Shown: in pieces, positions 1 through 64,000 of the stretch | Layout: each line of letters begins with the position of its first letter | How positions within the stretch are numbered: the stretch's first letter is position 1 | Source of the DNA: Haloferax sp. Atlit-12N | GTDB taxonomy: Archaea; Halobacteriota; Halobacteria; Halobacteriales; Haloferacaceae | DNA: 64,000 bases | Assembly: GCF_003383095.1 (NCBI RefSeq) | Contig: NZ_PSYW01000002.1 | Span: 558,001 to 622,000, forward strand | Direction of reading: 5' to 3' | Made by a program: the position numbers and the translations under genes | Notes under the pieces: model-generated | The model's input: the letters and a program-made list of their open reading frames with translations, nothing else | What the model was told of the DNA's origin: nothing | Databases searched by the model: none

Positions 1-60
1 GACGCAACCACTCCCGAGGAGTTGATGCAGGCGGTCTCCTCAGTCACGCCCGACGCCTGA
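1..60 (+). CDS. C-terminal fragment of a gene cut by the window edge
   Basis: An open frame runs from base 1 to a TGA at 58-60 and encodes the last 19 residues of a protein, ending ...SVTPDA. The rest lies outside the window, so neither family nor function can be named. The codon choice (GC-rich third positions) and the gap to the next start at 135 fit a real gene end. Confidence 0.5.
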   Translation, partial: DATTPEELMQAVSSVTPDA

Positions 61-134
61 CCGCGACCGGCGGCAACCGAAAGCGGGTGTAAACATCCGG
101 TTTGTTTATCAAGGAGAAACGTGACGGACGGTGC

Positions 135-938
135 ATGACCAGTCTGCGAGACCTCGGGTTATCCGAATACGAGGCCCGTGCCTACCGCGCGCTCCTGCGG
201 ACGGGCGCGACGACGGCCAAGGAGTTATCGCGCGCCAGCGACGTGCCTATGGGCCGCGTCTACGACGTGCTGAACAGCCTCGAACAGTACCACCTCATCC
301 GGAGTCAGGCGGCTAGCCGGCCGAAGAAGTACGTCGCCGTCGAGCCCGACACGGCGCTCGACCGCCTGCTCGAATCGAAGCGCCAAGAGCTGGCCGAGAA
401 GGCCGAGCAGTACGAGAACGTCGTCGCCGAGTTGACCGACGAACTCGACGCCGCGGAGCCGGTCCACGACCAGTTCTGGACGGCCGCGGTCGGCGCGGAC
501 GAGACCATCGACCTGCTCGTCGAGCGACTCGCGGCGGCCGACGACTCGCTCGTGATGGTCGCCGGGACGCCCTCGCCGCAGTTCGACCTCGACGCCGTCG
601 GCGACCTCGTCGTCGACGAACTGGAGGCCGCGCTCGACCGCGGGGTCGAGGTTTCGATGCTCATGTCGCCGGGCCTCGTCGACAACCTGCCCGAGAGCGT
701 CGGCCAGAGCTACATGAACCGGCTGTCGAGCGCGGAGAACTTCCACGTGCGAACTGCCGAGAACGTCACGGGCGTGTTCAACCTCATCGACGACGTGGAG
801 GTCTGTATCGAGGTGCCGAACCCCCTCAACCCCGGACAGGCGTTCGCCATGATAGACCTGAAAGACCCCGAGTTCGCGGCGAACCTTCGAGAGACGTTCG
901 ACCCGCGCTGGGAGGAAGCGGCACCGCTCCCGCTGTAG
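135..938 (+). CDS. TrmB-family transcriptional regulator
   Basis: A 267-residue DNA-binding regulator. Residues about 5-75 form a winged helix of TrmB type (LSEYEARAYRALLRTG, then a recognition helix around SRASDVPMGRVYDVLNSL). A predicted coiled coil follows (about 80-115), then an alpha/beta C-terminal domain of the kind that senses sugars or other small molecules in TrmB/TrmBL proteins. The ATG at 135 is preferred over an upstream in-frame start at 102 because residue 1 then falls just before the winged helix. The gene is convergent with mptA and shares a hairpin with it. The ligand and target genes cannot be read from the sequence. Confidence 0.85.
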   Translation: MTSLRDLGLSEYEARAYRALLRTGATTAKELSRASDVPMGRVYDVLNSLEQYHLIRSQAASRPKKYVAVEPDTALDRLLESKRQELAEKAEQYENVVAELTDELDAAEPVHDQFWTAAVGADETIDLLVERLAAADDSLVMVAGTPSPQFDLDAVGDLVVDELEAALDRGVEVSMLMSPGLVDNLPESVGQSYMNRLSSAENFHVRTAENVTGVFNLIDDVEVCIEVPNPLNPGQAFAMIDLKDPEFAANLRETFDPRWEEAAPLPL

Positions 939-962
939 GCGAATCGGAAAGAGAAAACGGTC

Positions 963-980
963 GGCTCCGGATTCGGAGCC
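963..980. terminator. Hairpin between convergent genes
   Basis: A perfect 7-bp stem (GGCTCCG / CGGAGCC) with loop GATT lies in the 45-base gap between the TrmB-like gene and mptA, followed on the plus strand by CGTTT. It can fold on both strands, so it may end both transcripts. Confidence 0.45.
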
Positions 981-983
981 CGT

Positions 984-1910
984 TTAGGCGTCGAGTTCGT
1001 CGCGGAGCTGTCCCAGCGTCACCTCGCGCTCGGCGTGCGCGTTGTGCTGGTGAATCGACTCGTCGTTCGACTGTTTCATGTGGACCACCGCGTCGTCGCC
1101 GAGGTGGTCGAGCGCCTCGATGGACATCTCGGCCATCGAGCGGACGCAGTCCTCGACGAACTTCGCGTTCGCGTGGGCGTGGTAGGTCATGTGGTCCTCG
1201 TCGGGGCGCTTCGCGAGGTTGTAGATGCGCGCCGACATCGAGTCGCGGGCGATGTCGATGAGGTCCATGAGGTCGACCTCGGGCGAGCCCTCCGTCTCGA
1301 CGGTGAGCGTGGCGTGGCCGCGCTGGGAGTGGCCCGGCTGGGGGACCTTGTCGAGGAACTCCTCGATGGTGTCGTCGTCCACGGAGAGGTCCTGCAACAC
1401 GTCGCGGGCGCGGGAGGCGGACATGCCCTGCGAACAGGGGCAGACGGTCATGCCGACCACTTCCGCACCGATTTCCTCGCGGGTGCCCTCGTCGGTCGCG
1501 GTGGCGCTGGCGATAATCTGTGCGGTGCTCTGGGTGGAGAGTCCGCTTGCGGGGGTGTCCTCGCGGACGACGAGTTCGGCGGTCATGCTGACCTCGGCGG
1601 TCGTCGTGTACTCGTGTTTCGCGAGGAGGCGCTCGGCGGCGTCGCCACACATGTCCTCTACGCGGTAGGCCGGCTCGGAGACGGCGGCTTCGAGGACCTC
1701 GTCGATGACCTGCATATTTCGGCTCATGTCGATGCCCTTGCGGCCGCCGGGGAGGTCGACGAAGACCTCGAACTCAGCCATCAAGACGAGGGGTCGCTTC
1801 CCGTCGCGGGCGATCTTGACGAGCTTCTCGACGCCTGTGACGCCGACCTGGCTCAGCCCGACGGTCACGTCCGGCTGGGAGGCCTGTACGTCAGGCAACT
1901 GGTGACTCAT
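984..1910 (-). CDS. mptA: GTP cyclohydrolase MptA (FolE2/COG1469 family)
   Basis: A 308-residue enzyme that opens the purine ring of GTP to make a dihydroneopterin derivative. In archaea this is the first step toward the pterin of tetrahydrofolate/methanopterin, and it also feeds the 7-deazaguanine of archaeosine in tRNA. It is metal dependent and cytoplasmic. The family signature is visible: the conserved Cys-Pro-Cys at 157-159 (VCPCSQG) and the histidines of GHSQRGH at 194 and 199. Length is normal for the archaeal branch. It is transcribed alone on the minus strand, convergent with the TrmB-like gene. Identification is by recognisable family motifs and is firm. Confidence 0.93.
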
Positions 1911-1991
1911 CGAAGAATAAAAAGTGCCGTTGCTGATTAGTGCTTTCGATAGGGGAACCGAATCGCGGGCGAACGCGCCGCTGTGTTCCGA

Positions 1992-2414
1992 CTACGGCCA
2001 GTCGTCGCGACCCTCGTCTTCGAAGGGGTCGGCGGGGGCGTCGTCGTCGCCGGCGAGCACCCACTCGGCGGCCTCGGCGGCGTCCTCGACGGGGAGGTAC
2101 TCCCAGCCGGTTTCCTCGGCCACCACGCGGTCCTCGTCGGACGTGCCGACGAAGACGTGCCGGTCGGTGTCGAACTGGCGCATCACGTTTTCGAGGCTCT
2201 CTTTGACGCCGCGCGGTCCGGAGAAGAAGTCCTGCCGGATGCGCTCTTTCCGGGTGAAGTTCGTCACGACGTAGGTCGGCTTCTCGCTCACCACGCCGAT
2301 GTACTTCGTCCACGTTCGGGCGTCCGAAAACGCCGCGTTCGGGTCGCCGAGCTGCTTGAGCGCGGAGAGTTCGAACGCGAGCGTCATCGTTCCTTGGCCG
2401 CCACCTGTTGCCAT
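1992..2414 (-). CDS. Conserved haloarchaeal protein (DUF7124-like)
   Basis: A 140-residue soluble acidic protein. I recognise it as a conserved haloarchaeal family (DUF7124-like, from memory) without known function. The first half is a compact alpha/beta region (MTLAFELSALKQL, then YIGVVSEKPTYVVTNFTRK). The last 30 residues are an acidic tail rich in Asp, Glu and Ala. An alternative start at Met10 (base 2387) precedes the conserved part, so the first nine residues (ATGGGQGT) are uncertain. It lies 81 bases upstream of mptA on the same strand and could be co-transcribed with it. Confidence 0.7.
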   Translation of the reverse strand: MATGGGQGTMTLAFELSALKQLGDPNAAFSDARTWTKYIGVVSEKPTYVVTNFTRKERIRQDFFSGPRGVKESLENVMRQFDTDRHVFVGTSDEDRVVAEETGWEYLPVEDAAEAAEWVLAGDDDAPADPFEDEGRDDWP

Positions 2415-2540
2415 ACCCGGCGATAGGCGGCGACGCGTGGAAAACGACTTCGGTCCCGGCCGTCCGCGAGCGAGAGACCGTCGGCTCGGGAGCGACCGGG
2501 TCGGGCGGAGAACGCGAGCGACGGGACGGACGCAGCGAGA

Positions 2541-2780
2541 TTACTGGACGCGGACGTAGTCGGTGAACACCACGATGTCGCCCCGCGAGAGCCGCGAGGT
2601 GGTCGGGTCGATGTCGAGCGTGCCAGCGGGGCTAGCGGTCGCGAGTGCGTGCTGGGTTCGCTCGCTCAACTCGTCGAAGTGGTGGACCCGAGCGCCCGGC
2701 GGCACGTCGGTAACGGGTGCGACGGTCGGCGGCGCGGCGACTGCTGGGGAAGACGGCGACTGTCCGTCTTTTGATGACAT
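2541..2780 (-). CDS. Small hypothetical haloarchaeal protein
   Basis: A 79-residue protein of unknown function. Residues 1-35 are Ser/Pro/Ala-rich and probably disordered. Residues 36-79 (VHHFDELSERTQHALA to SRGDIVVFTDYVRVQ) look like a small folded beta-rich domain. The ATG at 2780 is chosen over an in-frame start four codons earlier because a TATA box lies 25-32 bases upstream of it, consistent with a leaderless mRNA. Confidence 0.6.
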   Translation of the reverse strand: MSSKDGQSPSSPAVAAPPTVAPVTDVPPGARVHHFDELSERTQHALATASPAGTLDIDPTTSRLSRGDIVVFTDYVRVQ

Positions 2781-2804
2781 ATGGTAACACACATCATGAA
2801 TGGA

Positions 2805-2812
2805 GATAAATG
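2805..2812 (-). promoter_or_regulatory. TATA box of the small hypothetical gene
   Basis: On the minus strand the site reads CATTTATC, centred about 28 bases before the ATG at 2780. This is the usual spacing of a haloarchaeal TATA box for a leaderless transcript. Confidence 0.5.
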
Positions 2813-2975
2813 TTTGGCCGGCGGAACGACTGTCTGGGAGCGCGTAACGAGGGGCAAAAGAGAGCCAAGAACGAGAGGCGAACCGCGAACGCGGGCGAGC
2901 GCTCGGCGAGCCGACGCCGGGCGGCCGCGCGCAGACGCGGCTGGCCGGGTGAAAACAGCGGGAGCGGGTCCCGAG

Positions 2976-4217
2976 TTACTGTTCTGCCGCCGCGCCTTCG
3001 AGGTCGTCGAGCTGGAAGTCCTGCTTCACGAGGATCTCCTTCTGCCCGCTGACGTCGACCTGTTCGCGCATGAGCTTCTTGTACTTCGTCTGCGGCGAGA
3101 GGTCGCCGATGAGGACGCCGCCGACGATTTTGCCGTCCTTGATGGCGAGGCGCCGCCACTCGGTGTCGGAGTACTTGGCCTCGACGTGGTCGTCGCCGAG
3201 CGTCGGGTGGCCGAACGAGAGGAACGGGAAGTCGAAGTGGGTGATGGAGTACGACGAGACCCAGCGGAACTCCTCGGAGCCGTAGTCGACCATGTTCTTG
3301 GCCGCGATGGTGCCTTGCTCTTTGGCGGAGCCCCACGCGCCGTTCTGGGCGCGGTCGCCGAGGATGAGGTCGTGGAACTCGGTGATGTCACCGGCCGCGA
3401 AGATGTCATCGTGGTTCGTCCGCATGAACTCGTCCGTGTAGATGCCGTTGTCGTACTCGATGTCGGTGCCACCGAGAATCTCCGTGTTGAAGTTCAGGCC
3501 GATGGCGATGCCGACGAAGTCGGCGTCGTAGCGGTCGCCGTTGGGGTCGACGGCGGTCGTGACGCGGTCGTTCTCGTCGACCTCGAAGTGGTCGACGCCG
3601 GAGTCGAAGACGGGTTCGACGTTGCGCTCGCGGAGCGCCTCGTGGATGATTTCCGCGCCTTCCTCGGAGAGCGCGTAGCGCCACCACGCCTTGCCGCGCA
3701 TGAGGTACTTGCCCTCGACCTCCTGTGCGGCCGTGATGGCCGCGAGGTCGATGCCGAGCAGGCCCGCGCCGATGACGACGGAGTTGTCCGCGCCCTCGAT
3801 GTGCTCTTTGATGTCGCGGGCGTCCTGGAACGTCCAGAAGTGGTGGATGCCTTCCGCGTCGGAGTTCTCGACGGGGAGTTGGGTCGGCGTGCCGCCGATG
3901 GCGAGAAGGAGTTTGTCGTAGTCGTACTCGGTGCCGTCGTGGGCGGTGACGGTGTGGGCCTCGGGGTCGATATCCGTGACGAGCGTGTTGAGTTCGAGGT
4001 CAACGTCGCGGTCGTCGTACCACGACTCGTCGTGGATGGAGATGGGGGCCTCGGGCAGTTTGCCCTTGGCGAATTCCTTGATGAGAATGCGGTTGTACAG
4101 CGGTTCGCCCTCGTCCGTGATGATAGTGATGTCGGCGTCGGGTTCCTCTTCGCGGAGTGTCTCAGCCGCTGAGGCCCCGGCGATACCGTCGCCGACGATC
4201 ACGTACGATTGGCTCAT
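2976..4217 (-). CDS. NAD(P)/FAD-dependent pyridine-nucleotide disulfide-type oxidoreductase
   Basis: A 413-residue flavoprotein of the rubredoxin-reductase / nitrite-reductase NirB N-terminal type. Two dinucleotide-binding motifs are visible: FAD-binding VIVGDGIAG at 6-14 and NAD(P)-binding VIGAGLLG at 148-155. The FAD-ribityl motif AAGD is at 274-277. No CxxC redox pair is seen, so it is not a thioredoxin- or lipoamide-type reductase. The C-terminal 100 residues resemble a BFD/NirB-linked interface domain. The electron acceptor is unknown and no ferredoxin or rubredoxin gene is adjacent. The start at 4217 (MSQSYVIVG) puts the FAD motif at the N terminus; an in-frame start 48 bases earlier is unlikely. 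Confidence 0.85.
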   Translation of the reverse strand: MSQSYVIVGDGIAGASAAETLREEEPDADITIITDEGEPLYNRILIKEFAKGKLPEAPISIHDESWYDDRDVDLELNTLVTDIDPEAHTVTAHDGTEYDYDKLLLAIGGTPTQLPVENSDAEGIHHFWTFQDARDIKEHIEGADNSVVIGAGLLGIDLAAITAAQEVEGKYLMRGKAWWRYALSEEGAEIIHEALRERNVEPVFDSGVDHFEVDENDRVTTAVDPNGDRYDADFVGIAIGLNFNTEILGGTDIEYDNGIYTDEFMRTNHDDIFAAGDITEFHDLILGDRAQNGAWGSAKEQGTIAAKNMVDYGSEEFRWVSSYSITHFDFPFLSFGHPTLGDDHVEAKYSDTEWRRLAIKDGKIVGGVLIGDLSPQTKYKKLMREQVDVSGQKEILVKQDFQLDDLEGAAAEQ

Positions 4218-4324
4218 GACCCGACGTTTGTATTCGGGGTTAATGTGGATTGCTATCTCCCTCATGATTGTTTCGCAGGCGGAAATCGGGGCGAGATGGG
4301 GAGACGGGAGCCGAATCGCGGGTG

Positions 4325-4711
4325 TTACTGCGTCTCACTAAGCCGCTCGGTGAGGCCGCCGTCAGCGGCGGCGGGGCACTCCGACGGTGCCGACGCCGCG
4401 TCGTCGCCGCCGCGAGCGAGTGCGCCGCGGGCGAGGCCGCGGACGTGACCGGGAACACCGCTGGCGGCGACGGTACCGACAGCCCCGCGAACCCCGACGA
4501 CGCCGGCGGCGAAGCCGAGCGGCCAGCCCAAGAACAGCGCCACGAGACCGAGACCGGGTGCGAGCGGGGCGACGAGCGCCGCGACAGCGGTGGCCGTGAA
4601 GACGCCGAGAACCGCCGCGACCGCGACGAGAGCGGTCTCTGAAAGCGTCCTGAATCGCCGCGGAAGCGTCTCTCGAACGTCGCCGCGGCCGGGATGAGTA
4701 TCGTTGAACAT
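4325..4711 (-). CDS. Small membrane protein, unknown function
   Basis: A 128-residue protein with two or three hydrophobic segments: about 25-48 (ALVAVAAVLGVFTATAVAAL), 50-65 and 66-85. A charged N terminus precedes them and a soluble Ala/Asp-rich tail follows. A GAGGAG sequence lies about seven bases before the ATG at 4711, so this may be one of the minority of Shine-Dalgarno-led genes. It lies between two minus-strand genes with modest gaps. No family is recognised. Confidence 0.6.
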   Translation of the reverse strand: MFNDTHPGRGDVRETLPRRFRTLSETALVAVAAVLGVFTATAVAALVAPLAPGLGLVALFLGWPLGFAAGVVGVRGAVGTVAASGVPGHVRGLARGALARGGDDAASAPSECPAAADGGLTERLSETQ

Positions 4712-4799
4712 GGTCGTTCTCCTCGTTTGGAGAGAAGACCGCCGACACCAAAAGAGTAATCTGAATTACATTTCTGTAAGCGGGCTTACCGTAGCGCGC

Positions 4800-5708
4800 T
4801 TATGCAATCTTCTCGACAGCTTCGACCGCGGAGTCGACGACCGAGAGTTCGTCGTCGAGGTCGACGACGAGGGCCTCGTCCCCGTGTTCGATGCGGACGC
4901 GGACGCGCCACGGCTCCTCGGAGACGACCGTGAGCGCGTCGTCGCCGACGACCCAGGGGAACCGCCAAAACGGCGTCCCGCACACGTCTTCGCCCCGCGA
5001 GGAGAGGAAGCCGAGGACCGTCGACTCGTCGAGCAGGACCAGTCCCACGGGCGAGACGGCCTCGTAAGCGCACTGGGCACAGCGGTGGGTCACGACCACG
5101 TCGAGGTCGAACGGGTCTGCGTCGCGGGACAGCGAGGTGCTCGTCGTCCCGCCGCACTCGGGGCAGACGCCGTCGGCAGCGAGGCAGTGGAGGTGTCGCA
5201 CGCGCTGGTCGAACGCGGACAGAAGCGCCTCGGTGGTGCGGCCTTCGAGGCCTCCGGGCGGGAACTCCTCGTGGGCGTGGGTCCGCGCGCAGTCCGCACA
5301 GGAGATGGTGAGTTTCTCGTCGCCGTAGTCGGCTTCGAGCGACCCGCCGCAGGCGACACAGGAACCGGGTGCCGAGAACGCCGGGAGGACGGGGTCTTCG
5401 TTGAACGTCCCCGCGAGCACGGCGCGGACGACCTTCTCGCCGGCGTGGCGGAAGTCGTAGCCGTCGTCGGTCTTGCGGACGAACTGACCGCGGAGCTTTC
5501 CGAGGTGGTAGTTGAACCGCGCGCTGTCGTCGACGCCGACCCGTCGGCGGAGTTCGGAGAAGGGGACGGGTCGGTCGGGTGACTCCCAGAGCGCTTCGAG
5601 GATGGTGAGTCGGGTCTCGTCGGCGACGATACCGAACGCCTCGGCCGGGGAGATGCAGTCGTCGCATTCGAGGACCGAGTCCTCGCGGACGGATGCGGAG
5701 TCGCTCAT
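4800..5708 (-). CDS. Winged-helix regulator with zinc-ribbon motifs
   Basis: A 302-residue predicted transcription regulator. Residues about 20-95 form an ArsR-type winged helix (PAEAFGIVADETRLTILEAL, ARFNYHLGKLRGQF). The C-terminal region has four CxxC pairs, C117/C120, C137/C140, C182/C185 and C210/C213, which suggests two zinc-binding ribbons. An additional CDDC (15-18) sits before the helix-turn-helix. This architecture is common in haloarchaeal regulators of unknown target. The start at 5708 has a TATA box (ATTTAAT at 5733-5739) centred 28 bases upstream. It is divergent from the DUF6149 gene, with a 149-base shared promoter region. Confidence 0.85.
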   Translation of the reverse strand: MSDSASVREDSVLECDDCISPAEAFGIVADETRLTILEALWESPDRPVPFSELRRRVGVDDSARFNYHLGKLRGQFVRKTDDGYDFRHAGEKVVRAVLAGTFNEDPVLPAFSAPGSCVACGGSLEADYGDEKLTISCADCARTHAHEEFPPGGLEGRTTEALLSAFDQRVRHLHCLAADGVCPECGGTTSTSLSRDADPFDLDVVVTHRCAQCAYEAVSPVGLVLLDESTVLGFLSSRGEDVCGTPFWRFPWVVGDDALTVVSEEPWRVRVRIEHGDEALVVDLDDELSVVDSAVEAVEKIA

Positions 5709-5730
5709 ACCCCTCACATGCGGGCGAGTC

Positions 5731-5740
5731 GCATTAAATC
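5731..5740 (-). promoter_or_regulatory. TATA box of the zinc-ribbon regulator
   Basis: The minus strand reads GATTTAATGC, centred 28 bases upstream of the ATG at 5708. Confidence 0.5.
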
Positions 5741-5857
5741 ACGTCGTGAAATTTCGTTCAGGAACCCGAGACGCGCGTCGTGGGCGCGTCCGGACCGCGC
5801 GCCGCCGTCCCCGGAGACGTGGTCTTTAGGTGTATCCGACCCGAAGCGAACGACGAA

Positions 5858-6460
5858 ATGAAGATTCGCCAGAACATCCGCCACTTCGCGACGAAGAAGG
5901 CCCTCACCATGCCGGTCATCGGCGACATCGCCACCGAGAAGATGGTGGACCTCCACGTTCGCATCTTCGGCGAGCGCGCGGACCCCGACCGCAGAGAGGA
6001 GCGCGAAGCCCACATGGCGGCGTTCTTCGAGTGCACCTTCGACACCTACCTCGCGGCGCTCGACGCCGGCTACCCCGAGGCCGAGGCCCGCGAGATAACC
6101 CACGTGCAGGCCAACTTCGACTTCTACAACCACGGCTGGACCGAGATGATGGAGATTCCGGTCGACGAAATCGAGGCCCACTACGAGCGCTACGAGGAGT
6201 TCTTCGAGCGCCACGGCATCGACATCGCCGAGCCGCTCGGCGAGTTCCGCACCATCGACATCCCGGACGCGCCCGCGACGCTCGACAAACTCGACGACCC
6301 CGACCACCCCCACGCGGAGGGCGGCTTCGCCGACGACGTGTACGTCGAGGACGACTCGGGCGAGGTCGGCGTCGGCGGGGCCGACGAGCCCGAAGACGTG
6401 GACGTGTCGGCCGCGCCGGGGATGCAGGACGTCGACAGCACCGACGAGAAGACCGCGTAG
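5858..6460 (+). CDS. DUF6149 family protein
   Basis: A 200-residue soluble protein of a conserved haloarchaeal family of unknown function (DUF6149, assigned from memory). Residues 1-140 look all-helical and are rich in His, Glu and aromatic residues (HVQANFDFYNHGWTEMMEIP), which would suit a helical-bundle fold. No clear metal motif can be named. Residues 155-200 are a disordered acidic tail. The ATG at 5858 follows a CTTTAGG TATA-like element about 31 bases upstream. Earlier in-frame starts would add a GC-rich unconserved stretch. Confidence 0.75.
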   Translation: MKIRQNIRHFATKKALTMPVIGDIATEKMVDLHVRIFGERADPDRREEREAHMAAFFECTFDTYLAALDAGYPEAEAREITHVQANFDFYNHGWTEMMEIPVDEIEAHYERYEEFFERHGIDIAEPLGEFRTIDIPDAPATLDKLDDPDHPHAEGGFADDVYVEDDSGEVGVGGADEPEDVDVSAAPGMQDVDSTDEKTA

Positions 6461-6487
6461 AAGAGTCCGCGCGGGGCCGAGTCCCGC

Positions 6488-7972
6488 TCAGTCGTCGGAC
6501 GGCACGCGGGGGCCGACGTCGACGACGCTGTTTTTCCACGTCCCGCGGGTGAACCACGCGAACGCGAGCAGCGCCACCCCGACGTTCGAGAAGGCGATGC
6601 CGTACCAGATGCCGGTCGGGCCCATGGAGAAGAACTCCACGAGCACGAACGACGCCGGGATGCGCAGCACCCACAGCGAGATGAGCGAGAACACCATCGC
6701 GGTCCGGGTGGACCCGCTCCCGCGGAAGCCCCCATTGACGACGTTGAACGCCCCGAGGAACAGGAACGTCGGGCCGATGATGCGCAGATAGTCCACGCCG
6801 ATGGCGATGACCGCCTCCTCGCCGGGGATGAACACCGCGACGATGGGTTCGGCGAACAGGTAGGCGGCGGCGGAGACGAACACCAGCGCGGTGACGATGA
6901 TGCCGATTCCCCAGAACACCGCGCGTTCGGCGCGCTCGGCCTGGTCAGCGCCGAGGTTCTGGCCGACGACGGTCGAGGTCCCCTGCGCGAGGCCGATGGC
7001 CGGCAGGAAGACCAGCGAGTTGAGGCGGTTACCGATACCGAACGCGGCGACCGCAGTCTCGGTGCTGGCCCCGCCGGCGTTGACGGCGGCGTAGGCGACG
7101 AGCGCCGTGAGGGCGGTCACGCCGAGCGCGCGGGTGGACTGCTCGATGCTCGACGGCGCGCCGATGCGGACGATGCGCTCGACCATCTCGCGCTCCGGAA
7201 TCAGGTCGCGCGGCGAGAGGCTGATGCCGACCCGCCCAGAGAGCAGGAGCCAGAAGCCGACGAGCGCGCCGACGCCGCGGGAGAACACCGTGGCGATGGC
7301 CGCGCCCTGCACGCCGAAACCGGTGAAGCCGGTCGCGGCGAACAGCGACTGTCCGAGGCCTTCGAGACCGAGGTAGCCGAACAGCGGGTTCCCGTTGAAT
7401 CCGAGGATAAGGAACGGGTCGAGAAAGACGTTGATGACGACGCCGAGCGCCATCAGGTACATCGGCGTCTTGGTGTCGCCCCACCCGCGGAGTAGCGCCT
7501 GGAAGATGAAGAAGCCGAACATGAACGCGACGCCGAGGAAGATGGTGCGCGTGTAGTCGACCGCCAACTGGTGGACTTCAGTGCCGGGCGTCGTCCCGAT
7601 GAGCGGGAGCAGTATCGGCGTCAGCAGATAGCCGATGAGCGCGAACCCGGCCGAAAGCAGGATGACGAATCCGAGGGTCTGGCCGGCGGCGCGGTCGACC
7701 GCGCCGTGGTTGCCCGCGCCCTTGTTCTGGGCGACGAGGACCGTCCCGGCGACGGTGAAGCCGCCGCCGAACGAAATCATGAGGAAGACGAGCGGCCACG
7801 AAAACGACAGCGCCGAGACGGCCTCGGAGCCGACGCGGCCGACCCAGAAGGTGTCGGCGAGGTTGTACGCCACCTGCATAATCTGCGAGAGGACGAGCGG
7901 GAGCGACAGCACCAACATCGGCTTGACGAGGTCGCCGTCGACGAGGTTGACGTCCTTGGCCTTCGCGCTCAT
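6488..7972 (-). CDS. MATE-family multidrug/cation efflux transporter
   Basis: A 494-residue integral membrane protein with about 12 predicted helices in two homologous halves, the standard MATE (NorM/DinF) size and layout. Such proteins export organic cations or drugs using sodium or proton gradients. The N-terminal half begins LVKPMLVLSLPLVLSQIMQVAYNLADTFWVG and the matching start of the second half is around residue 260 (RIGAPSSIEQSTRALG). It overlaps the upstream TetR-type gene by four bases (ATGA at 7969-7972), so the two are one operon. The adjoining repressor suggests induction by a substrate. Confidence 0.93.
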   Translation of the reverse strand: MSAKAKDVNLVDGDLVKPMLVLSLPLVLSQIMQVAYNLADTFWVGRVGSEAVSALSFSWPLVFLMISFGGGFTVAGTVLVAQNKGAGNHGAVDRAAGQTLGFVILLSAGFALIGYLLTPILLPLIGTTPGTEVHQLAVDYTRTIFLGVAFMFGFFIFQALLRGWGDTKTPMYLMALGVVINVFLDPFLILGFNGNPLFGYLGLEGLGQSLFAATGFTGFGVQGAAIATVFSRGVGALVGFWLLLSGRVGISLSPRDLIPEREMVERIVRIGAPSSIEQSTRALGVTALTALVAYAAVNAGGASTETAVAAFGIGNRLNSLVFLPAIGLAQGTSTVVGQNLGADQAERAERAVFWGIGIIVTALVFVSAAAYLFAEPIVAVFIPGEEAVIAIGVDYLRIIGPTFLFLGAFNVVNGGFRGSGSTRTAMVFSLISLWVLRIPASFVLVEFFSMGPTGIWYGIAFSNVGVALLAFAWFTRGTWKNSVVDVGPRVPSDD

Positions 7973-8628
7973 TCGTCACCCTCCTCGCGCACGAGGTTCT
8001 CGACGACGAACTCGTCGAGCGCGGCGCGGACTTCGGTGGGCGCGTCGGAGGCGGACTGGCTCGCCGTCTCGGTTCCCGAGGGGTCGGTCACGGCGACGCG
8101 CTGGAGGCGCGCGCCGTCGAGCGCGGCGAAGAGGAGCGACGCGGTTCGGTCGGCGTCGACCTCGCGGAAGTGGCCTTGCTCGATGCCCTCGCGGATGATG
8201 TCGGCGAAGCGGCGGCGGATGACCGCCTCGTTGCGGGCGATCTGCTCGCGGTAGGCCTCGACGTACGGGGCCTGCGTCCGCAGTTCGTTGAGGGCGAGTC
8301 CGAAGCGGTCGTAGTCGCCGTCGTCGTCGCCGTCGGGGACCATCTTATCGAGGAGGATCCGGAGGCGGGTCTCGGGGGCGTCGCCCTCGGTCGCGGCGAC
8401 CCGCTCCTCGAAGCGGTCGAACAGGTAGCCGAGGAACGCGACGAGCAGTTCCTGTTTCGTCCCGTAGTGGTAGTGGAGGAGGGACTTGCTCTTTCCGGCC
8501 TCGTCGGCGATTCGTTGCATCGTCAGGTCCGCGTAGCCGTGGGCGCACAGCGCCCGGTAGGTCGCGGCCATCAGTTCTTCGTGGACCTCGGCGGGGACCG
8601 ACTGGTCCGGCGTTTCGTCTGCACTCAC
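7969..8628 (-). CDS. TetR-family repressor of the MATE operon
   Basis: A 219-residue regulator. The N-terminal TetR helix-turn-helix is clear at about 20-65 (DLTMQRIADEAGKSKSLLHYHYG, then TKQELLVAFL). The rest is a helical ligand-binding domain. The start is GTG at 8628. A perfect 14-bp palindrome lies just upstream between the TATA box and the start codon, as expected for autorepression. The gene is first in the operon with the MATE transporter, the usual arrangement for drug-responsive efflux control. Confidence 0.92.
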   Translation of the reverse strand: MSADETPDQSVPAEVHEELMAATYRALCAHGYADLTMQRIADEAGKSKSLLHYHYGTKQELLVAFLGYLFDRFEERVAATEGDAPETRLRILLDKMVPDGDDDGDYDRFGLALNELRTQAPYVEAYREQIARNEAVIRRRFADIIREGIEQGHFREVDADRTASLLFAALDGARLQRVAVTDPSGTETASQSASDAPTEVRAALDEFVVENLVREEGDE

Positions 8629-8630
8629 TA

Positions 8631-8644
8631 ACTGACTAGTCAGT
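8631..8644. promoter_or_regulatory. Palindromic operator for the TetR-type repressor
   Basis: ACTGACTAGTCAGT is a perfect 14-bp palindrome, 3 bases before the GTG of the TetR gene and downstream of its TATA box. Binding here would block transcription start. The core TGACTAGTCA resembles sites bound by other TetR proteins. Confidence 0.75.
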
Positions 8645-8650
8645 CAGCTA

Positions 8651-8659
8651 CTTAAAAAG
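8651..8659 (-). promoter_or_regulatory. TATA box of the TetR-MATE operon
   Basis: The minus strand reads CTTTTTAAG, centred about 27 bases upstream of the GTG at 8628, with the palindromic operator lying between. Confidence 0.6.
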
Positions 8660-8754
8660 AAGTTGCGAACGAGAAACAAGTTGCCGGTAAGTGTGCGACT
8701 GCGCGGCACGAGACGCGACAGCACGCGGGAAGACGACCCACCGCGAGAAGTCAG

Positions 8755-8760
8755 AAAAAA
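8755..8760 (-). terminator. T6 tract after the flavoprotein gene
   Basis: Six consecutive T on the minus strand, 29-34 bases past the stop of the 8789-10102 gene. Oligo-T tracts are the main intrinsic termination signal in archaea. Confidence 0.5.
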
Positions 8761-8788
8761 GCCCGAGAGAGTCGGCGGTACGGTCGCG

Positions 8789-10102
8789 CTACAGGCTGCG
8801 GTCGATGCGGTCAGCGACCTCGTAGCCGGCGACGATGCCGCCGTTGAGCGACCGTTCGGGATACTGCGCTTCCGACGCCATCCCCGCGTAGTAGACTCCC
8901 TCGGCCACGTCGTCGCCGAGATCGTACGGCACCACGAGGTCGAGGTAGCCTCGTTCGTACACCGGCCCCGCCCGCGGGTTACGTGCGATTTCGAACTCCT
9001 CGATTGCCGAGCGGTCGAACTCGGGGAACATGTCCGCTATCTCGTCGAACCACGCGTCTTCGACCTCCTCGTCGCTCATCTGCCAGAGCTCTTCGTGCGG
9101 CCCCTGGACGTAGCTCGCGACGTACAGCAGGTGGTCGCCGCCGTAGCGCTCTTTCGGGACGAAGTTCGTGTGCTCGATGAGAGACCCGAACGGCGCGTCG
9201 TGGGCGATGTTGAGCCAGTAGGTGTCCATCAGCGACTCCGACATGGTCGCCAGTCCGCAGACCGCGCCTTGGAAGTCGATGTCGCAGGGGAAGCCCGTGA
9301 GGTCTTCGAGCACGTTCGGCATCGTCGCCACGACGACCGACTCGACCTCGTGGGTTTCGGTCCCGTCGTCGGTGTCGACGGTCAGCGTCGAGACCGCCTC
9401 GCCGTCGGTGTCGAGTTCGGTCACGCGCGCGCCGGTCTCGATGTACTCGCGGCCGACTGCCTCGACCAACGCGTCGATGAAGGGCGCGAAGCCGCCGTCG
9501 AAGTAGCCGAGTTTCTCGCCGCGCAGCAGGTCGCGTTCGCCGCGGAAGCGCACGCGGCCGAGGAACCACGACGCCGACACGTCGTGTTTGCGCTCGCCGA
9601 ACTTGCCGTCGAGCAACGGGTCGACGAAGTTGTCGTAGACGCCGCGGGTGGTGTGCTCGACGACGAACTCCTCGATGGGGGTGTGTTCGTACTCCGCGAG
9701 TTCCTCGTACGCGTCGAAGTCGGGGATTCCCCCGCGCACGTCGACGCCGAGGGTGAGCATGCCGAGGCGGAACTTGTCGTAGAGGCTCATGTGGGGGTAG
9801 GCGGCGATTTGCCACGCGGTGTCGAGGGGGTGGACGATGCCGTCGACGTAGTAGGCGTTCTTGCCGATGCGCCACTCCAAGTCGTCTTCGAGGCCGAGTT
9901 CCGCGGCGAGTTCGACGATAGTCTCTTCGGACTTCGAGAGGTGGTGGTAGAACTTCTCGATGTCGTCGCCCTTCGTGTCGTAGGTTGCGGCGAGGCCGCC
10001 GAGAGAGTCGGCCGCCTCGAAGACTCGAACGTCGTGACCCCCGTTCTGGAGTCGGTACGCCGCGGCGAGGCCCGCGATGCCGCCGCCGACGATGCCTATC
10101 AT
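8789..10102 (-). CDS. FAD-dependent amine-oxidase/protoporphyrinogen-oxidase-like protein
   Basis: A 437-residue flavoprotein. The N terminus has the FAD-binding motif IGIVGGGIAGLAAAYRL followed by the acidic end of beta-2 (VFEAADSLGGLAATY). The C terminus has the second FAD contact (GVYYAGMASEAQYPERSLNGGIVAG). The overall pattern matches NAD(P)-binding Rossmann flavoproteins of the HemG/HemY, phytoene-desaturase or UDP-galactopyranose-mutase-like class. The substrate cannot be fixed. The start at 10102 puts the FAD motif at the extreme N terminus; the longer frame to 10234 would overlap the divergent kinase gene and its promoter. A T6 tract follows the stop. Confidence 0.82.
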   Translation of the reverse strand: MIGIVGGGIAGLAAAYRLQNGGHDVRVFEAADSLGGLAATYDTKGDDIEKFYHHLSKSEETIVELAAELGLEDDLEWRIGKNAYYVDGIVHPLDTAWQIAAYPHMSLYDKFRLGMLTLGVDVRGGIPDFDAYEELAEYEHTPIEEFVVEHTTRGVYDNFVDPLLDGKFGERKHDVSASWFLGRVRFRGERDLLRGEKLGYFDGGFAPFIDALVEAVGREYIETGARVTELDTDGEAVSTLTVDTDDGTETHEVESVVVATMPNVLEDLTGFPCDIDFQGAVCGLATMSESLMDTYWLNIAHDAPFGSLIEHTNFVPKERYGGDHLLYVASYVQGPHEELWQMSDEEVEDAWFDEIADMFPEFDRSAIEEFEIARNPRAGPVYERGYLDLVVPYDLGDDVAEGVYYAGMASEAQYPERSLNGGIVAGYEVADRIDRSL

Positions 10103-10170
10103 ATCCGGACGTTCGAGGTCCGGCTGAAAGTCCTTTCTGATTAACCGGCTCCGGAAATGACGGGTGGTGT

Positions 10171-10178
10171 TTTTTAAC
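10171..10178 (+). promoter_or_regulatory. TATA box of the histidine kinase gene
   Basis: TTTTTAAC centred about 27 bases before the ATG at 10201, consistent with a leaderless transcript. Confidence 0.55.
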
Positions 10179-10200
10179 CCCGCTCGACTGAACACCGGGC

Positions 10201-11979
10201 ATGCACGGCGCTCCGTACTGGCAGGCGACACCATACACGATCCCCATCGGGGTCGGTGCGGTCATCTTCGTCGTTCTCGCCGCCTACCTCTTTCGCCGCC
10301 GGACGGCGCGCCGACTCGTCCCCGGTGCGACCCTCGGCGCGGTTCTGTTGTTCGCGTCTGGATTCTGGATGGGAACGTACGCGCTCGAACTGTCCGTCAC
10401 GGACTTCTCGGCGAAAGTGCTGTTGAACCAACTCGGCTACTTCGGCATCGCGCCGCTCCCGCTCCTGTGGTTCGCCTACGTGGTGCGCCACGCGGGCGTG
10501 AAACTGGAGTCCCGAGTCGCGTGGGCGGCGCTCGGGTCCGTGCCGGTCGCCGTCGTCGCGCTCGTGCTGACGAACCCGTGGCACGGCCTCATCTGGACCG
10601 ACCTCTGGCTCAACGCCGACCACGGGTTCGTCGTCCTCGTGAACGAACACGGGGTCGCGTTCGCCGGCTTCATCGTCTACGCCTACGTGCTCATCCTGCT
10701 CGGCTGTGGTGCGCTCGTCCAGACGTCCTTTCGGTCCGACGGCGTGTACCGGAAACAGACGCTCGGCCTCCTCGGCGGCGGCCTGATCCCCGCGGTCGGA
10801 GGTCTGGTGTACGTCACCGGGTTGAGTCCGACCCCGGGACTCAACATCCCTGTGCTGGCCTTTTCGGTCGCCTCGGGGGCGGTCGCCTGGAGCGTCTTCC
10901 GACACCGCCTGTTCACGCTCGTCCCCGTCGCGTGGGAGTCGGCCGTCGAGTCGATGCACGACGCCGCGCTCGTCCTCGACGACGACGGGCGCGTCATCGA
11001 CGTCAACCCCGCGGGCGAGCAGTTCCTCTCGCTTCCCCTCTCGGACGCCTACGGACAGTCCGTCGTGCGCGTTCTCCCCGCGGAACTCGTCGACGCGCTC
11101 GACGGCGTTCCGGAGTCCGATGCGGAGGTGGAGACGACGGTCCCGACGGACGACGGCGAGCGCGCCCTCCTCGTGGAGACAACGCCGCTGGGCGACAAAG
11201 CGAACATGACGGGGACGCTCGTCCTCGTCCGCGACGTGACGGAACAGGTCGAACGCGAGCGGCGGCTCGAACGCCAGAACGAGCGGCTCGACGAGTTCGC
11301 GTCGGTGGTCTCCCACGACCTGCGGAACCCGCTCACCGTCGCCCGCGGCTACCTCGAACTCGCGGCCGAGACCAGCGACGACGAGTACTTCGAGCGAATC
11401 GAGGACGCCCACGACCGGATGGAGGACATCATCGAGGACCTGCTCACGCTGGCCCGCGAGGGCGAGACGCTCACCGACGTGACGCCGGTCGCCCTGCGGA
11501 CGGTCGCACAGGAGGCGTGGGACAGCACTATCGTCGGCGACACGACGCTCGACGTTCGGGTCGACCGGACCATCGCCGCCGACCGAGGTCGACTCCGGCA
11601 ACTGTTCGAGAACCTGTTTCGGAACTCTGTAGAACACGGTTCTACAGGCAATCAGACTGCGTCTGGTGACGCCGTCGAGCACGGCGGCGAAGACGACGAC
11701 GCGCTCACCGTCACCATCGGCGCGCTCGACGACGGCTTCTACGTCGAAGACGACGGGTCGGGCATTCCGGAGTCCGAGCGAGCGGACGTGTTCGAGCGGG
11801 GCTACACGACCCACGAGAACGGGACCGGCTTCGGCCTGCCCATCGTCAAGACGATTGCGGACGCCCACGGTTGGTCGGTCAGCCTCGGCGAGTCGGACGC
11901 CGGCGGGGCGCGGTTCGAGTTCACCGGCGTCGAGAGCGACCCCGACCCCGCGAACGCGGAACAGTCGACGAGCGACTGA
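10201..11979 (+). CDS. 7TM-PAS sensor histidine kinase
   Basis: A 592-residue membrane sensor kinase. Residues 1-225 hold about seven hydrophobic segments (histidine-kinase N-terminal 7TM type). A PAS-like domain follows at about 245-345 (DAALVLDDDGRVIDVNPAGE). The HisKA helix carries the phospho-accepting histidine at H372 (VVSHDLRNPL). The HATPase domain shows the N box (LFENLFRNSVEHG) and the G boxes (DDGSGIPESE and GTGFGLPIVK). No response-regulator gene is adjacent, so it is an orphan kinase. Haloarchaeal kinases of this form often signal to unlinked receiver proteins. The signal is unknown. Confidence 0.92.
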   Translation: MHGAPYWQATPYTIPIGVGAVIFVVLAAYLFRRRTARRLVPGATLGAVLLFASGFWMGTYALELSVTDFSAKVLLNQLGYFGIAPLPLLWFAYVVRHAGVKLESRVAWAALGSVPVAVVALVLTNPWHGLIWTDLWLNADHGFVVLVNEHGVAFAGFIVYAYVLILLGCGALVQTSFRSDGVYRKQTLGLLGGGLIPAVGGLVYVTGLSPTPGLNIPVLAFSVASGAVAWSVFRHRLFTLVPVAWESAVESMHDAALVLDDDGRVIDVNPAGEQFLSLPLSDAYGQSVVRVLPAELVDALDGVPESDAEVETTVPTDDGERALLVETTPLGDKANMTGTLVLVRDVTEQVERERRLERQNERLDEFASVVSHDLRNPLTVARGYLELAAETSDDEYFERIEDAHDRMEDIIEDLLTLAREGETLTDVTPVALRTVAQEAWDSTIVGDTTLDVRVDRTIAADRGRLRQLFENLFRNSVEHGSTGNQTASGDAVEHGGEDDDALTVTIGALDDGFYVEDDGSGIPESERADVFERGYTTHENGTGFGLPIVKTIADAHGWSVSLGESDAGGARFEFTGVESDPDPANAEQSTSD

Positions 11980-12015
11980 GCGCGCGGCGAGGGGTCGGTT
12001 GCGACGTTCGCCACA

Positions 12016-12023
12016 TTTTTATC
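12016..12023 (+). promoter_or_regulatory. TATA box of thrB
   Basis: TTTTTATC centred about 26 bases before the ATG at 12046, a near-consensus haloarchaeal TATA box. Confidence 0.6.
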
Positions 12024-12045
12024 TGCGATAAGGCAACAGCGGGGC

Positions 12046-12927
12046 ATGGTTACGGTCCGCGCACCCGCCACGAGCGCCAACCTCGGAAGTGGGTTCGATG
12101 TTTTCGGCGTGGCTCTCGACCGCCCCGCCGACATCGTTCACGTCGAACGGGCGGACCGGACGACAATCGAAGTGACCGGCGTCGGCAGCCAGTACATCCC
12201 GACCGACCCCGACCGGAACGTCGTCGGCGCGGTCGCGGAGGCGCTCGACGCCCCCGCGCACATCCGCATCGACAAGGGCGTCCGCCCGTCGTCCGGACTC
12301 GGCTCGTCGGCGGCGAGCTCGGCCGCCGCCGCCGTCGCGCTGAACGAGCTGTACGACCGCGGCCTCTCCCGCGAGGAACTCGTCCCCGTCGCCGCCGAGG
12401 GCGAGGCGGTCGTCTCCGGCGAGGCCCACGCCGACAACGTCGCGCCCGCGCTCCTCGGCGGCTTCACCGTCGCGACCGACGAGGGCGTCACGACCGTCGA
12501 CGCCGACATCCCGCTCGTCGCCTGCCTCCCCGAAATCGCGGTCTCGACCCGCGACGCCCGGCGGGTCGTCCCGAGCGACGCCAGCATCGAGGACATGGTC
12601 CACACGGTCGGCCGGGCGGCGACCCTCGCGGTCGGGATGTGCCGCCGCGACGCCGACCTCGTCGGCGCGGGGATGGACGACCGCGTCGTCACGCCCGCGC
12701 GGGCAGAACTCATCAACGGCTACCACGCGGTCCGCGAGGCCGCCCTCGACGCGGGCGCGTCCGGGGTCACCGTCTCGGGTGCCGGTCCCTCGGTCCTCGG
12801 CGTCTGCCAAGCGGCCGACCGTACCCGCGTCGCCGCCGCGATGCTCGAGGCGTTCGACGAGGCGGACGTGGCCGCCCGAGCCTACAAGACGCGGGTCGGT
12901 CGTGGGGCGGAAGTATTCGAACTCTGA
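12046..12927 (+). CDS. thrB: Homoserine kinase
   Basis: A 293-residue GHMP-family kinase that phosphorylates L-homoserine with ATP, the penultimate step to threonine. The nucleotide-binding motif PSSGLGSSAA is at 81-90. The N-terminal substrate motif is APATSANLGSGFD (6-18) and the C-terminal GHMP motif is GVTVSGAGPSVLGVC. Length and motif order are those of ThrB rather than mevalonate or shikimate kinase. It is a single gene with its own promoter. A stem-loop starts at its stop codon. Confidence 0.93.
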   Translation: MVTVRAPATSANLGSGFDVFGVALDRPADIVHVERADRTTIEVTGVGSQYIPTDPDRNVVGAVAEALDAPAHIRIDKGVRPSSGLGSSAASSAAAAVALNELYDRGLSREELVPVAAEGEAVVSGEAHADNVAPALLGGFTVATDEGVTTVDADIPLVACLPEIAVSTRDARRVVPSDASIEDMVHTVGRAATLAVGMCRRDADLVGAGMDDRVVTPARAELINGYHAVREAALDAGASGVTVSGAGPSVLGVCQAADRTRVAAAMLEAFDEADVAARAYKTRVGRGAEVFEL

Positions 12928-12948
12928 GTGGTACAGAGAGAACCACTC
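12926..12948 (+). terminator. Stem-loop and pyrimidine tract after thrB
   Basis: A perfect 7-bp stem (GAGTGGT / ACCACTC) with a 9-base loop begins at the thrB stop codon. A pyrimidine-rich stretch with a TCTTTTCT run (about 12950-12975) follows. It is terminator-like, although archaea may rely on the T-rich part alone. Confidence 0.4.
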
Positions 12949-13060
12949 ACACACTCTATTCTCGTCTTTTCTGACTTCTGAGCTACTGTAACGCGTTGAC
13001 GCGGTCGGTGGTAACACGATTCCGAGAAGACTTTTCTCACTATCACGATATATTCGAACC

Positions 13061-13564
13061 ATGGAACGAGCACTCGTCGTCGTCTCCCCCGAAGAACGGT
13101 CGCAGCGAATCCTCCGCGAGGCCGGCGAACTGGCCGCCGGCAGCGGCGCGGAACTCATCGTCCTCACCGTCCTCCCGGACGAGGAGTTCGAACGGACCCG
13201 CTCGGCGCTCGCCAGCGTCGGCTCCTCTGACGTCGTCTACGGCATCGACCAGGCCATCGAGTCGGCCACCCGTCGCGCCAAGGGCGTCGCCCGCGAGGCG
13301 TTCGAGGGACTGGACCTCGACTACCGCATCGTCGCCGACATCGGCCCCGAGGCCGACACCATCCTCGAAACGGCCCGCTGGGAGGGCTGCGACCATCTCT
13401 TCATCTCCGGTCGCCGCCGCTCGCCCGCCGGCAAGCTCATCTCCCGCGACCTGACGCAGTCGGTCATGCTCAACTTCGACGGTCCGGTTACCGTCCTCCT
13501 CGGCGAGGAATCGTCCGAGGACGCGAAGGAGAACGAGAAGGGGAAGTCGGGACTCCTCGCCTGA
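13061..13564 (+). CDS. Universal stress protein (UspA-like)
   Basis: A 167-residue single-domain protein. The Usp fold is suggested by the N-terminal strand ALVVVSPEERSQRILREAGELAAGSGAELIVLTVL (read in parts) and by the C-terminal VAD-IGPEADTILETA...DHLFISGRRRSPAGK pattern. The ATP-binding glycine loop is only partly conserved, so nucleotide binding is uncertain. The last 15 residues are a charged tail. A TTTTCT element about 33 bases before the ATG at 13061 may act as TATA. Role: general stress or adaptor protein, with no specific partner indicated. Confidence 0.8.
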   Translation: MERALVVVSPEERSQRILREAGELAAGSGAELIVLTVLPDEEFERTRSALASVGSSDVVYGIDQAIESATRRAKGVAREAFEGLDLDYRIVADIGPEADTILETARWEGCDHLFISGRRRSPAGKLISRDLTQSVMLNFDGPVTVLLGEESSEDAKENEKGKSGLLA

Positions 13565-13586
13565 AGCGGGCGGCGCGCCGAGTCGG

Positions 13587-13592
13587 AAAAAA
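13587..13592 (-). terminator. T6 tract downstream of pdxS
   Basis: Six consecutive T on the minus strand, about 45 bases past the pdxS stop, in the gap between the convergent usp and pdxS genes. Confidence 0.45.
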
Positions 13593-13637
13593 TCGAATCG
13601 AAAATCGAAACGGCCGGTCCTCTGTGGATTTCGCCGG

Positions 13638-14546
13638 TTAGACGCCGCGGCCCTGCAGCTTGTCCTCGTCGGCCATGCCGACGTTCGCCTCGCCTTTCAT
13701 GCCCTTGCCGATGCCGGAGGCGATGTCGGCGAGCGTGTCGGGGTCGTCCCAGTTGTTGACGGCCTCGACGATGGCCTCGCCCATCTGTTCTGGGTCCTCC
13801 GCGCCGAAGATGCCGGATCCCACGAAGATACCGTCGCACTCGTGGTACATCATGAGCGCGGCGTCCGCGGGCGTGGCGATGCCGCCGGCCGCGAAGTTGA
13901 CGACGGGCAGGCGGCCCATCTCGGCCGTCTCGTGGACGAGTTCGGCGGGCGCTTCGTGCTCGCGGGCCCACTTCTCGCGCTCGTCGAAGTTGAGTCCCGT
14001 CAGGCTGCGAATCTGGTGTTTGATGGTGCGCTGGTGCGTGACCGCCTGGTTCACGTCGCCGGTGCCGGCCTCGCCCTTGGTGCGAATCATCGCCGCGCCC
14101 TCGTTGATGCGGCGGAGCGCCTCGGGGAGGTTGCGCGCGCCGCAGACGAACGGCGAGGTGAACTCGCGCTTGTCGATGTGGTAGTCGTTGTCCGCCGGGG
14201 TGAGCACCTCGCTCTCGTCGATCATGTCGACGCCGATGGATTCGAGAATCTGCGCCTCGGTGTAGTGGCCGATACGGGCCTTCCCCATCACCGGGATGGA
14301 GACGGCGTCGATAATCTCCTTGACCGTCTCGGGGTCGGCCATCCGGGAGACCCCGCCGCGCTTGCGGATGTCGGCCGGGACGGCTTCGAGCGCCATGACG
14401 GCGACCGCGCCGGCTTCCTCCGCGATTTTCGCTTGCTCTGCGTCGACGACGTCCATGATGACGCCACCCTTCTGCATCTGGGCGAACCCGCGCTTGACGA
14501 GTTCGGTCCCGCGCCGAAGCTCCTCCAGGTCGGTCTCCTCTGGCAT
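13638..14546 (-). CDS. pdxS: Pyridoxal 5'-phosphate synthase lyase subunit PdxS
   Basis: A 302-residue (beta/alpha)8 enzyme that builds PLP from ribose-5-phosphate, glyceraldehyde-3-phosphate and ammonia supplied by PdxT. The key residues are in place: D32 (GVIMDVVDA), the Schiff-base lysine K89 ([10 protein letters not shown]) and the second lysine K157 ([10 protein letters not shown]). The phosphate-binding [13 protein letters not shown] is near the C terminus. The glutaminase partner PdxT is not in this window. The TATA box lies 27 bases upstream of the ATG. Confidence 0.97.
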
Positions 14547-14568
14547 ATCCGTCGCTTGCGACTGGGTT

Positions 14569-14576
14569 TACTTAAG
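14569..14576 (-). promoter_or_regulatory. TATA box of pdxS
   Basis: The minus strand reads CTTAAGTA, centred 27 bases before the ATG at 14546. It is followed downstream by a GGGTTT element, typical of a leaderless haloarchaeal promoter. Confidence 0.5.
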
Positions 14577-14693
14577 CGGTCGCTTCCATCCGTCAACAGT
14601 TCGCATTCCACACAGGACGTGTTTCGGTGGGCGACCCCGGCCGCAGTCACCGAGACCGGCATCACTTTTGCATCCCCCCGCTTCGGCGTGAAC

Positions 14694-15434
14694 ATGGACA
14701 CGGCGACCCGACTGCGCCGACTGCTCGACGACCCCCGCCGACTCTTCGCCGACGACGACCTCCCGGCGGGAACCGACCTCCCGCGGTGGCTCGCACCCCT
14801 GCCGGAGTGGCTGGAGAACTTCGGCCTCAACATCGCGTGGCTCGTGGTCGTCATCAACCTCGTCGGGACCGCCTTCGGCTTCTGGTACTACGGCTACCAG
14901 TTCAGCATCGAGCCGACCGTGATGTGGCCGTTCGTCCCCGACAGCCCCGTCGCCACGCTGTTCATCGCGCTGTCGCTCGCGCTCTGGAAACTCGGGCGGT
15001 CCAACGAGTACGTCAACGCCCTCGCGTTCTTCGGCTGTCTCAAACTCGGGCTGTGGACGCCGTACGTCCTCCTCGTGTTCAAAAGCGACTTCTCGTACCT
15101 CCACTGGGCGATGTACAACTTCCTCTTCTGGAGCCACCTCGCCATGGTCGTCGAGGCGTTTCTCATCCAGCGGTACGCCGAGTTCCCGTCTCTCGCCGTC
15201 CTCGTCGCGGTCGGCTGGTACGCCCTCAACGACCTCGTGGACTACTTCGTTCCCATCGTGGGCACGCCGCACCACACCCTCATCCCGGCCGAGCCAATCG
15301 TCGACGGGGTCGTCCAGCACGTCTCGCCCGCCCACGAGTACGCCGCGGCGGGCGCGGTCCTCCTGACGGTCGCGGCGACGTACCTCGCGCTCACGACGCG
15401 GGTCGCGAAGCTCGAACGTGGCGGCATCGACTGA
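14694..15434 (+). CDS. DUF1405 family membrane protein
   Basis: A 246-residue protein with about six hydrophobic helices (for example LNIAWLVVVINLVGTAFGFW, then VATLFIALSLALWKL). It belongs to the DUF1405 family, found in haloarchaea and bacilli, of unknown function. Conserved-looking aromatic and His residues (YLHWAMYNFLFWSHLAM, HAL-type pairs) occur in the loops. The ATG at 14694 is chosen because a CACTTTTGC TATA-like element lies about 30 bases upstream. The frame continues open far upstream, but that part is antisense to pdxS. Confidence 0.85.
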   Translation: MDTATRLRRLLDDPRRLFADDDLPAGTDLPRWLAPLPEWLENFGLNIAWLVVVINLVGTAFGFWYYGYQFSIEPTVMWPFVPDSPVATLFIALSLALWKLGRSNEYVNALAFFGCLKLGLWTPYVLLVFKSDFSYLHWAMYNFLFWSHLAMVVEAFLIQRYAEFPSLAVLVAVGWYALNDLVDYFVPIVGTPHHTLIPAEPIVDGVVQHVSPAHEYAAAGAVLLTVAATYLALTTRVAKLERGGID

Positions 15435-15503
15435 CCGAGAACCGACGACCCGTCGGCCGACTCGGACGTAGCCTTTTGCCTCGGCCCGCCCAACCAACGA
15501 GCC

Positions 15504-16559
15504 ATGCGCCTCTTCGACCGCGTGGCCGACCTGCCGCTGACCGTGGAGTCCGTCTCCCGCAACCGCTTCGAGAGCGACACGTCGAGCGGCTTTCTCCGCA
15601 AGACCACGGTGTTCTCGCTCGCCGGCGACGGCGCGGTCGGGCGCGGTGAGGACGTGACGTACGACGCCGAGGACCACGACGCCCTCGCGGACGCCCCCGA
15701 GGACGCCTTCGACCTCGCCGGAAGCTACGATTCCTTCGCCGAGTTCTCCGCGGCGCTCGACAGGGTCGACCTGTTTCCGACGAAAGACCCCGAGCGCGAA
15801 ACGGCCGAACACTACCGGCGCTGGGCGCTCGAATCCGCCGGCCTCGACCTCGCGCTCCGACAGGCCGGCACCGACCTCGAGTCCGCCGTCGACCGCGAGC
15901 GCGACCCGCTTCGGTTCGTCGTGAGCACCCGCCTCGGTGACCCGCCGTCGGTCGACCGCGTCGAGATGCTCCTCGACCGCGACCCCGACTGCGAGTTCAA
16001 ACTCGACCCGACAACGGATTGGTACGACGAGCTTGTGGCGTCGCTCGCCGCGCACGACCGCGTCCGCATTCTCGACCTCAAGGGCCAGTACGAGGGAACC
16101 GAGGTGGACCAGGAACCCGACCCGGAACTCTACGAGCGCGTCCTGTCGGGCTTCCCCGACGCGGTCGTCGAGGACCCGGCGTTCACCGACGAGACGCGCC
16201 CGCTGTTCGACGGGCACGAGGGCCGCGTCTCGTGGGACGCGCCGATTACCGGCGTCGAATCCGTCGAAGCCCTCCCGTTCGAACCGTCGTGGCTGAACGT
16301 CAAACCCTCGCGGTTCGGCACGGTCGAGTCGCTGTTCGACACCATCGAGTACGCCGACGAACGCAAGATGTCGCTGTACGGCGGCGGCCAGTTCGAACTC
16401 GACGTGGGCCGCGACTACATCCAACTGCTCGCGTCCGTGTTCTACCCCGACGGCCCGAACGACGTGGCTCCCGGCGAGTACAACCTTCCCGAGCCGCCGG
16501 CTGGCCTGCCGACGAGTCCGCTCGTCCCGTCGGCTGAGCCGTCTGGACTGGACTTCTGA
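15504..16559 (+). CDS. Enolase-superfamily protein
   Basis: A 351-residue protein with the barrel of the mandelate racemase/muconate-cycloisomerase class. The pattern is readable strand by strand: FKLD on beta-2, a first metal-ligand-like Asp in ILDLKG, Glu in VVEDPAF, Asp in VSWDAPI, and the general-base lysine in LNVKPSRFG followed by SLYGGGQFELDVG. The substrate is unknown. The family includes o-succinylbenzoate synthase and sugar-acid dehydratases, but no menaquinone or sugar-acid genes are adjacent. An AGCCTTTTGC element about 33 bases before the ATG may be the promoter. Confidence 0.8.
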   Translation: MRLFDRVADLPLTVESVSRNRFESDTSSGFLRKTTVFSLAGDGAVGRGEDVTYDAEDHDALADAPEDAFDLAGSYDSFAEFSAALDRVDLFPTKDPERETAEHYRRWALESAGLDLALRQAGTDLESAVDRERDPLRFVVSTRLGDPPSVDRVEMLLDRDPDCEFKLDPTTDWYDELVASLAAHDRVRILDLKGQYEGTEVDQEPDPELYERVLSGFPDAVVEDPAFTDETRPLFDGHEGRVSWDAPITGVESVEALPFEPSWLNVKPSRFGTVESLFDTIEYADERKMSLYGGGQFELDVGRDYIQLLASVFYPDGPNDVAPGEYNLPEPPAGLPTSPLVPSAEPSGLDF

Positions 16560-16611
16560 GAACCGAAAACCACACTCCAAGGAGACGCGCTGAGGGGTGC
16601 GCGCGCCGCGC

Positions 16612-16860
16612 TTACTCGCCTTGCTGCACTTCGAATATCTCGTCGGCGACGAGGCCGTGGGCCTCTTCGTGGACTTTCGCTCCGGCCTCCTTGTTCGGTG
16701 CCTCGAAGAGGCAGAAGACCGCGCCGTCCGTCTCGTCGACCCAGTAGTGTTTGTAGTTCACCCCGTACTTGCCCTGCGTCTCGAGGTCGGCGCGGTGGGC
16801 TTCAGCGACGTCTTTCGCACTCCCCTTTACGTTCCGGTGTACGTCCATGTATAGCGGCAT
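16612..16860 (-). CDS. DUF4242 (nickel-binding SCO4226-like) protein
   Basis: An 82-residue single-domain protein of ferredoxin-like alpha/beta fold (DUF4242). It begins MPLYMDVHRNVKGSAKDV and carries the family's central KYGVNYKHYWVDE and AVFCLFEAP strands, then HEEAHGLVADEI. A Streptomyces relative has been described as nickel-binding, but the role here is unknown. The start at 16860 is preferred over an in-frame start 51 bases earlier because the family begins at MPLY and a TATA box (GATTATCC) lies 31 bases upstream. A striking 16-bp palindrome lies just beyond the TATA box. Confidence 0.8.
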   Translation of the reverse strand: MPLYMDVHRNVKGSAKDVAEAHRADLETQGKYGVNYKHYWVDETDGAVFCLFEAPNKEAGAKVHEEAHGLVADEIFEVQQGE

Positions 16861-16887
16861 GGGTGCTAGAGGATAGCATTCCAGAGC

Positions 16888-16895
16888 GGATAATC
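16888..16895 (-). promoter_or_regulatory. TATA box of the DUF4242 gene
   Basis: The minus strand reads GATTATCC, centred about 31 bases before the ATG at 16860. Confidence 0.4.
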
Positions 16896-16909
16896 GTTCT
16901 TGAGTATTC

Positions 16910-16925
16910 ATCAGAATATTCTGAT
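16910..16925. promoter_or_regulatory. 16-bp perfect palindrome upstream of the DUF4242 promoter
   Basis: ATCAGAATATTCTGAT is self-complementary over all 16 bases. It starts 15 bases upstream of the presumed TATA box of the DUF4242 gene. The surrounding 16861-17081 interval contains no gene and is unusually AT-rich. It is likely a dimeric regulator site; the regulator is unknown. Confidence 0.55.
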
Positions 16926-17081
16926 ATAATTGTCAGAGATTCGCTCAATCGAATTACCTCTGGATGAGCCCTCAAGAGATAGTGTCAATCTATATTTAGG
17001 AAAGTACCGCCGCGCCGACCGTGGCATCCGGTCGCCCCGGTCTAAAACGGGTCGTCCGCGGTCGCCCTCTTTCTCGACTGT

Positions 17082-18026
17082 TTACTCGTCGCTCGTCCGG
17101 AACTCGTCGCTGTCGGCGTGGGCGCGGACCCACAACTCGCCGATGCGGGAGAGGCGCGTCCGGTAGGATTTCCCGCGTTCTTCCTGTTCGATGTAGCCCT
17201 TGCCGCCGGGGCCGAGGCGGTCGACGTTGTAGATGACCTTCGACCGGAAGGAGTCGGTGTACTCCTCGTTCATCTCGCGGGCGAGCGCCTCCGCGAGTTC
17301 GGAGACCGACCCGAACTCGCCGTGTTCGCCGAGTTTGAACAGGATGACCTCCTCGAACGGTTTGACGTTGGAGAAGGAGGCCACCGGGAGTTCGACGATG
17401 TGGCGGCCGTCAATCTGCTTCGCGCCGATGGTCGTGCCGCGCTCGTCGAACTCCGACAGCAGGTCGGAGGTGGCGTCGAGGCGCTCGCGGATGCGGTCGG
17501 CATCGATTTCGCCGGATTCGAGGAGGTCCTGCAGGAGCGCGCGCTCGGTTCGCAGTTCCTCGGCGAGTTCCGTTTCGAGGTACTTCTCGGGGGCCGTGTA
17601 GTAGGTGTGGATGCGCTCGCGGTCGGCCTGTCGCTCGACCATGATGGAGTGGGCGGCGGTGGCGAACGCGAAGGAGACCGGCCGGGGCATCGCGCTCACG
17701 TTGACCCACACCTCGCCGGGTTCGTCGTCGTCGCCGCGGAGTTCGTCGTCGGCGTCGAGTTCGGCGTTGATGAGGTCGTACGCCTGTTCGAACGCCGCGT
17801 CGTAGTCGTACACGTCGTCGACGATGACGCGCTCGGTCTCCGCGCCGAGGAGGTTCTCGAAGTCCTTACCGAGCTTGCCCGAGAGGTTCCGCGAGTACTC
17901 GACGTTCGCCTCGCTCCCGACGGCCCCCTCGAGGAGGATGACGCGGTCCACGTCCAACTGATCGCGGATGAGCGGCGCGATGAGTCGGTCGTAGTCGAAC
18001 CCGACGGGAACGATGTGCGTCTGCAT
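17082..18026 (-). CDS. CARF-like / winged-helix regulator (HFX_2341 family)
   Basis: A 314-residue two-domain regulator. Residues 1-150 have a Rossmann-like CARF-type pattern: MQTHIVPVGFDYDRLIAPLI, then DRVILLEG, and a nucleotide-pocket-like VNVSAMPRPVSFAFATAA. This is reminiscent of Csa3 sensors of cyclic oligonucleotides. Residues about 210-314 form a winged helix (EEVILFKLGEHGEFGSVSELAEAL, then RLGPGGKGYIEQEE). I recognise it as the HFX_2341 family named after H. mediterranei. No cas genes are near. It is divergent from the AT-rich orphan at 18160, sharing a 133-base promoter region. The CARF-like reading is my inference from the sequence. Confidence 0.8.
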   Translation of the reverse strand: MQTHIVPVGFDYDRLIAPLIRDQLDVDRVILLEGAVGSEANVEYSRNLSGKLGKDFENLLGAETERVIVDDVYDYDAAFEQAYDLINAELDADDELRGDDDEPGEVWVNVSAMPRPVSFAFATAAHSIMVERQADRERIHTYYTAPEKYLETELAEELRTERALLQDLLESGEIDADRIRERLDATSDLLSEFDERGTTIGAKQIDGRHIVELPVASFSNVKPFEEVILFKLGEHGEFGSVSELAEALAREMNEEYTDSFRSKVIYNVDRLGPGGKGYIEQEERGKSYRTRLSRIGELWVRAHADSDEFRTSDE

Positions 18027-18048
18027 ACGTGGTACGGTGGTGTGGCAG

Positions 18049-18057
18049 TTATAAAAA
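18049..18057 (-). promoter_or_regulatory. TATA box of the CARF-like regulator
   Basis: The minus strand reads TTTTTATAA, centred 27 bases before the ATG at 18026. This is the last normal-composition element before the AT-rich island. Confidence 0.55.
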
Positions 18058-19293
18058 CTCCAAGACTGGAAATGAACGACTAATTAGACATATATGCACC
18101 ATACATAATCAAAGAAAGGATGAAACAAAATGATATGGGAGAAACATAAATGACGAACGATGAGCTACAAGAGACAGGCAGAAGATTTTGCGCAGTTACT
18201 ACTTATCGCAATTCGAAAAGTCATCAACGACTCTGATTTTGATTTATCCGAGTTTCCCAGGTGGTCTCGCGCGGCCAATATTCGACTGGCAGAGTTGAAT
18301 AATAGTACAATAATTTTCTACGAACGTACACCAGAAGACCATGATCAGATCATTGAGTATCGAGAAGTGAAATCAGATGTAGAATTTGTATTCCCTCAGC
18401 GCGAATCTGGTTGTGAGAGTGTCATGTTTGATTTGACGAGAGATGATAACGATGAACCTGCACTCTCATCTGTTTCAAATCTCACGCTATCAATTAGCTC
18501 ATCCGAACAATGTTTTACCAACACCCATCATAGTCATAACCACCTATCATTCCTTTTTCACAATGTCGTAGTACAATACGAACCAGAAGACCAGATAGAA
18601 GCGGTACGTTATGTTCCCTTTGCTCTCTTTGTGCCCTCCCAACACGTCGCAAACTTTGACAAGTTTTGGAGTGAGTGTGCCGAGCAAGTGATGAGAGCTA
18701 TACTTCCTCATGAGGAGTTACCTACGGTAGAATATCGATCAGAATCAATGGCCGAGAAAGGAATTTTATCATGTGTCGATGATACTGTGATTATTCTGGG
18801 CAATTATGATGATCCATTTGAAGATGAACTCCGGCAGATTCGAGATTATCTAATTCGGCTGGGCTACGATGCCTTCTTAATAAAGGATCTTCCTGCACCA
18901 GATGAAATGTCATTAGAAGAAAAGGTGAAATTGTGGACTACTGCGTCCCGATTCTGTATTATGGTTGACAGAGACGCATCAGGCCACATCAAAGAGTATG
19001 AAATAGTGAAATCAGAACGCAAACCACTAGTGTTTCTTCGTCCAGAAGATCGGGGGTCAACGTGGATGATTGGTGATGATGAGCTTGTTGATCTAAATTA
19101 TATAAAAACATTTGAGTTTTCAGGGTCACCCCTTGGCAAAACTAAAGAAGGGGTTCAGTGGGCGGAGAAGTTGCTTAAAGACCGCGGGAAAAAATATCCT
19201 GAGTTTTATCCTTGGAAAAGTTCTGAATGAGTTCATACAGTCACACCCGAAATGGCTATCAAATACCCAACTAATCCCGAGAGTCGCGTTTTC
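18058..19293. other. AT-rich genomic island with a single gene
   Basis: From just past the regulator's TATA box to the 3' end of the next gene, composition falls sharply. Two 60-base lines counted by hand gave about 37% and 40% GC, against clearly GC-rich flanks. Codon use in the enclosed gene is equally foreign (AAT, AAA, TTA, ATA codons abundant). I saw no transposase, integrase, terminal inverted repeat or target duplication at the edges. This points to horizontal acquisition of one cargo gene. Confidence 0.75.
18160..19230 (+). CDS. Orphan protein with TIR-like/Rossmann-type C-terminal region; candidate defence effector
   Basis: A 356-residue protein of unrecognised family. Residues 1-200 are a mixed domain with no motif I can name (includes FPRWSRAANIRL and a His-rich THHSHNHLSF). 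Residues about 205-310 show alternating strands and helices: DTVIILGNY, a helix to LIRLGY, DAFLIKDLP, SLEEKVKLWTTAS, RFCIMVDRDASGHI, EYEIVKSERK and PLVFLRPE, ending GSTWMIGDD. The order resembles TIR-like or nucleoside-deoxyribosyltransferase-like folds used as NAD-degrading or nucleotide-sensing effectors. This is pattern inference only. Composition is about 40% GC, so it was probably acquired by transfer. An earlier in-frame ATG at 18130 is closed by a stop. It is divergent from the CARF-like regulator. Confidence 0.7.
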   Translation: MSYKRQAEDFAQLLLIAIRKVINDSDFDLSEFPRWSRAANIRLAELNNSTIIFYERTPEDHDQIIEYREVKSDVEFVFPQRESGCESVMFDLTRDDNDEPALSSVSNLTLSISSSEQCFTNTHHSHNHLSFLFHNVVVQYEPEDQIEAVRYVPFALFVPSQHVANFDKFWSECAEQVMRAILPHEELPTVEYRSESMAEKGILSCVDDTVIILGNYDDPFEDELRQIRDYLIRLGYDAFLIKDLPAPDEMSLEEKVKLWTTASRFCIMVDRDASGHIKEYEIVKSERKPLVFLRPEDRGSTWMIGDDELVDLNYIKTFEFSGSPLGKTKEGVQWAEKLLKDRGKKYPEFYPWKSSE

Positions 19294-20415
19294 TCAAGGT
19301 AGCCCTTCATAGTCTTTCAACCGCTCCCACGCCAGCCACGCCACCACCCCGCCGACGAACGCGACGCCCAGATTCACCGCGACGCCGACGACGCCGATGG
19401 CGACCACGAGCGGGTAGCCGTCCGCGCGGGACAGACTGGTCAGACTCGTCCGCGCCAGTTGCAGGCCGATAATCGCCAAGATGACGCCGAGCATGGCGAC
19501 CGGGTAGGCGGCGACCACGTCCACGGCGAACAGGGCGACGAGGACGTAGCCGACGCCGAGAATCACGTTCGCGCCGGCGGTCCGCGCGCCGAAGGCGTAC
19601 TTGCCGGCGACGCCGCCGCTGCCGTGGCACATGGGAAACCCGCCGAAGGGGACCGCGAGGAGGTTCATCGCGCCCATGCTGGTGGCGAGTTCGTCTGCGG
19701 AGACGTCGCGGTCGAAGTAGTCCGCGAGTAGGACCGAGGTGGCGAGCGCGGCGTTGCCGACGGTCATCGCCAACTGGGCGATTGCGGCCTCGGCGGCCGA
19801 AAACGAGAGGGTATCGAGCGAGAGCAGTCGGGCGTCGCCGACCGAGGGGACGGTGAGGGACAGGTGTCCCACGTCGGCGAAGGCGACCGCACCACCGACC
19901 GCGAGGACCGCGAGGGCGCTCACGTTCGAGCGTCTGGTGAGGAGGGCGACGGCGGCGACGGCGACCGCGAGGCCGGCGAGCGGGAGGTCGCCCGCGCCGA
20001 GTTCGAGCCCGGTCGATAAGAGGACGAGCGCGACGCCGAACTGGACGCCGCGGACGACCGGCGCGCCGATGTAGCGACTCACGCGGCCGAGCGAGCGGGT
20101 GCGACCGATGGCGAGGAGGACGACGCCGAGGCCGAACCCGGCGAGGAGCGCCTCGCCGGTCGTGACCGTCTCGGCGAGGACGAGCGCGGCCAGCGCCTTC
20201 ATCGGTTCGACCGAAAGCGGGGCCGCGTAGTACAGCCCCCAGACGACCTGAAACACGCCGAACCAGACGAGCACGACCGCCAGCGAGAGGTCGGTCAGGC
20301 GGGCGACGGCGACGACGATGGGGAGGACCGTAACCGAATCACCTACCGCGCCGGTGAACTCGTGCCACTCGAAGTCCACCACGAGTTCGTCGCCGTACGG
20401 GAAGGAGACGCCCAT
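19294..20415 (-). CDS. Putative sulfate/molybdate transporter
   Basis: A 373-residue membrane protein with about ten helices of the SulP-like MFS_MOT1 group, proposed to import molybdate or sulfate. Recognisable segments are DFEWHEFTGAVGDSVTVLPI at the N terminus, YYAAPLSVEPMKALAALVLAE and NLLAVPFGGFPMCHGSGGVAGKYAFGAR. The last resembles the Q/G-rich signature of MOT1 molybdate transporters. The start at 20415 (MGVSFPYGDE) is the first Met before the conserved part. The 3' end abuts the AT-rich island, and the last codons (KDYEGLP) may have been altered by the insertion. Molybdate supply would fit the two moeA genes elsewhere in the window. Confidence 0.82.
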   Translation of the reverse strand: MGVSFPYGDELVVDFEWHEFTGAVGDSVTVLPIVVAVARLTDLSLAVVLVWFGVFQVVWGLYYAAPLSVEPMKALAALVLAETVTTGEALLAGFGLGVVLLAIGRTRSLGRVSRYIGAPVVRGVQFGVALVLLSTGLELGAGDLPLAGLAVAVAAVALLTRRSNVSALAVLAVGGAVAFADVGHLSLTVPSVGDARLLSLDTLSFSAAEAAIAQLAMTVGNAALATSVLLADYFDRDVSADELATSMGAMNLLAVPFGGFPMCHGSGGVAGKYAFGARTAGANVILGVGYVLVALFAVDVVAAYPVAMLGVILAIIGLQLARTSLTSLSRADGYPLVVAIGVVGVAVNLGVAFVGGVVAWLAWERLKDYEGLP

Positions 20416-20531
20416 TTGGATGGTGATTCCGCGCCGACAGGGAAATGTATTTGCGTAATCAGGAGACGGAACGATGGTGGGGTGGTGAAACTGGTAGTAG
20501 TTACGCCCCGCTCGACCGGCGGAACCGACGC

Positions 20532-20915
20532 TCACTCGAACGTCGAGAGGTCGAAGTGGACGCCGCCGCGGAGGTAATCGACGCCCATGAACAGCATCAC
20601 GGGGGCGAGCAGGAGCGCGAACAGTCCGCCGAAGTACGGGTCGCCACGGGGGTCGAAGACGGACGAGAGGCCGTCCACGAGTATGGCCATCCCGAAGCAG
20701 ACGTAGCCCGCGCCCGCGACGACGTGCCACCGGAGCGTCGTCGCTCCGAGGGCGACCGACTCGCGGACGCCGGCGACGACCAACAGCACACCGGCGGCAG
20801 CGAACAGCGCGAACTGGACGACCGAACCCGGGTGAGAGAGCGCGCCGAGAAGCGCGAGGGCGACCGCGATGAGTAGGTCGAACACCCCGACGACGGCGAG
20901 GAATCGACGGTCCAT
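20532..20915 (-). CDS. Small four-helix membrane protein
   Basis: A 127-residue protein with four hydrophobic segments: about 3-25 (FLAVVGVFDLLIAVALALLG), 33-52, 65-84 and 99-116. It has no soluble domain. The function is unknown. A TTTTACATTTAA promoter element (20934-20945) lies about 25 bases upstream of the ATG at 20915, supporting this start over one five codons earlier. It stands between the transporter and the isochorismatase-family gene on the same strand but with its own promoter. Confidence 0.65.
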   Translation of the reverse strand: MDRRFLAVVGVFDLLIAVALALLGALSHPGSVVQFALFAAAGVLLVVAGVRESVALGATTLRWHVVAGAGYVCFGMAILVDGLSSVFDPRGDPYFGGLFALLLAPVMLFMGVDYLRGGVHFDLSTFE

Positions 20916-20989
20916 ATGCACCACTCTCACCAGTTAAATGTAAAACCACCCACAGTTTGTGGATGGGCTGTGGCGGGTGGTCCGACCGC

Positions 20990-21556
20990 TCACCGCGTCG
21001 TCGACAAGTCGCCCGACTCGACGACGGTGGCGAACTCCCGGTTCAGGTGCGCCAGCGCGGTTCGGTGCATCTCGTCGGCCGAAAAGCGCTCGCCATCGTA
21101 GCTCTCGCGGTCGAACGTCGCGGTCGCGTCCGCGGGGAGGTACACCTCGAAGCCGAGATTCTCGGCCATCCGGGTGGTCGTCGAGACGCAGTGGTCGGTC
21201 GTGAGGCCGCAGACGACGAGCGTCGAGTGGTCGCGCTCGCGGAGCCACGCTTCGAGGTCGGTGCCGATGAAGCCGCTGTTGACGCGCTTCGTGAACACCG
21301 GTTCGCTGTCGGCGGGTTCGGCCTCGGGTTTCCACGCGAAGCCCTCGCCGTCGCTCCGGAGCGGCGAATCGGGTTCGGTGGAGTCGTGGCGGACGTGGAC
21401 CACCGGGCGGTCGGCCGCCCGCCACGCCGCGAGCAGGTCGGCGACGCGCGCCTCCATCTCGGGGTTGTTGCGGTCGCCCCACGCGGGGTTGTCGAAGCCG
21501 ACCTGCATGTCGATACAGACGAGGACGGCGTCATCCGGGAGGTCGGCGGCGGTCAT
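20990..21556 (-). CDS. Isochorismatase-family cysteine hydrolase
   Basis: A 188-residue hydrolase of the nicotinamidase/isochorismatase fold. The catalytic triad is visible: D16 ([10 protein letters not shown]), K90 ([10 protein letters not shown]) and nucleophile C123 ([10 protein letters not shown]) with the preceding cis-peptide region VVCGLTT. The substrate is undetermined. Nicotinamidases carry metal-binding His residues after the Asp, which I do not see clearly, so this is a generic family member. It is 28 bases downstream of the YqcI/YcgG-type gene on the same strand and is probably co-transcribed with it. Confidence 0.88.
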
Positions 21557-21584
21557 CGGTCGGCCCTCGAATCGGTGGCCGACA

Positions 21585-22382
21585 TCAGTCGTCCGCCGGA
21601 GCCATCGGCACTTTCGGGTGCTCGCGAGTGATGCGAATCGGGCACTCGTCGGGCGCTTGCGACTCGTCGGACGAGAACATGTACTGCGGCCACTCGCGGT
21701 CGCCTTCGACGCCCCAGTCGCCGAGGTCGGCGTGCGGGCAGACGCCGTCGTACTCCTCGATGCGGTTCTGGATGACCTCGCGGGCCTTCTGGCCGGCCTC
21801 GGTGTCGGCGGTGATGCCGTCGAACAGCGCCCGCGGCTGGAAGGTGATTTCGAGGCCCCACGGGCAGTAGCGACTGATGCGCTCGTCGTAGAACGGCGCG
21901 CGGGTCGTCGGGAACATGGGTTCGCCGCCGAAGGAGAACTCCCACTTCGGGTCGTCGGGGCCGGTCGGGATGTCCGCCGGCCACGGTTCGGGGTCGTTGA
22001 CGTGGAGGAACTGGAGGACGTGCCAGAGGTGTTCGTGGTAGTCGGCCTCGGTGAGGTCCTCCGCCGGCGGCTTGAAGAACGCGACGAGCGAGCACGCCTC
22101 GGAGTAGTCCGGGTACACGTCGAGGTATTCGAGGAGCGTGTCGCGGAGCGCCAACAGCGCGTCCTTGTCGGTCATCGAATCCACGAAGGTGTAGAGGGCG
22201 TCGCCGTTTCGCTCCGACTCGATGCCGAAGTAACACGGGAACGGCGCGCCGTCGCGGTCGTCGAGCATCGTCTCGCGGAACGTCTCGTAGTGCTTTCTCG
22301 CCCAGTCGGGGAGGTCGCCGTCGTCGAGGCGGCGGCGGAGCACGTCCTGCTCCATGAGCACTTGGTGACCCGACTCGTTCAT
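21585..22382 (-). CDS. YqcI/YcgG-family protein
   Basis: A 265-residue soluble protein that I recognise as the YqcI/YcgG family, known from bacilli and other bacteria, of unknown biochemical role. Characteristic stretches are [50 protein letters not shown] and [17 protein letters not shown]. The last part, with [10 protein letters not shown] and a conserved-looking Cys/His, might bind a cofactor. The ATG at 22382 is used; an in-frame TTG nine bases earlier is less likely. It forms a probable two-gene operon with the isochorismatase-family gene downstream. Confidence 0.75.
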
Positions 22383-22498
22383 GCGCGTCAATTGGAGTCA
22401 GCGGCTTTGAGAGTTCGGGTTCGGGGGCCGAACTCGACCCTCGAAACGGCGGGTGACGACCCGCAGCCCAGCAGTCGAAGTCGCCTTCGGCCCCGCCG

Positions 22499-23008
22499 TC
22501 AGAGCGGGCGGTCGAGTTTCAGATATCGCGTCTCGTAGCCCATCGACTCGTAGCACGCCCGGGCGGCGTCGTTGTCGGCGTGGACGCTCAGCGCGACCCG
22601 TTCGCACCCGCGGTCGCGGCCCCACTCGTGGGCCCGTTCGAGGAGAGCCGTGCCGACGCCCTCGCCCCGCGCCGCGGGCGCGACGTAGAGGTCTTTCACC
22701 TTGGCGACCGACCCTCGGGCGAACACCGGCGGCGACTCGGAATCGGCGACCGTGACGTAGCCGGAGAGCGAGCCCTCGTCGAGGTCCGGCCCCGAGACCG
22801 ACCCCTCCGCGGCCGCGACGGCGACGAACGTCCGGGTGTCCTCGTCTTCCACCTGCTCGGTCCGGTAGTCGAGCGCCTCGGCTCGCACGTCCGCGTCCTC
22901 GGCCAGCGCGTCGTAGTCGTCGATGTCGCCCATCTCCTCGGCGAACGGGAGCCACAGGTCGTCAACCAGTGCGTCCACCTCGTCGGCCCGAAGCGGTCGA
23001 ATCTGCAT
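22499..23008 (-). CDS. GNAT-family N-acetyltransferase
   Basis: A 169-residue acyltransferase. The acetyl-CoA-binding loop is APAARGEGVGTALLERA (about 112-128), preceded by the strand KVKDLYV. The C-terminal motif is ALSVHADNDAARACYESMGY. The acceptor is unknown, and such GNATs act on protein N termini, amino acids or small molecules. It stands alone on the minus strand between YqcI and the amphi-Trp gene, with about 110 bases on each side. Confidence 0.88.
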   Translation of the reverse strand: MQIRPLRADEVDALVDDLWLPFAEEMGDIDDYDALAEDADVRAEALDYRTEQVEDEDTRTFVAVAAAEGSVSGPDLDEGSLSGYVTVADSESPPVFARGSVAKVKDLYVAPAARGEGVGTALLERAHEWGRDRGCERVALSVHADNDAARACYESMGYETRYLKLDRPL

Positions 23009-23115
23009 GAGTCACCGACGACTCGCGGCGGTGTCAAAAGAGTAACTGTATTGAGCGGTCGGTGCGGTTCGTCGTGCCGACCCCACTCGGGCCGGGGACG
23101 ACCGCCCCGTCCGCT

Positions 23116-23400
23116 TCACTCGATTTCGAGGCCGCCGGCGTCGGCTCCGTCGTCCGCGCCCTCGTCCCACTCCAGTTCGAACTCGATGCTCAGTTCGTAG
23201 GGGCCGCCAGCGGGGCCCTCGCGCTCGGCTTTCACCTCGAACGTCGGCGACGCTGGCGGCTCCATCGTGACAGTCTGGTCGCCGGACTTCAGCGTAATCG
23301 GCTCGCCCGCGTCGAGTTTGTCTGCGACGGTGCGGAGGTACGACGCGACTTCGGCACGAGTCTGTCGGTTCTCGGACTTGAACAGCACTTCCTCTGGCAT
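23116..23400 (-). CDS. Amphi-Trp domain protein
   Basis: A 94-residue protein of the amphi-Trp family. It begins MPEEVLFKSENRQTRAEVASYL, followed by a helix, a short strand (ITLKSGDQTVTM) and an EFELEWDE-rich end with the conserved Trp. These small proteins are widespread in haloarchaea and some bacteria, and their function is unknown. The last ten residues are an acidic tail. No operon partner is apparent. Confidence 0.78.
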   Translation of the reverse strand: MPEEVLFKSENRQTRAEVASYLRTVADKLDAGEPITLKSGDQTVTMEPPASPTFEVKAEREGPAGGPYELSIEFELEWDEGADDGADAGGLEIE

Positions 23401-23467
23401 AGGGGGAGTGTTACTCGCGCAGGCAGATAAGGTTCGTTGCGGAGAAGAACGGACCGTCGCGGCGGGG

Positions 23468-24967
23468 TCAGTCGGCTCGGAGGCCGTCGGTGAACCGGGA
23501 CTGGTTCTCCTCGGGCGCGGCGGCGGTCATCGCGGAGACGCCGACGGTCAGGACCGCGGACAGCGCCATGCCCCAGAGGGCGTAGTCCCACGTGAGATAG
23601 GTCGCGCCGAACAGCGTCATCGACCCGACTTCGATTGCGGGAACGAACACGTGCGCGAGGTAGAACGCCTGCGAGCCGAGGATGCCGGCGAACATGCCCG
23701 TTCGGGTCGTCTTCGCCCAGTAGAGCGCGACGATGACCGGCAGCGCCATCTGGGCGAACCCGCCGAAGGCGGTGTCACCGACCGAGACGAGCGTGCCGGG
23801 GCGGAACAGGCTGGCGACGAACGTGAGCGTGGCGAACAGGGCGACGCCGATGCGGGCCAGCCACGCCTCACGGGCCTCGCTCGCGTCGGGGTTGACGAAC
23901 GGTCGGTAGAGGTCGCGGGTGAAGTACGACGACCCCGAGAGGAGCATCGAGTCCGACGACGACATCATCGCAGCCATCGCGCCGGCGATGACGAGCGCGG
24001 CGAACCACACCGGCGTGTACTCGTTGAGGAGGACGGGCAGGACGTTCGCGCCCTCGGGCACGGTGATACCGAGGCCGGCAGCCCACGTGCCGAGGATGAA
24101 CGCGGGCACGAACAGCAGGACGACGAGGACGGGCCACAGGGCGAACGAGCGCTTGAGCACGGCGCCCGACTTGGCGACGAAGAAGCGCTGGTTTATCTGT
24201 GGGAACATCGCCACGCCGAAGGCGATGGTGACGGCCGACGAGATGATGAACTGCGGCGAGTAGAGGCCACCGCCGAGGGCGAGGAACTCGGGTTTGTTGG
24301 TCGCGAGGGCGTTCGACAGCGCCGTGGGGCCGCCGGCCGCGGTGGCGACCCAGCCGACCGCGAGCCAGACGACGCCGAGCATGAACAGCCCTTGGAGGGT
24401 GTCGGTCCACGCGACGCCCCGGAGTCCCGCGATGACGACGTAGGCAATCATGAACACCGTGATGCCAGCCGCGCCGGCCCAGTACGGGACGATTCCGTTC
24501 GTCAGGCCGACGATGGCCTCGCCCGCGCCCATCTGCTGGAGCATCACGTACGGGAACAGCCAAAACAGGCTGATACCGGCGACGACGGCGCGCAGGCGGG
24601 TCGAGCCGAAGCGGTCGCCGAGCATCTCGCCGAGGGTGACGTAGCCGTGGGCGCGGCCGACGAGCCACTGTTTGTAGCCGACGACGTACCAGAGGATGGC
24701 GAACAGCACGCCGTCCATGACGCCCATCACGAGAATCCACTCGGGGCCGGCGCGGTAGGCGAGGTCGGGGCCGCCGAAGAACGTAAACGCCGACAGGAGC
24801 GTCGCGAAGGTGGTAAACAGGAGGACGACGGTGCCGATGGAGCGACCGGCGAGGTAGTAGTCCTCCGCGTCGCGGCTGGTCAGGCGGTAGGCGAGTAAGC
24901 CGACCGCGAGCGCGACCACGAGGTACGCGCCGACGACGCCGAGTTGGATACCGAGCGCCGAGACCAT
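23468..24967 (-). CDS. Sodium:solute symporter (SSS family)
   Basis: A 499-residue transporter with about 13 helices. The SSS pattern is clear: YYLAGRSIGTVVLLFTTFAT, the unwound first helix around SAFTFFGGPDLAYRAG, and the sodium-site helix MAAMMSSSDSMLLSGSSYFTRDLYRPF. Such carriers take up organic acids, amino acids or sugars with sodium. The start codon overlaps the stop of the DUF3311 gene (TGATG at 24967). DUF3311 is a usual small partner of SSS carriers, so this is a two-gene operon. The divergent sugar-isomerase-like gene could hint at a sugar-derived substrate, but this is weak. Confidence 0.92.
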   Translation of the reverse strand: MVSALGIQLGVVGAYLVVALAVGLLAYRLTSRDAEDYYLAGRSIGTVVLLFTTFATLLSAFTFFGGPDLAYRAGPEWILVMGVMDGVLFAILWYVVGYKQWLVGRAHGYVTLGEMLGDRFGSTRLRAVVAGISLFWLFPYVMLQQMGAGEAIVGLTNGIVPYWAGAAGITVFMIAYVVIAGLRGVAWTDTLQGLFMLGVVWLAVGWVATAAGGPTALSNALATNKPEFLALGGGLYSPQFIISSAVTIAFGVAMFPQINQRFFVAKSGAVLKRSFALWPVLVVLLFVPAFILGTWAAGLGITVPEGANVLPVLLNEYTPVWFAALVIAGAMAAMMSSSDSMLLSGSSYFTRDLYRPFVNPDASEAREAWLARIGVALFATLTFVASLFRPGTLVSVGDTAFGGFAQMALPVIVALYWAKTTRTGMFAGILGSQAFYLAHVFVPAIEVGSMTLFGATYLTWDYALWGMALSAVLTVGVSAMTAAAPEENQSRFTDGLRAD

Positions 24968-25182
24968 CAGCGACCCTCCCCGACGATGCCGCGGTCCCAC
25001 GCCGTCCGGGCGAACAGGTGGAAGACGACTGCGGTCAGCCCCATCCAGCCGATGTGCCACCAGAGCCACAGCGGCAGGCCGGCGAAGACCCTGCTGTCGC
25101 CCCAGAGGAACCACGGAACGGCGAACGTCACGAGGATTGCGAAGACGGCAACCCAGCGATAGTCGATGCGCACTCGCGTCAT
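24967..25182 (-). CDS. DUF3311 small membrane subunit of the symporter
   Basis: A 71-residue protein with two transmembrane helices (WVAVFAILVTFAVPWFLWG and LWLWWHIGWMGLTAVVFHLFA), matching the DUF3311 family that is often encoded just before SSS symporters. It shares one base with the symporter start (TGATG), which implies translational coupling. It probably assists folding or assembly, which is inferred from context. The promoter region upstream includes a 21-bp inverted repeat. Confidence 0.85.
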   Translation of the reverse strand: MTRVRIDYRWVAVFAILVTFAVPWFLWGDSRVFAGLPLWLWWHIGWMGLTAVVFHLFARTAWDRGIVGEGR

Positions 25183-25245
25183 TCGTAGGAACGATAATCG
25201 ACAATGAGGCGTAAATCTTACTCTATCGACCTACGTTGCCCCTCA

Positions 25246-25266
25246 TTGAAGAACTATTTTCTTCAA
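25246..25266. promoter_or_regulatory. 21-bp inverted repeat in a divergent promoter region
   Basis: TTGAAGAA - CTATT - TTCTTCAA: two perfect 8-bp arms with a 5-base spacer. It lies between the start of the DUF3311/SSS operon (25182, minus) and the isomerase-like gene (25395, plus). Symmetry, size and position suggest an operator for a dimeric regulator. The rest of the 25183-25394 gap holds no gene I can support. Confidence 0.6.
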
Positions 25267-25394
25267 CAGGTGCGGTCGAACGACGGGAACCACCCACGGA
25301 CGCGCACACGGCAGCGCCGACGCGGAAGGCGGGGTCGTTCGCGGGCGAATCGGCCGCCGGAACAGTTTCCAGCGGCGCGTGCGACCGTGGAGAC

Positions 25395-26144
25395 ATGGAC
25401 TTCGGCATTCAGCTCTACTCGCTTCGCGACCTCGACGAACCGACGTCGGCGCTCGTCCGCCGCGCCGCGGACGCCGGGTTCGACGGCGTGGAGTTCGCAG
25501 GCGTCGACGACGCGGCGGCGGTCCGCGCGGCCCTCGACGATACGGGTGTCGCCGCTTCCGCGGCCCACGTTCCCATCGAGGACCTCGAAGCCGACCTCGA
25601 CGCGGTCTGCGAGCGATACGGCGCACTCGGCGTCGAGACGCTCGTGGTTCCGTATCTGCCGCCCGAGGCGTTCGCCGACGCCGACGCAGTAGACGAGACC
25701 GCACACCGACTGGACGACCTGACCGCGAAGTGCGACGACCGGGGCGTCAGACTGCTCTACCACAACCACGACCACGAACTCGCCACGGTCGAGGGCGAAC
25801 CCGCGCTCGACCGGTTAGCCGAGGAGTCCGGCGTCGGTTTCGAACTCGACCTCGCGTGGGTGCTCGCCGCCGGCTACGACCCCGTCACGTACCTCGACCG
25901 CTACGCCGACCGGACCCCGGTCGTCCACCTGAAGGACGTCGTTCTCGACGCCGACGCGGAGCGCGGCGGCCGACCCGTGTCGCTCGGCGAGGGCGAACTC
26001 GACATCGACCGCTGTCTCGCGGCCGCCCGCGAAGGATTCGTCGAGTGGGCCGTCGCCGAACACGACTTCCCCGAAGACCCGGCGGCGTTCTGCCGAGACG
26101 CCGGCGAGTTCGTCGGCGCGCACCGAACTGACGAGGAGGCGTGA
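25395..26144 (+). CDS. Sugar phosphate isomerase/epimerase family (xylose-isomerase-like TIM barrel)
   Basis: A 249-residue TIM-barrel protein. It begins MDFGIQLYSLRDLDEPTSAL and has the strand FDGVEFAGV. The metal-site elements are LLYHNHDHEL (His/Glu), ELDLAWVLAAG (Asp), VVHLKDV (His) and the C-terminal WAVAEHDF (Glu). These are typical of IolE/IolI-like isomerases or dehydratases. The substrate is unknown. The start is placed at 25395 because the fold begins there; a longer in-frame reading back to 25236 adds a low-complexity stretch. It is divergent from the SSS operon across an inverted repeat. Confidence 0.85.
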   Translation: MDFGIQLYSLRDLDEPTSALVRRAADAGFDGVEFAGVDDAAAVRAALDDTGVAASAAHVPIEDLEADLDAVCERYGALGVETLVVPYLPPEAFADADAVDETAHRLDDLTAKCDDRGVRLLYHNHDHELATVEGEPALDRLAEESGVGFELDLAWVLAAGYDPVTYLDRYADRTPVVHLKDVVLDADAERGGRPVSLGEGELDIDRCLAAAREGFVEWAVAEHDFPEDPAAFCRDAGEFVGAHRTDEEA

Positions 26145-26276
26145 CAAATTACGCGGTCGGTCAAAACGGCGGGAGAGCGACGATTCGCCGGCGTTTCGCG
26201 GGACACGGAGTCGGAGTCGAACACTCCGCGACCGTTCGAATCGTCGGCCACGATAGATATTTCCCTCGGGCGCAAC

Positions 26277-26284
26277 TTATATAA
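26277..26284 (+). promoter_or_regulatory. TATA box of dnaG
   Basis: TTATATAA, centred at about 26281, predicts a transcript start near 26306, giving dnaG a leader of about 50 bases. This is unusual among the mostly leaderless genes here. The interval 26145-26276 contains no gene I can support. Confidence 0.6.
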
Positions 26285-26332
26285 TGACGTTCGTGGGTCC
26301 GGCCCATGACATCATCACAATCATCACATCAC

Positions 26333-26348
26333 CACCCCCAACGGGGTG
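26333..26348 (+). promoter_or_regulatory. Leader hairpin that covers the dnaG ribosome-binding site
   Basis: A perfect 6-bp stem (CACCCC / GGGGTG) with loop CAAC. The 3' arm is part of GGGGTGA (26343-26349), which matches the archaeal Shine-Dalgarno GAGGTGA with one mismatch and ends eight bases before the ATG at 26358. The hairpin would therefore hide the ribosome-binding site. Confidence 0.55.
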
Positions 26349-26357
26349 ACTTCACCA

Positions 26358-27767
26358 ATGGACGACACTGCAAAATATCTCATTCACGCTTCCATCTCCG
26401 CCGACGGGGTCGTCGAACGGAGCGACGTCGTCGGGGCCGTCTTCGGCCAGACCGAGGGCCTCCTCGGCGACGAACTCGACCTCCGCGACCTCCAACAGTC
26501 CTCCAAGGTCGGTCGGATAGACGTACAGATAGACTCGGAAAACGGCCACTCGTTCGGCCAGATGACCATCGCCAGCAGCCTCGACAAGGTCGAGACGGCC
26601 ATCCTCGCGGCCTCGCTGGAGACGCTGACCCGCGTCGGACCCTGTCAGGCCGTCATCGAGGTCACGAACATCGAGGACGTGCGCGAGGCCAAGCGACGGA
26701 TGGTCGTCGAGCGCGCCAAGGAACTCCTCTCGGAGTCGTTCGACGACACCGTGATGAGCTCGACCGAAATCCTCGAAGCGGTCAAAGAGAGCGTCCGCGT
26801 CGAGGACATCACCGAGTACAAGGGCCTCCCGGCCGGCCCCCGCGTCGCCGACTCGGACGCCATCATCGTCGTCGAGGGGCGCGCCGACGTCCTCACGCTC
26901 CTCCGTTACGGCATCAAAAACGCCGTCGCCGTCGAGGGGACGAACGTCCCCGACGCGGTCGCGGGGCTCACCCAAGACCGGACCGTCACGGCGTTCCTCG
27001 ACGGCGACCGCGGCGGCGAGCTCATCCTGCGCGAACTCTCGCAGGTCGGCGACGTGGACTACGTCGCCTTTGCGCCCGACGGCCGGTCGGTCGAGGACCT
27101 CGACCGCGCGTCGGTCGTCCGCGCCCTCAGGAACAAGGTCCCGCTCTCGTCGCTCCCGGACGACGGTGACGGTGACTTCCGGGCCGCCGTCGCCGCCGCC
27201 AACGGGACGGGAGACGTTCCGACGGACCCTCGCACGGAGTCGCCGACGACTGACGCGTCGTCGACTCCACCCGCAGACGGCCCCGTGAACGGGCCCGCCG
27301 ACGCGGTCAGCGAAGCGCCCACCGAGGGCGGAACCGGCGGTACCGTCACGGTCGGAAAGCCCACCGAAACCGCGAGCGCGGACGCCGACGCCGACGTTGA
27401 CGCGAACGGCGGGGTGCTCACCGAGTCCGAGGTCGAAGCCGTCGCCGAGTCGGTCGAGCCGGCCGACCAGCGACCCTCGCTCGCCGACCACGTGCGCGAG
27501 GTCATCGCCGACGAGAGCGGCATGGCCCGGCTCCTTGACGACGACCTCGGCATCGACGACGAGGTCGCGGTCGAGAAGGTCTACGACGCCGTCGAGTACG
27601 CCGACCCCGCCCCGGCAATCGTCGTCGTCGACGGCGAGGCGAGCCAGAAACTCCTCGATATCGCGGCCCAGTGCGGCGTCGAACACGTCGTGGCGCGCTC
27701 GGCCGGCGAGTACGTCAAAAAGCCCGTCAGCGTCCGCGTCAGAACCGCGGACCAGTTCCTCGACTGA
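26358..27767 (+). CDS. dnaG: Archaeal DnaG-type primase
   Basis: A 469-residue protein. In archaea DnaG has primase activity in vitro and is also associated with the RNA exosome. The TOPRIM domain is clear: the catalytic Glu at E173 (IIVVEGRADVLTLLRYG) and the DxD pair D215/D217 (AFLDGDRGG). The N-terminal archaeal domain occupies 1-160. A Pro/Thr/Ala/Asp-rich low-complexity linker (about 275-360) separates TOPRIM from the C-terminal domain (about 365-469). The ATG at 26358 has a Shine-Dalgarno sequence; an in-frame GTG at 26346 lies inside that sequence and is rejected. Confidence 0.95.
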   Translation: MDDTAKYLIHASISADGVVERSDVVGAVFGQTEGLLGDELDLRDLQQSSKVGRIDVQIDSENGHSFGQMTIASSLDKVETAILAASLETLTRVGPCQAVIEVTNIEDVREAKRRMVVERAKELLSESFDDTVMSSTEILEAVKESVRVEDITEYKGLPAGPRVADSDAIIVVEGRADVLTLLRYGIKNAVAVEGTNVPDAVAGLTQDRTVTAFLDGDRGGELILRELSQVGDVDYVAFAPDGRSVEDLDRASVVRALRNKVPLSSLPDDGDGDFRAAVAAANGTGDVPTDPRTESPTTDASSTPPADGPVNGPADAVSEAPTEGGTGGTVTVGKPTETASADADADVDANGGVLTESEVEAVAESVEPADQRPSLADHVREVIADESGMARLLDDDLGIDDEVAVEKVYDAVEYADPAPAIVVVDGEASQKLLDIAAQCGVEHVVARSAGEYVKKPVSVRVRTADQFLD

Positions 27768-27799
27768 GACGGAACGCGGCCCGACGCCGGCCGAGACGG

Positions 27800-28216
27800 T
27801 CAGCCCTCGCTCGATTCGAGGACGAACCGTAGTCCGTCGTCGCCGTCGAACGCGTCCGGAATGCGGGCGTCCCGGCGGAATCCGAGCGCCTCGTAACAGG
27901 CACGCGCGCCGTCGTTCTCCGGATGGACCAGCAACGTGAGCGGCGCGTCTGACGCTGGCCGGGAGTCTTGGTACGCTTCGACGAGCGCGGTGGCGCGCCC
28001 CTCGCGCCGGTGGTCGGGGGAAACCGCGAGTTCGGTCAGATGCGCGCCGACGGCGAGCAGGTAGCCGACCGGCCGGTCGTCGGCGTCGACGGCGACGAGC
28101 AAGGTTCCGACGGCGGGCCACGCGTCCAAGAGGTCGGGGGAGGGATGCGAGACGAGCCGCTGGAGCGATTCGACGGCCGGCACGTCGGTGTCGTGGGCGG
28201 GGCGGACGCCCGTCAC
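27800..28216 (-). CDS. GNAT-family N-acetyltransferase (RimI-like)
   Basis: A 138-residue acetyltransferase. The motif A region is LTELAVSPDHRREGRATALVEA (read as strand, then loop HRREGRA, then helix). The C-terminal part is VHPENDGARACYEALGF. The acceptor is unknown. It lies 16 bases after the DUF92 gene on the same strand and is probably co-transcribed with it. The start used is the ATG at 28216, giving a domain of standard GNAT length. Confidence 0.85.
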   Translation of the reverse strand: MTGVRPAHDTDVPAVESLQRLVSHPSPDLLDAWPAVGTLLVAVDADDRPVGYLLAVGAHLTELAVSPDHRREGRATALVEAYQDSRPASDAPLTLLVHPENDGARACYEALGFRRDARIPDAFDGDDGLRFVLESSEG

Positions 28217-28232
28217 GGCCGAGTCACCCCCG

Positions 28233-29546
28233 TCACAGCGGAATCCAGACGAGGACCGCGCCCAGCGCGCCGGCGAACGTGGCGAGGAAATTGACCGCCT
28301 GATTGCCGAGACCGGCTCCCTCGACCGTCGCGCCGAGCAGACTGTCGACCGTCATTCCGACGAGTCCGCCGGCGAGAATCGCGAGGGCGGCCGTCTGCGC
28401 CGGCAGGGGAAGCACCAGCACGCTCACGCCGGCCACGAAGGCCGCGCCCAGCGCGCCGGCGACTTCGCCTTGCCACGTGACCGCGCCGTCGGTCCCGGCG
28501 GGAACCGGTTTGAGTGAGGTGATGAGGCGTGGCTGGTCGAACAGTCCGCCGATTTCGCTGGAGAGCGTGTCGCTCATCGCGGCGGCGGCCGACCCGGCGA
28601 ACGCGAGCACGAGCAGGTCGCTGACGAACGGGTAGCCGAGCGTCTGCGCCACGGCGTAGCCGACGACGGAGACGAGCGAGACGCCCGAGTTGCCGAGGAC
28701 GTTGCCGGTCCCGCGAGCGCCGTCGTTGTCCTCGGCGACGCCGCGTTCGGCCTTGCTGTCGTAGCGGAACTTGGTGGCGAGCGCGCCGACGCCGAAGAAG
28801 GAGACGAGCACGAGCGCCCAGCCGAAGCCGCCGAAGACGACCGCGAAGAGAAGCAGGAGCACGCCGGTAATCATGCCGGCGACGGAGGCCGTGCCGAGGG
28901 CGTAGGCCGCGTAGCCGAGCGCGACCGTGAGGGCGAGCGCCACGCCGGTCTGCGTCGGCGACACCGGTCCCGCGAGCACCTCGACGCCCCAGAGGACGAG
29001 CCCGATAGAGAGCATGACGAGCGGGTCGTCGCGCTCGTAGAGGACCGTCCGGAGCACCGCGCCGACGAGGCCACCGACGGCCGCGAGGAGGGTGAACCGG
29101 GCGAGAAGCACCGCGTCACCCGTCAGCGACGCGATTGCCGCCTGTCCCGCGGTGCCGGCGAGGACCGCGGCCGCGACGAAGCCCGCCGCACGAAGCGACT
29201 CGTCGGACGTTCTCGAATCCACCAGTCGCGCACCGAGGTTGCCGTATGCGAGTGTCAACACCGCGGCGGCGAACACCGACAGCGGCATCGTGACGCGCGG
29301 GACCGTCGCCAAGAGGGCGAGGCCCGTCGCGGCCAGTGCGAACCCGGCGAGCCCGTTGAGCCGGCCGTCCTGCCGGTCACCGGGCCGCGCGAACAGCTCG
29401 AAGAGGGGGCCATCGTCGACGACGAAGGCCGCCAGGAGCGCGACTGCGGCGAAGGGCGCGAACGCGGCCGCGCCGAGACTGGGGGCCGCGAGGGCCAACG
29501 TCCCGACGACCGCGAATCCGCCCGCTCGCCGTACCGTGGAAGTCAC
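28233..29546 (-). CDS. DUF92 / TMEM19-family membrane protein
   Basis: A 437-residue protein with about 12 hydrophobic helices, of the DUF92 family. Relatives include plant VTE6 phytyl-phosphate kinase and phosphatidate-cytidylyltransferase-like proteins, so a polyprenyl-phosphate role is possible but not shown. The conserved part is the C-terminal half: KFRYDSKAERGVAEDNDGARGTGNVLGNSG, then SDTLSSEIG and DSLLGATVEG. The N-terminal 190 residues are an additional hydrophobic region. The start is GTG at 29546, with GGTTAAG about 27 bases upstream as a TATA candidate. It is divergent from a cis-prenyltransferase-like gene, which makes a polyprenol link more interesting. Confidence 0.82.
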   Translation of the reverse strand: MTSTVRRAGGFAVVGTLALAAPSLGAAAFAPFAAVALLAAFVVDDGPLFELFARPGDRQDGRLNGLAGFALAATGLALLATVPRVTMPLSVFAAAVLTLAYGNLGARLVDSRTSDESLRAAGFVAAAVLAGTAGQAAIASLTGDAVLLARFTLLAAVGGLVGAVLRTVLYERDDPLVMLSIGLVLWGVEVLAGPVSPTQTGVALALTVALGYAAYALGTASVAGMITGVLLLLFAVVFGGFGWALVLVSFFGVGALATKFRYDSKAERGVAEDNDGARGTGNVLGNSGVSLVSVVGYAVAQTLGYPFVSDLLVLAFAGSAAAAMSDTLSSEIGGLFDQPRLITSLKPVPAGTDGAVTWQGEVAGALGAAFVAGVSVLVLPLPAQTAALAILAGGLVGMTVDSLLGATVEGAGLGNQAVNFLATFAGALGAVLVWIPL

Positions 29547-29695
29547 ACCATCCGGTATCCCCGACGCGCACTTAACCCTCCCGACATCACCGACGACCGC
29601 ACCACTGCGGGTCCGCGGGTCGGCGGCTCCCCCGGCGAGTCCCGGTTGCGATCCGAACCCGAAGCGTTAGGAGAATCGCCGCGAGAACGACTCCC

Positions 29696-30304
29696 GTGGG
29701 ACTGTACGACTCCTACCTCGCCCTCCGATTCCGCCTCGACGACGCCGACGCTCCCGAGCACGTGGCGCTCGTCATCACCGAGCGCGACCTGCTGGAACAG
29801 GGCGCGTACGAGACGCTCGAAGCGTTCGTCGGCTGGGCGTTCGAGTTCGGTAGCGACCGCGTCACCATCTCCGTGAGCGTCCTCGACGAGGCGGTCGTCC
29901 CGACGCTCGCTCGCGAACTCCGCGACCTCGACGTTCCCCAGCGAGTAGAGGTCCGCGAGCCCGGCGACACCGAGCGCGCCGACGCCCCGGTGCAGGTCAG
30001 CATCGGTCTCGGCGGGAAACGCGAGTTCGCCTCGGTGGTGCAGTCGCTGGCCACGGAAGTCGAGGAGGGCGCGCTCGACCCCGACGACATCGATGCCGCG
30101 GACATCGAACAGCGGCTCGTGTTCCCCGACGAACCCGACTTCGTGGTCAAGACGGGCGCGGAGCGCCTGTCGGACTTCATGATTTGGCAGTCCGTGTACG
30201 CGGAACTCTACTTCACCGACGTGAACTGGCGGGACTTCAGGAAGCGGGACTACCTGCGGGCGTTGCGGGACTATCAGGACCGCCAGCGGAGATTTGGCCG
30301 GTAG
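29696..30304 (+). CDS. Short cis-prenyltransferase homologue lacking the catalytic Asp (putative partner subunit)
   Basis: A 202-residue protein of the UppS (cis-prenyltransferase) fold. The C-terminal signature is intact: DFVVKTGAERLSDFMIWQ, then YAELYFTDVNWRDF, and YQDRQRRFG ending in an RxG motif (R199-F200-G201). The N-terminal catalytic motif HVAIIxDGNRRW has decayed to HVALVITERDLL, with Thr29 in place of the catalytic Asp. It should therefore be inactive alone. The pattern mirrors NgBR/Nus1, the non-catalytic half of eukaryotic dehydrodolichyl diphosphate synthase. The gene at 32209-33138 has the Asp but lacks RxG and could be the catalytic half. The start is GTG at 29696. A 9-bp stem hairpin spans its stop codon. 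Confidence 0.82.
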   Translation: MGLYDSYLALRFRLDDADAPEHVALVITERDLLEQGAYETLEAFVGWAFEFGSDRVTISVSVLDEAVVPTLARELRDLDVPQRVEVREPGDTERADAPVQVSIGLGGKREFASVVQSLATEVEEGALDPDDIDAADIEQRLVFPDEPDFVVKTGAERLSDFMIWQSVYAELYFTDVNWRDFRKRDYLRALRDYQDRQRRFGR

Positions 30305-30312
30305 GCCAAATC
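30291..30312 (+). terminator. Perfect 9-bp hairpin across the stop codon
   Basis: GATTTGGCC - GGTA - GGCCAAATC. The arms are perfect and the loop plus second arm include the TAG stop (30302-30304) of the short cis-prenyltransferase homologue. No T tract follows, so it may serve RNA stability or processing rather than termination. Confidence 0.4.
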
Positions 30313-30381
30313 CCGTGGCGACGTTGCCGACACCCCTCCTCGACCGCACAGATATGTTGATTGAGTAGCAACACGGTCCCA

Positions 30382-30744
30382 ATGCCCTCCACCTCACCCA
30401 ATAGAACAGACCTGCCCCCGCCGCCATCTCCGCCCACCGAGTGGCTCAAAGACGGACACGTCCTCCTTGCGCTCTCGCTGTTACTCATCCTCTGGCTCAA
30501 CCAGCCCGTCCAGCCAGACTGGCCGTGGGCGCTCGTCGGCGTCGCTGTCGTCCCGCCGTGGCTGTTCCTCGAATCGCGTTACGAGGGCTGGCGCTCGTGG
30601 GTTCCGACCGTCGCCTACGGCGGGGCGGTGCTACTGTTGGGGCCGCGGTACGAAGCCGAGTTCGTCGCCATCGTGCTCGGCCAGAGCGTCGCGTTGCTGG
30701 GTTGGTTCTGCTGGCGGGCGTTCCAGCGGCGGGTTCGCCGGTAG
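30382..30744 (+). CDS. Small membrane protein
   Basis: A 120-residue protein. A Pro-rich N terminus (residues 1-25) is followed by helices at about 32-45 (VLLALSLLLILWLNQPVQPDWPW, partly), 47-60, 73-88 and 92-108, and a basic C-terminal end (RAFQRRVRR). The function is unknown. The ATG at 30382 is supported by a GATATGTTGATT element about 27 bases upstream; a TTG seven codons earlier is unlikely. Confidence 0.65.
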   Translation: MPSTSPNRTDLPPPPSPPTEWLKDGHVLLALSLLLILWLNQPVQPDWPWALVGVAVVPPWLFLESRYEGWRSWVPTVAYGGAVLLLGPRYEAEFVAIVLGQSVALLGWFCWRAFQRRVRR

Positions 30745-30820
30745 GGTGACCCACCGCCGTCTCTCAAACGGCTGTTTGTGCGTACAGAAGACATATTGTT
30801 AGACCGCTGAACTGTCCGAC

Positions 30821-32182
30821 ATGAACCGCCGCGAGATGTTGGCACTGTCGGGGGCGCTCGCCGCCGCGACGATAGCCGGCTGTACGGGCGACGGGCAGTC
30901 GGCCGCCGAGACCGAGACCGAGGCGACGACCACCGCGACGGCGACCACGGACGCGCCGACAGAGACCCCGAACGACGAACCGCCGACCGGCGAACCGAGC
31001 GTGGACAACGAGCAACTGGCCGCGCTCGCGGCCGGCAACGCCGAGTTCGCCCTCGACCTGCACCGACAGGTCGCGTCCGAACAGGGCGGCAACCAGTTCC
31101 TCTCGCCGTACAGCATCTCCGTCGCGCTGGCGATGACCTACGCGGGCGCTCGCGGAACGACCCGCGAACAGATGGAAGCGACGCTCCACTACACGCTCGG
31201 GGAGGACGTTCACCCCGCGTTCGCAGACCTTCAGGCGGCGCTCGAAGCACGGGAGACGGCTCGGGACCCAGTCGATGGCGGCGAAGCCGACGCCTTCCGA
31301 TTGGCCGTGGCGAACGCGCTGTGGGGCCGCGAGGGGTTCGCGTTCTCGGAGGCGTTCCTCGACAGCCTCGAATCGAACTACGGGGCCGGACTCCGACGGG
31401 CCGACTTCGCCGGCGACCCGGACGGCGAGCGGGAACGAATCAACGAGTGGGTCGCCGACCAGACAGAGGGCCGAATCGAGGACCTACTTCCGGCTGGCTC
31501 CGTCACGCCCGACACGGCGCTCGTGCTCACCAACGCCATCTACTTCATGGCGCAGTGGGCGCACACGTTCGACCCCGAGGACACTGAGGACGGGACGTTC
31601 ACCGCGCTGGACGGCGCCGAGTCGACGGTGCCGCTCATGCGGCAGGAACTCAAGGCGAACTACGCCGACCTCCCGAACGCGCAGGCCGTCGAACTCCCGT
31701 ACGTCGGCCGGGACGTGTCGATGGTGCTTTTGCTCCCGGACGAAGGTGAGTTCGAGTCGTTCGAGCGGAGTCTGACCGCGAGCCGACTGTTCGGCGTCTT
31801 CGAGGAAATGCAAGAGAGAATCGGGGACGTCGTGCTCCCGCGGTTCGAGTTCGAGACCGAAGTCCAACTCTCGGAGGCGCTGTCGAACCTTGGGATGCCC
31901 GCCGCGTTCGGCTCAGATGCCGACTTCGGTGGAATGGCCGAGGGCGACGGGTCGGGCCTCGCCATCGACGAGGTGTTCCACAAGTCGTTCGTCTCCGTGG
32001 ACGAGGAGGGGACCGAGGCCGCGGCGGCCACGGGCGTCGTCGTCGCGACCTCGCTGCCGCCGAGTTGGGGCGAACTCCGGTTCGACCGGCCGTTCCTGTT
32101 CTGCATCCGCGACAGGCCGACGGACGCGATTCTGTTCTACGGTCGCGTCGTCGACGCCGGGGCTGCGCAGGGCGACGAATAG
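30821..32182 (+). CDS. Serpin, exported as a Tat lipoprotein
   Basis: A 453-residue serine-protease-inhibitor-fold protein. Residues 1-21 are a twin-arginine lipoprotein signal (MNRREMLALSG... TIAGC) with lipidation at C21. Residues 22-60 are a Thr/Glu/Pro-rich spacer. The serpin body follows: FLSPYSISVALAMTYAGARG, LVLTNAIYFMAQW and FHKSFVSVDEEGTEAAAATG. The hinge EEGTEAAAATG matches inhibitory serpins (small residues at P15-P9). Counting from it puts P1-P1' at about Ser-Leu, in VVVATSLPPS, which hints at chymotrypsin- or subtilisin-like targets such as secreted halolysins. The C-terminal FDRPFLFCIRDRPTDAILFYGRV is canonical. TATA candidate CATATTGTT lies 26 bases upstream. Confidence 0.93.
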   Translation: MNRREMLALSGALAAATIAGCTGDGQSAAETETEATTTATATTDAPTETPNDEPPTGEPSVDNEQLAALAAGNAEFALDLHRQVASEQGGNQFLSPYSISVALAMTYAGARGTTREQMEATLHYTLGEDVHPAFADLQAALEARETARDPVDGGEADAFRLAVANALWGREGFAFSEAFLDSLESNYGAGLRRADFAGDPDGERERINEWVADQTEGRIEDLLPAGSVTPDTALVLTNAIYFMAQWAHTFDPEDTEDGTFTALDGAESTVPLMRQELKANYADLPNAQAVELPYVGRDVSMVLLLPDEGEFESFERSLTASRLFGVFEEMQERIGDVVLPRFEFETEVQLSEALSNLGMPAAFGSDADFGGMAEGDGSGLAIDEVFHKSFVSVDEEGTEAAAATGVVVATSLPPSWGELRFDRPFLFCIRDRPTDAILFYGRVVDAGAAQGDE

Positions 32183-32198
32183 CCGCGAAAACAGTTCG

Positions 32199-32221
32199 GA
32201 CGGCCGACTCAGTCGGCCGTC
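32199..32221. terminator. Bidirectional hairpin between convergent serpin and uppS genes
   Basis: GACGGCCGACT - C - AGTCGGCCGTC: two perfect 11-bp arms around one base. It lies 17 bases past the serpin stop and overlaps the last codons and stop of uppS. It can fold on either strand and probably separates the two transcripts. Confidence 0.55.
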
Positions 32222-33138
32222 TCGTCGGTCCGCTTCGCCAACTCGGCGGACACCTCGTCGGCACCCGACGAGGGGAGTTGCTCGCGGAGGCGACCGGCGA
32301 CGGTGCGGGCGTCCTCTAACTCGACTTCGGCGACGGCCCGGACGAGCGTGACGGCGCGCTCGGTCCGGGTGCGCTGCCACGACTGCTCTCTGGACTCGTA
32401 GGTGCGGATGCCGCGCAGGAAGTCGACCTTCGAGAACTCCGGCCAGTAGGGTGCACAGAAGTAGACCGCGGCCTCGTTGCCGTTGGCGTGCCACGGCAGG
32501 AAGTTCGAGGTGCGCTCGTCGCCGCCGGGGCGGATGATGAGGTCCACGTCGCGGACGGGCTTTCTGGACAGGCGGCGGTCCACCGCCGACACGTCCACCT
32601 CGTCGGACGAGAGGTCGCCGCGGTCGACCGCTCGACAGACGTCGCGTGCGGCCCCGAGGAGTTCCGCCCGGCCGCCGTACGCGAGGGCGATGTTGAGCGT
32701 GAAGCTGTCGTAGTCGGCGGTCCGAGTCTCCGCGTACTCGACGGCGTCGCGGACCCGGTCGGGGAGCATCTCGACCTCGCCGATGGCGCGGACGGCGACC
32801 TCGCGCTCGTGGACGCGGTCGGCGTCGGCGAACTCGTAGAGTTTGTCCTCGATGAGGTCGAAGAGGGGCTGGCGCTCGTGTTCCGGCCGGTCGAAGTTCT
32901 CGGTCGAGAAGGTGTACAGCGTCAGTTCCTCGATGCCGAGTTCCTCGCACCACGTCAGCACGTCCTCGGTCGTCTGCGCGCCCGCCTTGTGGCCGTCGGG
33001 GGCGTCGTCCCCGTTCTTCCGGGCGTACCGGCGGTTGCCATCCTGGATGATGGCGACGTGGGTCGGTCCGTCGTCTATCTCCCGGTCGAGCACCCGCTCG
33101 TAGGCGCGCCGAAAGCCGCGTTGGACCCACCCGAACAT
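32209..33138 (-). CDS. uppS: cis-Prenyltransferase (undecaprenyl/dolichyl-type diphosphate synthase), catalytic-type subunit
   Basis: A 309-residue enzyme predicted to extend an allylic diphosphate with isopentenyl diphosphate in cis, giving the polyprenol carrier used for N-glycosylation of the S-layer. The catalytic Asp is D33 in HVAIIQDGNRRYAR. The FSTENFDRP (77-85) and NIALAYGGRAEL (149-160) motifs are present. The C-terminal signature is DLIIRPGGDERTSNFLPW. Where typical UppS proteins end with RxRRFGG, this one reads YESREQSWQRT, so the RxG motif that binds pyrophosphate is missing. A tail of about 50 residues follows. The short homologue at 29696 supplies the missing RxG, which suggests a heteromer. 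Confidence 0.9.
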   Translation of the reverse strand: MFGWVQRGFRRAYERVLDREIDDGPTHVAIIQDGNRRYARKNGDDAPDGHKAGAQTTEDVLTWCEELGIEELTLYTFSTENFDRPEHERQPLFDLIEDKLYEFADADRVHEREVAVRAIGEVEMLPDRVRDAVEYAETRTADYDSFTLNIALAYGGRAELLGAARDVCRAVDRGDLSSDEVDVSAVDRRLSRKPVRDVDLIIRPGGDERTSNFLPWHANGNEAAVYFCAPYWPEFSKVDFLRGIRTYESREQSWQRTRTERAVTLVRAVAEVELEDARTVAGRLREQLPSSGADEVSAELAKRTDETAD

Positions 33139-33286
33139 GTACCGTCGGTTGCATTCCGGGGCTATGTGTCTTGTGGGTTACACCGTCACACGGTGTACCG
33201 CAGCTGGGTGGTCGCCCCAAAATGACGGGCCATCACGGCGGGCGACGAATCGCCATCCGTTTGTACCTCCCCGAGAAGACTCGGGT

Positions 33287-33685
33287 ATGAGCGAGACCAT
33301 CGACGAGGACCTCTACCAGCGGACCCTCGCGCTGCTCGAGCCCGGCGATATCGAACTCGTCGGCGCCATCGTCCACACCGACCTCACCAGCCGTGAGGAC
33401 CTGGAGATGCAGGAACTGACCGTCGAAATCAACGAAGTCATCGCCGAGCACGCCGGGAAGGGCGACGCGTGGATTTACGCCGGCAACGACGACACCGACT
33501 TCTCGTCGAACCAGTTCCAGGGCCTCTCCGTCGAGGACGACGAGTTCGTCTGGGAGTGCCAACAGCTCGTCCGCGACGGCACGTTCGACCTCGTGTTCTA
33601 CTACGAGGCCATCGCCGACCAGGACGCCATCGTCGAGGGACTCGAAGCGCTCGACGACGTCGACCGCGTCACGCCGGTCCCCTGA
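33287..33685 (+). CDS. DUF5778 family protein
   Basis: A 132-residue acidic soluble protein of a haloarchaeal family (DUF5778, from memory) without known function. It begins MSETIDEDLYQRTLALLEPGDIELVGAIVHTD and is alpha/beta in pattern, with aromatic strands EFVWECQQL and FDLVFYYEAI. The start at 33287 is preferred because GTTTGTACC lies about 27 bases upstream. A T5 tract at 33717-33721, about 30 bases past the stop, probably ends the transcript before the heme operon. Confidence 0.72.
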   Translation: MSETIDEDLYQRTLALLEPGDIELVGAIVHTDLTSREDLEMQELTVEINEVIAEHAGKGDAWIYAGNDDTDFSSNQFQGLSVEDDEFVWECQQLVRDGTFDLVFYYEAIADQDAIVEGLEALDDVDRVTPVP

Positions 33686-33850
33686 CCGCGGCGACTCCTC
33701 GGCGTTCGAATCCTCCTTTTTAGTTCGCGAGCGGGGGCACTCGCTCTGTCCGCGTCGGCCGTTCACGGACGGTTCGCCGGGCGTTCGATTCTGTTCGCTG
33801 CGGTGAGAACAAGCGAGGCGTTTATCCGCCTCGCATCCCGAGTGATGCGC

Positions 33851-34912
33851 ATGATACAGGCGGACGCGGACCTCTCTCGTCTCGACCGCGCCATCGTCAA
33901 CGCCTTCCAGGGCGGCTTCCCCGTCGTCGAACGTCCCTTCGAGCCTGCGGCGGCCGCGCTGCGCGAGCGCGGGGTGGACGTGACGGCGACCGACCTCTGC
34001 GAGCGGGTTCGGACGCTCGACGAGGAGGGCGTTCTCTCCCGGTTCGGCGCGCTCGTCAACGCCGAGGAAATCGGTGGCACGGCGACGCTCGTCGCCATGC
34101 ACGCGCCGCCGGAGCGATTCGACGAGGTGGCCGAGCAGGTGAACGCCCACCGCGAGGTCGCGCACAACTACGAGCGCGAGCATCCCCACCTGAACATGTG
34201 GTTCGTCGTCTCGGTCGCCGAGGCGTCGCGGGTCGAGGAGGTGCTCGGCGACATCGAGGACGAAACGGGCCAAGCGACGTACAACATGCCCAAGCGCCGC
34301 GAGTTCCACGTCGGCGCGAAGTTCCTCCTCGACGGACCCATCTCGGACGGCGACCTCGACCTCTCGCACCTCGGCCCCGACGTGGAGCCGACAGACGCGC
34401 GCACCCTGACGCCCGACGAGCGCGACCTCGTCATGGAGATTCAGGGCGGCCTGCCGATTACGGAGACGCCCTACGCCGACGTGGCCGAGGCCATCGGACA
34501 GGAGCCGGCGTGGGTCGTCGAGACTATCAAGCGGTTCAATCTTGAGGGGAAAGTCCGCCGCGTCGGCGTCATCCCGAACCACTACGCGCTCGGCTACTCG
34601 GAAAACGGGATGACGGTCTGGAACGTCCCCGACGACCTCGTGGCGGAGGTCGGCCCCAAAATCGCCTCGCTGGACTTCGTCACTCACTGTTACCGCCGGC
34701 CGCGACACGAGGGCGTCTGGCCGTACAACTTCTTCGCGATGACCCACGGCCGCTCCGAAGAAGAGAGCGAGGCCCGCATCGAACAGGTGCGCGAGGTCAT
34801 GAGCGACTACTGGGACGTGGGCGACGACGACTGGGACACCCTGTTCTCGACGCGCATCCTGAAGAAGACGGGAATCAGACTGGACGAACGAGCCGAGGCG
34901 AACACGGAGTGA
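33851..34912 (+). CDS. ahbAB: Siroheme decarboxylase, fused AhbA/AhbB type
   Basis: A 353-residue protein made of two AsnC/Lrp-like halves (about 1-165 and 185-353). Each half starts with a helix-turn-helix-like region, DLSRLDRAIVNAFQGGFPVV and TPDERDLVMEIQGGLPIT. This is the layout of AhbA and AhbB/NirDL siroheme decarboxylases, which convert siroheme to didecarboxysiroheme in the alternative heme or heme-d1 pathway. Functional residues YNMPKRREFHVG and CYRRPRHEGVWPYNFFAM match the family. Methanogens carry the halves as separate genes. The start at 33851 is set by a TTTATCC box centred 27 bases upstream; an ATG six bases earlier is also possible. sirC follows two bases after the stop. Confidence 0.85.
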   Translation: MIQADADLSRLDRAIVNAFQGGFPVVERPFEPAAAALRERGVDVTATDLCERVRTLDEEGVLSRFGALVNAEEIGGTATLVAMHAPPERFDEVAEQVNAHREVAHNYEREHPHLNMWFVVSVAEASRVEEVLGDIEDETGQATYNMPKRREFHVGAKFLLDGPISDGDLDLSHLGPDVEPTDARTLTPDERDLVMEIQGGLPITETPYADVAEAIGQEPAWVVETIKRFNLEGKVRRVGVIPNHYALGYSENGMTVWNVPDDLVAEVGPKIASLDFVTHCYRRPRHEGVWPYNFFAMTHGRSEEESEARIEQVREVMSDYWDVGDDDWDTLFSTRILKKTGIRLDERAEANTE

Positions 34913-34913
34913 G

Positions 34914-35561
34914 ATGATTCCGCTGGTCCACGACCTCTCCGACGAAACGGTCGTCGTCTTCGGCGGGGGGCCCGTCGGCGCGCGGAAGGCCCGTCGGTTC
35001 GCCCGCGAGGCGCGGACCGTCGTCGTCAGCCCCGAGTTCGCCGACCGCGACTTCGGCGACGCGGAACTCGTTCGAGCGGCTCCCGCGCCCGACGAGGTTC
35101 CCGACTGGGTCGAGCGGTTCGCCCCGGCGCTCGTCGTCGCGGCGACGGACGACGACGCAGTGAACGACGCGGTCGTCGCGGCCGCCCGAGACGCCGGCGC
35201 GCTGGTCAACCGGGCCGACCGGAGCGGCGAGCGCGACGCGGGGAGCGTGGTCGTCCCGGCCACCGTCGAGGACGGCGACGTGTCGGTCGCCATCACGACC
35301 GGCGGCGCGAGCCCCGCCCTCTCGAAGCACCTCCGAGAGCGCATCGAAGCCGAGTTGGAGGGGGCAGGCGAGATGGCCGCGTTGACCGCGGAGCTTCGCG
35401 CGGAGCTCAAGGCGTCCGACCGGTCGCCAACTGAGCGCCGTGATGCGATTCGAGCGGTTGTGCGAAACCCGTCAGTTTGGAAGGCTTTACGTACCGGCGA
35501 TGCAAACCCCCGCCAAGAGGCAGCGCGCGTGATACGAGACACACAGCGAGGTGATTTATGA
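34914..35561 (+). CDS. sirC: Precorrin-2 dehydrogenase / siroheme synthase N-terminal type
   Basis: A 215-residue Rossmann enzyme that oxidises precorrin-2 to sirohydrochlorin with NAD (and in some relatives also chelates iron). The NAD-binding motif is VVVFGGGPVGARKARRF (12-28). LVVAATDDDAVNDAVVAAAR and the SVAITTGGASPALSKHLRERIE segment are those of the SirC/Met8/CysG-N family. It starts two bases after the siroheme decarboxylase and its stop overlaps hemA by four bases, so the three genes are one operon for siroheme and heme. Confidence 0.92.
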   Translation: MIPLVHDLSDETVVVFGGGPVGARKARRFAREARTVVVSPEFADRDFGDAELVRAAPAPDEVPDWVERFAPALVVAATDDDAVNDAVVAAARDAGALVNRADRSGERDAGSVVVPATVEDGDVSVAITTGGASPALSKHLRERIEAELEGAGEMAALTAELRAELKASDRSPTERRDAIRAVVRNPSVWKALRTGDANPRQEAARVIRDTQRGDL

Positions 35562-36952
35562 GAGATTCGGGCGTCATCTCCGGTGTGAGCGTCGCCCACG
35601 ACCGGGCCAGCGTTCGCGAGATAGAAGCCGCTTCGAGCGACGACGTTCAGACCGTCGTCGAGCGACTTCTCACCCGCGACGGCGTCTCCGAGGCGTTCTC
35701 GCTCCAGACGTGTAACCGCGCCGAGGCGTACGTCGTCACCGACGACGCGACCGACGGCCGCCGCGCGCTCGACGACTTCGCTCCCGACGTCCGAGACGGG
35801 AGCGTCCGCCACATGGACCACGAAGAGACACTCCGCCACCTCATGCGCGTGGCGTCGGGGCTCGAATCGCTCGTCCTCGGCGAGGACCAGATTCTCGGAC
35901 AGGTCAAAGCCGGCATCGAGGCCGCCCGCGAGCAGAACGCCATCGGCCCGATGCTCGAAGACGCGCTCATGAAGGCCGTCCACGTCGGCGAACGCGCCCG
36001 CGAGGAGACGGCCATCAACGAGGGTGCCGTCTCGCTCGGGAGCGCCGCCGTCAGGCTCGCCCGGGCTGAACTCGACGCCCCCATCGGCGAGGTCGAAGCC
36101 CTCGTCGTCGGGGCCGGCGAGATGGGCACGCTCGCGACGAAGGCACTCGCGTCGGTCGACGTGGGTGACCTCGTCGTCGCGAACCGGACGGTCGCCAACG
36201 CCCGCCACCTCGCCCACGAGGTTCCGGGCGTCTCGACCGCAACCGGACTGGGGGACCTCCGTGGTCGCCTCCGCGACGCCGAACTCGTCATCACGGCAAC
36301 GAGCAGTCCCGAGTACGTCGTCACGCCGGACCAGTTGGACGACGCCGGCGAGACGATGCTCATCGACATCGCCCAGCCGCGGGACGTCGACCCCGCCGCC
36401 GACGACCTCGACGGCGTTCGCGTCCGCGACATCGACGATTTGGAAACGGTGACAGACCGGACCGCGGAGCGCCGCGAACGCGCCGCCCGCGAGGTCGAGG
36501 CGATGATCGACGACGAGTTCGACCGCCTGCTCGCCGCCTACAAGCGCAAGCGCGCCGACGAGGCCATCAGTTCGATGTACGAGGCCGCAGAGCACGTCAA
36601 GCGCCGCGAGGTGTCGACGGCGCTGTCGAAGCTCGAAGCCCAAGGCGACCTCACCGACGAGCAGCGCGAGACGGTCGAGTCGCTCGCGGACGCGCTCATC
36701 GGTCAAATCCTCGCCGCGCCGACCAAGAGCCTCCGCGACGCCGCCGGCGACGACGACTGGACGACCATCCAGACCGCCATGCGGCTGTTCGACCCCGGCT
36801 TCGACGACCTCGGCGCGTCGGAGTCGGCCGACCCGTCCGAGCCGTCCGGGCCGTCTATCGAGTTCTCGGGCGAGCCGCCGGAGGACCTCGACCGCGAGGC
36901 GCTCGAAGGCGAGGTGCCCCGGCGCGTCCTCGAACAGCTCTCGGACGACTGA
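35558..36952 (+). CDS. hemA: Glutamyl-tRNA reductase
   Basis: A 464-residue enzyme that reduces glutamyl-tRNA(Glu) to glutamate-1-semialdehyde with NADPH, the first committed step of tetrapyrrole synthesis. The nucleophilic Cys is C52 (LQTCNRAEAYVV). The NADPH motif is VVGAGEMGTLATKAL (about 183-197). The C-terminal dimerisation domain occupies about 310-420. A Ser/Pro/Glu-rich tail of about 50 residues (SESADPSEPSGPS) is an addition. The ATG overlaps the sirC stop (ATGA). Confidence 0.97.
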   Translation: MRDSGVISGVSVAHDRASVREIEAASSDDVQTVVERLLTRDGVSEAFSLQTCNRAEAYVVTDDATDGRRALDDFAPDVRDGSVRHMDHEETLRHLMRVASGLESLVLGEDQILGQVKAGIEAAREQNAIGPMLEDALMKAVHVGERAREETAINEGAVSLGSAAVRLARAELDAPIGEVEALVVGAGEMGTLATKALASVDVGDLVVANRTVANARHLAHEVPGVSTATGLGDLRGRLRDAELVITATSSPEYVVTPDQLDDAGETMLIDIAQPRDVDPAADDLDGVRVRDIDDLETVTDRTAERRERAAREVEAMIDDEFDRLLAAYKRKRADEAISSMYEAAEHVKRREVSTALSKLEAQGDLTDEQRETVESLADALIGQILAAPTKSLRDAAGDDDWTTIQTAMRLFDPGFDDLGASESADPSEPSGPSIEFSGEPPEDLDREALEGEVPRRVLEQLSDD

Positions 36953-37013
36953 CGGCGGGCGAAGCGGCCGACCGGCGAACCTTCTTATCCGAACGCGGAG
37001 CCACTCCGCGACG

Positions 37014-37562
37014 ATGTCACCGCCCAGACCGTCAGCGACGACTCCCGTTCGCCGCGTCCGTCCCGACGCCGACCGCCGACGAGCCGTCGTCCGCGCGTGT
37101 CCGACCGTCGGCCGACGCCTCGTGAACCGCCTCCGAGCGCGAGCCCGCCGCCGTCTCGTCGAGGCGACCCCGAGACGTCGAGTGTGCGACCTCGACGACG
37201 TCGCCCGGGCGACCGTCGTCGGAACCGTCGCCACCGTCGCGGGCGACGGGCCGGCCGTGGAACGCTGGGTCGACGACGAGAACGCGGGCAGCAACTGGCG
37301 AGGCGAGCGCACAGTCGTCGGCCGCGCGACCCGCCCGTTCGTTCTCCGAGACGCCACCGGCGAGGTCCGGGTCCGCGTCCCGCCGGCCGGAAGCGTGGTG
37401 TTCGTCGGCGACGGAGACGACGGAAACGACGGAAACGACGGAGAGACCGGCGTCGTCGCCCGCGGCGACGAGATATCGGTCACGGGGCGAGTCGCTCGCG
37501 GCCGTGGCGGGCGGCGGCTCCTGACGGGGCCGCGGTTCGTCGTCCGCGCGGTTGGGACGTGA
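37014..37562 (+). CDS. Hypothetical protein with a GIDE/OB-like domain
   Basis: A 182-residue protein. Residues 1-55 are Arg/Pro-rich and look like a poorly folded or nucleic-acid-contacting region. Residues 60-182 show a beta-rich pattern (ATVVGTVATVAGDG, TRPFVLRDATGEVRVRVPP, GDEISVTGRVARG) resembling the GIDE/BAM domain seen in MUL1-type and some archaeal membrane proteins, or an OB fold. No transmembrane helix is present. A short Asp/Gly/Asn repeat (GDGDDGNDGNDG) interrupts the domain and comes from a 9-base DNA repeat around 37420-37440. TATA TTCTTATCC is about 28 bases upstream of the ATG. Confidence 0.6.
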   Translation: MSPPRPSATTPVRRVRPDADRRRAVVRACPTVGRRLVNRLRARARRRLVEATPRRRVCDLDDVARATVVGTVATVAGDGPAVERWVDDENAGSNWRGERTVVGRATRPFVLRDATGEVRVRVPPAGSVVFVGDGDDGNDGNDGETGVVARGDEISVTGRVARGRGGRRLLTGPRFVVRAVGT

Positions 37563-37607
37563 CAATCCGGCAGAATCCTTATCGGGGTGCCACCCGACGG
37601 GTTCGGC

Positions 37608-37883
37608 ATGGCAGACCTGCTCTCGGACGATGAAATCGACGCACAACTCGGGTCGGATTGGGAACGCGACGGCGACGAAATCGTCCGCGTCTACGAGTTC
37701 GACGACTACCTCAACGGCGTGGCGTTCGCCGCCAGCGTGGGCGAGGTCGCCGAAGAGGAGTTCCACCACCCCGAAATAACGATTCGGTACCAGAAGGTCG
37801 AGGTCCGCCTCACGAGCCACGAGGAGGGCGGAATCACCGAGAAGGACCTCCGACTCGCCGACCTGTTCGACGACGAACTGTGA
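37608..37883 (+). CDS. Pterin-4a-carbinolamine dehydratase
   Basis: A 91-residue PCD/DCoH-family protein that dehydrates 4a-hydroxytetrahydrobiopterin. The active-site motif EEFHHPEITIRYQKVEVRL (about 55-73) carries the His-His-Pro signature, with the second part of the site in SHEEGGITEKDLRLA. In archaea lacking aromatic hydroxylases the enzyme may serve molybdopterin or other pterin recycling. The ATG at 37608 has CCTTATC centred 28 bases upstream. It overlaps the following LWR-salt gene by four bases. Confidence 0.9.
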   Translation: MADLLSDDEIDAQLGSDWERDGDEIVRVYEFDDYLNGVAFAASVGEVAEEEFHHPEITIRYQKVEVRLTSHEEGGITEKDLRLADLFDDEL

Positions 37884-38275
37884 GCGACGAGGGGACCGCG
37901 ACGCTCACCTACGTCTTCAGGGTCCGCTTCCGCCTCGATTCGGCTTCGGGCGTCGAAACCGACCCGCAGGAGTTCGAGACGACGGTCCACGTCACGCCGC
38001 CGCCGCCCGGCGAGGAGGGCTGGCTACTGTTCCGCGACGCGCTCTGGCGGGGCGAGGTGAACGACGAGCGCCACGCTCGCGACCTTGCGGCGTCGTGGCT
38101 CGATGTGCCCGTCGTCTCGTGTTCGTTCTCCGAACTCCGGGGCGACGAGGCGTCGCTGGACGCGTTCCGCGAGGCCGTCGCCGCGGACCTCGACGCGTTC
38201 AACGCCGACTCGGTCCGCGAGGTGCTCCACAAGTACTTCGGGAGCGCGATTCGCGTCGAATCGACTGATTCCTGA
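37880..38275 (+). CDS. LWR-salt domain protein
   Basis: A 131-residue protein of the haloarchaeal LWR-salt family, named for the motif FRDALWRGEVND (visible at about 49-60). It has an N-terminal YVFRVRFRLDSASG strand pair and a C-terminal helix REVLHKYFGSAIRVE. The function is unknown. The GTG start (37880) overlaps the stop of the pterin dehydratase (GTGA), so the two are translationally coupled. That linkage is the only hint at a role. Confidence 0.82.
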   Translation: MSDEGTATLTYVFRVRFRLDSASGVETDPQEFETTVHVTPPPPGEEGWLLFRDALWRGEVNDERHARDLAASWLDVPVVSCSFSELRGDEASLDAFREAVAADLDAFNADSVREVLHKYFGSAIRVESTDS

Positions 38276-38287
38276 CGCGGGGGAAGA

Positions 38288-38296
38288 CATTTATCC
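38288..38296 (+). promoter_or_regulatory. TATA box of the HAD phosphatase gene
   Basis: ACATTTATC, centred about 29 bases before the ATG at 38322, immediately after the LWR-salt stop codon. Confidence 0.5.
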
Positions 38297-38321
38297 ACGC
38301 CTGACGTACTGTATTGTCCGA

Positions 38322-38990
38322 ATGGTCGCCGATGACTACGATTTCTGGCTGTTCGACCTCGATGGGACCCTCGTCGATGCCGAGTGGTCGTACACGCGCG
38401 ACGTGTTCGACCGCGTCGGTGACCGACTGGGCCGCCAGTTCACGGACCGCGAAGCCGAGACCATCTGGCACGGTCTCGGCGGCGCGCGCGACCCGATGCT
38501 CCGCGAGTGGGGCATCGACCCCGCCGAGTTCTGGCCCGCGTTCCACCGCGAGGAAGACCCCGCAAAGCGAGCAGAAGTGACGTACCTCCACGACGACGCC
38601 GAGCGCCTCATCGAAGAGATTCACGCCGCCGGCCGACCGGTCGGCATCGTCACGCACTGCCAACAGTTCCTGACCGACCCCGTGTTGGACCACCTCGACG
38701 TGCGCGACTGGTTCGACGCCGTCGTCTGCTGTACCGAGGAAACTGGGTGGAAACCCGACGCCGCGCCGGTGCGACGCGCTATCGGCGAACTGGGACTCGA
38801 CGACCGAGTCCTGACCGACGGCGGCACCGCGGGCGTCCTCGCCGGCGACGGCGAAAGTGACATCGGGGCCGCGTGGAACGCCGGCTTGGACGGTATCCAC
38901 GTCGAGCGCCACGGACCCGAACACCGCGGGCGCTGCGTGCTCGGCGAGTACCGCGTCGAGAGCTTCGACGACCTCGTTCGGTCCCGCTGA
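38322..38990 (+). CDS. HAD-family hydrolase (phosphoglycolate-phosphatase-like)
   Basis: A 222-residue haloacid-dehalogenase-fold phosphatase. Motif I is FDLDGTLVD (D12 nucleophile, D14 acid/base). Motif II is IVTHCQQ. Motif III lysine is in TGWKPDAAP and motif IV is AGDGESDIGAAWNAG. The helical cap lies between motifs I and II (C1 type), as in phosphoglycolate phosphatase and beta-phosphoglucomutase. The substrate is not identifiable. It is a single gene with its own promoter. Confidence 0.9.
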   Translation: MVADDYDFWLFDLDGTLVDAEWSYTRDVFDRVGDRLGRQFTDREAETIWHGLGGARDPMLREWGIDPAEFWPAFHREEDPAKRAEVTYLHDDAERLIEEIHAAGRPVGIVTHCQQFLTDPVLDHLDVRDWFDAVVCCTEETGWKPDAAPVRRAIGELGLDDRVLTDGGTAGVLAGDGESDIGAAWNAGLDGIHVERHGPEHRGRCVLGEYRVESFDDLVRSR

Positions 38991-39071
38991 ACGGGGCGAT
39001 TCCGCTCGAAGCGGTGCTGCGACGGGAGCGGCAGTCCACAGACAAAGAAATCGACGCTCGGGAGAGGGCGC

Positions 39072-39818
39072 TCAGGATAGCGTGTGTTCGGGCGTCGGGC
39101 GGGCGAAGATATCGCCGGTGCTCGTGACGGCGACCTGAATGTCCTCGTAGGGGAACCGGACTTCGATGCCGGGACGCTCTTCGGCCTCGACGACGGGTCG
39201 AAGCAGTTCTTCGAGCGCGTCGGTGTCGATGTACTCGTACAGTGGGGTTTCGATGGCCGAGAGCCCGCCGTAGGACTCGACGGCCTCGACCACGACGATA
39301 CCGAGTTCCTCGTCGCCGAGCCACTGCCCGACGAGCTCCCAGTTGTCGTCGAGGCTGAACGTGGCTTCGGCGGCCGCGTCGGCGTGTTCTTCGAGCGCCT
39401 GCGTGACCGCGGAGGCGCCGACCGCGAGCGCGGAGTCGACGCTGTCGTCGTCGACGAGGCTCCGGACCCGCTGGAGGACCGTCGCGAGGTCGCCGGGGCC
39501 CGCTTTCTGGACGTACTCGGTGACGCCGGCGGTCGAGGCGACGTCGGCGACCTCGGGCCACGATTTCGCCGTGAACAGGAGGATTGGGATCTCGGCGTGT
39601 TCTTGCCGAACGGCTTTGACGAGCGGCACCCCGTTGGGGAGCACGAGCGAGTCGCTCACGACGCAGTCGACCGACTCAACCGAGATAACGCCGAGCGCCT
39701 CGGTCGCCGACTCGGCAGTCAGAAGAGAGACGGCGTCGAGTTGGCGGAACGCGGCTTCCGAGAGGGCGAGCATCTCGGGGTCGTCGTCGACGTGTAGGAC
39801 CTTCAGAGGGCGGTTCAT
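39072..39818 (-). CDS. Response regulator with HalOD1 output domain
   Basis: A 248-residue receiver protein. The REC domain occupies 1-125: acidic pocket D11-D13 (VLHVDDDPEM), phospho-accepting D56 (DCVVSDSLVLP) and K85 (LLFTAKSW). Residues about 150-248 match the haloarchaeal HalOD1 output domain (VVVEAVESYGGLSAIETPLYEYID, then IQVAVTSTGDIFA), whose action is unknown. There is no DNA-binding domain. An orphan 7TM kinase is in the window at 10201, but nothing links them. The start at 39818 has a TATA box 28 bases upstream; an in-frame start five codons earlier is rejected. Confidence 0.88.
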   Translation of the reverse strand: MNRPLKVLHVDDDPEMLALSEAAFRQLDAVSLLTAESATEALGVISVESVDCVVSDSLVLPNGVPLVKAVRQEHAEIPILLFTAKSWPEVADVASTAGVTEYVQKAGPGDLATVLQRVRSLVDDDSVDSALAVGASAVTQALEEHADAAAEATFSLDDNWELVGQWLGDEELGIVVVEAVESYGGLSAIETPLYEYIDTDALEELLRPVVEAEERPGIEVRFPYEDIQVAVTSTGDIFARPTPEHTLS

Positions 39819-39842
39819 ATACCAGTTGTACACGCTACGCCG

Positions 39843-39849
39843 ATAAAAA
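39843..39849 (-). promoter_or_regulatory. TATA box of the HalOD1 response regulator
   Basis: The minus strand reads TTTTTAT, centred 28 bases before the ATG at 39818. Confidence 0.55.
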
Positions 39850-39929
39850 CGTTCTACTTATTTTATACTTCAGCGGGAGATGAATATCTAAACGGATCAC
39901 GGCCGGTTTCTAAAGGGTTACGTCGTCTT

Positions 39930-41822
39930 TCAGTCCCTCTCGAACCCTACGAGGCCGTCAATCGCGTCGTCGCTCGTCGCGAGCGCGTCGCGAAGCGAGG
40001 CGACGCCGGCTTTCTCCGTCCGGGCGGGATTCGCGAGGACGGCGACCCGCTGTTTTCCGAGCGAGACGAAACCAAGCCCGAGCGAGTCGGCGGTCGCGCG
40101 GAGGCCGAGACCGGCATCGGCGCGGCCGGCGGCGACCGCCCTCGCGGGGCTCTCGAACGCCTTCGTCCCGCGGTCGAACCCCTCGATTGCCTCGACGAGT
40201 TCGTGTCGGGTCGTCCCGCGCTCGTCGGCGAGGGCGGCGACGGCGTTGCCGAGGTCGGTCCGCAACCCGGAGTTGGAGTCGCGGTTGATGAAGCTGAGGT
40301 CGTCGTCTACGAGGTCCGCGAGCCCGGACACCCCGTCGGGGTTGCCGTCGGGGACGACGAGCCCCCACTCACGGGTCCACGAGCCGAGTTCGACCGCGTC
40401 GATGCCCTCGGTGGCGTCGCCCCGGTCGCCCGCGACGACGGCCACGTCCGAGATGCCGTCTCGGAGCCGTCGCAGGCCCTCCCGGGAGCCGAATGGCAGG
40501 TACCGCGGCGACGACACGCGGTCGAGCAGGCGAGAGAGCGCGGGGTCGTCCTCGCCGACGCCGAGCAGTTCCGGCGCGCGAACGTCGGGCGAGAACAGTT
40601 TGACCGTCACCGACTCACCCTCGGCGAGGTACTCGACGTCGGCCGGGACCTCGACGACGCCGTCGGCCTCGACGAGACTCGTCGTCGCGCCGGACCCCTT
40701 ATCCACGGGGTAGACGAGCGTCTTCCCGTCGCCGTCGGCGACCAGTCCGACCGGCATGAGCCGCGTTCGTCCCTCGGCGTATCGCTCACGGGCGGCCATC
40801 GTTCCCTCGACCGTCGCGGTTCGAGGCTCTGAGAGGCCGGCGGCGTCGCGGATTGCCGGCGCGACGAACGTCCGGAAGATGGTGAGCGCGGAGACCGGGT
40901 AGCCGGGCAGGCCGACGTAGGCGCTCCCCTCGCCGAGCGTGCCGACGAGCATGGGTTTCCCGGGCTTGACGGAGACGCCGTGCAGCAGGAGCTCGCCGCG
41001 CTCTTCGACCACGCGGTAGATGACGTCGACCGCGCTCGCGGACGTGGAGCCCGACGAGAGCACGAGGTCGCACTCGTCGGCCGCCCGGCGGAGCAGGCGC
41101 TCCATCTCCTCGTAGTCGTCGCCCGCGTGGGGGTAGAGCTTCGGGACGCCGCCGGCCTCTTCGACCCCCGCGGCGATGGTGTAGGAGTTCACGTCGTAGA
41201 TTTCGCCCGCCTCGGGGCGCAGTTCGTCGCCCGGCCGGACGAGCTCGTCGCCGGTCGAGACGATGCCCACGGTCGGCTTCCCGCGGACCGGCACCTCGTC
41301 GAGGCCGAGCGCCGACAGCAGGCCGATTTCGCGGGGCGTCAGGCGCGTTCCGGGGCCGAGTGCGCGAGCGCCGGCGGCGATGTCGGTTCCGGCGGGCATC
41401 ACGCTGTCGCCGGGGGCGACCGACGAGTAGACGACGAGCGAGCCCTCTCGCTCCTCGGTTCGCTCCACGATGACGACGGCGTCCGCGCCCGGCGGCATCA
41501 CCGCGCCGGTGGAGATTTCGACGGCGGTCCCGGGGTCGACCGTCACGTCCGGTTCGTTGCCGGCGTGGACCTCTCCGATGAGGTCGAGTTCGGCCGGCTC
41601 GGCCTCGTCCGCGCCGAAGGTGTCGCGGGCGTGGACGGCGTAGCCGTCCATACTCGCGCGGTCGAAGCCGGGCACGTCGAGTTGGGCGTCGATTCGCTCG
41701 GCGAGGACGCGGCCGCGGGCGTCTTCGAGCGCCACCGTCTCGGCGTCGGGCGTCAGGTCGAGCGACGCGATGGCCTCGCGGGCGTCCGCCGGCGAGGCGA
41801 GGTCGCGGAACTGCTTTCTCAT
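39930..41822 (-). CDS. moeA: Molybdopterin molybdotransferase MoeA with periplasmic-binding-like C-terminal domain
   Basis: A 630-residue fusion. Residues 1-400 are MoeA, which inserts molybdate (or tungstate) into adenylylated molybdopterin: DRASMDGYAVHARDTFGA, VSTGDELVRPGDEL and VLSSGSTSASAVD are family motifs. Residues about 405-630 are a PBP-like (PF12727-type) domain (LPFGSREGLRRLRDGISDVAVVAGDRGD, then LSFINRDSNSGLRTDLG). This domain is common in archaeal MoeA and is thought to bind metal oxyanion or sense ligand. Its ATG overlaps the stop of the upstream moeA (ATGA at 41819-41822), so they form an operon. The GTG three codons earlier is rejected. Confidence 0.93.
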   Translation of the reverse strand: MRKQFRDLASPADAREAIASLDLTPDAETVALEDARGRVLAERIDAQLDVPGFDRASMDGYAVHARDTFGADEAEPAELDLIGEVHAGNEPDVTVDPGTAVEISTGAVMPPGADAVVIVERTEEREGSLVVYSSVAPGDSVMPAGTDIAAGARALGPGTRLTPREIGLLSALGLDEVPVRGKPTVGIVSTGDELVRPGDELRPEAGEIYDVNSYTIAAGVEEAGGVPKLYPHAGDDYEEMERLLRRAADECDLVLSSGSTSASAVDVIYRVVEERGELLLHGVSVKPGKPMLVGTLGEGSAYVGLPGYPVSALTIFRTFVAPAIRDAAGLSEPRTATVEGTMAARERYAEGRTRLMPVGLVADGDGKTLVYPVDKGSGATTSLVEADGVVEVPADVEYLAEGESVTVKLFSPDVRAPELLGVGEDDPALSRLLDRVSSPRYLPFGSREGLRRLRDGISDVAVVAGDRGDATEGIDAVELGSWTREWGLVVPDGNPDGVSGLADLVDDDLSFINRDSNSGLRTDLGNAVAALADERGTTRHELVEAIEGFDRGTKAFESPARAVAAGRADAGLGLRATADSLGLGFVSLGKQRVAVLANPARTEKAGVASLRDALATSDDAIDGLVGFERD

Positions 41823-43039
41823 GCGGACCACTCCCAGCCCTCGACGGCGACCGTGTCGCCCTCGTCGTAGCCCTCTATCTCCTCGGGGACGACGACCCAG
41901 CCGTCTGCGAGCGCGACGCTGGAGAGGATACCCGACCCGCTCGTCCGGGTCGGCTCGGCGGTCGCCTCGTCGCCCGATGTGTCGAGTTTGACGCGGGCGA
42001 ACGTCCGCGTACCCGGCGAACTCGGGATTTTCCTGGTGAGCGTCGCTTCCTGCGTCGGCAGGGGACGCTCGGGGAGCGAGCCGACGTGCTTCAACACCGG
42101 GCGGAGGAACTGGAAGGCGTTGACGACGCAGGCGACCGGGTAGCCGGGGAGCATCACGACCGGCGTGTCTTCGACCACGCCGACCGCGACGGGGTGGCCG
42201 GGTTTGAGCGCGACGCCGTGGACCAGTACCTCGCCGATGTCGTCGATGACCTCGGGGATGAGGTCGCGCTCGCCGACCGACGACCCGCCGGTGGTGACGA
42301 CCACGTCGTGGTCGAGGTCAGATTCGACGGCTTCGCGGAGCAGGTCGGCGTCGTCGACGACGATGTCGCGGTAGCTCGCCTCGCCGCCCCAGCGCTCGAC
42401 CAGTCGGGAGACGGTCAAGCCGTTGGTCTCGATGACCTCGCCGGGGCCGGGGTCGGATTCGACGAGTTCCTCGCCGGTCGGGATGACCGAGACGCGGGGG
42501 CGTTCGAACACCGTCACCTCCTCGACGCCGACGGAGCGAAGCAGGCCGATGTCCGACGGACGAAGCTCGTGGCCGGCTTCAAACAGCGGCGTTCCCTCGC
42601 GCACGTCCTCGCCGCGCTCGCCGACGTTCTCGCCCTCCGCGAGGGCGTCGAACACTTCGAGTTCGTCGCCGAGTCGTTCGGTGTGTTCGACCATCACGAC
42701 AGCGTCGGCCCCGTCGGGCACGTCGCTGCCGGTGTGGACGCGGGCGGCCGTCCCCGGCTCGACCGGGCCGTCGACGATTCGGAGGACGTTCGGTGAGCGG
42801 CCGCTCGCGCCGAAGGTGTCCGACGCGCGGACGGCGTAGCCGTCCATGGCTGCGCGGTCGTATCCGGGCACGTCGGCGGGGGCGACCGCGTCTTCCGCGA
42901 GCGCCCGGCCGTCGGCATCGGCGAGCGGTCGGCGCACGGTTCGGTCGTGTGGCGTCGCCGCCGCGAGGAGCGCCTCCCGGGCGTCCGACAGCCGTGTTCG
43001 TTGCTTGAACCCGGCCGTGCGTCGGTCGTCGTGGTTCAT
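41819..43039 (-). CDS. moeA: Molybdopterin molybdotransferase MoeA, second paralogue
   Basis: A 406-residue stand-alone MoeA. Motifs are YDRAAMDGYAVRASDTFGASG, VSVIPTGEELVESDPGPGEVIETNG, VVVTTGGSSVGERD, and PGHPVAVGVVEDTPVVMLPGYP for metal and substrate binding. It is first in a two-gene operon with the longer MoeA. Archaea with two MoeA paralogues are thought to divide molybdenum and tungsten insertion, which is inference here. TATA: the minus strand reads GCTTTTTGC about 26 bases before the ATG. Confidence 0.93.
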   Translation of the reverse strand: MNHDDRRTAGFKQRTRLSDAREALLAAATPHDRTVRRPLADADGRALAEDAVAPADVPGYDRAAMDGYAVRASDTFGASGRSPNVLRIVDGPVEPGTAARVHTGSDVPDGADAVVMVEHTERLGDELEVFDALAEGENVGERGEDVREGTPLFEAGHELRPSDIGLLRSVGVEEVTVFERPRVSVIPTGEELVESDPGPGEVIETNGLTVSRLVERWGGEASYRDIVVDDADLLREAVESDLDHDVVVTTGGSSVGERDLIPEVIDDIGEVLVHGVALKPGHPVAVGVVEDTPVVMLPGYPVACVVNAFQFLRPVLKHVGSLPERPLPTQEATLTRKIPSSPGTRTFARVKLDTSGDEATAEPTRTSGSGILSSVALADGWVVVPEEIEGYDEGDTVAVEGWEWSA

Positions 43040-43183
43040 ACCGACCCTTCGGTTCGGGGGGCAAAAAGCGTCGGCCTCGGACGCGTCGGCGGGCGATTCC
43101 CGTGCCGCATTGTTTGCGTCTTCGCGCTCGCGCGCTCGCGCGAGACCGCCGGGTTTTTCGACCCCGACTCCCTATGAGCGTTC

Positions 43184-43552
43184 ATGTCAGCACTGCGCGA
43201 CGCGCTGTCCGACCTCCCGGACGCGGTGTTCGCCGACCTGTTGGAGTCCGAGACGTCCTACCTCTTGGTCCTCGACCTCCCGGGCGTGACCGCCGAGACG
43301 GCGGAGCTCCGTGTCGAGAAGGGCAGATTGGTCGTCGAAGCGCGACGCGACAAACGGCTTCCCGCCGAGTTCGACTACGTCCGCGAGGAGCGCCCCCTGT
43401 TCCTCGATGCCGAGGTTCCCCTTCCGCCTGACGCCGTGGCCGACGAGGCCGAGGCGTCGATGGAACGCGGGACGCTGGAGATTCGCCTCCCCAAGCGCGA
43501 GGCCGCCTCCGAGCGGACCATCCCCATTACCACCGGCGACGAAGACGCCTGA
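43184..43552 (+). CDS. Hsp20/alpha-crystallin family small heat-shock protein
   Basis: A 122-residue protein with an alpha-crystallin domain: SYLLVLDLPGVTAETAELRVEKGRLVVEARR in pieces, then FLDAEVPLPPDAVADEAEASMERGTLEIRLPKRE. The I-x-I-type anchor is weak (TIPIT at the end), and the N-terminal arm is very short (about 25 residues). It probably forms chaperone oligomers that hold unfolding proteins. The ATG at 43184 has CGGGTTTTTCG about 33 bases upstream. The ABC1-type kinase gene starts nine bases after its stop and may be co-transcribed. Confidence 0.85.
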   Translation: MSALRDALSDLPDAVFADLLESETSYLLVLDLPGVTAETAELRVEKGRLVVEARRDKRLPAEFDYVREERPLFLDAEVPLPPDAVADEAEASMERGTLEIRLPKREAASERTIPITTGDEDA

Positions 43553-43560
43553 CGAGGCGG

Positions 43561-45237
43561 GTGGTCACGCTGGTCAACCTCCGCGCCTATTGGCGGTTCC
43601 TCGTCGTCCTGTACCAGTTCTTCCCGCTTATCGTCGCGTACACCCGTGACAAGCGGAAATACCTCCTGTTCGGCGGGGGGCGACGCGTCACGACCGAGAT
43701 GCGCGTCAAGCGCGCCGACGTCCTCTTGGAGTCGCTACTGACGCTCGGGCCGACGTTCATCAAGCTCGGACAACTGCTGTCGACGCGCCCCGACATCCTC
43801 CCCCCGGAGTACATCGAGGTGCTCGGAAGCCTTCAGGACGACGTGCCGCCCGCGCCGTGGGACGAGTCGAAGGCTGTCCTCGAAGCGGAACTCGGTCCCG
43901 TCGGCGAGGCGTTCGACTCGTTCGACACCGAGCCGATAAGCGGCGCGAGCCTCGGACAGGTGTACGTCGCCGAGTACGAAGGCGAGAAAGTGGCCGTCAA
44001 GGTCCGCCGGCCCGGTATCGAGGACCTCGTCGAGGCCGACCTCCGGGTGATTCGGTGGTCCATGCCGCTGCTCATGCGGTTTATCGGCGAGGGACGGGCG
44101 TTCTCGCTGGAGAACCTCGCCGACGAGTTCGCCAAGACCATCCGCGAGGAGATGGACTACGACGAGGAGGCCGAGACGCTCGTCGAGATTCAGGAGAACT
44201 TCGCGGACGACGACACGCTCGTCATCCCCGAACCGATTCCTGAACGCTCCGACGACCGGGTGCTCACGATGGAGTACCTCCCCGGGACGAAGATAAACAA
44301 CATCGACGCGTTGGACGACCTCGGCGTCGACCGGACCGAACTGGCGACGAACCTCCAGCGAATCTATCTCCAGATGATCGTCGAGGACGGCGTCTTCCAC
44401 GCCGACCCTCACCCGGGGAACCTCTCCGTGACCGACGACGGCCGCATCATCTTCTACGACTTCGGGATGCACGGCGAGGTCGACCCGTTCATCCAGGACA
44501 AAATCGTGGAGTTCTACATCGCCGTCGCCAACCAAGACGTCGACGGCATCCTCGACACGCTCATCGAGATGGGGACGCTCAGCCCGAACGTCGACCGGCA
44601 GGTGATGGGCGACGTGATGGAACTGGCCATCGCCGACGCCCGCGGTGACGACATCGAGCAGTACCGCGTCAACCAGATCCTCGAACAGGTCGAATCGACC
44701 ATCTACGAGTTCCCGCTTCGGCTCCCGCGGAACCTCGCGCTCGTGCTCCGGGTCGCCGGCGTCGTCGAGGGCGTCTGCGTCACGCTGGACCCCGAGTTCG
44801 ACTTCATCTCGGTGGCGACCGACTACCTGACCGAGGAGGGCTACCGGGAAGAGAGCGTCCAGAAAATCATCGAGGGCGTCGGCCAGCAGGGCCAAAAGAC
44901 CGCCCAGTCGCTGTTCCGCGTGCCGCCCAAACTCGAACGCGTCCTCGACCGGGCGGACCGCGACAACCTGACGCTCAACGTTCGGCTGGAGGACAACCGC
45001 GGCATCCTCGACAAACTGGCCAAGCGGCTCATCTACGGCATCTTCCTGTCGTTCGGCTTCGTCTCGACGGTCATCATCTACGCGTTGAACCCGGAGAACC
45101 TCGTCGCGGTCGGCGCGGCGGGCGCGCCGACGGGCGTCGTCGCCCTGCTCCTCTGGCGGTCGTTCCGCTCGCGGAAGGGGATCCGGGCGACGCCGCAGTT
45201 CACCCGGCAGAACCTCAAAGAGCGCCGCAGAGAGTAA
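43561..45237 (+). CDS. ABC1/AarF/UbiB-family atypical kinase
   Basis: A 558-residue protein-kinase-like membrane protein. The family N-terminal motif TFIKLGQLLSTRPDILP (KxGQ) is present, then the Ala-rich loop SGASLGQVYVAEYEGEKVAVKV with the nucleotide lysine. The catalytic and metal parts are GVFHADPHPGNLSV and IIFYDFGMHG. Two hydrophobic helices near the C terminus (about 475-520) would anchor it. UbiB-like proteins act in isoprenoid-quinone or lipid homeostasis as ATPases; in haloarchaea the target may be menaquinone. The start is GTG at 43561, just after the Hsp20 stop. Confidence 0.93.
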   Translation: MVTLVNLRAYWRFLVVLYQFFPLIVAYTRDKRKYLLFGGGRRVTTEMRVKRADVLLESLLTLGPTFIKLGQLLSTRPDILPPEYIEVLGSLQDDVPPAPWDESKAVLEAELGPVGEAFDSFDTEPISGASLGQVYVAEYEGEKVAVKVRRPGIEDLVEADLRVIRWSMPLLMRFIGEGRAFSLENLADEFAKTIREEMDYDEEAETLVEIQENFADDDTLVIPEPIPERSDDRVLTMEYLPGTKINNIDALDDLGVDRTELATNLQRIYLQMIVEDGVFHADPHPGNLSVTDDGRIIFYDFGMHGEVDPFIQDKIVEFYIAVANQDVDGILDTLIEMGTLSPNVDRQVMGDVMELAIADARGDDIEQYRVNQILEQVESTIYEFPLRLPRNLALVLRVAGVVEGVCVTLDPEFDFISVATDYLTEEGYREESVQKIIEGVGQQGQKTAQSLFRVPPKLERVLDRADRDNLTLNVRLEDNRGILDKLAKRLIYGIFLSFGFVSTVIIYALNPENLVAVGAAGAPTGVVALLLWRSFRSRKGIRATPQFTRQNLKERRRE

Positions 45238-45294
45238 TCAAAGCTGAGAATCGAACGCGTAATTTTATCGGCTCCCGCCGATACACTCTCGCTC

Positions 45295-45723
45295 ATGACG
45301 GAGTGGCGACCGGTGTTCGTGGGGGTGTGTCTCGCCGCATGCACCGAATCGCTCGTCTACGCGATGACGGGCCAGTTCACCCTCGTCGGCGGGGTCACAG
45401 GGAGCGCGCTCGCCGGATACGTCGTCGGCACCGACCCAGCCGACGGCGGGTGGCACGGCCTCATGGCCGGCGTCGTCTGGGGCTGTCTGCTCATGCCGGT
45501 CTCGGTGCTTCTCACCTTCCTCGAACGGACGCCGATTCTCTTTCCGTTCCAGTACCTCATCCCGATGTTCGAGACGGCAGGCGAACTGACGACCGCCATC
45601 ATGCTGGCGCTCGCGCTCCCGAACGTCGCATCCGGGGCGCTCGGGAGCCTCGCCAGACGGGACGCGGCGGGGACGTGGTTCGACCCGGAGATGGCCGAGG
45701 TCGACGCGGTCGAAGACGCGTGA
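45295..45723 (+). CDS. DUF5518-like small membrane protein
   Basis: A 142-residue protein with four hydrophobic segments (for example PVFVGVCLAACTESLVYAMTG and GLMAGVVWGCLLMPVSVLLTF). The Gly-rich VGGVTGSALAGYVVG loop is typical of the haloarchaeal DUF5518 family; this assignment is from memory. The function is unknown. The TATA box AATTTTATC is about 30 bases upstream of the ATG at 45295. Confidence 0.68.
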   Translation: MTEWRPVFVGVCLAACTESLVYAMTGQFTLVGGVTGSALAGYVVGTDPADGGWHGLMAGVVWGCLLMPVSVLLTFLERTPILFPFQYLIPMFETAGELTTAIMLALALPNVASGALGSLARRDAAGTWFDPEMAEVDAVEDA

Positions 45724-45787
45724 CCGAGCGGGCCGACGCCCGCGATTTTCACGGTAAGGATTCGCGTGCGAAGACGGTTCCAAACCG

Positions 45788-45793
45788 TTTATA
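45788..45793 (+). promoter_or_regulatory. TATA box of the aIF5A gene
   Basis: TTTATA (CCGTTTATACC context), centred 27 bases before the ATG at 45818. This is a consensus haloarchaeal promoter for a highly expressed gene. Confidence 0.65.
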
Positions 45794-45817
45794 CCCTCCA
45801 TCCGATAACGGAGAGAC

Positions 45818-46192
45818 ATGGCGAAAGAGCAGAAGCAGGTGCGCGAGCTCCAAGAAGGAAGCTACGTCATGATGGAAGAAAAGCCGTGCAAAATCAACGC
45901 CTACAGTACTGCCAAGCCGGGCAAGCACGGCAGCGCGAAGGCGCGCGTCGAAGCCCGCGGCGTCTTCGACAGCAAGAAGCGCTCGCTCTCCCAGCCTGTC
46001 GACGCGAAGGTGTGGGTGCCCATCATCGAGCGGAAGCAGGGTCAGGTCGTCTCCGTCACCGGTGAGGACGCCCAGATCATGGACCTCGAGACCTACCAGA
46101 CGTTCACGATGCGCATCCCCGAGGAAGAAGACCTCAACCCCGAAGACGAGATCGAGTACCTCGAGTACGAAGGCCAGCGAAAGATCGTCTAA
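45818..46192 (+). CDS. eif5A: Translation factor aIF5A
   Basis: A 124-residue factor that relieves ribosome stalling. The modification lysine is K36 in the loop [13 protein letters not shown], the site of deoxyhypusine/hypusine. The N-terminal SH3-like barrel and C-terminal OB fold ([19 protein letters not shown], then [13 protein letters not shown]) are complete. The agmatinase-like gene starts 17 bases downstream and deoxyhypusine synthase is 1.7 kb further, so factor and modification enzymes are clustered. The AGAAAG start region is preceded by a strong TATA box. Confidence 0.98.
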
Positions 46193-46208
46193 ACCGGGGG
46201 TCACAGAG

Positions 46209-47030
46209 ATGTTCCCCGGAGCAATCGCAGACCGCGAGGTCGCCGACTACGTGCTTCTCGGCGCTCCGCTCGACATCTCGACGTCCTTCCAACCCGGAAC
46301 CCGTTTCGGACCGAATCGAATCCGTCGGTTCGCCGAGTCGTTCGACGACTACGACCGGCGCACCGACCAGTTTTTCACTGACTTACGCGTCCACGACGCG
46401 GGCGACGTCCGCGCGTGGGACGACGCACCTGAGTACGTCGAATGGCTCGCCGGGAGCGTCCGCGACGCCATCTGGGACGACGCCGCCCCAATCGTCCTCG
46501 GCGGCGAGCACACCGTCACCGCCGCCGGCGTCACCGGCGTCGAACCCGACGTGTTCGTCTGTCTCGACGCCCACCTCGACCTCCGCCGCGAGTACGACGG
46601 CAACGAGTGGAGCCACGCTACCGTCACCCGCCGCGTCCTCGACGAACTCGGCGTCGACGAGGCCGTGATTCTCGGTGCGCGAACCGGCTCACCCGACGAG
46701 TGGGAGCGCGCCGAAGCCGACGACGTGACCGTGGTCGAACCCGAGGCCGTCCCCGACTGGGAGCCCGAGTTCGACGACGACCAGTCCGTCTACCTGAGCG
46801 TCGACATCGACGCCGCCGACCCGGCGTTCGCACCCGGCACGGGCACCAAAGAGCCGTTCGGGCTCACCTCCCGGGAGATGCGAGACGTGGTCCGAGCGGT
46901 CGCGCCCCATACCGACGGCTTCGACGTGGTCGAGGTCAACGACCGCGACGACGGACAGGCCGCGTCGCTGGCGGCGAAGCTCCTCCGGGAGTTCGTCTTC
47001 TCGCACGCCGCCGGGCGGGCAGACGAGTAA
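46209..47030 (+). CDS. speB: Agmatinase-family ureohydrolase (hypusine pathway)
   Basis: A 273-residue ureohydrolase. The metal-binding motifs are VLGGEHTVTAAGV (His), CLDAHLDLRREYDGNEWSHA (Asp/His) and YLSVDIDAADPAFAPGTGTKEP (Asp). In H. volcanii an agmatinase linked to eIF5A has been reported to act in the halophile pathway, in which agmatine is attached to the lysine and then cleaved to deoxyhypusine. The position 17 bases after aIF5A supports the same role here. The length is slightly shorter than bacterial SpeB. Confidence 0.93.
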   Translation: MFPGAIADREVADYVLLGAPLDISTSFQPGTRFGPNRIRRFAESFDDYDRRTDQFFTDLRVHDAGDVRAWDDAPEYVEWLAGSVRDAIWDDAAPIVLGGEHTVTAAGVTGVEPDVFVCLDAHLDLRREYDGNEWSHATVTRRVLDELGVDEAVILGARTGSPDEWERAEADDVTVVEPEAVPDWEPEFDDDQSVYLSVDIDAADPAFAPGTGTKEPFGLTSREMRDVVRAVAPHTDGFDVVEVNDRDDGQAASLAAKLLREFVFSHAAGRADE

Positions 47031-47084
47031 CCGACCCGCGGCAAACCCCGTTCCTTACAAGTCCCCGAGTCACGACTCCCCGGT

Positions 47085-47846
47085 ATGCAGCTCTCCGACA
47101 TCGTCGCCCGACTCGACGAGACGCTCGCGACCGACGACTTCGCCGACGTGGACGCCAGCGCAAACGGCCTGCAGGTCGGCCCCGAGGAGAAGTCGGTCGA
47201 GAAGGTCGCCTTCGCGGTCGACGCCGCGGAGGCGACTATCGACGCCGCACTCGACGCCGACGCGGACCTCCTCGTCGTCCACCACGGACTCGTCTGGGGC
47301 GGCCTCGACCGGGTGACCGGCCGCGACTTCGACCGCATCGAGCCGCTGCTTCGCGGCGACCTCGCGCTCTACGTCTCGCACCTCCCACTGGACGGCCATC
47401 AGGAACTCGGCAACGCCGCCGGCGTCGCGGACCATCTCGGCCTCGCGGACACCGAACCGTTCGGGTCGCTCGGACCGATTCACATCGGGCAAGCCGGGGA
47501 ACTCGCGTCGCCGAAGACCGCCGACCAAGTCCGCGCGTCGCTCGACGAACTGGACGGGAGCGCGGGCACGACCGTCCTCGATTTCGGCCCCGACGAGCTT
47601 TCGTCGGTCGCGGTCGTCACCGGCTCCGGCGTCGATTGGCTGGACGAGGCTATCGACCGCGGTGTCGACGCGCTCGTCACTGGCGAGGGCAAACAGAAGG
47701 TGTACCACGAGGCGCGCGAGGCCGGAATTTCGGTGTTCCTCGCGGGCCACTACGCGACCGAGACGTTCGGAGTGCGGAGCCTGCGCAACCTCGCCGACGA
47801 GTGGGGACTGGAGACCGAGTACGTCAGTCACCCGACCGGGCTGTAG
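47085..47846 (+). CDS. Nif3-like dinuclear-metal protein (GTP cyclohydrolase I type 2-like)
   Basis: A 253-residue Nif3/DUF34-family protein. The di-metal site motifs are VVHHGLVWGG (His-His), YVSHLPLDGHQELGNA (His/Asp region) and the C-terminal FLAGHYATETFGV (His, Glu). Members form toroidal hexamers. Many are annotated as GTP cyclohydrolase type 2 without proof, and a role in metal or NAD-repair chemistry has been proposed. It lies between two hypusine genes but has its own weak TATA, so the link may be incidental. Confidence 0.9.
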   Translation: MQLSDIVARLDETLATDDFADVDASANGLQVGPEEKSVEKVAFAVDAAEATIDAALDADADLLVVHHGLVWGGLDRVTGRDFDRIEPLLRGDLALYVSHLPLDGHQELGNAAGVADHLGLADTEPFGSLGPIHIGQAGELASPKTADQVRASLDELDGSAGTTVLDFGPDELSSVAVVTGSGVDWLDEAIDRGVDALVTGEGKQKVYHEAREAGISVFLAGHYATETFGVRSLRNLADEWGLETEYVSHPTGL

Positions 47847-47927
47847 GCGCGACCGAGCGCCCGACACCCCATCGCACGGTCCCGTCGGACCGGGGCGTTC
47901 AAACGCTCGGCCGACGCACTCCTTCGC

Positions 47928-49007
47928 ATGAGCGACCACGACGACGACGGCTACGAGATGCCGGACCGAGAGGAGTTCCAACACGACCCGCTGGGCCACG
48001 CCGAGGTCCGCGGCGGCATGACCGTCGGCGAGTTAGTCGAGCAGTACGGCCACGCGGGCATCGGCGCGGCCGACGTGCACGAGGCCGCCGACATCTACGC
48101 CGAGATGCTGGCTGACGACGACTGCACGGTGTTCATGTCGCTGGCCGGCGCGATGGTCCCGACCGGGATGCGCAAGGTCGTCTCCGACCTCATCCGCGAC
48201 GGCTACGTGGACGCCCTCGTGACGACGGGCGCGAACCTCACCCACGACGCCATCGAGGCCATCGGGGGCAAGCACCATCACGGACGAGCTCATCCGGACC
48301 CGTCCAGTTCCCCCTCGCACGGCTCGCGGGAACACGGTGCTGAGCACCACGGCGAGAAGACCGAACGCGAGCACGACGAGACGCTCCGCGACGAGGAGGT
48401 CGACCGCATCTACAACGTCTATCTCCCGCAGGAGCATTTCGCGCTGTTCGAGTCGCATCTCCGAAGTGAGGTGTTTCCGGCGCTGGAAGAAGAGGGAACC
48501 GTCAGCATCGCCGACCTCTGCCGCGAACTCGGCCGCGCTAACAGCGAGGTCAACGACCGCGAGGGAATCGACGAAGACGCCGGCGTCGCCGCCGCGGCCT
48601 ACGAGGCCGACGTGCCCATCTACTGCCCCGCAGTGCAGGACTCCGTCCTCGGCCTACAGGCGTGGATGTACTCGCAGACCTCGTCGTTCTCGCTGGACGC
48701 GCTGGCCGACATGACGCCGCTGACCGACCTCGCGTACGACGCGGACACGGCCGGCTGTCTCCTCGTCGGCGGCGGCGTCCCGAAGAACTTCACGCTCCAG
48801 ACGATGCTCGTCACGCCCGGCGCGTACGACTACGGCGTCCAGATTACGATGGACCCGTCCGCGACCGGCGGCCTCTCGGGCGCGACGCTTGACGAGGCGC
48901 GCTCGTGGGGCAAACTGGAGAAGGACGCCCGCAACACGACGGTCCTCGGCGACGCGACTATCATGCTCCCGCTGCTCGTCGCCGCGGCGCGCGAGCGAAT
49001 CGAGTAA
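47928..49007 (+). CDS. dys: Deoxyhypusine synthase
   Basis: A 359-residue NAD-dependent enzyme that transfers an aminobutyl (or, in halophiles, agmatine-derived) group to the aIF5A lysine. The catalytic lysine is K286 in VGGGVPKNFTLQ. NAD-binding parts are FMSLAGAMVPTGMRK and LVTTGANLTHDAIEAIG. A His/Glu-rich insertion (about 115-150, containing KHHHGRAHP and HGAEHHGEK) is an extension not found in typical synthases and may bind metal or be disordered. It is clustered with aIF5A and agmatinase. Confidence 0.95.
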   Translation: MSDHDDDGYEMPDREEFQHDPLGHAEVRGGMTVGELVEQYGHAGIGAADVHEAADIYAEMLADDDCTVFMSLAGAMVPTGMRKVVSDLIRDGYVDALVTTGANLTHDAIEAIGGKHHHGRAHPDPSSSPSHGSREHGAEHHGEKTEREHDETLRDEEVDRIYNVYLPQEHFALFESHLRSEVFPALEEEGTVSIADLCRELGRANSEVNDREGIDEDAGVAAAAYEADVPIYCPAVQDSVLGLQAWMYSQTSSFSLDALADMTPLTDLAYDADTAGCLLVGGGVPKNFTLQTMLVTPGAYDYGVQITMDPSATGGLSGATLDEARSWGKLEKDARNTTVLGDATIMLPLLVAAARERIE

Positions 49008-49115
49008 CGCCGCAGGGCCCGCAGACGGCCGCGGCGGACCGCTCTCCCGGCCGGCGCGTGCATCGCGTCAGGTGGGATACTTTTTTGCCCGGTGGGAACC
49101 CTTCCACGCCAACGA

Positions 49116-49805
49116 ATGGCACGAAAGGGTGCACAGGGCGTTCGCGTCTGCCTCGACATCTGGCACCCGGACTGCTGGACGCTACAGGTGACGAAAGAGA
49201 CGAGCGGTGGCCTGCTCGGTCACGGCGTCCACGAGATAGACGGCCTCGCAAACGGGCGTTTCACTGCCTACGCCGACACAACCGAGGAGGTCGACGAACT
49301 GCTCGCGGCCATCCGCGCGTCCCCGCTGACCGAGTCGGTATGGGAGACCGACGAACACGACGGCGACGTCGGGGTCCCGGGGAGCGCGGCCCGCGGCATC
49401 GTCGTCCGCTACGAACTCCAGAACTCCATCAACGACGCCCTCGTCTCCCGGGGGTTCATCCCCGACGAGCCGGTTCGGATGCAGGGCGGCCGCGAGCGCT
49501 GGACCGTGCTCGTCCACGAGACGCGCCAGACCGTCCACGAGCGGCTAGAAGAGATTCGAACGGAGCGAAACGCCGATATCGACGTGGAACTCATCACCGC
49601 CCCCGAAGACGGCGGCGGCATGTTCCGGACCGACGCGCTCTCCGAGCGCCAGCGTGAGGTGTACGAACTGGCCCGCCGCCGCGACTACTACACGTGGCCC
49701 CGCGAGGTGAGCGCCGCGTCGCTGGCGGCCGAATTGGACATCTCGAAGGCGACGCTCCTCGAACACCTCCGGAAAGCCGAATCGAAACTGCTCGGCGACT
49801 ACTGA
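49116..49805 (+). CDS. Bacterio-opsin-activator-type HTH-10 regulator
   Basis: A 229-residue transcription regulator of the Bat/HTH_10 family. The N-terminal 150 residues form the sensor-like region of this family (RVCLDIWHPDCWTLQVT with Cys, His and Trp). The C-terminal helix-turn-helix is LSERQREVYELARRRDYYTWPREVSAASLAAELDISKATLLEHLRKAE, quoted by its parts LSERQREVYELA and AAELDISKATLLEHL. The target genes are unknown. The APC permease is downstream on the same strand, with its own promoter. The start at 49116 has TACTTTTTTG about 33 bases upstream. Confidence 0.9.
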   Translation: MARKGAQGVRVCLDIWHPDCWTLQVTKETSGGLLGHGVHEIDGLANGRFTAYADTTEEVDELLAAIRASPLTESVWETDEHDGDVGVPGSAARGIVVRYELQNSINDALVSRGFIPDEPVRMQGGRERWTVLVHETRQTVHERLEEIRTERNADIDVELITAPEDGGGMFRTDALSERQREVYELARRRDYYTWPREVSAASLAAELDISKATLLEHLRKAESKLLGDY

Positions 49806-49907
49806 CTCCGTTCTTCGGGTTCTCGGGTCGAAATCCGGCGGGTTCGCCGTCCACCCCACTCATGAGAGGGAGGGGTACTTTACGCGACAACTGACCCATG
49901 TGATAGC

Positions 49908-51308
49908 ATGTCATCGGTAGACGTGAACGACGGACGGAGCCTCTCGCGGGACATCGGACTGTTCGGCGCGGTGAGCACCGTGGTCGCGGGCACTCTCGGC
50001 GCGGGGCTGTTCGTCACCCTCGGCACGGCGAGTTCGACGACGGGACCGAGCGTCATCCTCGTGGTCGTCCTCTCGGGGCTGCTCGCGATGAGTATCGCGC
50101 TCAACTACGGCTGGATGGCGACTATCTTCCCCGGCGCGGCGGGGTCGTACGCCTACGTCTCGCGGACGTTCGACAGCCGCCTCCCCGGGTTCGTGGTGAC
50201 GTGGTCGAAGTGGCTCGGCTACATGGCCGCCGACGCGGTCCTCGCCATCGGCTTCGGGAGCTACTTACAGGTGTTCTATCCCTCGGTTGACCCGACGCTG
50301 GCCGGGTTCGGGCTGCTCACGGTCCTCTTTCTGGTCAACCTCGTCGGCGCGAAGAGTTACAGCGTCTCGCAGAACGCCATCTTCGGATTCCTCATCCTGT
50401 CGATACTCGTGCTCGTCGGTCCCGGGTTGTTGAACATCGACGCCGCGAACTACCAGCCGTTCTTCACCGGCGGCTTCGACGGCTTCGTCGCCGCCGCGGT
50501 CCCGCTGTTCTACGCCTACATCGGCATCGCCGTCGCCGGGCAGATGGGCGCCGAGGTGAAGAACCCCTCGCGGAACCTCCCCCTGGCGATGGCCGGCGGG
50601 ACGGCCATCCTCATCTTCCTGTACGTGCTGACCGCCGGCGTCATCTACGGCGTCGTCGGCGACTACACGGTTCTCGCGAACTCGGCGCGGCCGCTCTCGA
50701 CGGCCGCGGAAGTGTTCCTCGGCGATATCGGCACCGCCATCGTCGGCATCGGCGGTCTCCTCGCCACCGCGTCGTCGGTCCACGCGGTCATGGCCGCGGG
50801 CATCAAGATGCCCTACTCGTGGGCGTGGGACGAGGTGTTTCCCAAGAAATTCTCGGCGGTCTCCGACCGTTTCGGGACGCCCCACTGGTCGCTGCTGACG
50901 CTCTACGTCGTCGCCTCCGGGCTCACCTTCTGGAGCACCGGCCTCAGCCAGGCCATCGCCATCGCGACGTTCAGCTACCTCATCGCCTACGCCGCGGTGT
51001 CCATAACGGTGCTGTACGTGCTCTACAGCCGCACCGACCTCCGCGCGGAGGCGGGCTTTTCGCGCCCGTCGCTCCTCACGGTGACGGGACTCGTCGGCTC
51101 GCTCGGCGCGGTCGGCCTCCTGACCGAGGCGTACAAGGGCTCGCTGTCGATTTACGTGCCGTGGGTCGCCGTCGGCCTCGTCGTCTTCGGCGTCTACTGG
51201 TACCGCGGCCAACAGAAGGACCACGACGTCGAGGCCATCCTCGGGACGCTCCCCGGCGTGCCCTCCGACGAGTACAACCCATCGGTCCGCGGGGTGAGCG
51301 ATGACTGA
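49908..51308 (+). CDS. APC-family amino-acid/organocation permease
   Basis: A 466-residue transporter with 12 predicted helices. The APC signature with unwound helix 1 is seen as VSTVVAGTLGAGLFVTLGTASS. Helix 6 is AAVPLFYAYIGIAVAGQMGAEVKNPSRNLP, and ASSVHAVMAAGIKMPYSWAWD corresponds to helix 8. The substrate is probably an amino acid or small peptide derivative. The M20 peptidase gene starts inside its last codons (8-base overlap), so uptake and hydrolysis are coupled. TATA TACTTTAC is about 29 bases before the ATG. Confidence 0.93.
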   Translation: MSSVDVNDGRSLSRDIGLFGAVSTVVAGTLGAGLFVTLGTASSTTGPSVILVVVLSGLLAMSIALNYGWMATIFPGAAGSYAYVSRTFDSRLPGFVVTWSKWLGYMAADAVLAIGFGSYLQVFYPSVDPTLAGFGLLTVLFLVNLVGAKSYSVSQNAIFGFLILSILVLVGPGLLNIDAANYQPFFTGGFDGFVAAAVPLFYAYIGIAVAGQMGAEVKNPSRNLPLAMAGGTAILIFLYVLTAGVIYGVVGDYTVLANSARPLSTAAEVFLGDIGTAIVGIGGLLATASSVHAVMAAGIKMPYSWAWDEVFPKKFSAVSDRFGTPHWSLLTLYVVASGLTFWSTGLSQAIAIATFSYLIAYAAVSITVLYVLYSRTDLRAEAGFSRPSLLTVTGLVGSLGAVGLLTEAYKGSLSIYVPWVAVGLVVFGVYWYRGQQKDHDVEAILGTLPGVPSDEYNPSVRGVSDD

Positions 51309-52584
51309 CGACGCGACGACGCGCGGTGACCGCTCGGGCGACTCCGACTGCGACCGCGACCCCGACCCTGACTCCGGCCACGACCTCGATTCCGCCCCCG
51401 GCGTCGCCCCCGACGAGACCATCGACCTCTTGCAGGAACTCGTGCGGATTCCGAGCCCCTACTTCGAGGAGGCCGAGATAAGCGAGTTCGTCTACGACTG
51501 GTTGGACGCCCGCGGGCACGACCCGGAGTACCACCACGTGAGCGAACCGGACATCACGGAGTACGAGGGCGACAACGTCGTCGCCCGACTGGCGGGCTCT
51601 GACCCGGACGCGCCGACGCTCCTGTTGAACGCCCACATGGACACCGTGAAACTGGTCGAAGACTGGGACGAAGACCCGTGTTCGGGTCGCATCGAGGACG
51701 GGAAACTGTACGGACAGGGCGCGTGCGACATGAAAGGCGGCCTCGCGGCCGTCATGACCGCCTTCGACGCCCTCGCCGACTGCGACCTCGCCGGCGACGT
51801 GCTCCTCACGGCCGTCGTAGACGAGGAGGGACCCTACGGACTCGGCACCGACCGGCTCATCCGCGACGGCGTCGTCGACGACTGCGACGCCGCTATCGTC
51901 ACCGAACCCGGCCCGATTCTCGCACAGGAGGACATCGAGAACCCGGCACTCCTGCTCGGTGCGCGCGGCCGCTACTTCTACGATATCGAAGTGCGCGGGC
52001 AGGCCGCACACGGGTCGAAACCGGACACTGGCGTCAACGCGGTCGTCGAGGCCGGGAGGCTCGCGGCCGCACTCGACGACCTCGACGTGGGCGACCACCC
52101 GAAACTCGGTTCGGGGTCGACCTGCCCGCTGAAAATCGAGGGCGGGAGCCAGACGCTTTCTGTCCCCGAGCGCGCTCGCCTCATGGTGGACCGCCACGTC
52201 GTCGTCGGCGAGACGCTCGAAGACGCCCGCGCCGACGCCGAACGTGCCGTCGAGGAACTCGGCTTGGAGAGCGAGGTCGACGTCGGGTTCCGCGAAGCGC
52301 CCGACGAAGGCATCCGGTACGGCCCCTACGTGACCGACGAGGACCACCCGCTCGTTTCGGCCCTCACAGACTCCACCCGCGCCGTCGCCGGCACCGACCC
52401 CGCCTACGGCTACTTCTCCAGCGTCGGCGACTTCAACTACCTCGGCGACCGCGCCGGCCTCCCGACGGTCATCGTCGGCCCCGACGGCGAGAACATCCAC
52501 GCCGCCGGCGAGTTCGTCTTCACCGACGACGTGGTCGAGGTGGCCGACATCGTCGCCGACGCCGCCGTCCGGTTCCTCGGCTGA
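51301..52584 (+). CDS. M20-family metallopeptidase (ArgE/DapE/carboxypeptidase G2-like)
   Basis: A 427-residue zinc hydrolase. The metal ligands are recognisable: His in LLLNAHMDTV, bridging Asp in GQGACDMKGG, catalytic Glu pair in VVDEEGPYG, Glu/Asp in VTEPGPI and the final His in GENIHAAGEF. The dimerisation domain, with GQAAHGSKPDTGVNAV, lies in the middle. An Asp/Ser-rich N-terminal extension of about 35 residues is added. It is co-translated with the APC permease. The substrate is an N-acyl amino acid or dipeptide; family alone cannot tell. Confidence 0.93.
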   Translation: MTDDATTRGDRSGDSDCDRDPDPDSGHDLDSAPGVAPDETIDLLQELVRIPSPYFEEAEISEFVYDWLDARGHDPEYHHVSEPDITEYEGDNVVARLAGSDPDAPTLLLNAHMDTVKLVEDWDEDPCSGRIEDGKLYGQGACDMKGGLAAVMTAFDALADCDLAGDVLLTAVVDEEGPYGLGTDRLIRDGVVDDCDAAIVTEPGPILAQEDIENPALLLGARGRYFYDIEVRGQAAHGSKPDTGVNAVVEAGRLAAALDDLDVGDHPKLGSGSTCPLKIEGGSQTLSVPERARLMVDRHVVVGETLEDARADAERAVEELGLESEVDVGFREAPDEGIRYGPYVTDEDHPLVSALTDSTRAVAGTDPAYGYFSSVGDFNYLGDRAGLPTVIVGPDGENIHAAGEFVFTDDVVEVADIVADAAVRFLG

Positions 52585-52709
52585 GGCGGCGGTCGACGGT
52601 CGGGACCCCGCCCGAACCGACTTCGGCCCTCCGGGTCGTGGCCCGCGCGTTCTCAGCGCCGAGAACCGGGCGCAAACACCTAACAGCCCCGGCCGGTACC
52701 TCGGACGCA

Positions 52710-53804
52710 ATGACAGCGCCCCCGCTCACGTCGGTCGTTTCGGCCCGCACCGACGTCGAACTCGCCTCCGTCTTCGAGCGCGTCTGGGAGGCGCGGGGCT
52801 ATCGGACGCGCGTCCGCTTCCGCGGCCCGGACGTGCACGTGGAGGCCACCGGGGAGACGCCCGAGGGCGCGACGCGCGAACTCCGAATCTGGATTACGAC
52901 CACCGGAACCGTCACCGCGGACAAGACGAGCGCGTTCGTCCGGCGGTGCGAGCGAGCCGGTATCGAACCCTACGTGGCGGCGGTCGGCGACGGCCGCGTC
53001 GCCCCGGACGCCCACCGCCGCGGCCTCGTCGTCCTCGACGCGCCGACTATCGCCGTCGAAATCCGAGAGGCCGGGGTCGAATCGTTCGTCCGCGACCTCA
53101 CTGCCCGAGAGGAACCGGCGACGAACTGGCTGGGCGACCGGGCCGAAGGCGGCGACGGCGATGGCGACGACACAGAAGGCGAACACGACGAGTCTGAAGG
53201 CGATGACGCCGGTCGAATCACCCGTCGCGAGGCGCTCAAAAAGGCCGGGACCTACGTCGCCGGCGGCCTCGTCACGTACCTCGCCGTCGAGCAGGTCTCC
53301 GATTTCGTCCAGCGCTCGCCGAAGCTCCGCGCCGCGGTCGCCCGCCGCGCGGCGTGGGTCGACGACCACCTCACCGACGTGTCACTCCCGACCGTCGAGT
53401 GGTCGATTCCGACGCCGCAACCGCTCTCCGAGGAGTCGACCCTGCCGAACCAAACGACTGCGGTCGCGACGCCGACGAACGCGACGACGATTCCCTACGC
53501 CGACCTCCGGACGAACCCCGAGTCGTACGCTGGGACGACCGTCACGTACACCGGTCGCGTCGAGGAGACGATGGAGCGCGGCGAGGCCCGGCTGGCGCTT
53601 GTCGCCGTCGAGGACGACCGGGGGCGACTCAGCGGCGACGTCATCGCACGATGGCCGACCGGACGCTTTTTCGACGGCGATATCGGCTTTCGACTGCTCA
53701 CCGACGAGCGCGTCCGACTCTGGGGCGTCGTCGCCGGCGAAGGGTCGATTTCGGGCGGCGTGCAGTACCCCCGTATCGACGTATCCGTGTTGGAGAAGAC
53801 CTGA
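52710..53804 (+). CDS. Membrane-anchored fusion: nuclease-like N domain, Tat-like internal anchor, OB-like C domain
   Basis: A 364-residue protein with an odd architecture. Residues 1-135 resemble the restriction-endonuclease-like (Mrr/PD-(D/E)xK) domains of haloarchaea (FERVWEARGYRTRVRFRG, DVHVEATG, RELRIWITTTG), but a full catalytic D-ExK is not evident, so it may be inactive. Residues 145-168 are acidic. Residues 169-192 hold ITRREALKKAG followed by a hydrophobic stretch (TYVAGGLVTYLAV), like an internal twin-arginine signal-anchor. Residues 255-364 form a beta-rich OB-like domain (YAGTTVTYTGRVEETME, LWGVVAGEGSI). The C domain would face outside. The function is unknown. Confidence 0.7.
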   Translation: MTAPPLTSVVSARTDVELASVFERVWEARGYRTRVRFRGPDVHVEATGETPEGATRELRIWITTTGTVTADKTSAFVRRCERAGIEPYVAAVGDGRVAPDAHRRGLVVLDAPTIAVEIREAGVESFVRDLTAREEPATNWLGDRAEGGDGDGDDTEGEHDESEGDDAGRITRREALKKAGTYVAGGLVTYLAVEQVSDFVQRSPKLRAAVARRAAWVDDHLTDVSLPTVEWSIPTPQPLSEESTLPNQTTAVATPTNATTIPYADLRTNPESYAGTTVTYTGRVEETMERGEARLALVAVEDDRGRLSGDVIARWPTGRFFDGDIGFRLLTDERVRLWGVVAGEGSISGGVQYPRIDVSVLEKT

Positions 53805-53999
53805 GCGAGTCGGTTGCGGGACGAACGAGACCGATGGTGATTACTCGGTCGCGGGGCGAGAACGAGGTGGCCGATGACGACGGCACCGTTCCGAACCGAA
53901 CTAGGCACTCGGTGATGCGGAGCCCTATGAGTGCCGAGGCCATCTTCTCCGAAGGTCAGACGGTGGAGGAGACCGTCGAGTCCGGAGGGTTTGACCGAG

Positions 54000-54698
54000 T
54001 TACTGTGAGTCGAAGTAGCGAGCACGAACGCGCCGACCGCGGACGTAGTGGCTGACGTACGCCCGCGCGTACATCAGGAACAGCGACAGGTATCCCTCGT
54101 CGCGCTCGCGCCGGGCGGAGGTCGCGACCTCGGTCTCCGGGTCGTAGACGACCTCGCCGTGGTCCTTCAGCCGCAAGGAGAATTCGGTGTCCTCCATGAA
54201 CGGGAGCGTCTCGTCGAAACCGCCGTGAGCCTCGAACGCGTCGCGGCGGTAACTGCAGTTGAACGTCGGCTGTTGGACGAACCCGACGGGCCACGAGACA
54301 CGGTACCAGTAGTCCGAGAGGAGTTTGAACAGGGCGCGGTGCCGGAGGGAGTCCTCGAGCGGGCGCGCCGGGCCGCCGACGCCGACGACGTCCGGGTTGT
54401 CGTAGTGTCGGCGGTGCGTGCGGACCCACGCGGGGGGAACGACCGTGTCGGCATCGGTAAAGAGGACGATCTCGCCGGAGGCTGCGTCGACGCCGAGGTT
54501 GCGCGCGGCACCGGGACCGCGCCCGTCGTCTCGGACGACGATATCGCAGGCGGGGTGGTCGCGAGCCACCTCGTCGGTGTGGTCCGAACCGGCGGCGACG
54601 ACGACCACCTCTGCGGGCTGACGGTCGAGCGCCGAGAGACATCGCTGGAGGTTCGCGGGCTCTTCGTACGCGGGGACGACAACTGATAGTGTTGTCAT
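54000..54698 (-). CDS. Family 2 glycosyltransferase
   Basis: A 232-residue GT-A-fold transferase. The nucleotide-sugar region is [21 protein letters not shown]. The DxD metal motif is in [12 protein letters not shown] (about 79-90). The acceptor/catalytic motif is [11 protein letters not shown]. No transmembrane segment is obvious, though the end ([17 protein letters not shown]) may be a peripheral helix. It may act in N-glycosylation or glycolipid synthesis, but no glycan cluster surrounds it. The 5' region is AT-rich with several possible TATA boxes, so the promoter is not assigned. Confidence 0.9.
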
Positions 54699-54830
54699 TG
54701 CTACATTAAAAATAACAATCTATTGAAGATTTTGCGGATCGCCGCGAGCGCGGTGGTGGCGACCGGGCGGCGGTCGGGCGGCGCTCGCAGAGAGCGAACC
54801 ACTTTTGGGCCGATTCGTGAAACGGACCCC

Positions 54831-55376
54831 ATGCAGCGACTCGAGGAATCCCTACACGAAGCGCCCATCATCGACAAGGACGGCTACTCCTATCTCGTCC
54901 ATCCCATCAGCAACGGCGTGCCGATGCTCGACCCGCAACTCCTGCGCGAGGTCGTCGTCGGCATCACCCGCGCCGCCGACCTCGACGTGGACAAAATCGT
55001 CGCCCCGGAGGCGATGGGCATCCACATCGCCACCGCGCTCTCCCTCCAGACGGACATCCCGCTCGTCGTCATCCGCAAGCGCGAGTACGGCCTCGACGGC
55101 GAGGTCGCGCTTCACCAGACGACCGGCTACTCCGAGTCGGAGATGTTCATCAACGACATCGAAGACGGCGACCGCGTGCTCGTCGTGGACGACCTGCTTT
55201 CGACCGGCGGGACGCTCGCGGCCATCTGTGGCGCGCTCGACGACATCGGCGCGGACATCTCGGATATCGTCGTCGCCATCCGGAAGGTCGGCGAGACGGC
55301 GCTCGACGACACCGACTACGAGGCGACGAGCCTCATCGACATCAGCGTCGACGAGCACGGCGTCGAGATTCACTGA
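54831..55376 (+). CDS. hpt: Hypoxanthine/guanine phosphoribosyltransferase-like protein
   Basis: A 181-residue type I phosphoribosyltransferase of purine salvage. The PRPP-binding loop is [17 protein letters not shown]. The family start is [26 protein letters not shown] and the flexible-loop region is [21 protein letters not shown]. It belongs to the archaeal HGPRTase/APRT-like group, so base specificity (hypoxanthine, guanine or adenine) is uncertain. The start at 54831 has CACTTTTGG about 28 bases upstream. A purine/uracil permease follows, so uptake and salvage are neighbours. Confidence 0.9.
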
Positions 55377-55390
55377 GTGGAGCCAGTTGC

Positions 55391-55417
55391 GGTCGGTGCA
55401 GTCGGTGCGGTCGGTGC
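55391..55417 (+). repeat. Three tandem 9-base units after hpt
   Basis: GGTCGGTGC, AGTCGGTGC, GGTCGGTGC in direct succession, 14 bases past the hpt stop codon. This is a minisatellite too short for a CRISPR array. The remaining gap to 55543 holds the permease promoter but no gene. Confidence 0.6.
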
Positions 55418-55543
55418 GGTGTCAGTTCCCCCCACTCGCCCGTTAAGTATGCACGTCTGTGCCCAACATCGCGCATTAAGTGCAGTGAAATACGCTCGAA
55501 CGCGAAACTATTATTGAACGGGAGTCGCTCGTGGCGAGTACAG

Positions 55544-56932
55544 ATGTCAGACGAGAGCGGTGAACTCGGCCTCGAATACGAAATCGACGACCGGCCACCG
55601 TTGCTGGAGTCGATTCTCCTCGGGATACAGCACGTCTCGGTGATGATTGTTCCGGCGACTGCCGTGGCGTTCATCGTCGCGGGCGCGGTCGGCCTCGGCG
55701 TCGCCGACACGGCCTACGTGGTTCAGATGGTGCTCCTGTTTTCGGGGCTCGCGACCGTGGTACAGGCGTACGCCGTCGGGCCGGTCGGCTCGCGGCTCCC
55801 CATCGTGATGGGGACGAGTTTCACCTTCGTCGGCGCGGCGACGACCATCGGCGTCGATTACGGCTTGAGCGCGGTGTTCGGCGCGATTCTCGTCACCGGC
55901 TTCCTCGTCGAGGGGGTCATCGGCTGGCAGTTCGACCGCATCAAACCGTTCTTCCCGCCGCTGGTGACGGGGCTCGTCGTCGTCATCATCGGGCTCTACC
56001 TCGTCCCGGTCGGCATGGACTACGCCGCCGGCGGGGTCGGAGCCGCCGACTACGGCGCGGCGCACAACGTCGGTCTCGCAGCTCTCGTCCTCGGCGTCGC
56101 AATCGCGCTCAATCTCTTTACTGACGGCATCACACGACTCCTGAGCACGCTTGTCGGCATCGCCGTCGGCTACGCCGTCGCCGTCCCGCTCGGCGTGGTG
56201 GACTTCGCGCCCATCGGCGACGCGGCGTGGTTCGCGATTCCCCGCCCCGGCGCGTTCGGCGTCACCTTCGAACCGGTCCCCATCATCACCTTCGCGTTCC
56301 TGTTTCTCGTCTCGGCGATGGAGACCGTCGGCGACATGTCCGGCATCACCGCCGCCGAGGGGCGCAACCCGACCGACGAGGAGTTCCGCGGCGGCCTGTT
56401 CACCGACGGCTTCATGAGTTCCATCGCGTCGGTGTTCGGTGCGTTCCCGGTCACCTCGTTCTCGCAGAACGTGGGCATCGTCAACTTCACCGGCGTGATG
56501 AGCCGGTACGTCGTCGGTATCGCGGGCGTCGTCCTCGCCGTCCTCGGCCTCAGCCCGAAGGTCGGCGCGGCGGTCGCGACCATTCCGAGCGCCGTCTTCG
56601 GCGGCGCGGTCCTGCTCATGGCCGGCATGGTCGCCGCCAGCGGCGTCCGCCTCGTCTTCCTCCACACGAACCTCGACCGCCGGAACATGGTCGTCGTCGC
56701 CGCCTCGCTCGGCCTCGGCCTGGGCGTCGCCACGCGCCCCGACGCGCTTTCGGGGCTCCCGCAGGCCGCCGCGACGTTCTTCGGCCAGCCGGTCATCGTG
56801 ACCGCGCTGACAGCGCTCGTGCTCAACACGCTCGCGCCGGGTGACCAGAGTCCGCTTTTCGACGCGGTCGACTCGTCGGCCGCCGCGGACGCTGCGTCCG
56901 ACGCGGACGGGGGCGCGTCAACCGACGACTGA
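55544..56932 (+). CDS. NCS2-family xanthine/uracil permease
   Basis: A 462-residue transporter with 14 helices of the UraA/XanQ fold. Key parts are LLGIQHVSVMIVPATAVAFIVAG, LPIVMGTSFTFVGA, FLFLVSAMETVGDMSGIT (the substrate-binding Glu helix) and FPVTSFSQNVGIVNFTGVMSR (the second half-site). It imports nucleobases with protons or sodium. The xanthine versus uracil choice is not resolvable, but the adjacent phosphoribosyltransferase favours purines. The ATG at 55544 has ACTATTATT about 33 bases upstream. The tail is Ala/Asp-rich. Confidence 0.93.
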   Translation: MSDESGELGLEYEIDDRPPLLESILLGIQHVSVMIVPATAVAFIVAGAVGLGVADTAYVVQMVLLFSGLATVVQAYAVGPVGSRLPIVMGTSFTFVGAATTIGVDYGLSAVFGAILVTGFLVEGVIGWQFDRIKPFFPPLVTGLVVVIIGLYLVPVGMDYAAGGVGAADYGAAHNVGLAALVLGVAIALNLFTDGITRLLSTLVGIAVGYAVAVPLGVVDFAPIGDAAWFAIPRPGAFGVTFEPVPIITFAFLFLVSAMETVGDMSGITAAEGRNPTDEEFRGGLFTDGFMSSIASVFGAFPVTSFSQNVGIVNFTGVMSRYVVGIAGVVLAVLGLSPKVGAAVATIPSAVFGGAVLLMAGMVAASGVRLVFLHTNLDRRNMVVVAASLGLGLGVATRPDALSGLPQAAATFFGQPVIVTALTALVLNTLAPGDQSPLFDAVDSSAAADAASDADGGASTDD

Positions 56933-57062
56933 TACGCATCGAACTGATGGTAACTGGTTTCGGTTTCAGTAGTCGGTTTATATTTCGTGTCTCGCGACTG
57001 TCGGGAAACCGTCCGGATTACCAACGAATTCATTTCTTCTCGCCGCATTACATCTTCACGAG

Positions 57063-57878
57063 ATGAGCGAGCAGCGGGTCACATTCAACGGGGATACGCG
57101 GGTACTGTACCGGCAGGCGGTCAGAACGCCGCTGCCGGACGAGGACGCCGAACGGCTGTTCCACGAGAACATGATGAACATCGCGGACGCCCAAGAGCGG
57201 AAGGCAGACATGCTCGCCGACCCCGATATCTCCCTGCTCGAAGCCTACGAGACACAACTCGAAGGCATTGCGAAGAGCTACAAGCGGCGCTGTCGCCACA
57301 TCGCCGGCGACGATTACGAGAAGATTGCGATGGCGTACAACCGCGGCGAGCGCGACGACCGCGTCGGCGCGCTCACCGCCTACTACTTCGAGGGGCTCTG
57401 GCGGATGCAACAACGAATCACCGTCACCGACATGCTGTTTTTCCCCATCATCCTGCGGTATCCCGACTGCTTCACGGTCAACATCCGCTTCGCCAGCGGC
57501 CACACGACCACGGAGTCCGTCCTCTACGAGTCGCCGGAACACTCCACCGAGGAACTCGACGGCGAGTACGCCGAGCGCTACTACAACGAGAGTCTCTACT
57601 CGCAGAAGGAGGCCGCCGAGTACATCAGAGACACCGCGGAGATAATCCGCGAGGAGTTCCCCGGCCCCGACGAGTCGACGTTCGAGGAGCGACAGTACGG
57701 CGGTATCACCTCCGCCGGCGGCCGGAAGGGACCGGTGTTCTCGTCGATGCTCAAGCGAGTCGAGCCGGACCCGAACCGGTTTTCGGAGCCGGTCGACGAA
57801 CCGACGCTCGTCGAGGAGGGCGAGGAGGCTCGGCGAACCGAACGTGAGCTACTGCCCGAAGGCGCTATCGTCCTCTGA
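57063..57878 (+). CDS. Unknown conserved-looking soluble protein
   Basis: A 271-residue acidic protein of no family I recognise. It starts [20 protein letters not shown] and appears mostly helical in the middle ([37 protein letters not shown], in parts). A mixed region [25 protein letters not shown] follows, then a disordered end. Normal codon use argues for a resident gene. Upstream, GGTTTATATTT at about 56974 would give a long leader, while a nearer ATTCATTT would give a short one; the promoter is unresolved. Its last 14 bases overlap the 3' end of the convergent transducer gene. Confidence 0.65.
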
Positions 57879-60192
57879 AACGGTCGCCGCCGTCGACCCG
57901 CGCTTCCGTCGCGCTCGGGAGTGCCTCCGCGGCCGGAGTCGCCCCGTCGTCCGCGACGTCGAACCGGTCGAGTGCGACCCTGAGGTCGCCGGCGCGCTCG
58001 GCGAGTCTGTCCACCCGCTCCGCGACCGACGCGAGCGCCGCCGTCTGTTCTTCGGTCGCCGCCGCGGCCTCGCGCGCGCCGGCGCTGGTTCGGTCGCTGA
58101 TGGCTGACACGTCTTCGACCATGGCGGCGACTTCGGTCGTCGCCTCGGCCTGTCGGTCGGTCGCGCGGCGAATCTCCCGAATTCCCTCGGAGGTGTCGGC
58201 CGCGTCGTCGACGATGGTGTCGATAGCCTCGACGGCTTCCTCGATGGTCTCGGAGCCCTCGCCGACCCGCGTCCGGGTCTGTCTGATGTCCGCCGCGGTC
58301 GCGTCGGCCTGCTCGCGAACGCGGTCGATTGAGGCACCGATTCGTCCGGTCGCCTCCTGCGTCTCCTCGGCGAGTCCCTTCACCTCGTCGGCGACGACGG
58401 CGAAGCCGTCGCCCGCCTCGCCCGCGTGCGCCGCCTCAATGGAGGCGTTGAGCGCGAGGATGTGCGTCTGCGAGGCCAGTTGGTCGATGAACTCGACCAC
58501 GTCCTCGATGTCGGCGACGGCGGCCGCCAGTTCTTCGACCTGCTCGACCGTGCGGTCGGTCGCCGTCTCGATGGCCCGTAGCTCCGAAATCGCCTCATCG
58601 GCCGCGTCGCGGCCGCGTTCGCCGCGAGAGACCGCGGCCTCGGCGTTGTCGGCGACCGACGCGGCCGAGGCGCTCACCTGCTGAATCGTCGCCGAAAAGT
58701 CGTTGACGCGGTCGGCCACGTCGTCGAGGTGTTCGTCCTGTCGGACCGCGTCGTCGAGGATGTCGGTCATCGACTCGGCGACCGCCTCGCCGGCGTCGTT
58801 CACTTCGGCGACGCCCGCGCTCGTCGTCGCGCTCGACTCGGCTACCGCCCGGCTGAACGTCTGCGCGTCGGCGATGACCGCCCCGAGTTCGTCCATCGTC
58901 TGGTTGTACGCCCGTGCGATGTCGCCCATCGCGGCGCTCTCGGAGTCGGGGTCCATCCGACAGGCGACGTCGCCGTCGGCACAGCGCTCCATGACGGTGC
59001 GGTACTCCTCCGCCTTCGTTTCGAGGTGGTCGTTGAGGGTCTCTGCCTCGTTCAGGCTCGTCCGCAGGGACTCGCGCATCCCGTCGAAGGAGTCGTACAG
59101 CGTTCCGAACTCGTCGATACGGTCGGTGTCGAGGTCCACGTCGAGGTCGCCGTCGGACATCTCCTCGGCGCGCGCGGTCAGTTCACCGAGCGTCCGCGTG
59201 GTCCGTCGGCCGACGACGACCGCGACGGCACCTAACGACCCGAGCGCGACGAGTATCGTCGCGAGGAGGCCGCCGCCGACGCGGTCGCGGACGCCGTAGG
59301 CGCTCGCGGCGGGGACCGAAGTCGAGAGCGTCCAGTCCACGCCGTCGAGTTCGGTGTACGCGACGACGTTCCCGCCGGACCGACCGAGGGCGGTCGCGCT
59401 TCCGTTCGCAAGTAGGCCGTCGTCGGGGGGCGCGATACTCCCGTTTTCGGCCGTCGAGACGATAGCTGACCCGTCCGCGGCGTACAGCGTGGTCTCGCTT
59501 CCGGCCATCGTCTGTTCGGTCGCTGCGAGGCGAGCCGGGAGGCTGACGGTGACGAGGACGACCGACTCGGCGTTCTCCGGTGGTTTGCTCGCAAGGACGA
59601 ACGACACCTGGTCGTCGACCGGCGACCGGAACGTCGACGAGGAGACGTACACCCGCTCGGGTTCGGGATTGACGTTCCGTTCGAGGTCGCCCCACGGGAG
59701 GCCGACCGCGGCGGCCGACTCGCCCTCTAGCGAACTGGCGGTGCTCTCTTTGATTTCGCCGGTCGCGTAGTCGACGTAGTGGATGGCCGTCACGTCGGAC
59801 TGGCCGAGTTCGCCGCTCCGCTGAAACAGGTAGCTACTGGCCGCCTGCGAGTTGCCGAGTTGGAACTGCCACGTCGAGGACGTCGTGCGGGTCTGGAGAC
59901 GCTTGCTGGCGAGCCACGATTCGAGCCCGTCAGCTTGGAGGTCCGCGGTCGCCGTGAGCTGTTGTTCGACCTGTGCGTCGAGTGTGTCGTGGACCTGCGT
60001 GTAGGTGACCGCCCCGGCACCCGCCATCACCACCATGGCGACGAGGACCGCCGCGAAGAACTTCCGAGCGTAGGTGCGGCGAATCGCCCGCGGGACCGTC
60101 GCCGAGACGGACGGTCGCGGAAATCGGTCGCCGAGTCTGTCCGACAGACCGTCGGGAAGCGCGTCCCGAAGGCGTGACCAACGTTCTCCCAT
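57865..60192 (-). CDS. Methyl-accepting chemotaxis transducer (Htr-type)
   Basis: A 775-residue haloarchaeal transducer. A first membrane helix lies at about 46-66 ([20 protein letters not shown]). An extracellular Cache-like sensor follows to about 300, then a second helix at about 312-335. A HAMP domain ([25 protein letters not shown]) leads to a long coiled-coil signalling domain. The hairpin tip is conserved: [46 protein letters not shown], quoted by the parts [13 protein letters not shown] and [13 protein letters not shown]. It signals to CheA/CheW, which are encoded elsewhere. The ligand is unknown. TATA GATAAATT (reverse) is 26-33 bases upstream. Confidence 0.95.
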
Positions 60193-60217
60193 CGGGCGAG
60201 AGTTTCATTTCATCCGT

Positions 60218-60225
60218 GATAAATT
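60218..60225 (-). promoter_or_regulatory. TATA box of the transducer gene
   Basis: The minus strand reads AATTTATC, 26-33 bases before the ATG at 60192. Confidence 0.5.
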
Positions 60226-60482
60226 CGACTACTATATAGTACTAATTGAACGAACATCCTCATGGAAACCACACCCAAAATCGGCGCAGGAAACGGAGTA
60301 TCTCTAGATGCCAAATACAAGACTTATCGCCCCTATATCCGATTTTACCAGTAATCGCTTGGACGGAGACTCGTCCAGTTTGAGTGACGATACGAGACAC
60401 ATCTGGCGTGTCTTTGACGAGTCTCACTTTCAGAATATATAGTTTCAAAATCGAAAACGGACAGAATCTCTGTCGCACGACG

Positions 60483-60489
60483 GTATAAG
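60483..60489 (+). promoter_or_regulatory. TATA box of the potassium-channel-like gene
   Basis: GTATAAG centred about 27 bases upstream of the ATG at 60513. Confidence 0.55.
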
Positions 60490-60512
60490 TATCTCTCCGC
60501 CGAAGACGAGAT

Positions 60513-61355
60513 ATGGACGGTCATGCGCGCGGGTCGCGCCGCGAGACGCCCCGGGACGTGGTCCGGTTCTACCTCCTCGACCACCGGACCACGGTCGGCA
60601 AGGCCATCGACATCGCGCTCCTCGGACTCAATCTCCTGTTCGTCGGGGTGTTCGTCGCCGAAACCTACTCGCTCTCGGCATCGGTCGAGTCGATGCTCTG
60701 GTCCGTCGAGGCCGCCGTCTCTATCGTGTTCCTCGCAGAGTACCTCCTCCGCCTCTACGGCGCGCGGGACCGGACCGCCGAACTGTTCAACGTCTACTCG
60801 TTCGTCGACCTGCTGGCTATCTTGCCGACGCTGACGGTGCTCGTGCTTCCCGTCTCGTCGGTCGCCGCCAACATCGGCTTCCTGCGGGCGATTCGGGTGG
60901 TCCGTGTCCTCCGGTTCTACCGGTTCACGCGCGACGAGGAGTTCTTCTTCGGCACCGTCTCCGTCGGGACACTCCGCGTGATAAAACTGCTGTTGACGGT
61001 GCTCACCATCTTCTTCGTCGCCGCGGGGATGTTCTACTCGTTCGAACACCGTGTGAACCCCGAAATCGGGACGTTCGGCGACGCGTTCTACTTCATCGTC
61101 GTCGCGCTCTCGACGGTCGGATTCGGCGACATCGTCCCGGTGACCGAGGCGGGGCGGTGGGTGACGGTCGCCGCCATCCTCGCGGGCGTCATCCTCATCC
61201 CGTGGCAGGCGAGCAAAATCGTCAAGGAGTGGGGCCACCGCGACAAGATCAGCATCACCTGTCAGAACTGCGGACTGGCCTACCACGACGCCGACGCCTC
61301 CCACTGCAAGTCCTGCGGCCACGTCATCTATCAGGAGTACGACTCGCGCGAGTGA
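60513..61355 (+). CDS. Voltage-gated-type potassium channel with C-terminal zinc ribbon
   Basis: A 280-residue six-helix channel. The S4-like helix has regularly spaced arginines (FLRAIRVVRVLRFYRF, 123-138). The pore loop carries the selectivity filter TVGFGD at 201-206, potassium type. Unusually, after S6 the short cytoplasmic tail has two CxxC pairs, C250/C253 and C265/C268 (CQNCG and CKSCG), forming a rubredoxin-like zinc ribbon in place of an RCK or cyclic-nucleotide domain. It may gate by metal or redox state or by protein contact, which is inference. Potassium handling suits a salt-in organism. Confidence 0.92.
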   Translation: MDGHARGSRRETPRDVVRFYLLDHRTTVGKAIDIALLGLNLLFVGVFVAETYSLSASVESMLWSVEAAVSIVFLAEYLLRLYGARDRTAELFNVYSFVDLLAILPTLTVLVLPVSSVAANIGFLRAIRVVRVLRFYRFTRDEEFFFGTVSVGTLRVIKLLLTVLTIFFVAAGMFYSFEHRVNPEIGTFGDAFYFIVVALSTVGFGDIVPVTEAGRWVTVAAILAGVILIPWQASKIVKEWGHRDKISITCQNCGLAYHDADASHCKSCGHVIYQEYDSRE

Positions 61356-61420
61356 GAACGACCGCGGCCGCAACGCGGCCACAACCGCGGGTCGAACCAC
61401 CGCCGCTGTTCGAACATGAA

Positions 61421-61431
61421 TATTTATTATA
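61421..61431 (+). promoter_or_regulatory. Strong TATA box without an adjacent long ORF
   Basis: TATTTATTATA is one of the best TATA matches in the window, 65 bases past the channel stop. It predicts a transcript starting near 61453-61459. The first ATG there (61459) opens a reading frame of only eight codons. The small ORF at 61537 is the next candidate product. Confidence 0.5.
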
Positions 61432-61458
61432 GATTGGTCTGTACTGCCGGGTACAACA

Positions 61459-61485
61459 ATGTCGGTCGTACGCGTACATCGCTAA
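61459..61485 (+). CDS. Possible eight-residue leader ORF
   Basis: An ATG at the predicted transcript start opens MSVVRVHR followed by TAA. Placement about 33 bases from the TATA centre would suit a leaderless mini-ORF upstream of the 74-residue ORF at 61537. There is no homology evidence and it may be chance. Confidence 0.2.
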   Translation: MSVVRVHR

Positions 61486-61536
61486 CTCTTCTCGTCGCCG
61501 CACAGCCGTCCGACCGACCCGAAACCCAACGAAATC

Positions 61537-61761
61537 GTGAGCACAAACGCCACCCCGACCTACGAACCGACCCTGCGAACAGACCGCGAGCCGACCGCCG
61601 AGGGCGAGACTCGCCCCAACGCCGACCGCACCGACCCCGCGTCGGGCGTCGCCCGGTGCCAGCGCCAGTTCGAATCGACGCGCACCGAGCGCATCCACAA
61701 CCTCGTCGACCGCGAGAACCAGTCGATGCCCCGAATGAACCGAGAGTCCGCGTCCGACTGA
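61537..61761 (+). CDS. Small hypothetical protein
   Basis: A 74-residue hydrophilic protein (begins GTG: MSTNATPTYEPTLRTDREPT, ends NQSMPRMNRESASD), low in hydrophobic residues and probably disordered except for a helix around TERIHNLVDRENQ. No family is recognised. Codon use has the third-position GC of real genes. It lies about 100 bases downstream of the strong TATA box at 61421, which gives the best argument for expression. There is no obvious Shine-Dalgarno sequence. Confidence 0.4.
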   Translation: MSTNATPTYEPTLRTDREPTAEGETRPNADRTDPASGVARCQRQFESTRTERIHNLVDRENQSMPRMNRESASD

Positions 61762-61850
61762 GGCGCGACAGCGGCTCACCGTGTCGTACTCCCCGCGTTC
61801 GCTTGCGGAGACACGTCGCTTGAAGTGAGTGGCCGACGCAGGAGGGAGCG

Positions 61851-62570
61851 ATGCGATTGGCACGGATTCGAACCGACGACGGAGTGGTGTCGGGCCGGTA
61901 CGACGACGGCGTCGTGACGGTCGACGGCGAGGAGTACGAAGTCGGCGTCGACGCCGAGTTGCTCGCGCCCTGCGAGCCGACCGCGCTCTACTGCGTGGGC
62001 CGGAACTACGCGGCGACGGTCGACCAGATGGACTACGATATCCCCGACCAACCGGACTGGTTCATCAAGCCGCCGGTGTCGGTGCTCGACCCCGGCGCGG
62101 ACATCGAGTACCCCGACTGGACCGACGAGCTGACCTACGCCGGCGAACTGGCCGCCGTCATCGACCGCGAGTGCTCTGACGTGGCCGAGGAAGACGTGGA
62201 TGAGGTGGTCCGCGGCTACACGATTCTCAACGACCTCGACGCGCTCGACCAGCCCGGCCGAACGGCTCGAAAAGCGTTCGACGGCTCCGGGCCACTCGGC
62301 CCGTGGATAGAGACCGACGTAGAGCCGTCGAACATCGACATGACGACCCACGTCGGCGGCGAACTCCGGCAGGAAGCCAACACCGAGCGCATGCTCTTTT
62401 CGCCCGCCGAGGTCGTCTCGTTCCTCTCGGAGCGCTACACCTTCCAGCCGGGCGACGTGATTTCGTTCGGCAGCCCGGCGAACCCCGGACTGGTCGAACC
62501 CGGCGATGACGTGGAAATCTGGTACGAGGGCGTCGGCACGCTCACGAACCGCGTCGTCGACGGCGAGTAA
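61851..62570 (+). CDS. Fumarylacetoacetate-hydrolase-family protein
   Basis: A 239-residue FAH-fold metalloenzyme, of the type acting on acylpyruvates, oxaloacetate or homoprotocatechuate ring-cleavage products. Visible features are LYCVGRNYAATVDQM, WFIKPPVSVLDPGADIEYP, YAGELAAVIDREC (metal-binding Glu) and GYTILNDLDALD (metal Asp). A C-terminal PGDVISFGSPANPGLVEPGD region ends the fold. The substrate is not determinable. The Shine-Dalgarno-like GGAGGG (61841-61846) lies four bases before the ATG, one of few such sites here. Confidence 0.88.
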   Translation: MRLARIRTDDGVVSGRYDDGVVTVDGEEYEVGVDAELLAPCEPTALYCVGRNYAATVDQMDYDIPDQPDWFIKPPVSVLDPGADIEYPDWTDELTYAGELAAVIDRECSDVAEEDVDEVVRGYTILNDLDALDQPGRTARKAFDGSGPLGPWIETDVEPSNIDMTTHVGGELRQEANTERMLFSPAEVVSFLSERYTFQPGDVISFGSPANPGLVEPGDDVEIWYEGVGTLTNRVVDGE

Positions 62571-62595
62571 GGAGACGGCCGTCGAATCGCCCGAC

Positions 62596-62814
62596 TCAGT
62601 TCAGCGCCTCAACCTCGTCGGCGAGGTCACCCGGCTCGTCCACGGGACCGTTGACGAACAGGCCGTGCGCCATCACGACGGCCGCGAGGGCGCTGAAGCC
62701 GACGAGCGTCGTCTGCGGCTCCATCGAGGTGAGTCGGCCGGCGACGACGCCGGCGACGAGGCTCCCGAGGATGCCGAGGAGTACGAGGTCGTAGTACTGC
62801 CACGTGTAGCCCAT
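62596..62814 (-). CDS. Small two-helix membrane protein
   Basis: A 72-residue protein with two hydrophobic helices, LVLLGILGSLVAGVVAGRL (about 10-28) and TLVGFSALAAVVMAHGLFV (about 36-54), and an acidic end. The function is unknown. It is convergent with the FAH-family gene, 25 bases away, and divergent from aIF2-beta. Small haloarchaeal membrane proteins of this form are common. Confidence 0.6.
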   Translation of the reverse strand: MGYTWQYYDLVLLGILGSLVAGVVAGRLTSMEPQTTLVGFSALAAVVMAHGLFVNGPVDEPGDLADEVEALN

Positions 62815-62953
62815 GGAAAGGCGTTCGAGAGCCAGCGCCGAAGGCGTGGCGCTCGGTTCCGCCGCCGAGAGTAGTGAAACGAACTTCGGCGCACCGGTGC
62901 TTCGCCAAGGACGGTCACGGAACGGCTATACGTCGCCAGACACTCGAACCCCT

Positions 62954-63562
62954 ATGGAGTATCAGACTGCGCTCGACCGAGCGCTCAACGTCCTACCGGA
63001 ACGAAACGTCGAACAGGAACGCCTCACGGTGCCGGACCCGTCCGGCGAGACCGACGGCGCGTTCACCCGCCTCACCAACCTCGGCGAGATTGCGGACGCG
63101 CTCTCGCGGACGCCCGCGCACCTCCACAGCGCCATCCAGCGCACCCTCGGGACCAGCGGTCAGCTGGAAGGCGACCGCGCCCGCTACAGCGGGTCGTTCT
63201 CCATCAACGACTTCGAGGAGGCCATCGACGGCTACGTCGAGGAGTACGTCATCTGCTCGGAGTGTGGCCTGCCGGACACCCGCCTCGTCACCGAGGACGG
63301 CGTCGACATGCTTCGCTGTGAGGCCTGTGGTGCCTTCCGTCCGGTCCAGAAGCGCTCCAGCGTGAGCAACAAGCGCCAGCGCGAGGCCGTCGAAGAGGGC
63401 CGCACCTACGAGGTCGAAATCACCGGGACCGGCCGCAAGGGCGACGGCGTCGCCCAGCGCGGGAAGTACACCATCTTCGTGCCCGGCGCGCAGGAAGGAC
63501 AGACCGTCCGCGTCTACATCAAGAACACGAGCGGGTCGCTCGCGTTCGCACGACTCGCCTGA
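62954..63562 (+). CDS. aIF2-beta-type translation factor with C-terminal TRAM domain
   Basis: A 202-residue protein. Residues 1-130 match archaeal initiation factor 2 beta: an N-terminal helical/alpha-beta part, then the zinc ribbon with C101/C104 (YVICSECGLPDTRLV) and C122/C125 (LRCEACGAFRPV). Residues about 145-202 form a TRAM RNA-binding domain (GRTYEVEITGTGRKGDGVAQRGKYTIFV, in parts). The fusion is longer than the usual beta subunit of about 140 residues and is known in haloarchaea. The N-terminal K-rich region of eukaryotic eIF2-beta is absent, as in archaea. GCTATAC is centred about 27 bases before the ATG. Confidence 0.9.
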   Translation: MEYQTALDRALNVLPERNVEQERLTVPDPSGETDGAFTRLTNLGEIADALSRTPAHLHSAIQRTLGTSGQLEGDRARYSGSFSINDFEEAIDGYVEEYVICSECGLPDTRLVTEDGVDMLRCEACGAFRPVQKRSSVSNKRQREAVEEGRTYEVEITGTGRKGDGVAQRGKYTIFVPGAQEGQTVRVYIKNTSGSLAFARLA

Positions 63563-63703
63563 GCCGGGCGCACGCGTCGAACCGACGCGGCGGAACACGA
63601 GTCGCTCGGCGACCGATTTCCGCGCACAGTCTCATATTCTCTCACCGCGGTCGCTTCTTTCGCGGGCCGAGTCACCGACATCGGTGACGCCCGCGAGACG
63701 CAG

Positions 63704-63949
63704 TTATTCGTCTTCGTCGGCCTCGCCGCTCTCACCACCGTCACCACCGTCACCGCCGCACCGACCGCGGAGGCCGAACAGCGCGACGAGGAGGAACACC
63801 GCTCCCTCGACGCGCGCCGCCGTCACCACCCACGGTTTCGCCGTCATCTCGCCGCCGTCCTCGTAGGCGAGGCGCGTCATCACCGCGACCAGTTTGTCCG
63901 GAACGAGCAGTTCCACCAGACCGAACGCCGCCAACAGGGCTCGGAGCAT
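63704..63949 (-). CDS. Small membrane protein with acidic tail
   Basis: An 81-residue protein with hydrophobic segments at 1-18 (LRALLAAFGLVELLVPDKLV) and about 45-61 (ARVEGAVFLLVALFGLRG) and a Gly/Asp/Glu repeat tail (CGGDGGDGGESGEADEDE). The function is unknown. It is convergent with aIF2-beta, with a gene-free 141-base gap between. The remaining 51 bases to the window end show no feature. Confidence 0.6.
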   Translation of the reverse strand: MLRALLAAFGLVELLVPDKLVAVMTRLAYEDGGEMTAKPWVVTAARVEGAVFLLVALFGLRGRCGGDGGDGGESGEADEDE

Positions 63950-64000
63950 GTCCGAATATCGGTGCGGAATCGGTGAAAAGGCGACGCTCGTTCCTACGAC

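Follow-up and report, generated by a model that had tools for sequence, protein, structure and literature searches.

Two Haloferax cis-prenyltransferase genes with complementary motifs are likely to encode one heteromeric enzyme

Introduction

UppS of Escherichia coli and Bacillus subtilis is a homodimer, in which the RxG tail is supplied across the dimer interface. In the DNA analyzed here (a 64,000-nucleotide stretch of the Haloferax sp. Atlit-12N genome, hereafter the window), two genes of the PF01255 family encode proteins of which one is devoid of the catalytic Asp and the other of the RxG tail. Do they represent two separate enzymes, an enzyme accompanied by an inactive relative, or two parts of a single enzyme?

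Results

The smaller gene (29696–30304, forward strand) starts with GTG and encodes a 202-aa protein of the NgBR/Nus1-like, non-catalytic type, while the larger one (32209–33138, reverse strand) encodes a 309-aa protein of the DHDDS/UppS-like, catalytic type. Both belong to PF01255, with scores of 87.7 and 223.7 bits, respectively, against the Pfam cut-off of 27 bits, and no other PF01255 genes are present in this Haloferax genome. The spacing of 1.9 kb and opposite orientation given in the original prediction were confirmed: the intergenic gap comprises 1904 bp and the two genes are convergent; thus, they are not co-transcribed.

The 202-aa protein reads ...HVALVITERDLL..., with TERD (residues 28–31; 29777–29788, forward strand) replacing the catalytic D-G-N, and the catalytic Asp is lost. 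Its C-terminal end, RQRRFGR, carries the RxG tail RFGR-COOH (residues 199–202; 30290–30301, forward strand), which terminates one residue past the Gly. Its MGLYD start is conserved. In the 309-aa protein, DGNRR begins with the catalytic D33 (D33-G34-N35; 33034–33042, reverse strand) and nearly all substrate residues checked are retained. At the expected position of the RRxG tail this protein has YESREQSWQRTRTE; EQSW (residues 251–254; 32377–32388, reverse strand) occupies the place of RRxG in homodimeric enzymes, and RxG is lost. Reading of both ORFs agrees with what had been predicted, i.e., a small homologue without the catalytic Asp which keeps RFG, and a large one with D33 but with EQSW instead of RRFG. 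Asp and RxG are combined in neither of the two polypeptides.

Residues 255–309 of the large protein (32212–32376, reverse strand) constitute a C-terminal extension, predicted to be helical and DHDDS-like in position, which had not been noticed originally. It was recognized in the model, where C-terminal helices are predicted to residue 307, and in the profile alignment (4–297/10–302), which reaches DHDDS residue 302; the structural alignment of the extension is not secure.

Motifs were compared among Halobacteriota relatives, 136 of the small and 129 of the large type. Among the small ones, DGN is found in none (0/136) and the C-terminus is exactly R-x-G-x-COOH in 135/136, the single remaining protein having a KFGK end. 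All large relatives (129/129) possess DGN, and D26, N28, R30, S71, E73, N74, R77, R194, R200, and S202 (E. coli numbering) are invariant in them; an RxGx end occurs in 1/129, one register off the canonical place, and is probably a chance case. The motif loss is thus reciprocal phylum-wide, in line with the original claim that each protein supplies what the other lacks, and since the split is conserved across relatives, its chance origin is excluded. It is retained even in f19, a very divergent family, where the large protein of genome G162 ends with TLEKS and the small one with RERRFGR. Owing to weak profile scores, G153 and G162 were considered as a natural control, i.e., a lineage without the small subunit; for G162 this was rejected, as the product of a very divergent small gene there ends with RRFGR. 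Extra catalytic copies, detected in four genomes, are also deprived of RxG, and one small gene per genome is common to them.

The small proteins form one clade in the tree (support 100/93). An orthologue of the 202-aa protein was found in 145/145 Halobacteria genomes, and at least two PF01255 genes are present in 144/145 of them and in 189/197 genomes of the Halobacteriota phylum sample. The large subunit was not found in one genome (G072), possibly due to an assembly gap. The tail-to-tail order is retained in all Halobacteria loci that hold both genes (67/67), and distant lineages possess tail-to-tail pairs whose 3′ ends abut or overlap; the small and large genes of Halorubrum-type genomes and of several methanogens are unlinked. 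As for a natural fusion of both subunits, a 562-aa frame (L203) in genome G002 was rejected, as it represents a separate MM_0014-like enzyme; the N-terminal part of this frame looks spurious. Background-corrected mutual information between the subunits gave no clear signal in an underpowered set of 112 pairs (effective number of ~66), in which the top pairs are weakly enriched in the expected interface (4/20 vs. 1.7 expected and 13/100 vs. 8.7).

Discussion

It is highly likely that both genes encode subunits of one heteromeric cis-prenyltransferase, the small one of which provides the RxG tail in trans. The DHDDS/NgBR-type division of labor proposed in the original prediction is supported by what was observed, namely, the motif split with its phylum-wide conservation, the co-occurrence of both genes, their frequent tail-to-tail order and the fold matches of the models.

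Other explanations have to be weighed against it. The 309-aa protein could be a self-sufficient homodimer that functions without RxG, with the 202-aa protein being a pseudoenzyme that, for instance, has a regulatory role or binds polyprenyl diphosphate. The large protein indeed has all its catalytic residues intact, the genes are not co-transcribed and are sometimes unlinked, and the second-site R/S/E residues kept by most small relatives would fit another role of the latter. Yet, RxG was lost in all large relatives but the one probable chance case, the extra large copies lack it too, the small proteins keep it exactly at the C-terminus, and both proteins co-occur in essentially every genome. 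Moreover, the Methanosarcina orthologues, assigned by elimination, form a heteromeric enzyme (see below). We therefore find self-sufficiency of the 309-aa protein improbable. Chances are slimmer still that the 202-aa protein is active via E29 or D31 of TERD and that the two genes encode separate cis-prenyltransferases of different chain lengths. Though T28, E29, and D31 are invariant across the Halobacteria class and the IPP-site residues are mostly retained, E29 and D31 are not conserved in divergent Halobacteriota lineages which still keep the RxG tail. In addition, equivalents of E. coli R39, H43, S71, N74, and R77 are absent from the alignment of small relatives, the position of R30 is Leu in most of them, and in the predicted small-protein model (pLDDT 84.6) helix 3 is shortened and helix 4 is absent. 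Since several residues of the second (IPP) site are kept, the loss was not complete but concerned the tunnel helices and the first site.

The absence of a detectable cis-prenyltransferase profile match in the N-terminal half of the 202-aa protein could be taken as a sign of a decaying duplicate, whose conserved end reflects shared ancestry alone. This explanation has hardly any credibility in view of the strong class-wide constraint (69% mean column identity and more than 50 invariant residues among the Halobacteria orthologues), the presence of the gene in every one of the 145 Halobacteria genomes, the fixed C-terminal end and the single clade that covers the whole phylum.

For the heteromeric enzyme, we infer a complex, with tail insertion, activity and product as follows. 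The 309-aa subunit would hold the active site, which comprises Asp33 (for Mg2+ and the allylic diphosphate), arginines at the two diphosphate sites and the tunnel for the chain; its own RxG tail is absent. The 202-aa subunit retains neither the catalytic Asp nor the first-site residues, and most of its tunnel helices are gone; it would dock like the second subunit of homodimeric UppS and extend its RFGR-COOH tail through the interface to the active site of its partner, where the tail should help to hold IPP and the diphosphates. As the genome encodes only two cis-prenyltransferases, the pair should make the C55/C60 polyprenyl diphosphate that is the precursor of dolichol phosphate, the N-glycan carrier. 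S-layer N-glycosylation is one use of dolichol phosphate, next to other possible polyprenyl-phosphate pathways. Given that the complementary pair is kept by almost every related genome, a two-part enzyme resembling the human one very probably makes the lipid carrier used in surface-protein glycosylation.

Such an enzyme would mean that heteromeric cis-prenyltransferases, known from eukaryotes and a single methanogen, also occur in most of an archaeal phylum, in which they are apparently general, and would revise the view that they are typical of eukaryotes and long products (reviewed in PMC7839719). It predicts that a haloarchaeal gene resembling undecaprenyl diphosphate synthase is half an enzyme and explains the class-wide short PF01255 protein of Halobacteria. 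The tail-in-trans mechanism, which is affected in human NUS1/DHDDS disease, could be studied in Haloferax as a genetically tractable archaeal model, and the question of where the eukaryotic heteromeric enzyme came from becomes testable. No description of the haloarchaeal pair was found in a literature search whose reach did not include the M. mazei paper, which may already mention haloarchaeal homologues.

Comparison With Known Enzymes

The Methanosarcina enzyme mentioned in the original prediction is real: MM_0618/MM_1083 of Methanosarcina mazei, from the same phylum, is described as a heteromeric cis-prenyltransferase (Emi et al., 2019, as cited by PMC8131916). In Methanosarcina-type genomes we found a catalytic protein without RxG and an RxG-containing partner without Asp (L168/L169), and the cis-prenyltransferases of two such genomes (G239 and G266) consist of this pair and an MM_0014-like gene. 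Since any third cis-prenyltransferase is MM_0014-like, the reported M. mazei pair should correspond to these orthologues; the orthology of the haloarchaeal pair with MM_0618/MM_1083 is thus assigned by elimination, not from the sequences of the latter. The two genes are not linked in the Methanosarcina-type pairs that we read (G250, for example), in contrast to the mostly tail-to-tail haloarchaeal genes. The products differ as well: C45-50 was reported for the M. mazei pair (PMC8131916), whereas dolichol of Haloferax volcanii is C55/C60 (PMC3827465). MM_0014 and its M. acetivorans homologue, in turn, are homodimeric, with the C-terminus covering the cavity of the partner (PMC8131916). MM_0014 belongs to PF01255 and to the same phylum, but is a distinct third paralogue that branches as a clade of its own in the tree; its relative was found in one Halobacteria genome (G002) and none in this Haloferax genome.

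In the human enzyme, the tail of NgBR, ending with R290-L-G292-K293, is part of the active site, and activity is diminished by deletion of K293 or addition of a terminal Ala (PMC7573591). Human DHDDS alone retains weak activity (PMC7573591); therefore, the tail may serve to raise activity without being an absolute requirement. Like the 202-aa protein, NgBR lacks the Asp and has an R-x-G-x-COOH end one residue past the Gly, as the human enzyme needs, while DHDDS, like the 309-aa protein, has the Asp and no RxG, and its C-terminal helical extension has a predicted counterpart in the latter. The models match the human folds over the catalytic domain of the large protein (DHDDS 7pb1_A, Z 28.5, rmsd 2.2, 241 aligned) and over the whole small one (NgBR 7pax_B, Z 14.9, rmsd 3.9, 177 aligned, model 1–202 on 80–291). 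In contrast to NgBR with its N-terminal transmembrane region, the 202-aa protein revealed no transmembrane segment (best 19-residue mean hydropathy of 0.90), and the haloarchaeal products are expected to be shorter than those of the human enzyme.

In the structure search with the small model, NgBR was tied with UppS-type folds, and by sequence E. coli UppS (104 bits) is a much nearer match to the small-family profile than NgBR (23 bits). That the small family has a specific affinity with NgBR, or the large family with DHDDS, was rejected, as neither sequence profile prefers the eukaryotic subunit to UppS. That the two-gene Asp/RxG split is ancestral in Halobacteriota and that eukaryotic DHDDS/NgBR descended from such an archaeal enzyme, and not by independent duplication, is a tentative and rather doubtful proposal. 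Homodimeric UppS shares the PF01255 family and the fold with the haloarchaeal pair, but has both Asp and RxG in each subunit, whereas in the pair they are divided over two genes. The extra archaeal catalytic copies sharing one partner recall the yeast heteromeric enzyme, composed of Rer2 or Srt1 with Nus1.

The two putative subunit genes and their motifs

In the Haloferax genome (G000, 4.0 Mb), the PF01255 family is represented by two genes alone, encoding the small subunit (29696-30304, + strand; 202 aa) and the large subunit (32209-33138, - strand; 309 aa) of the putative cis-prenyltransferase. The small protein, 98-99% identical in named relatives (e.g., Haloferax gibbonsii and Haloferax sp. 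Q22), is matched by the PF01255 profile in its C-terminal half only (profile positions 109-219). In its N-terminal half, HVALVITERDLL occupies the place of HVAIIxDGN of active enzymes, and the protein terminates in RQRRFGR. The large protein, in turn, contains HVAIIQDGNRR and carries YESREQSWQRTRTE at the place of the RERRFG tail of homodimeric enzymes. This confirms the original prediction that the 202-aa protein has lost the catalytic Asp motif and kept the RFG end, while the 309-aa protein has kept DGN and is devoid of RRFG.

Conservation of the motif split

We found a small orthologue in 145/145 Halobacteria genomes (58 genera), mostly with 57-99% full-length identity. At least two PF01255 genes were detected in 144/145 sampled Halobacteria genomes and in 189/197 genomes of the phylum sample; none was found in G151, G160, and G169, genomes of family f17 that are 86-91% complete. 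The proteins read comprised 92 small and 85 large ones from Halobacteria and 44 of each from the rest of the phylum sample, with some species possibly sampled twice, and the reciprocal split was present in every lineage among them. DGN occurs in 0/136 small and 129/129 large proteins, and the small proteins terminate exactly in R-x-G-x in 135/136 cases, the remaining one in K-F-G-K. One of the 129 large proteins, L159, ends in RAGE, probably by chance: compared with the canonical motif, this is short by one register, and the closely related L160 terminates in RARE. Invariant residues of the large proteins (E. coli numbering) include D26, N28, R30, S71, E73, N74, R77, R194, R200, and S202; R39 is not conserved, and a Glu six residues past the conserved Trp (E213 place) is found in 122 of 129. 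Small proteins lack the first-site residues, retain E213 and mostly retain R200 and S202/T. Even in family f19, whose small gene is so divergent that the profile nearly misses it, the split persists (large protein ending in TLEKS and small in RERRFGR in G162). In G246 (L237, L240) and its f15 relatives, both subunits contain long inserts of low complexity; those of the small subunit are rich in Ser, those of the large one in Glu/Asp/Cys.

Four Halobacteria genomes (G061, G098, G068, and G105) possess a second large gene and one small gene common to both large copies; the extra copies read (L204, L206, L207, L209, and paralogues) are without RxG. This resembles yeast, where Rer2 and Srt1 share Nus1. 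In one Halobacteria genome, G002, a third, MM_0014-like cis-prenyltransferase gene accompanies the pair (L203, G002:C1:478000-480600).

Gene order and descent

The two genes are convergent in 67/67 Halobacteria loci holding both, separated by 22 bp to 8 kb. The tail-to-tail order recurs in distant lineages of the phylum, where about 10 bp separate the 3' ends in L144 and L146 and the ends overlap by 48 bp in L147, although these regions were chosen for gene closeness and give no frequency. Genomes of the Halorubrum type and several from methanogens carry the two genes at separate places. In the window, the stretch between them (30361-32182, + strand) holds two insertions, an ORF of 127 aa that contains two hydrophobic segments and a gene for a serpin; among the loci examined, such insertions occur in Haloferax only (7 and 6 of 80 loci, respectively). 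In a tree built on about 109 columns, the phylum's small proteins group in a single clade, apart from large, MM_0014-like, and E. coli UppS proteins (support 100/93). The simplest reading of these sequences would be one ancient duplication and split behind the pair.

A DUF92/TIGR00297 membrane protein gene (28233-29546, - strand) divergently adjoins the small subunit gene, as in 66/80 haloarchaeal loci. By analogy with the plant DUF92 protein VTE6, a phytyl-phosphate kinase, this neighbor is a candidate polyprenyl-phosphate kinase.

Predicted structures

In the small-protein model (pLDDT 84.6), helix 3 is short and helix 4 absent, and most of the product tunnel has therefore probably been lost. 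The model matches human NgBR (7pax_B) over residues 1-202 (Z 14.9, rmsd 3.9, 177 aligned), and several catalytic cis-prenyltransferases tie with it. The large model (pLDDT 77.3) matches DHDDS (7pb1_A; Z 28.5, rmsd 2.2, 241 aligned), and UppS equally well. It is helical beyond the catalytic domain, to its end; the large-family profile aligns with DHDDS through residue 302, the structural match of the C-terminal extension not being secure.

Comparison with known enzymes

In the human enzyme, the NgBR tail (R290-L-G292-K293-COOH) passes across the subunit interface, the L291/G292 backbone coordinates the second-site phosphate, and the K293 carboxylate touches DHDDS R37 and R85; deletion of K293, or addition of one Ala, lowers activity (PMC7573591). 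Haloarchaeal small proteins terminate exactly where NgBR does, and the DHDDS contacts are matched by invariant R36/R37, E80, N81, and R84 (309-aa protein numbering). From these sequences we infer that the small subunit would supply the RxG tail to the large one in trans. An underpowered coevolution analysis (112 pairs, effective number about 66) yielded no distinct signal between the subunits. Some solo activity of the latter would not be surprising, since DHDDS as a homodimer works about 400-fold more slowly than in complex with NgBR (PMC7573591). Sequence profiles speak neither for nor against shared origin of the two pairs. In Haloferax volcanii, C55 and C60 dolichol phosphate carries the S-layer N-glycan (PMC3827465). 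Given known family chemistry and, by elimination, the presence of only these two family members in the genome, the putative two-subunit enzyme should make its precursor.

The Methanosarcina enzyme mentioned in the original prediction does exist: PMC8131916 cites Emi 2019 for MM_0618/MM_1083 of Methanosarcina mazei as heteromeric, with C45-50 products likely used as glycosyl carrier lipids. A 2016 family phylogeny noted a group of distantly related euryarchaeal paralogues (PMC5088576). The Methanosarcina-type genomes of our sample possess the orthologous pair, accompanied in G239 and G266 by one additional gene, a close relative of MM_0014; by elimination, MM_0618/MM_1083 would be the orthologue of the haloarchaeal pair, which would thus belong to an already known type of enzyme. 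Haloarchaeal homologues may already be named in the M. mazei study. What appears new relative to that enzyme is generality: a split found in every lineage read, with two or more family genes in nearly all genomes of the phylum sample (189/197) and the tail-to-tail order often kept.
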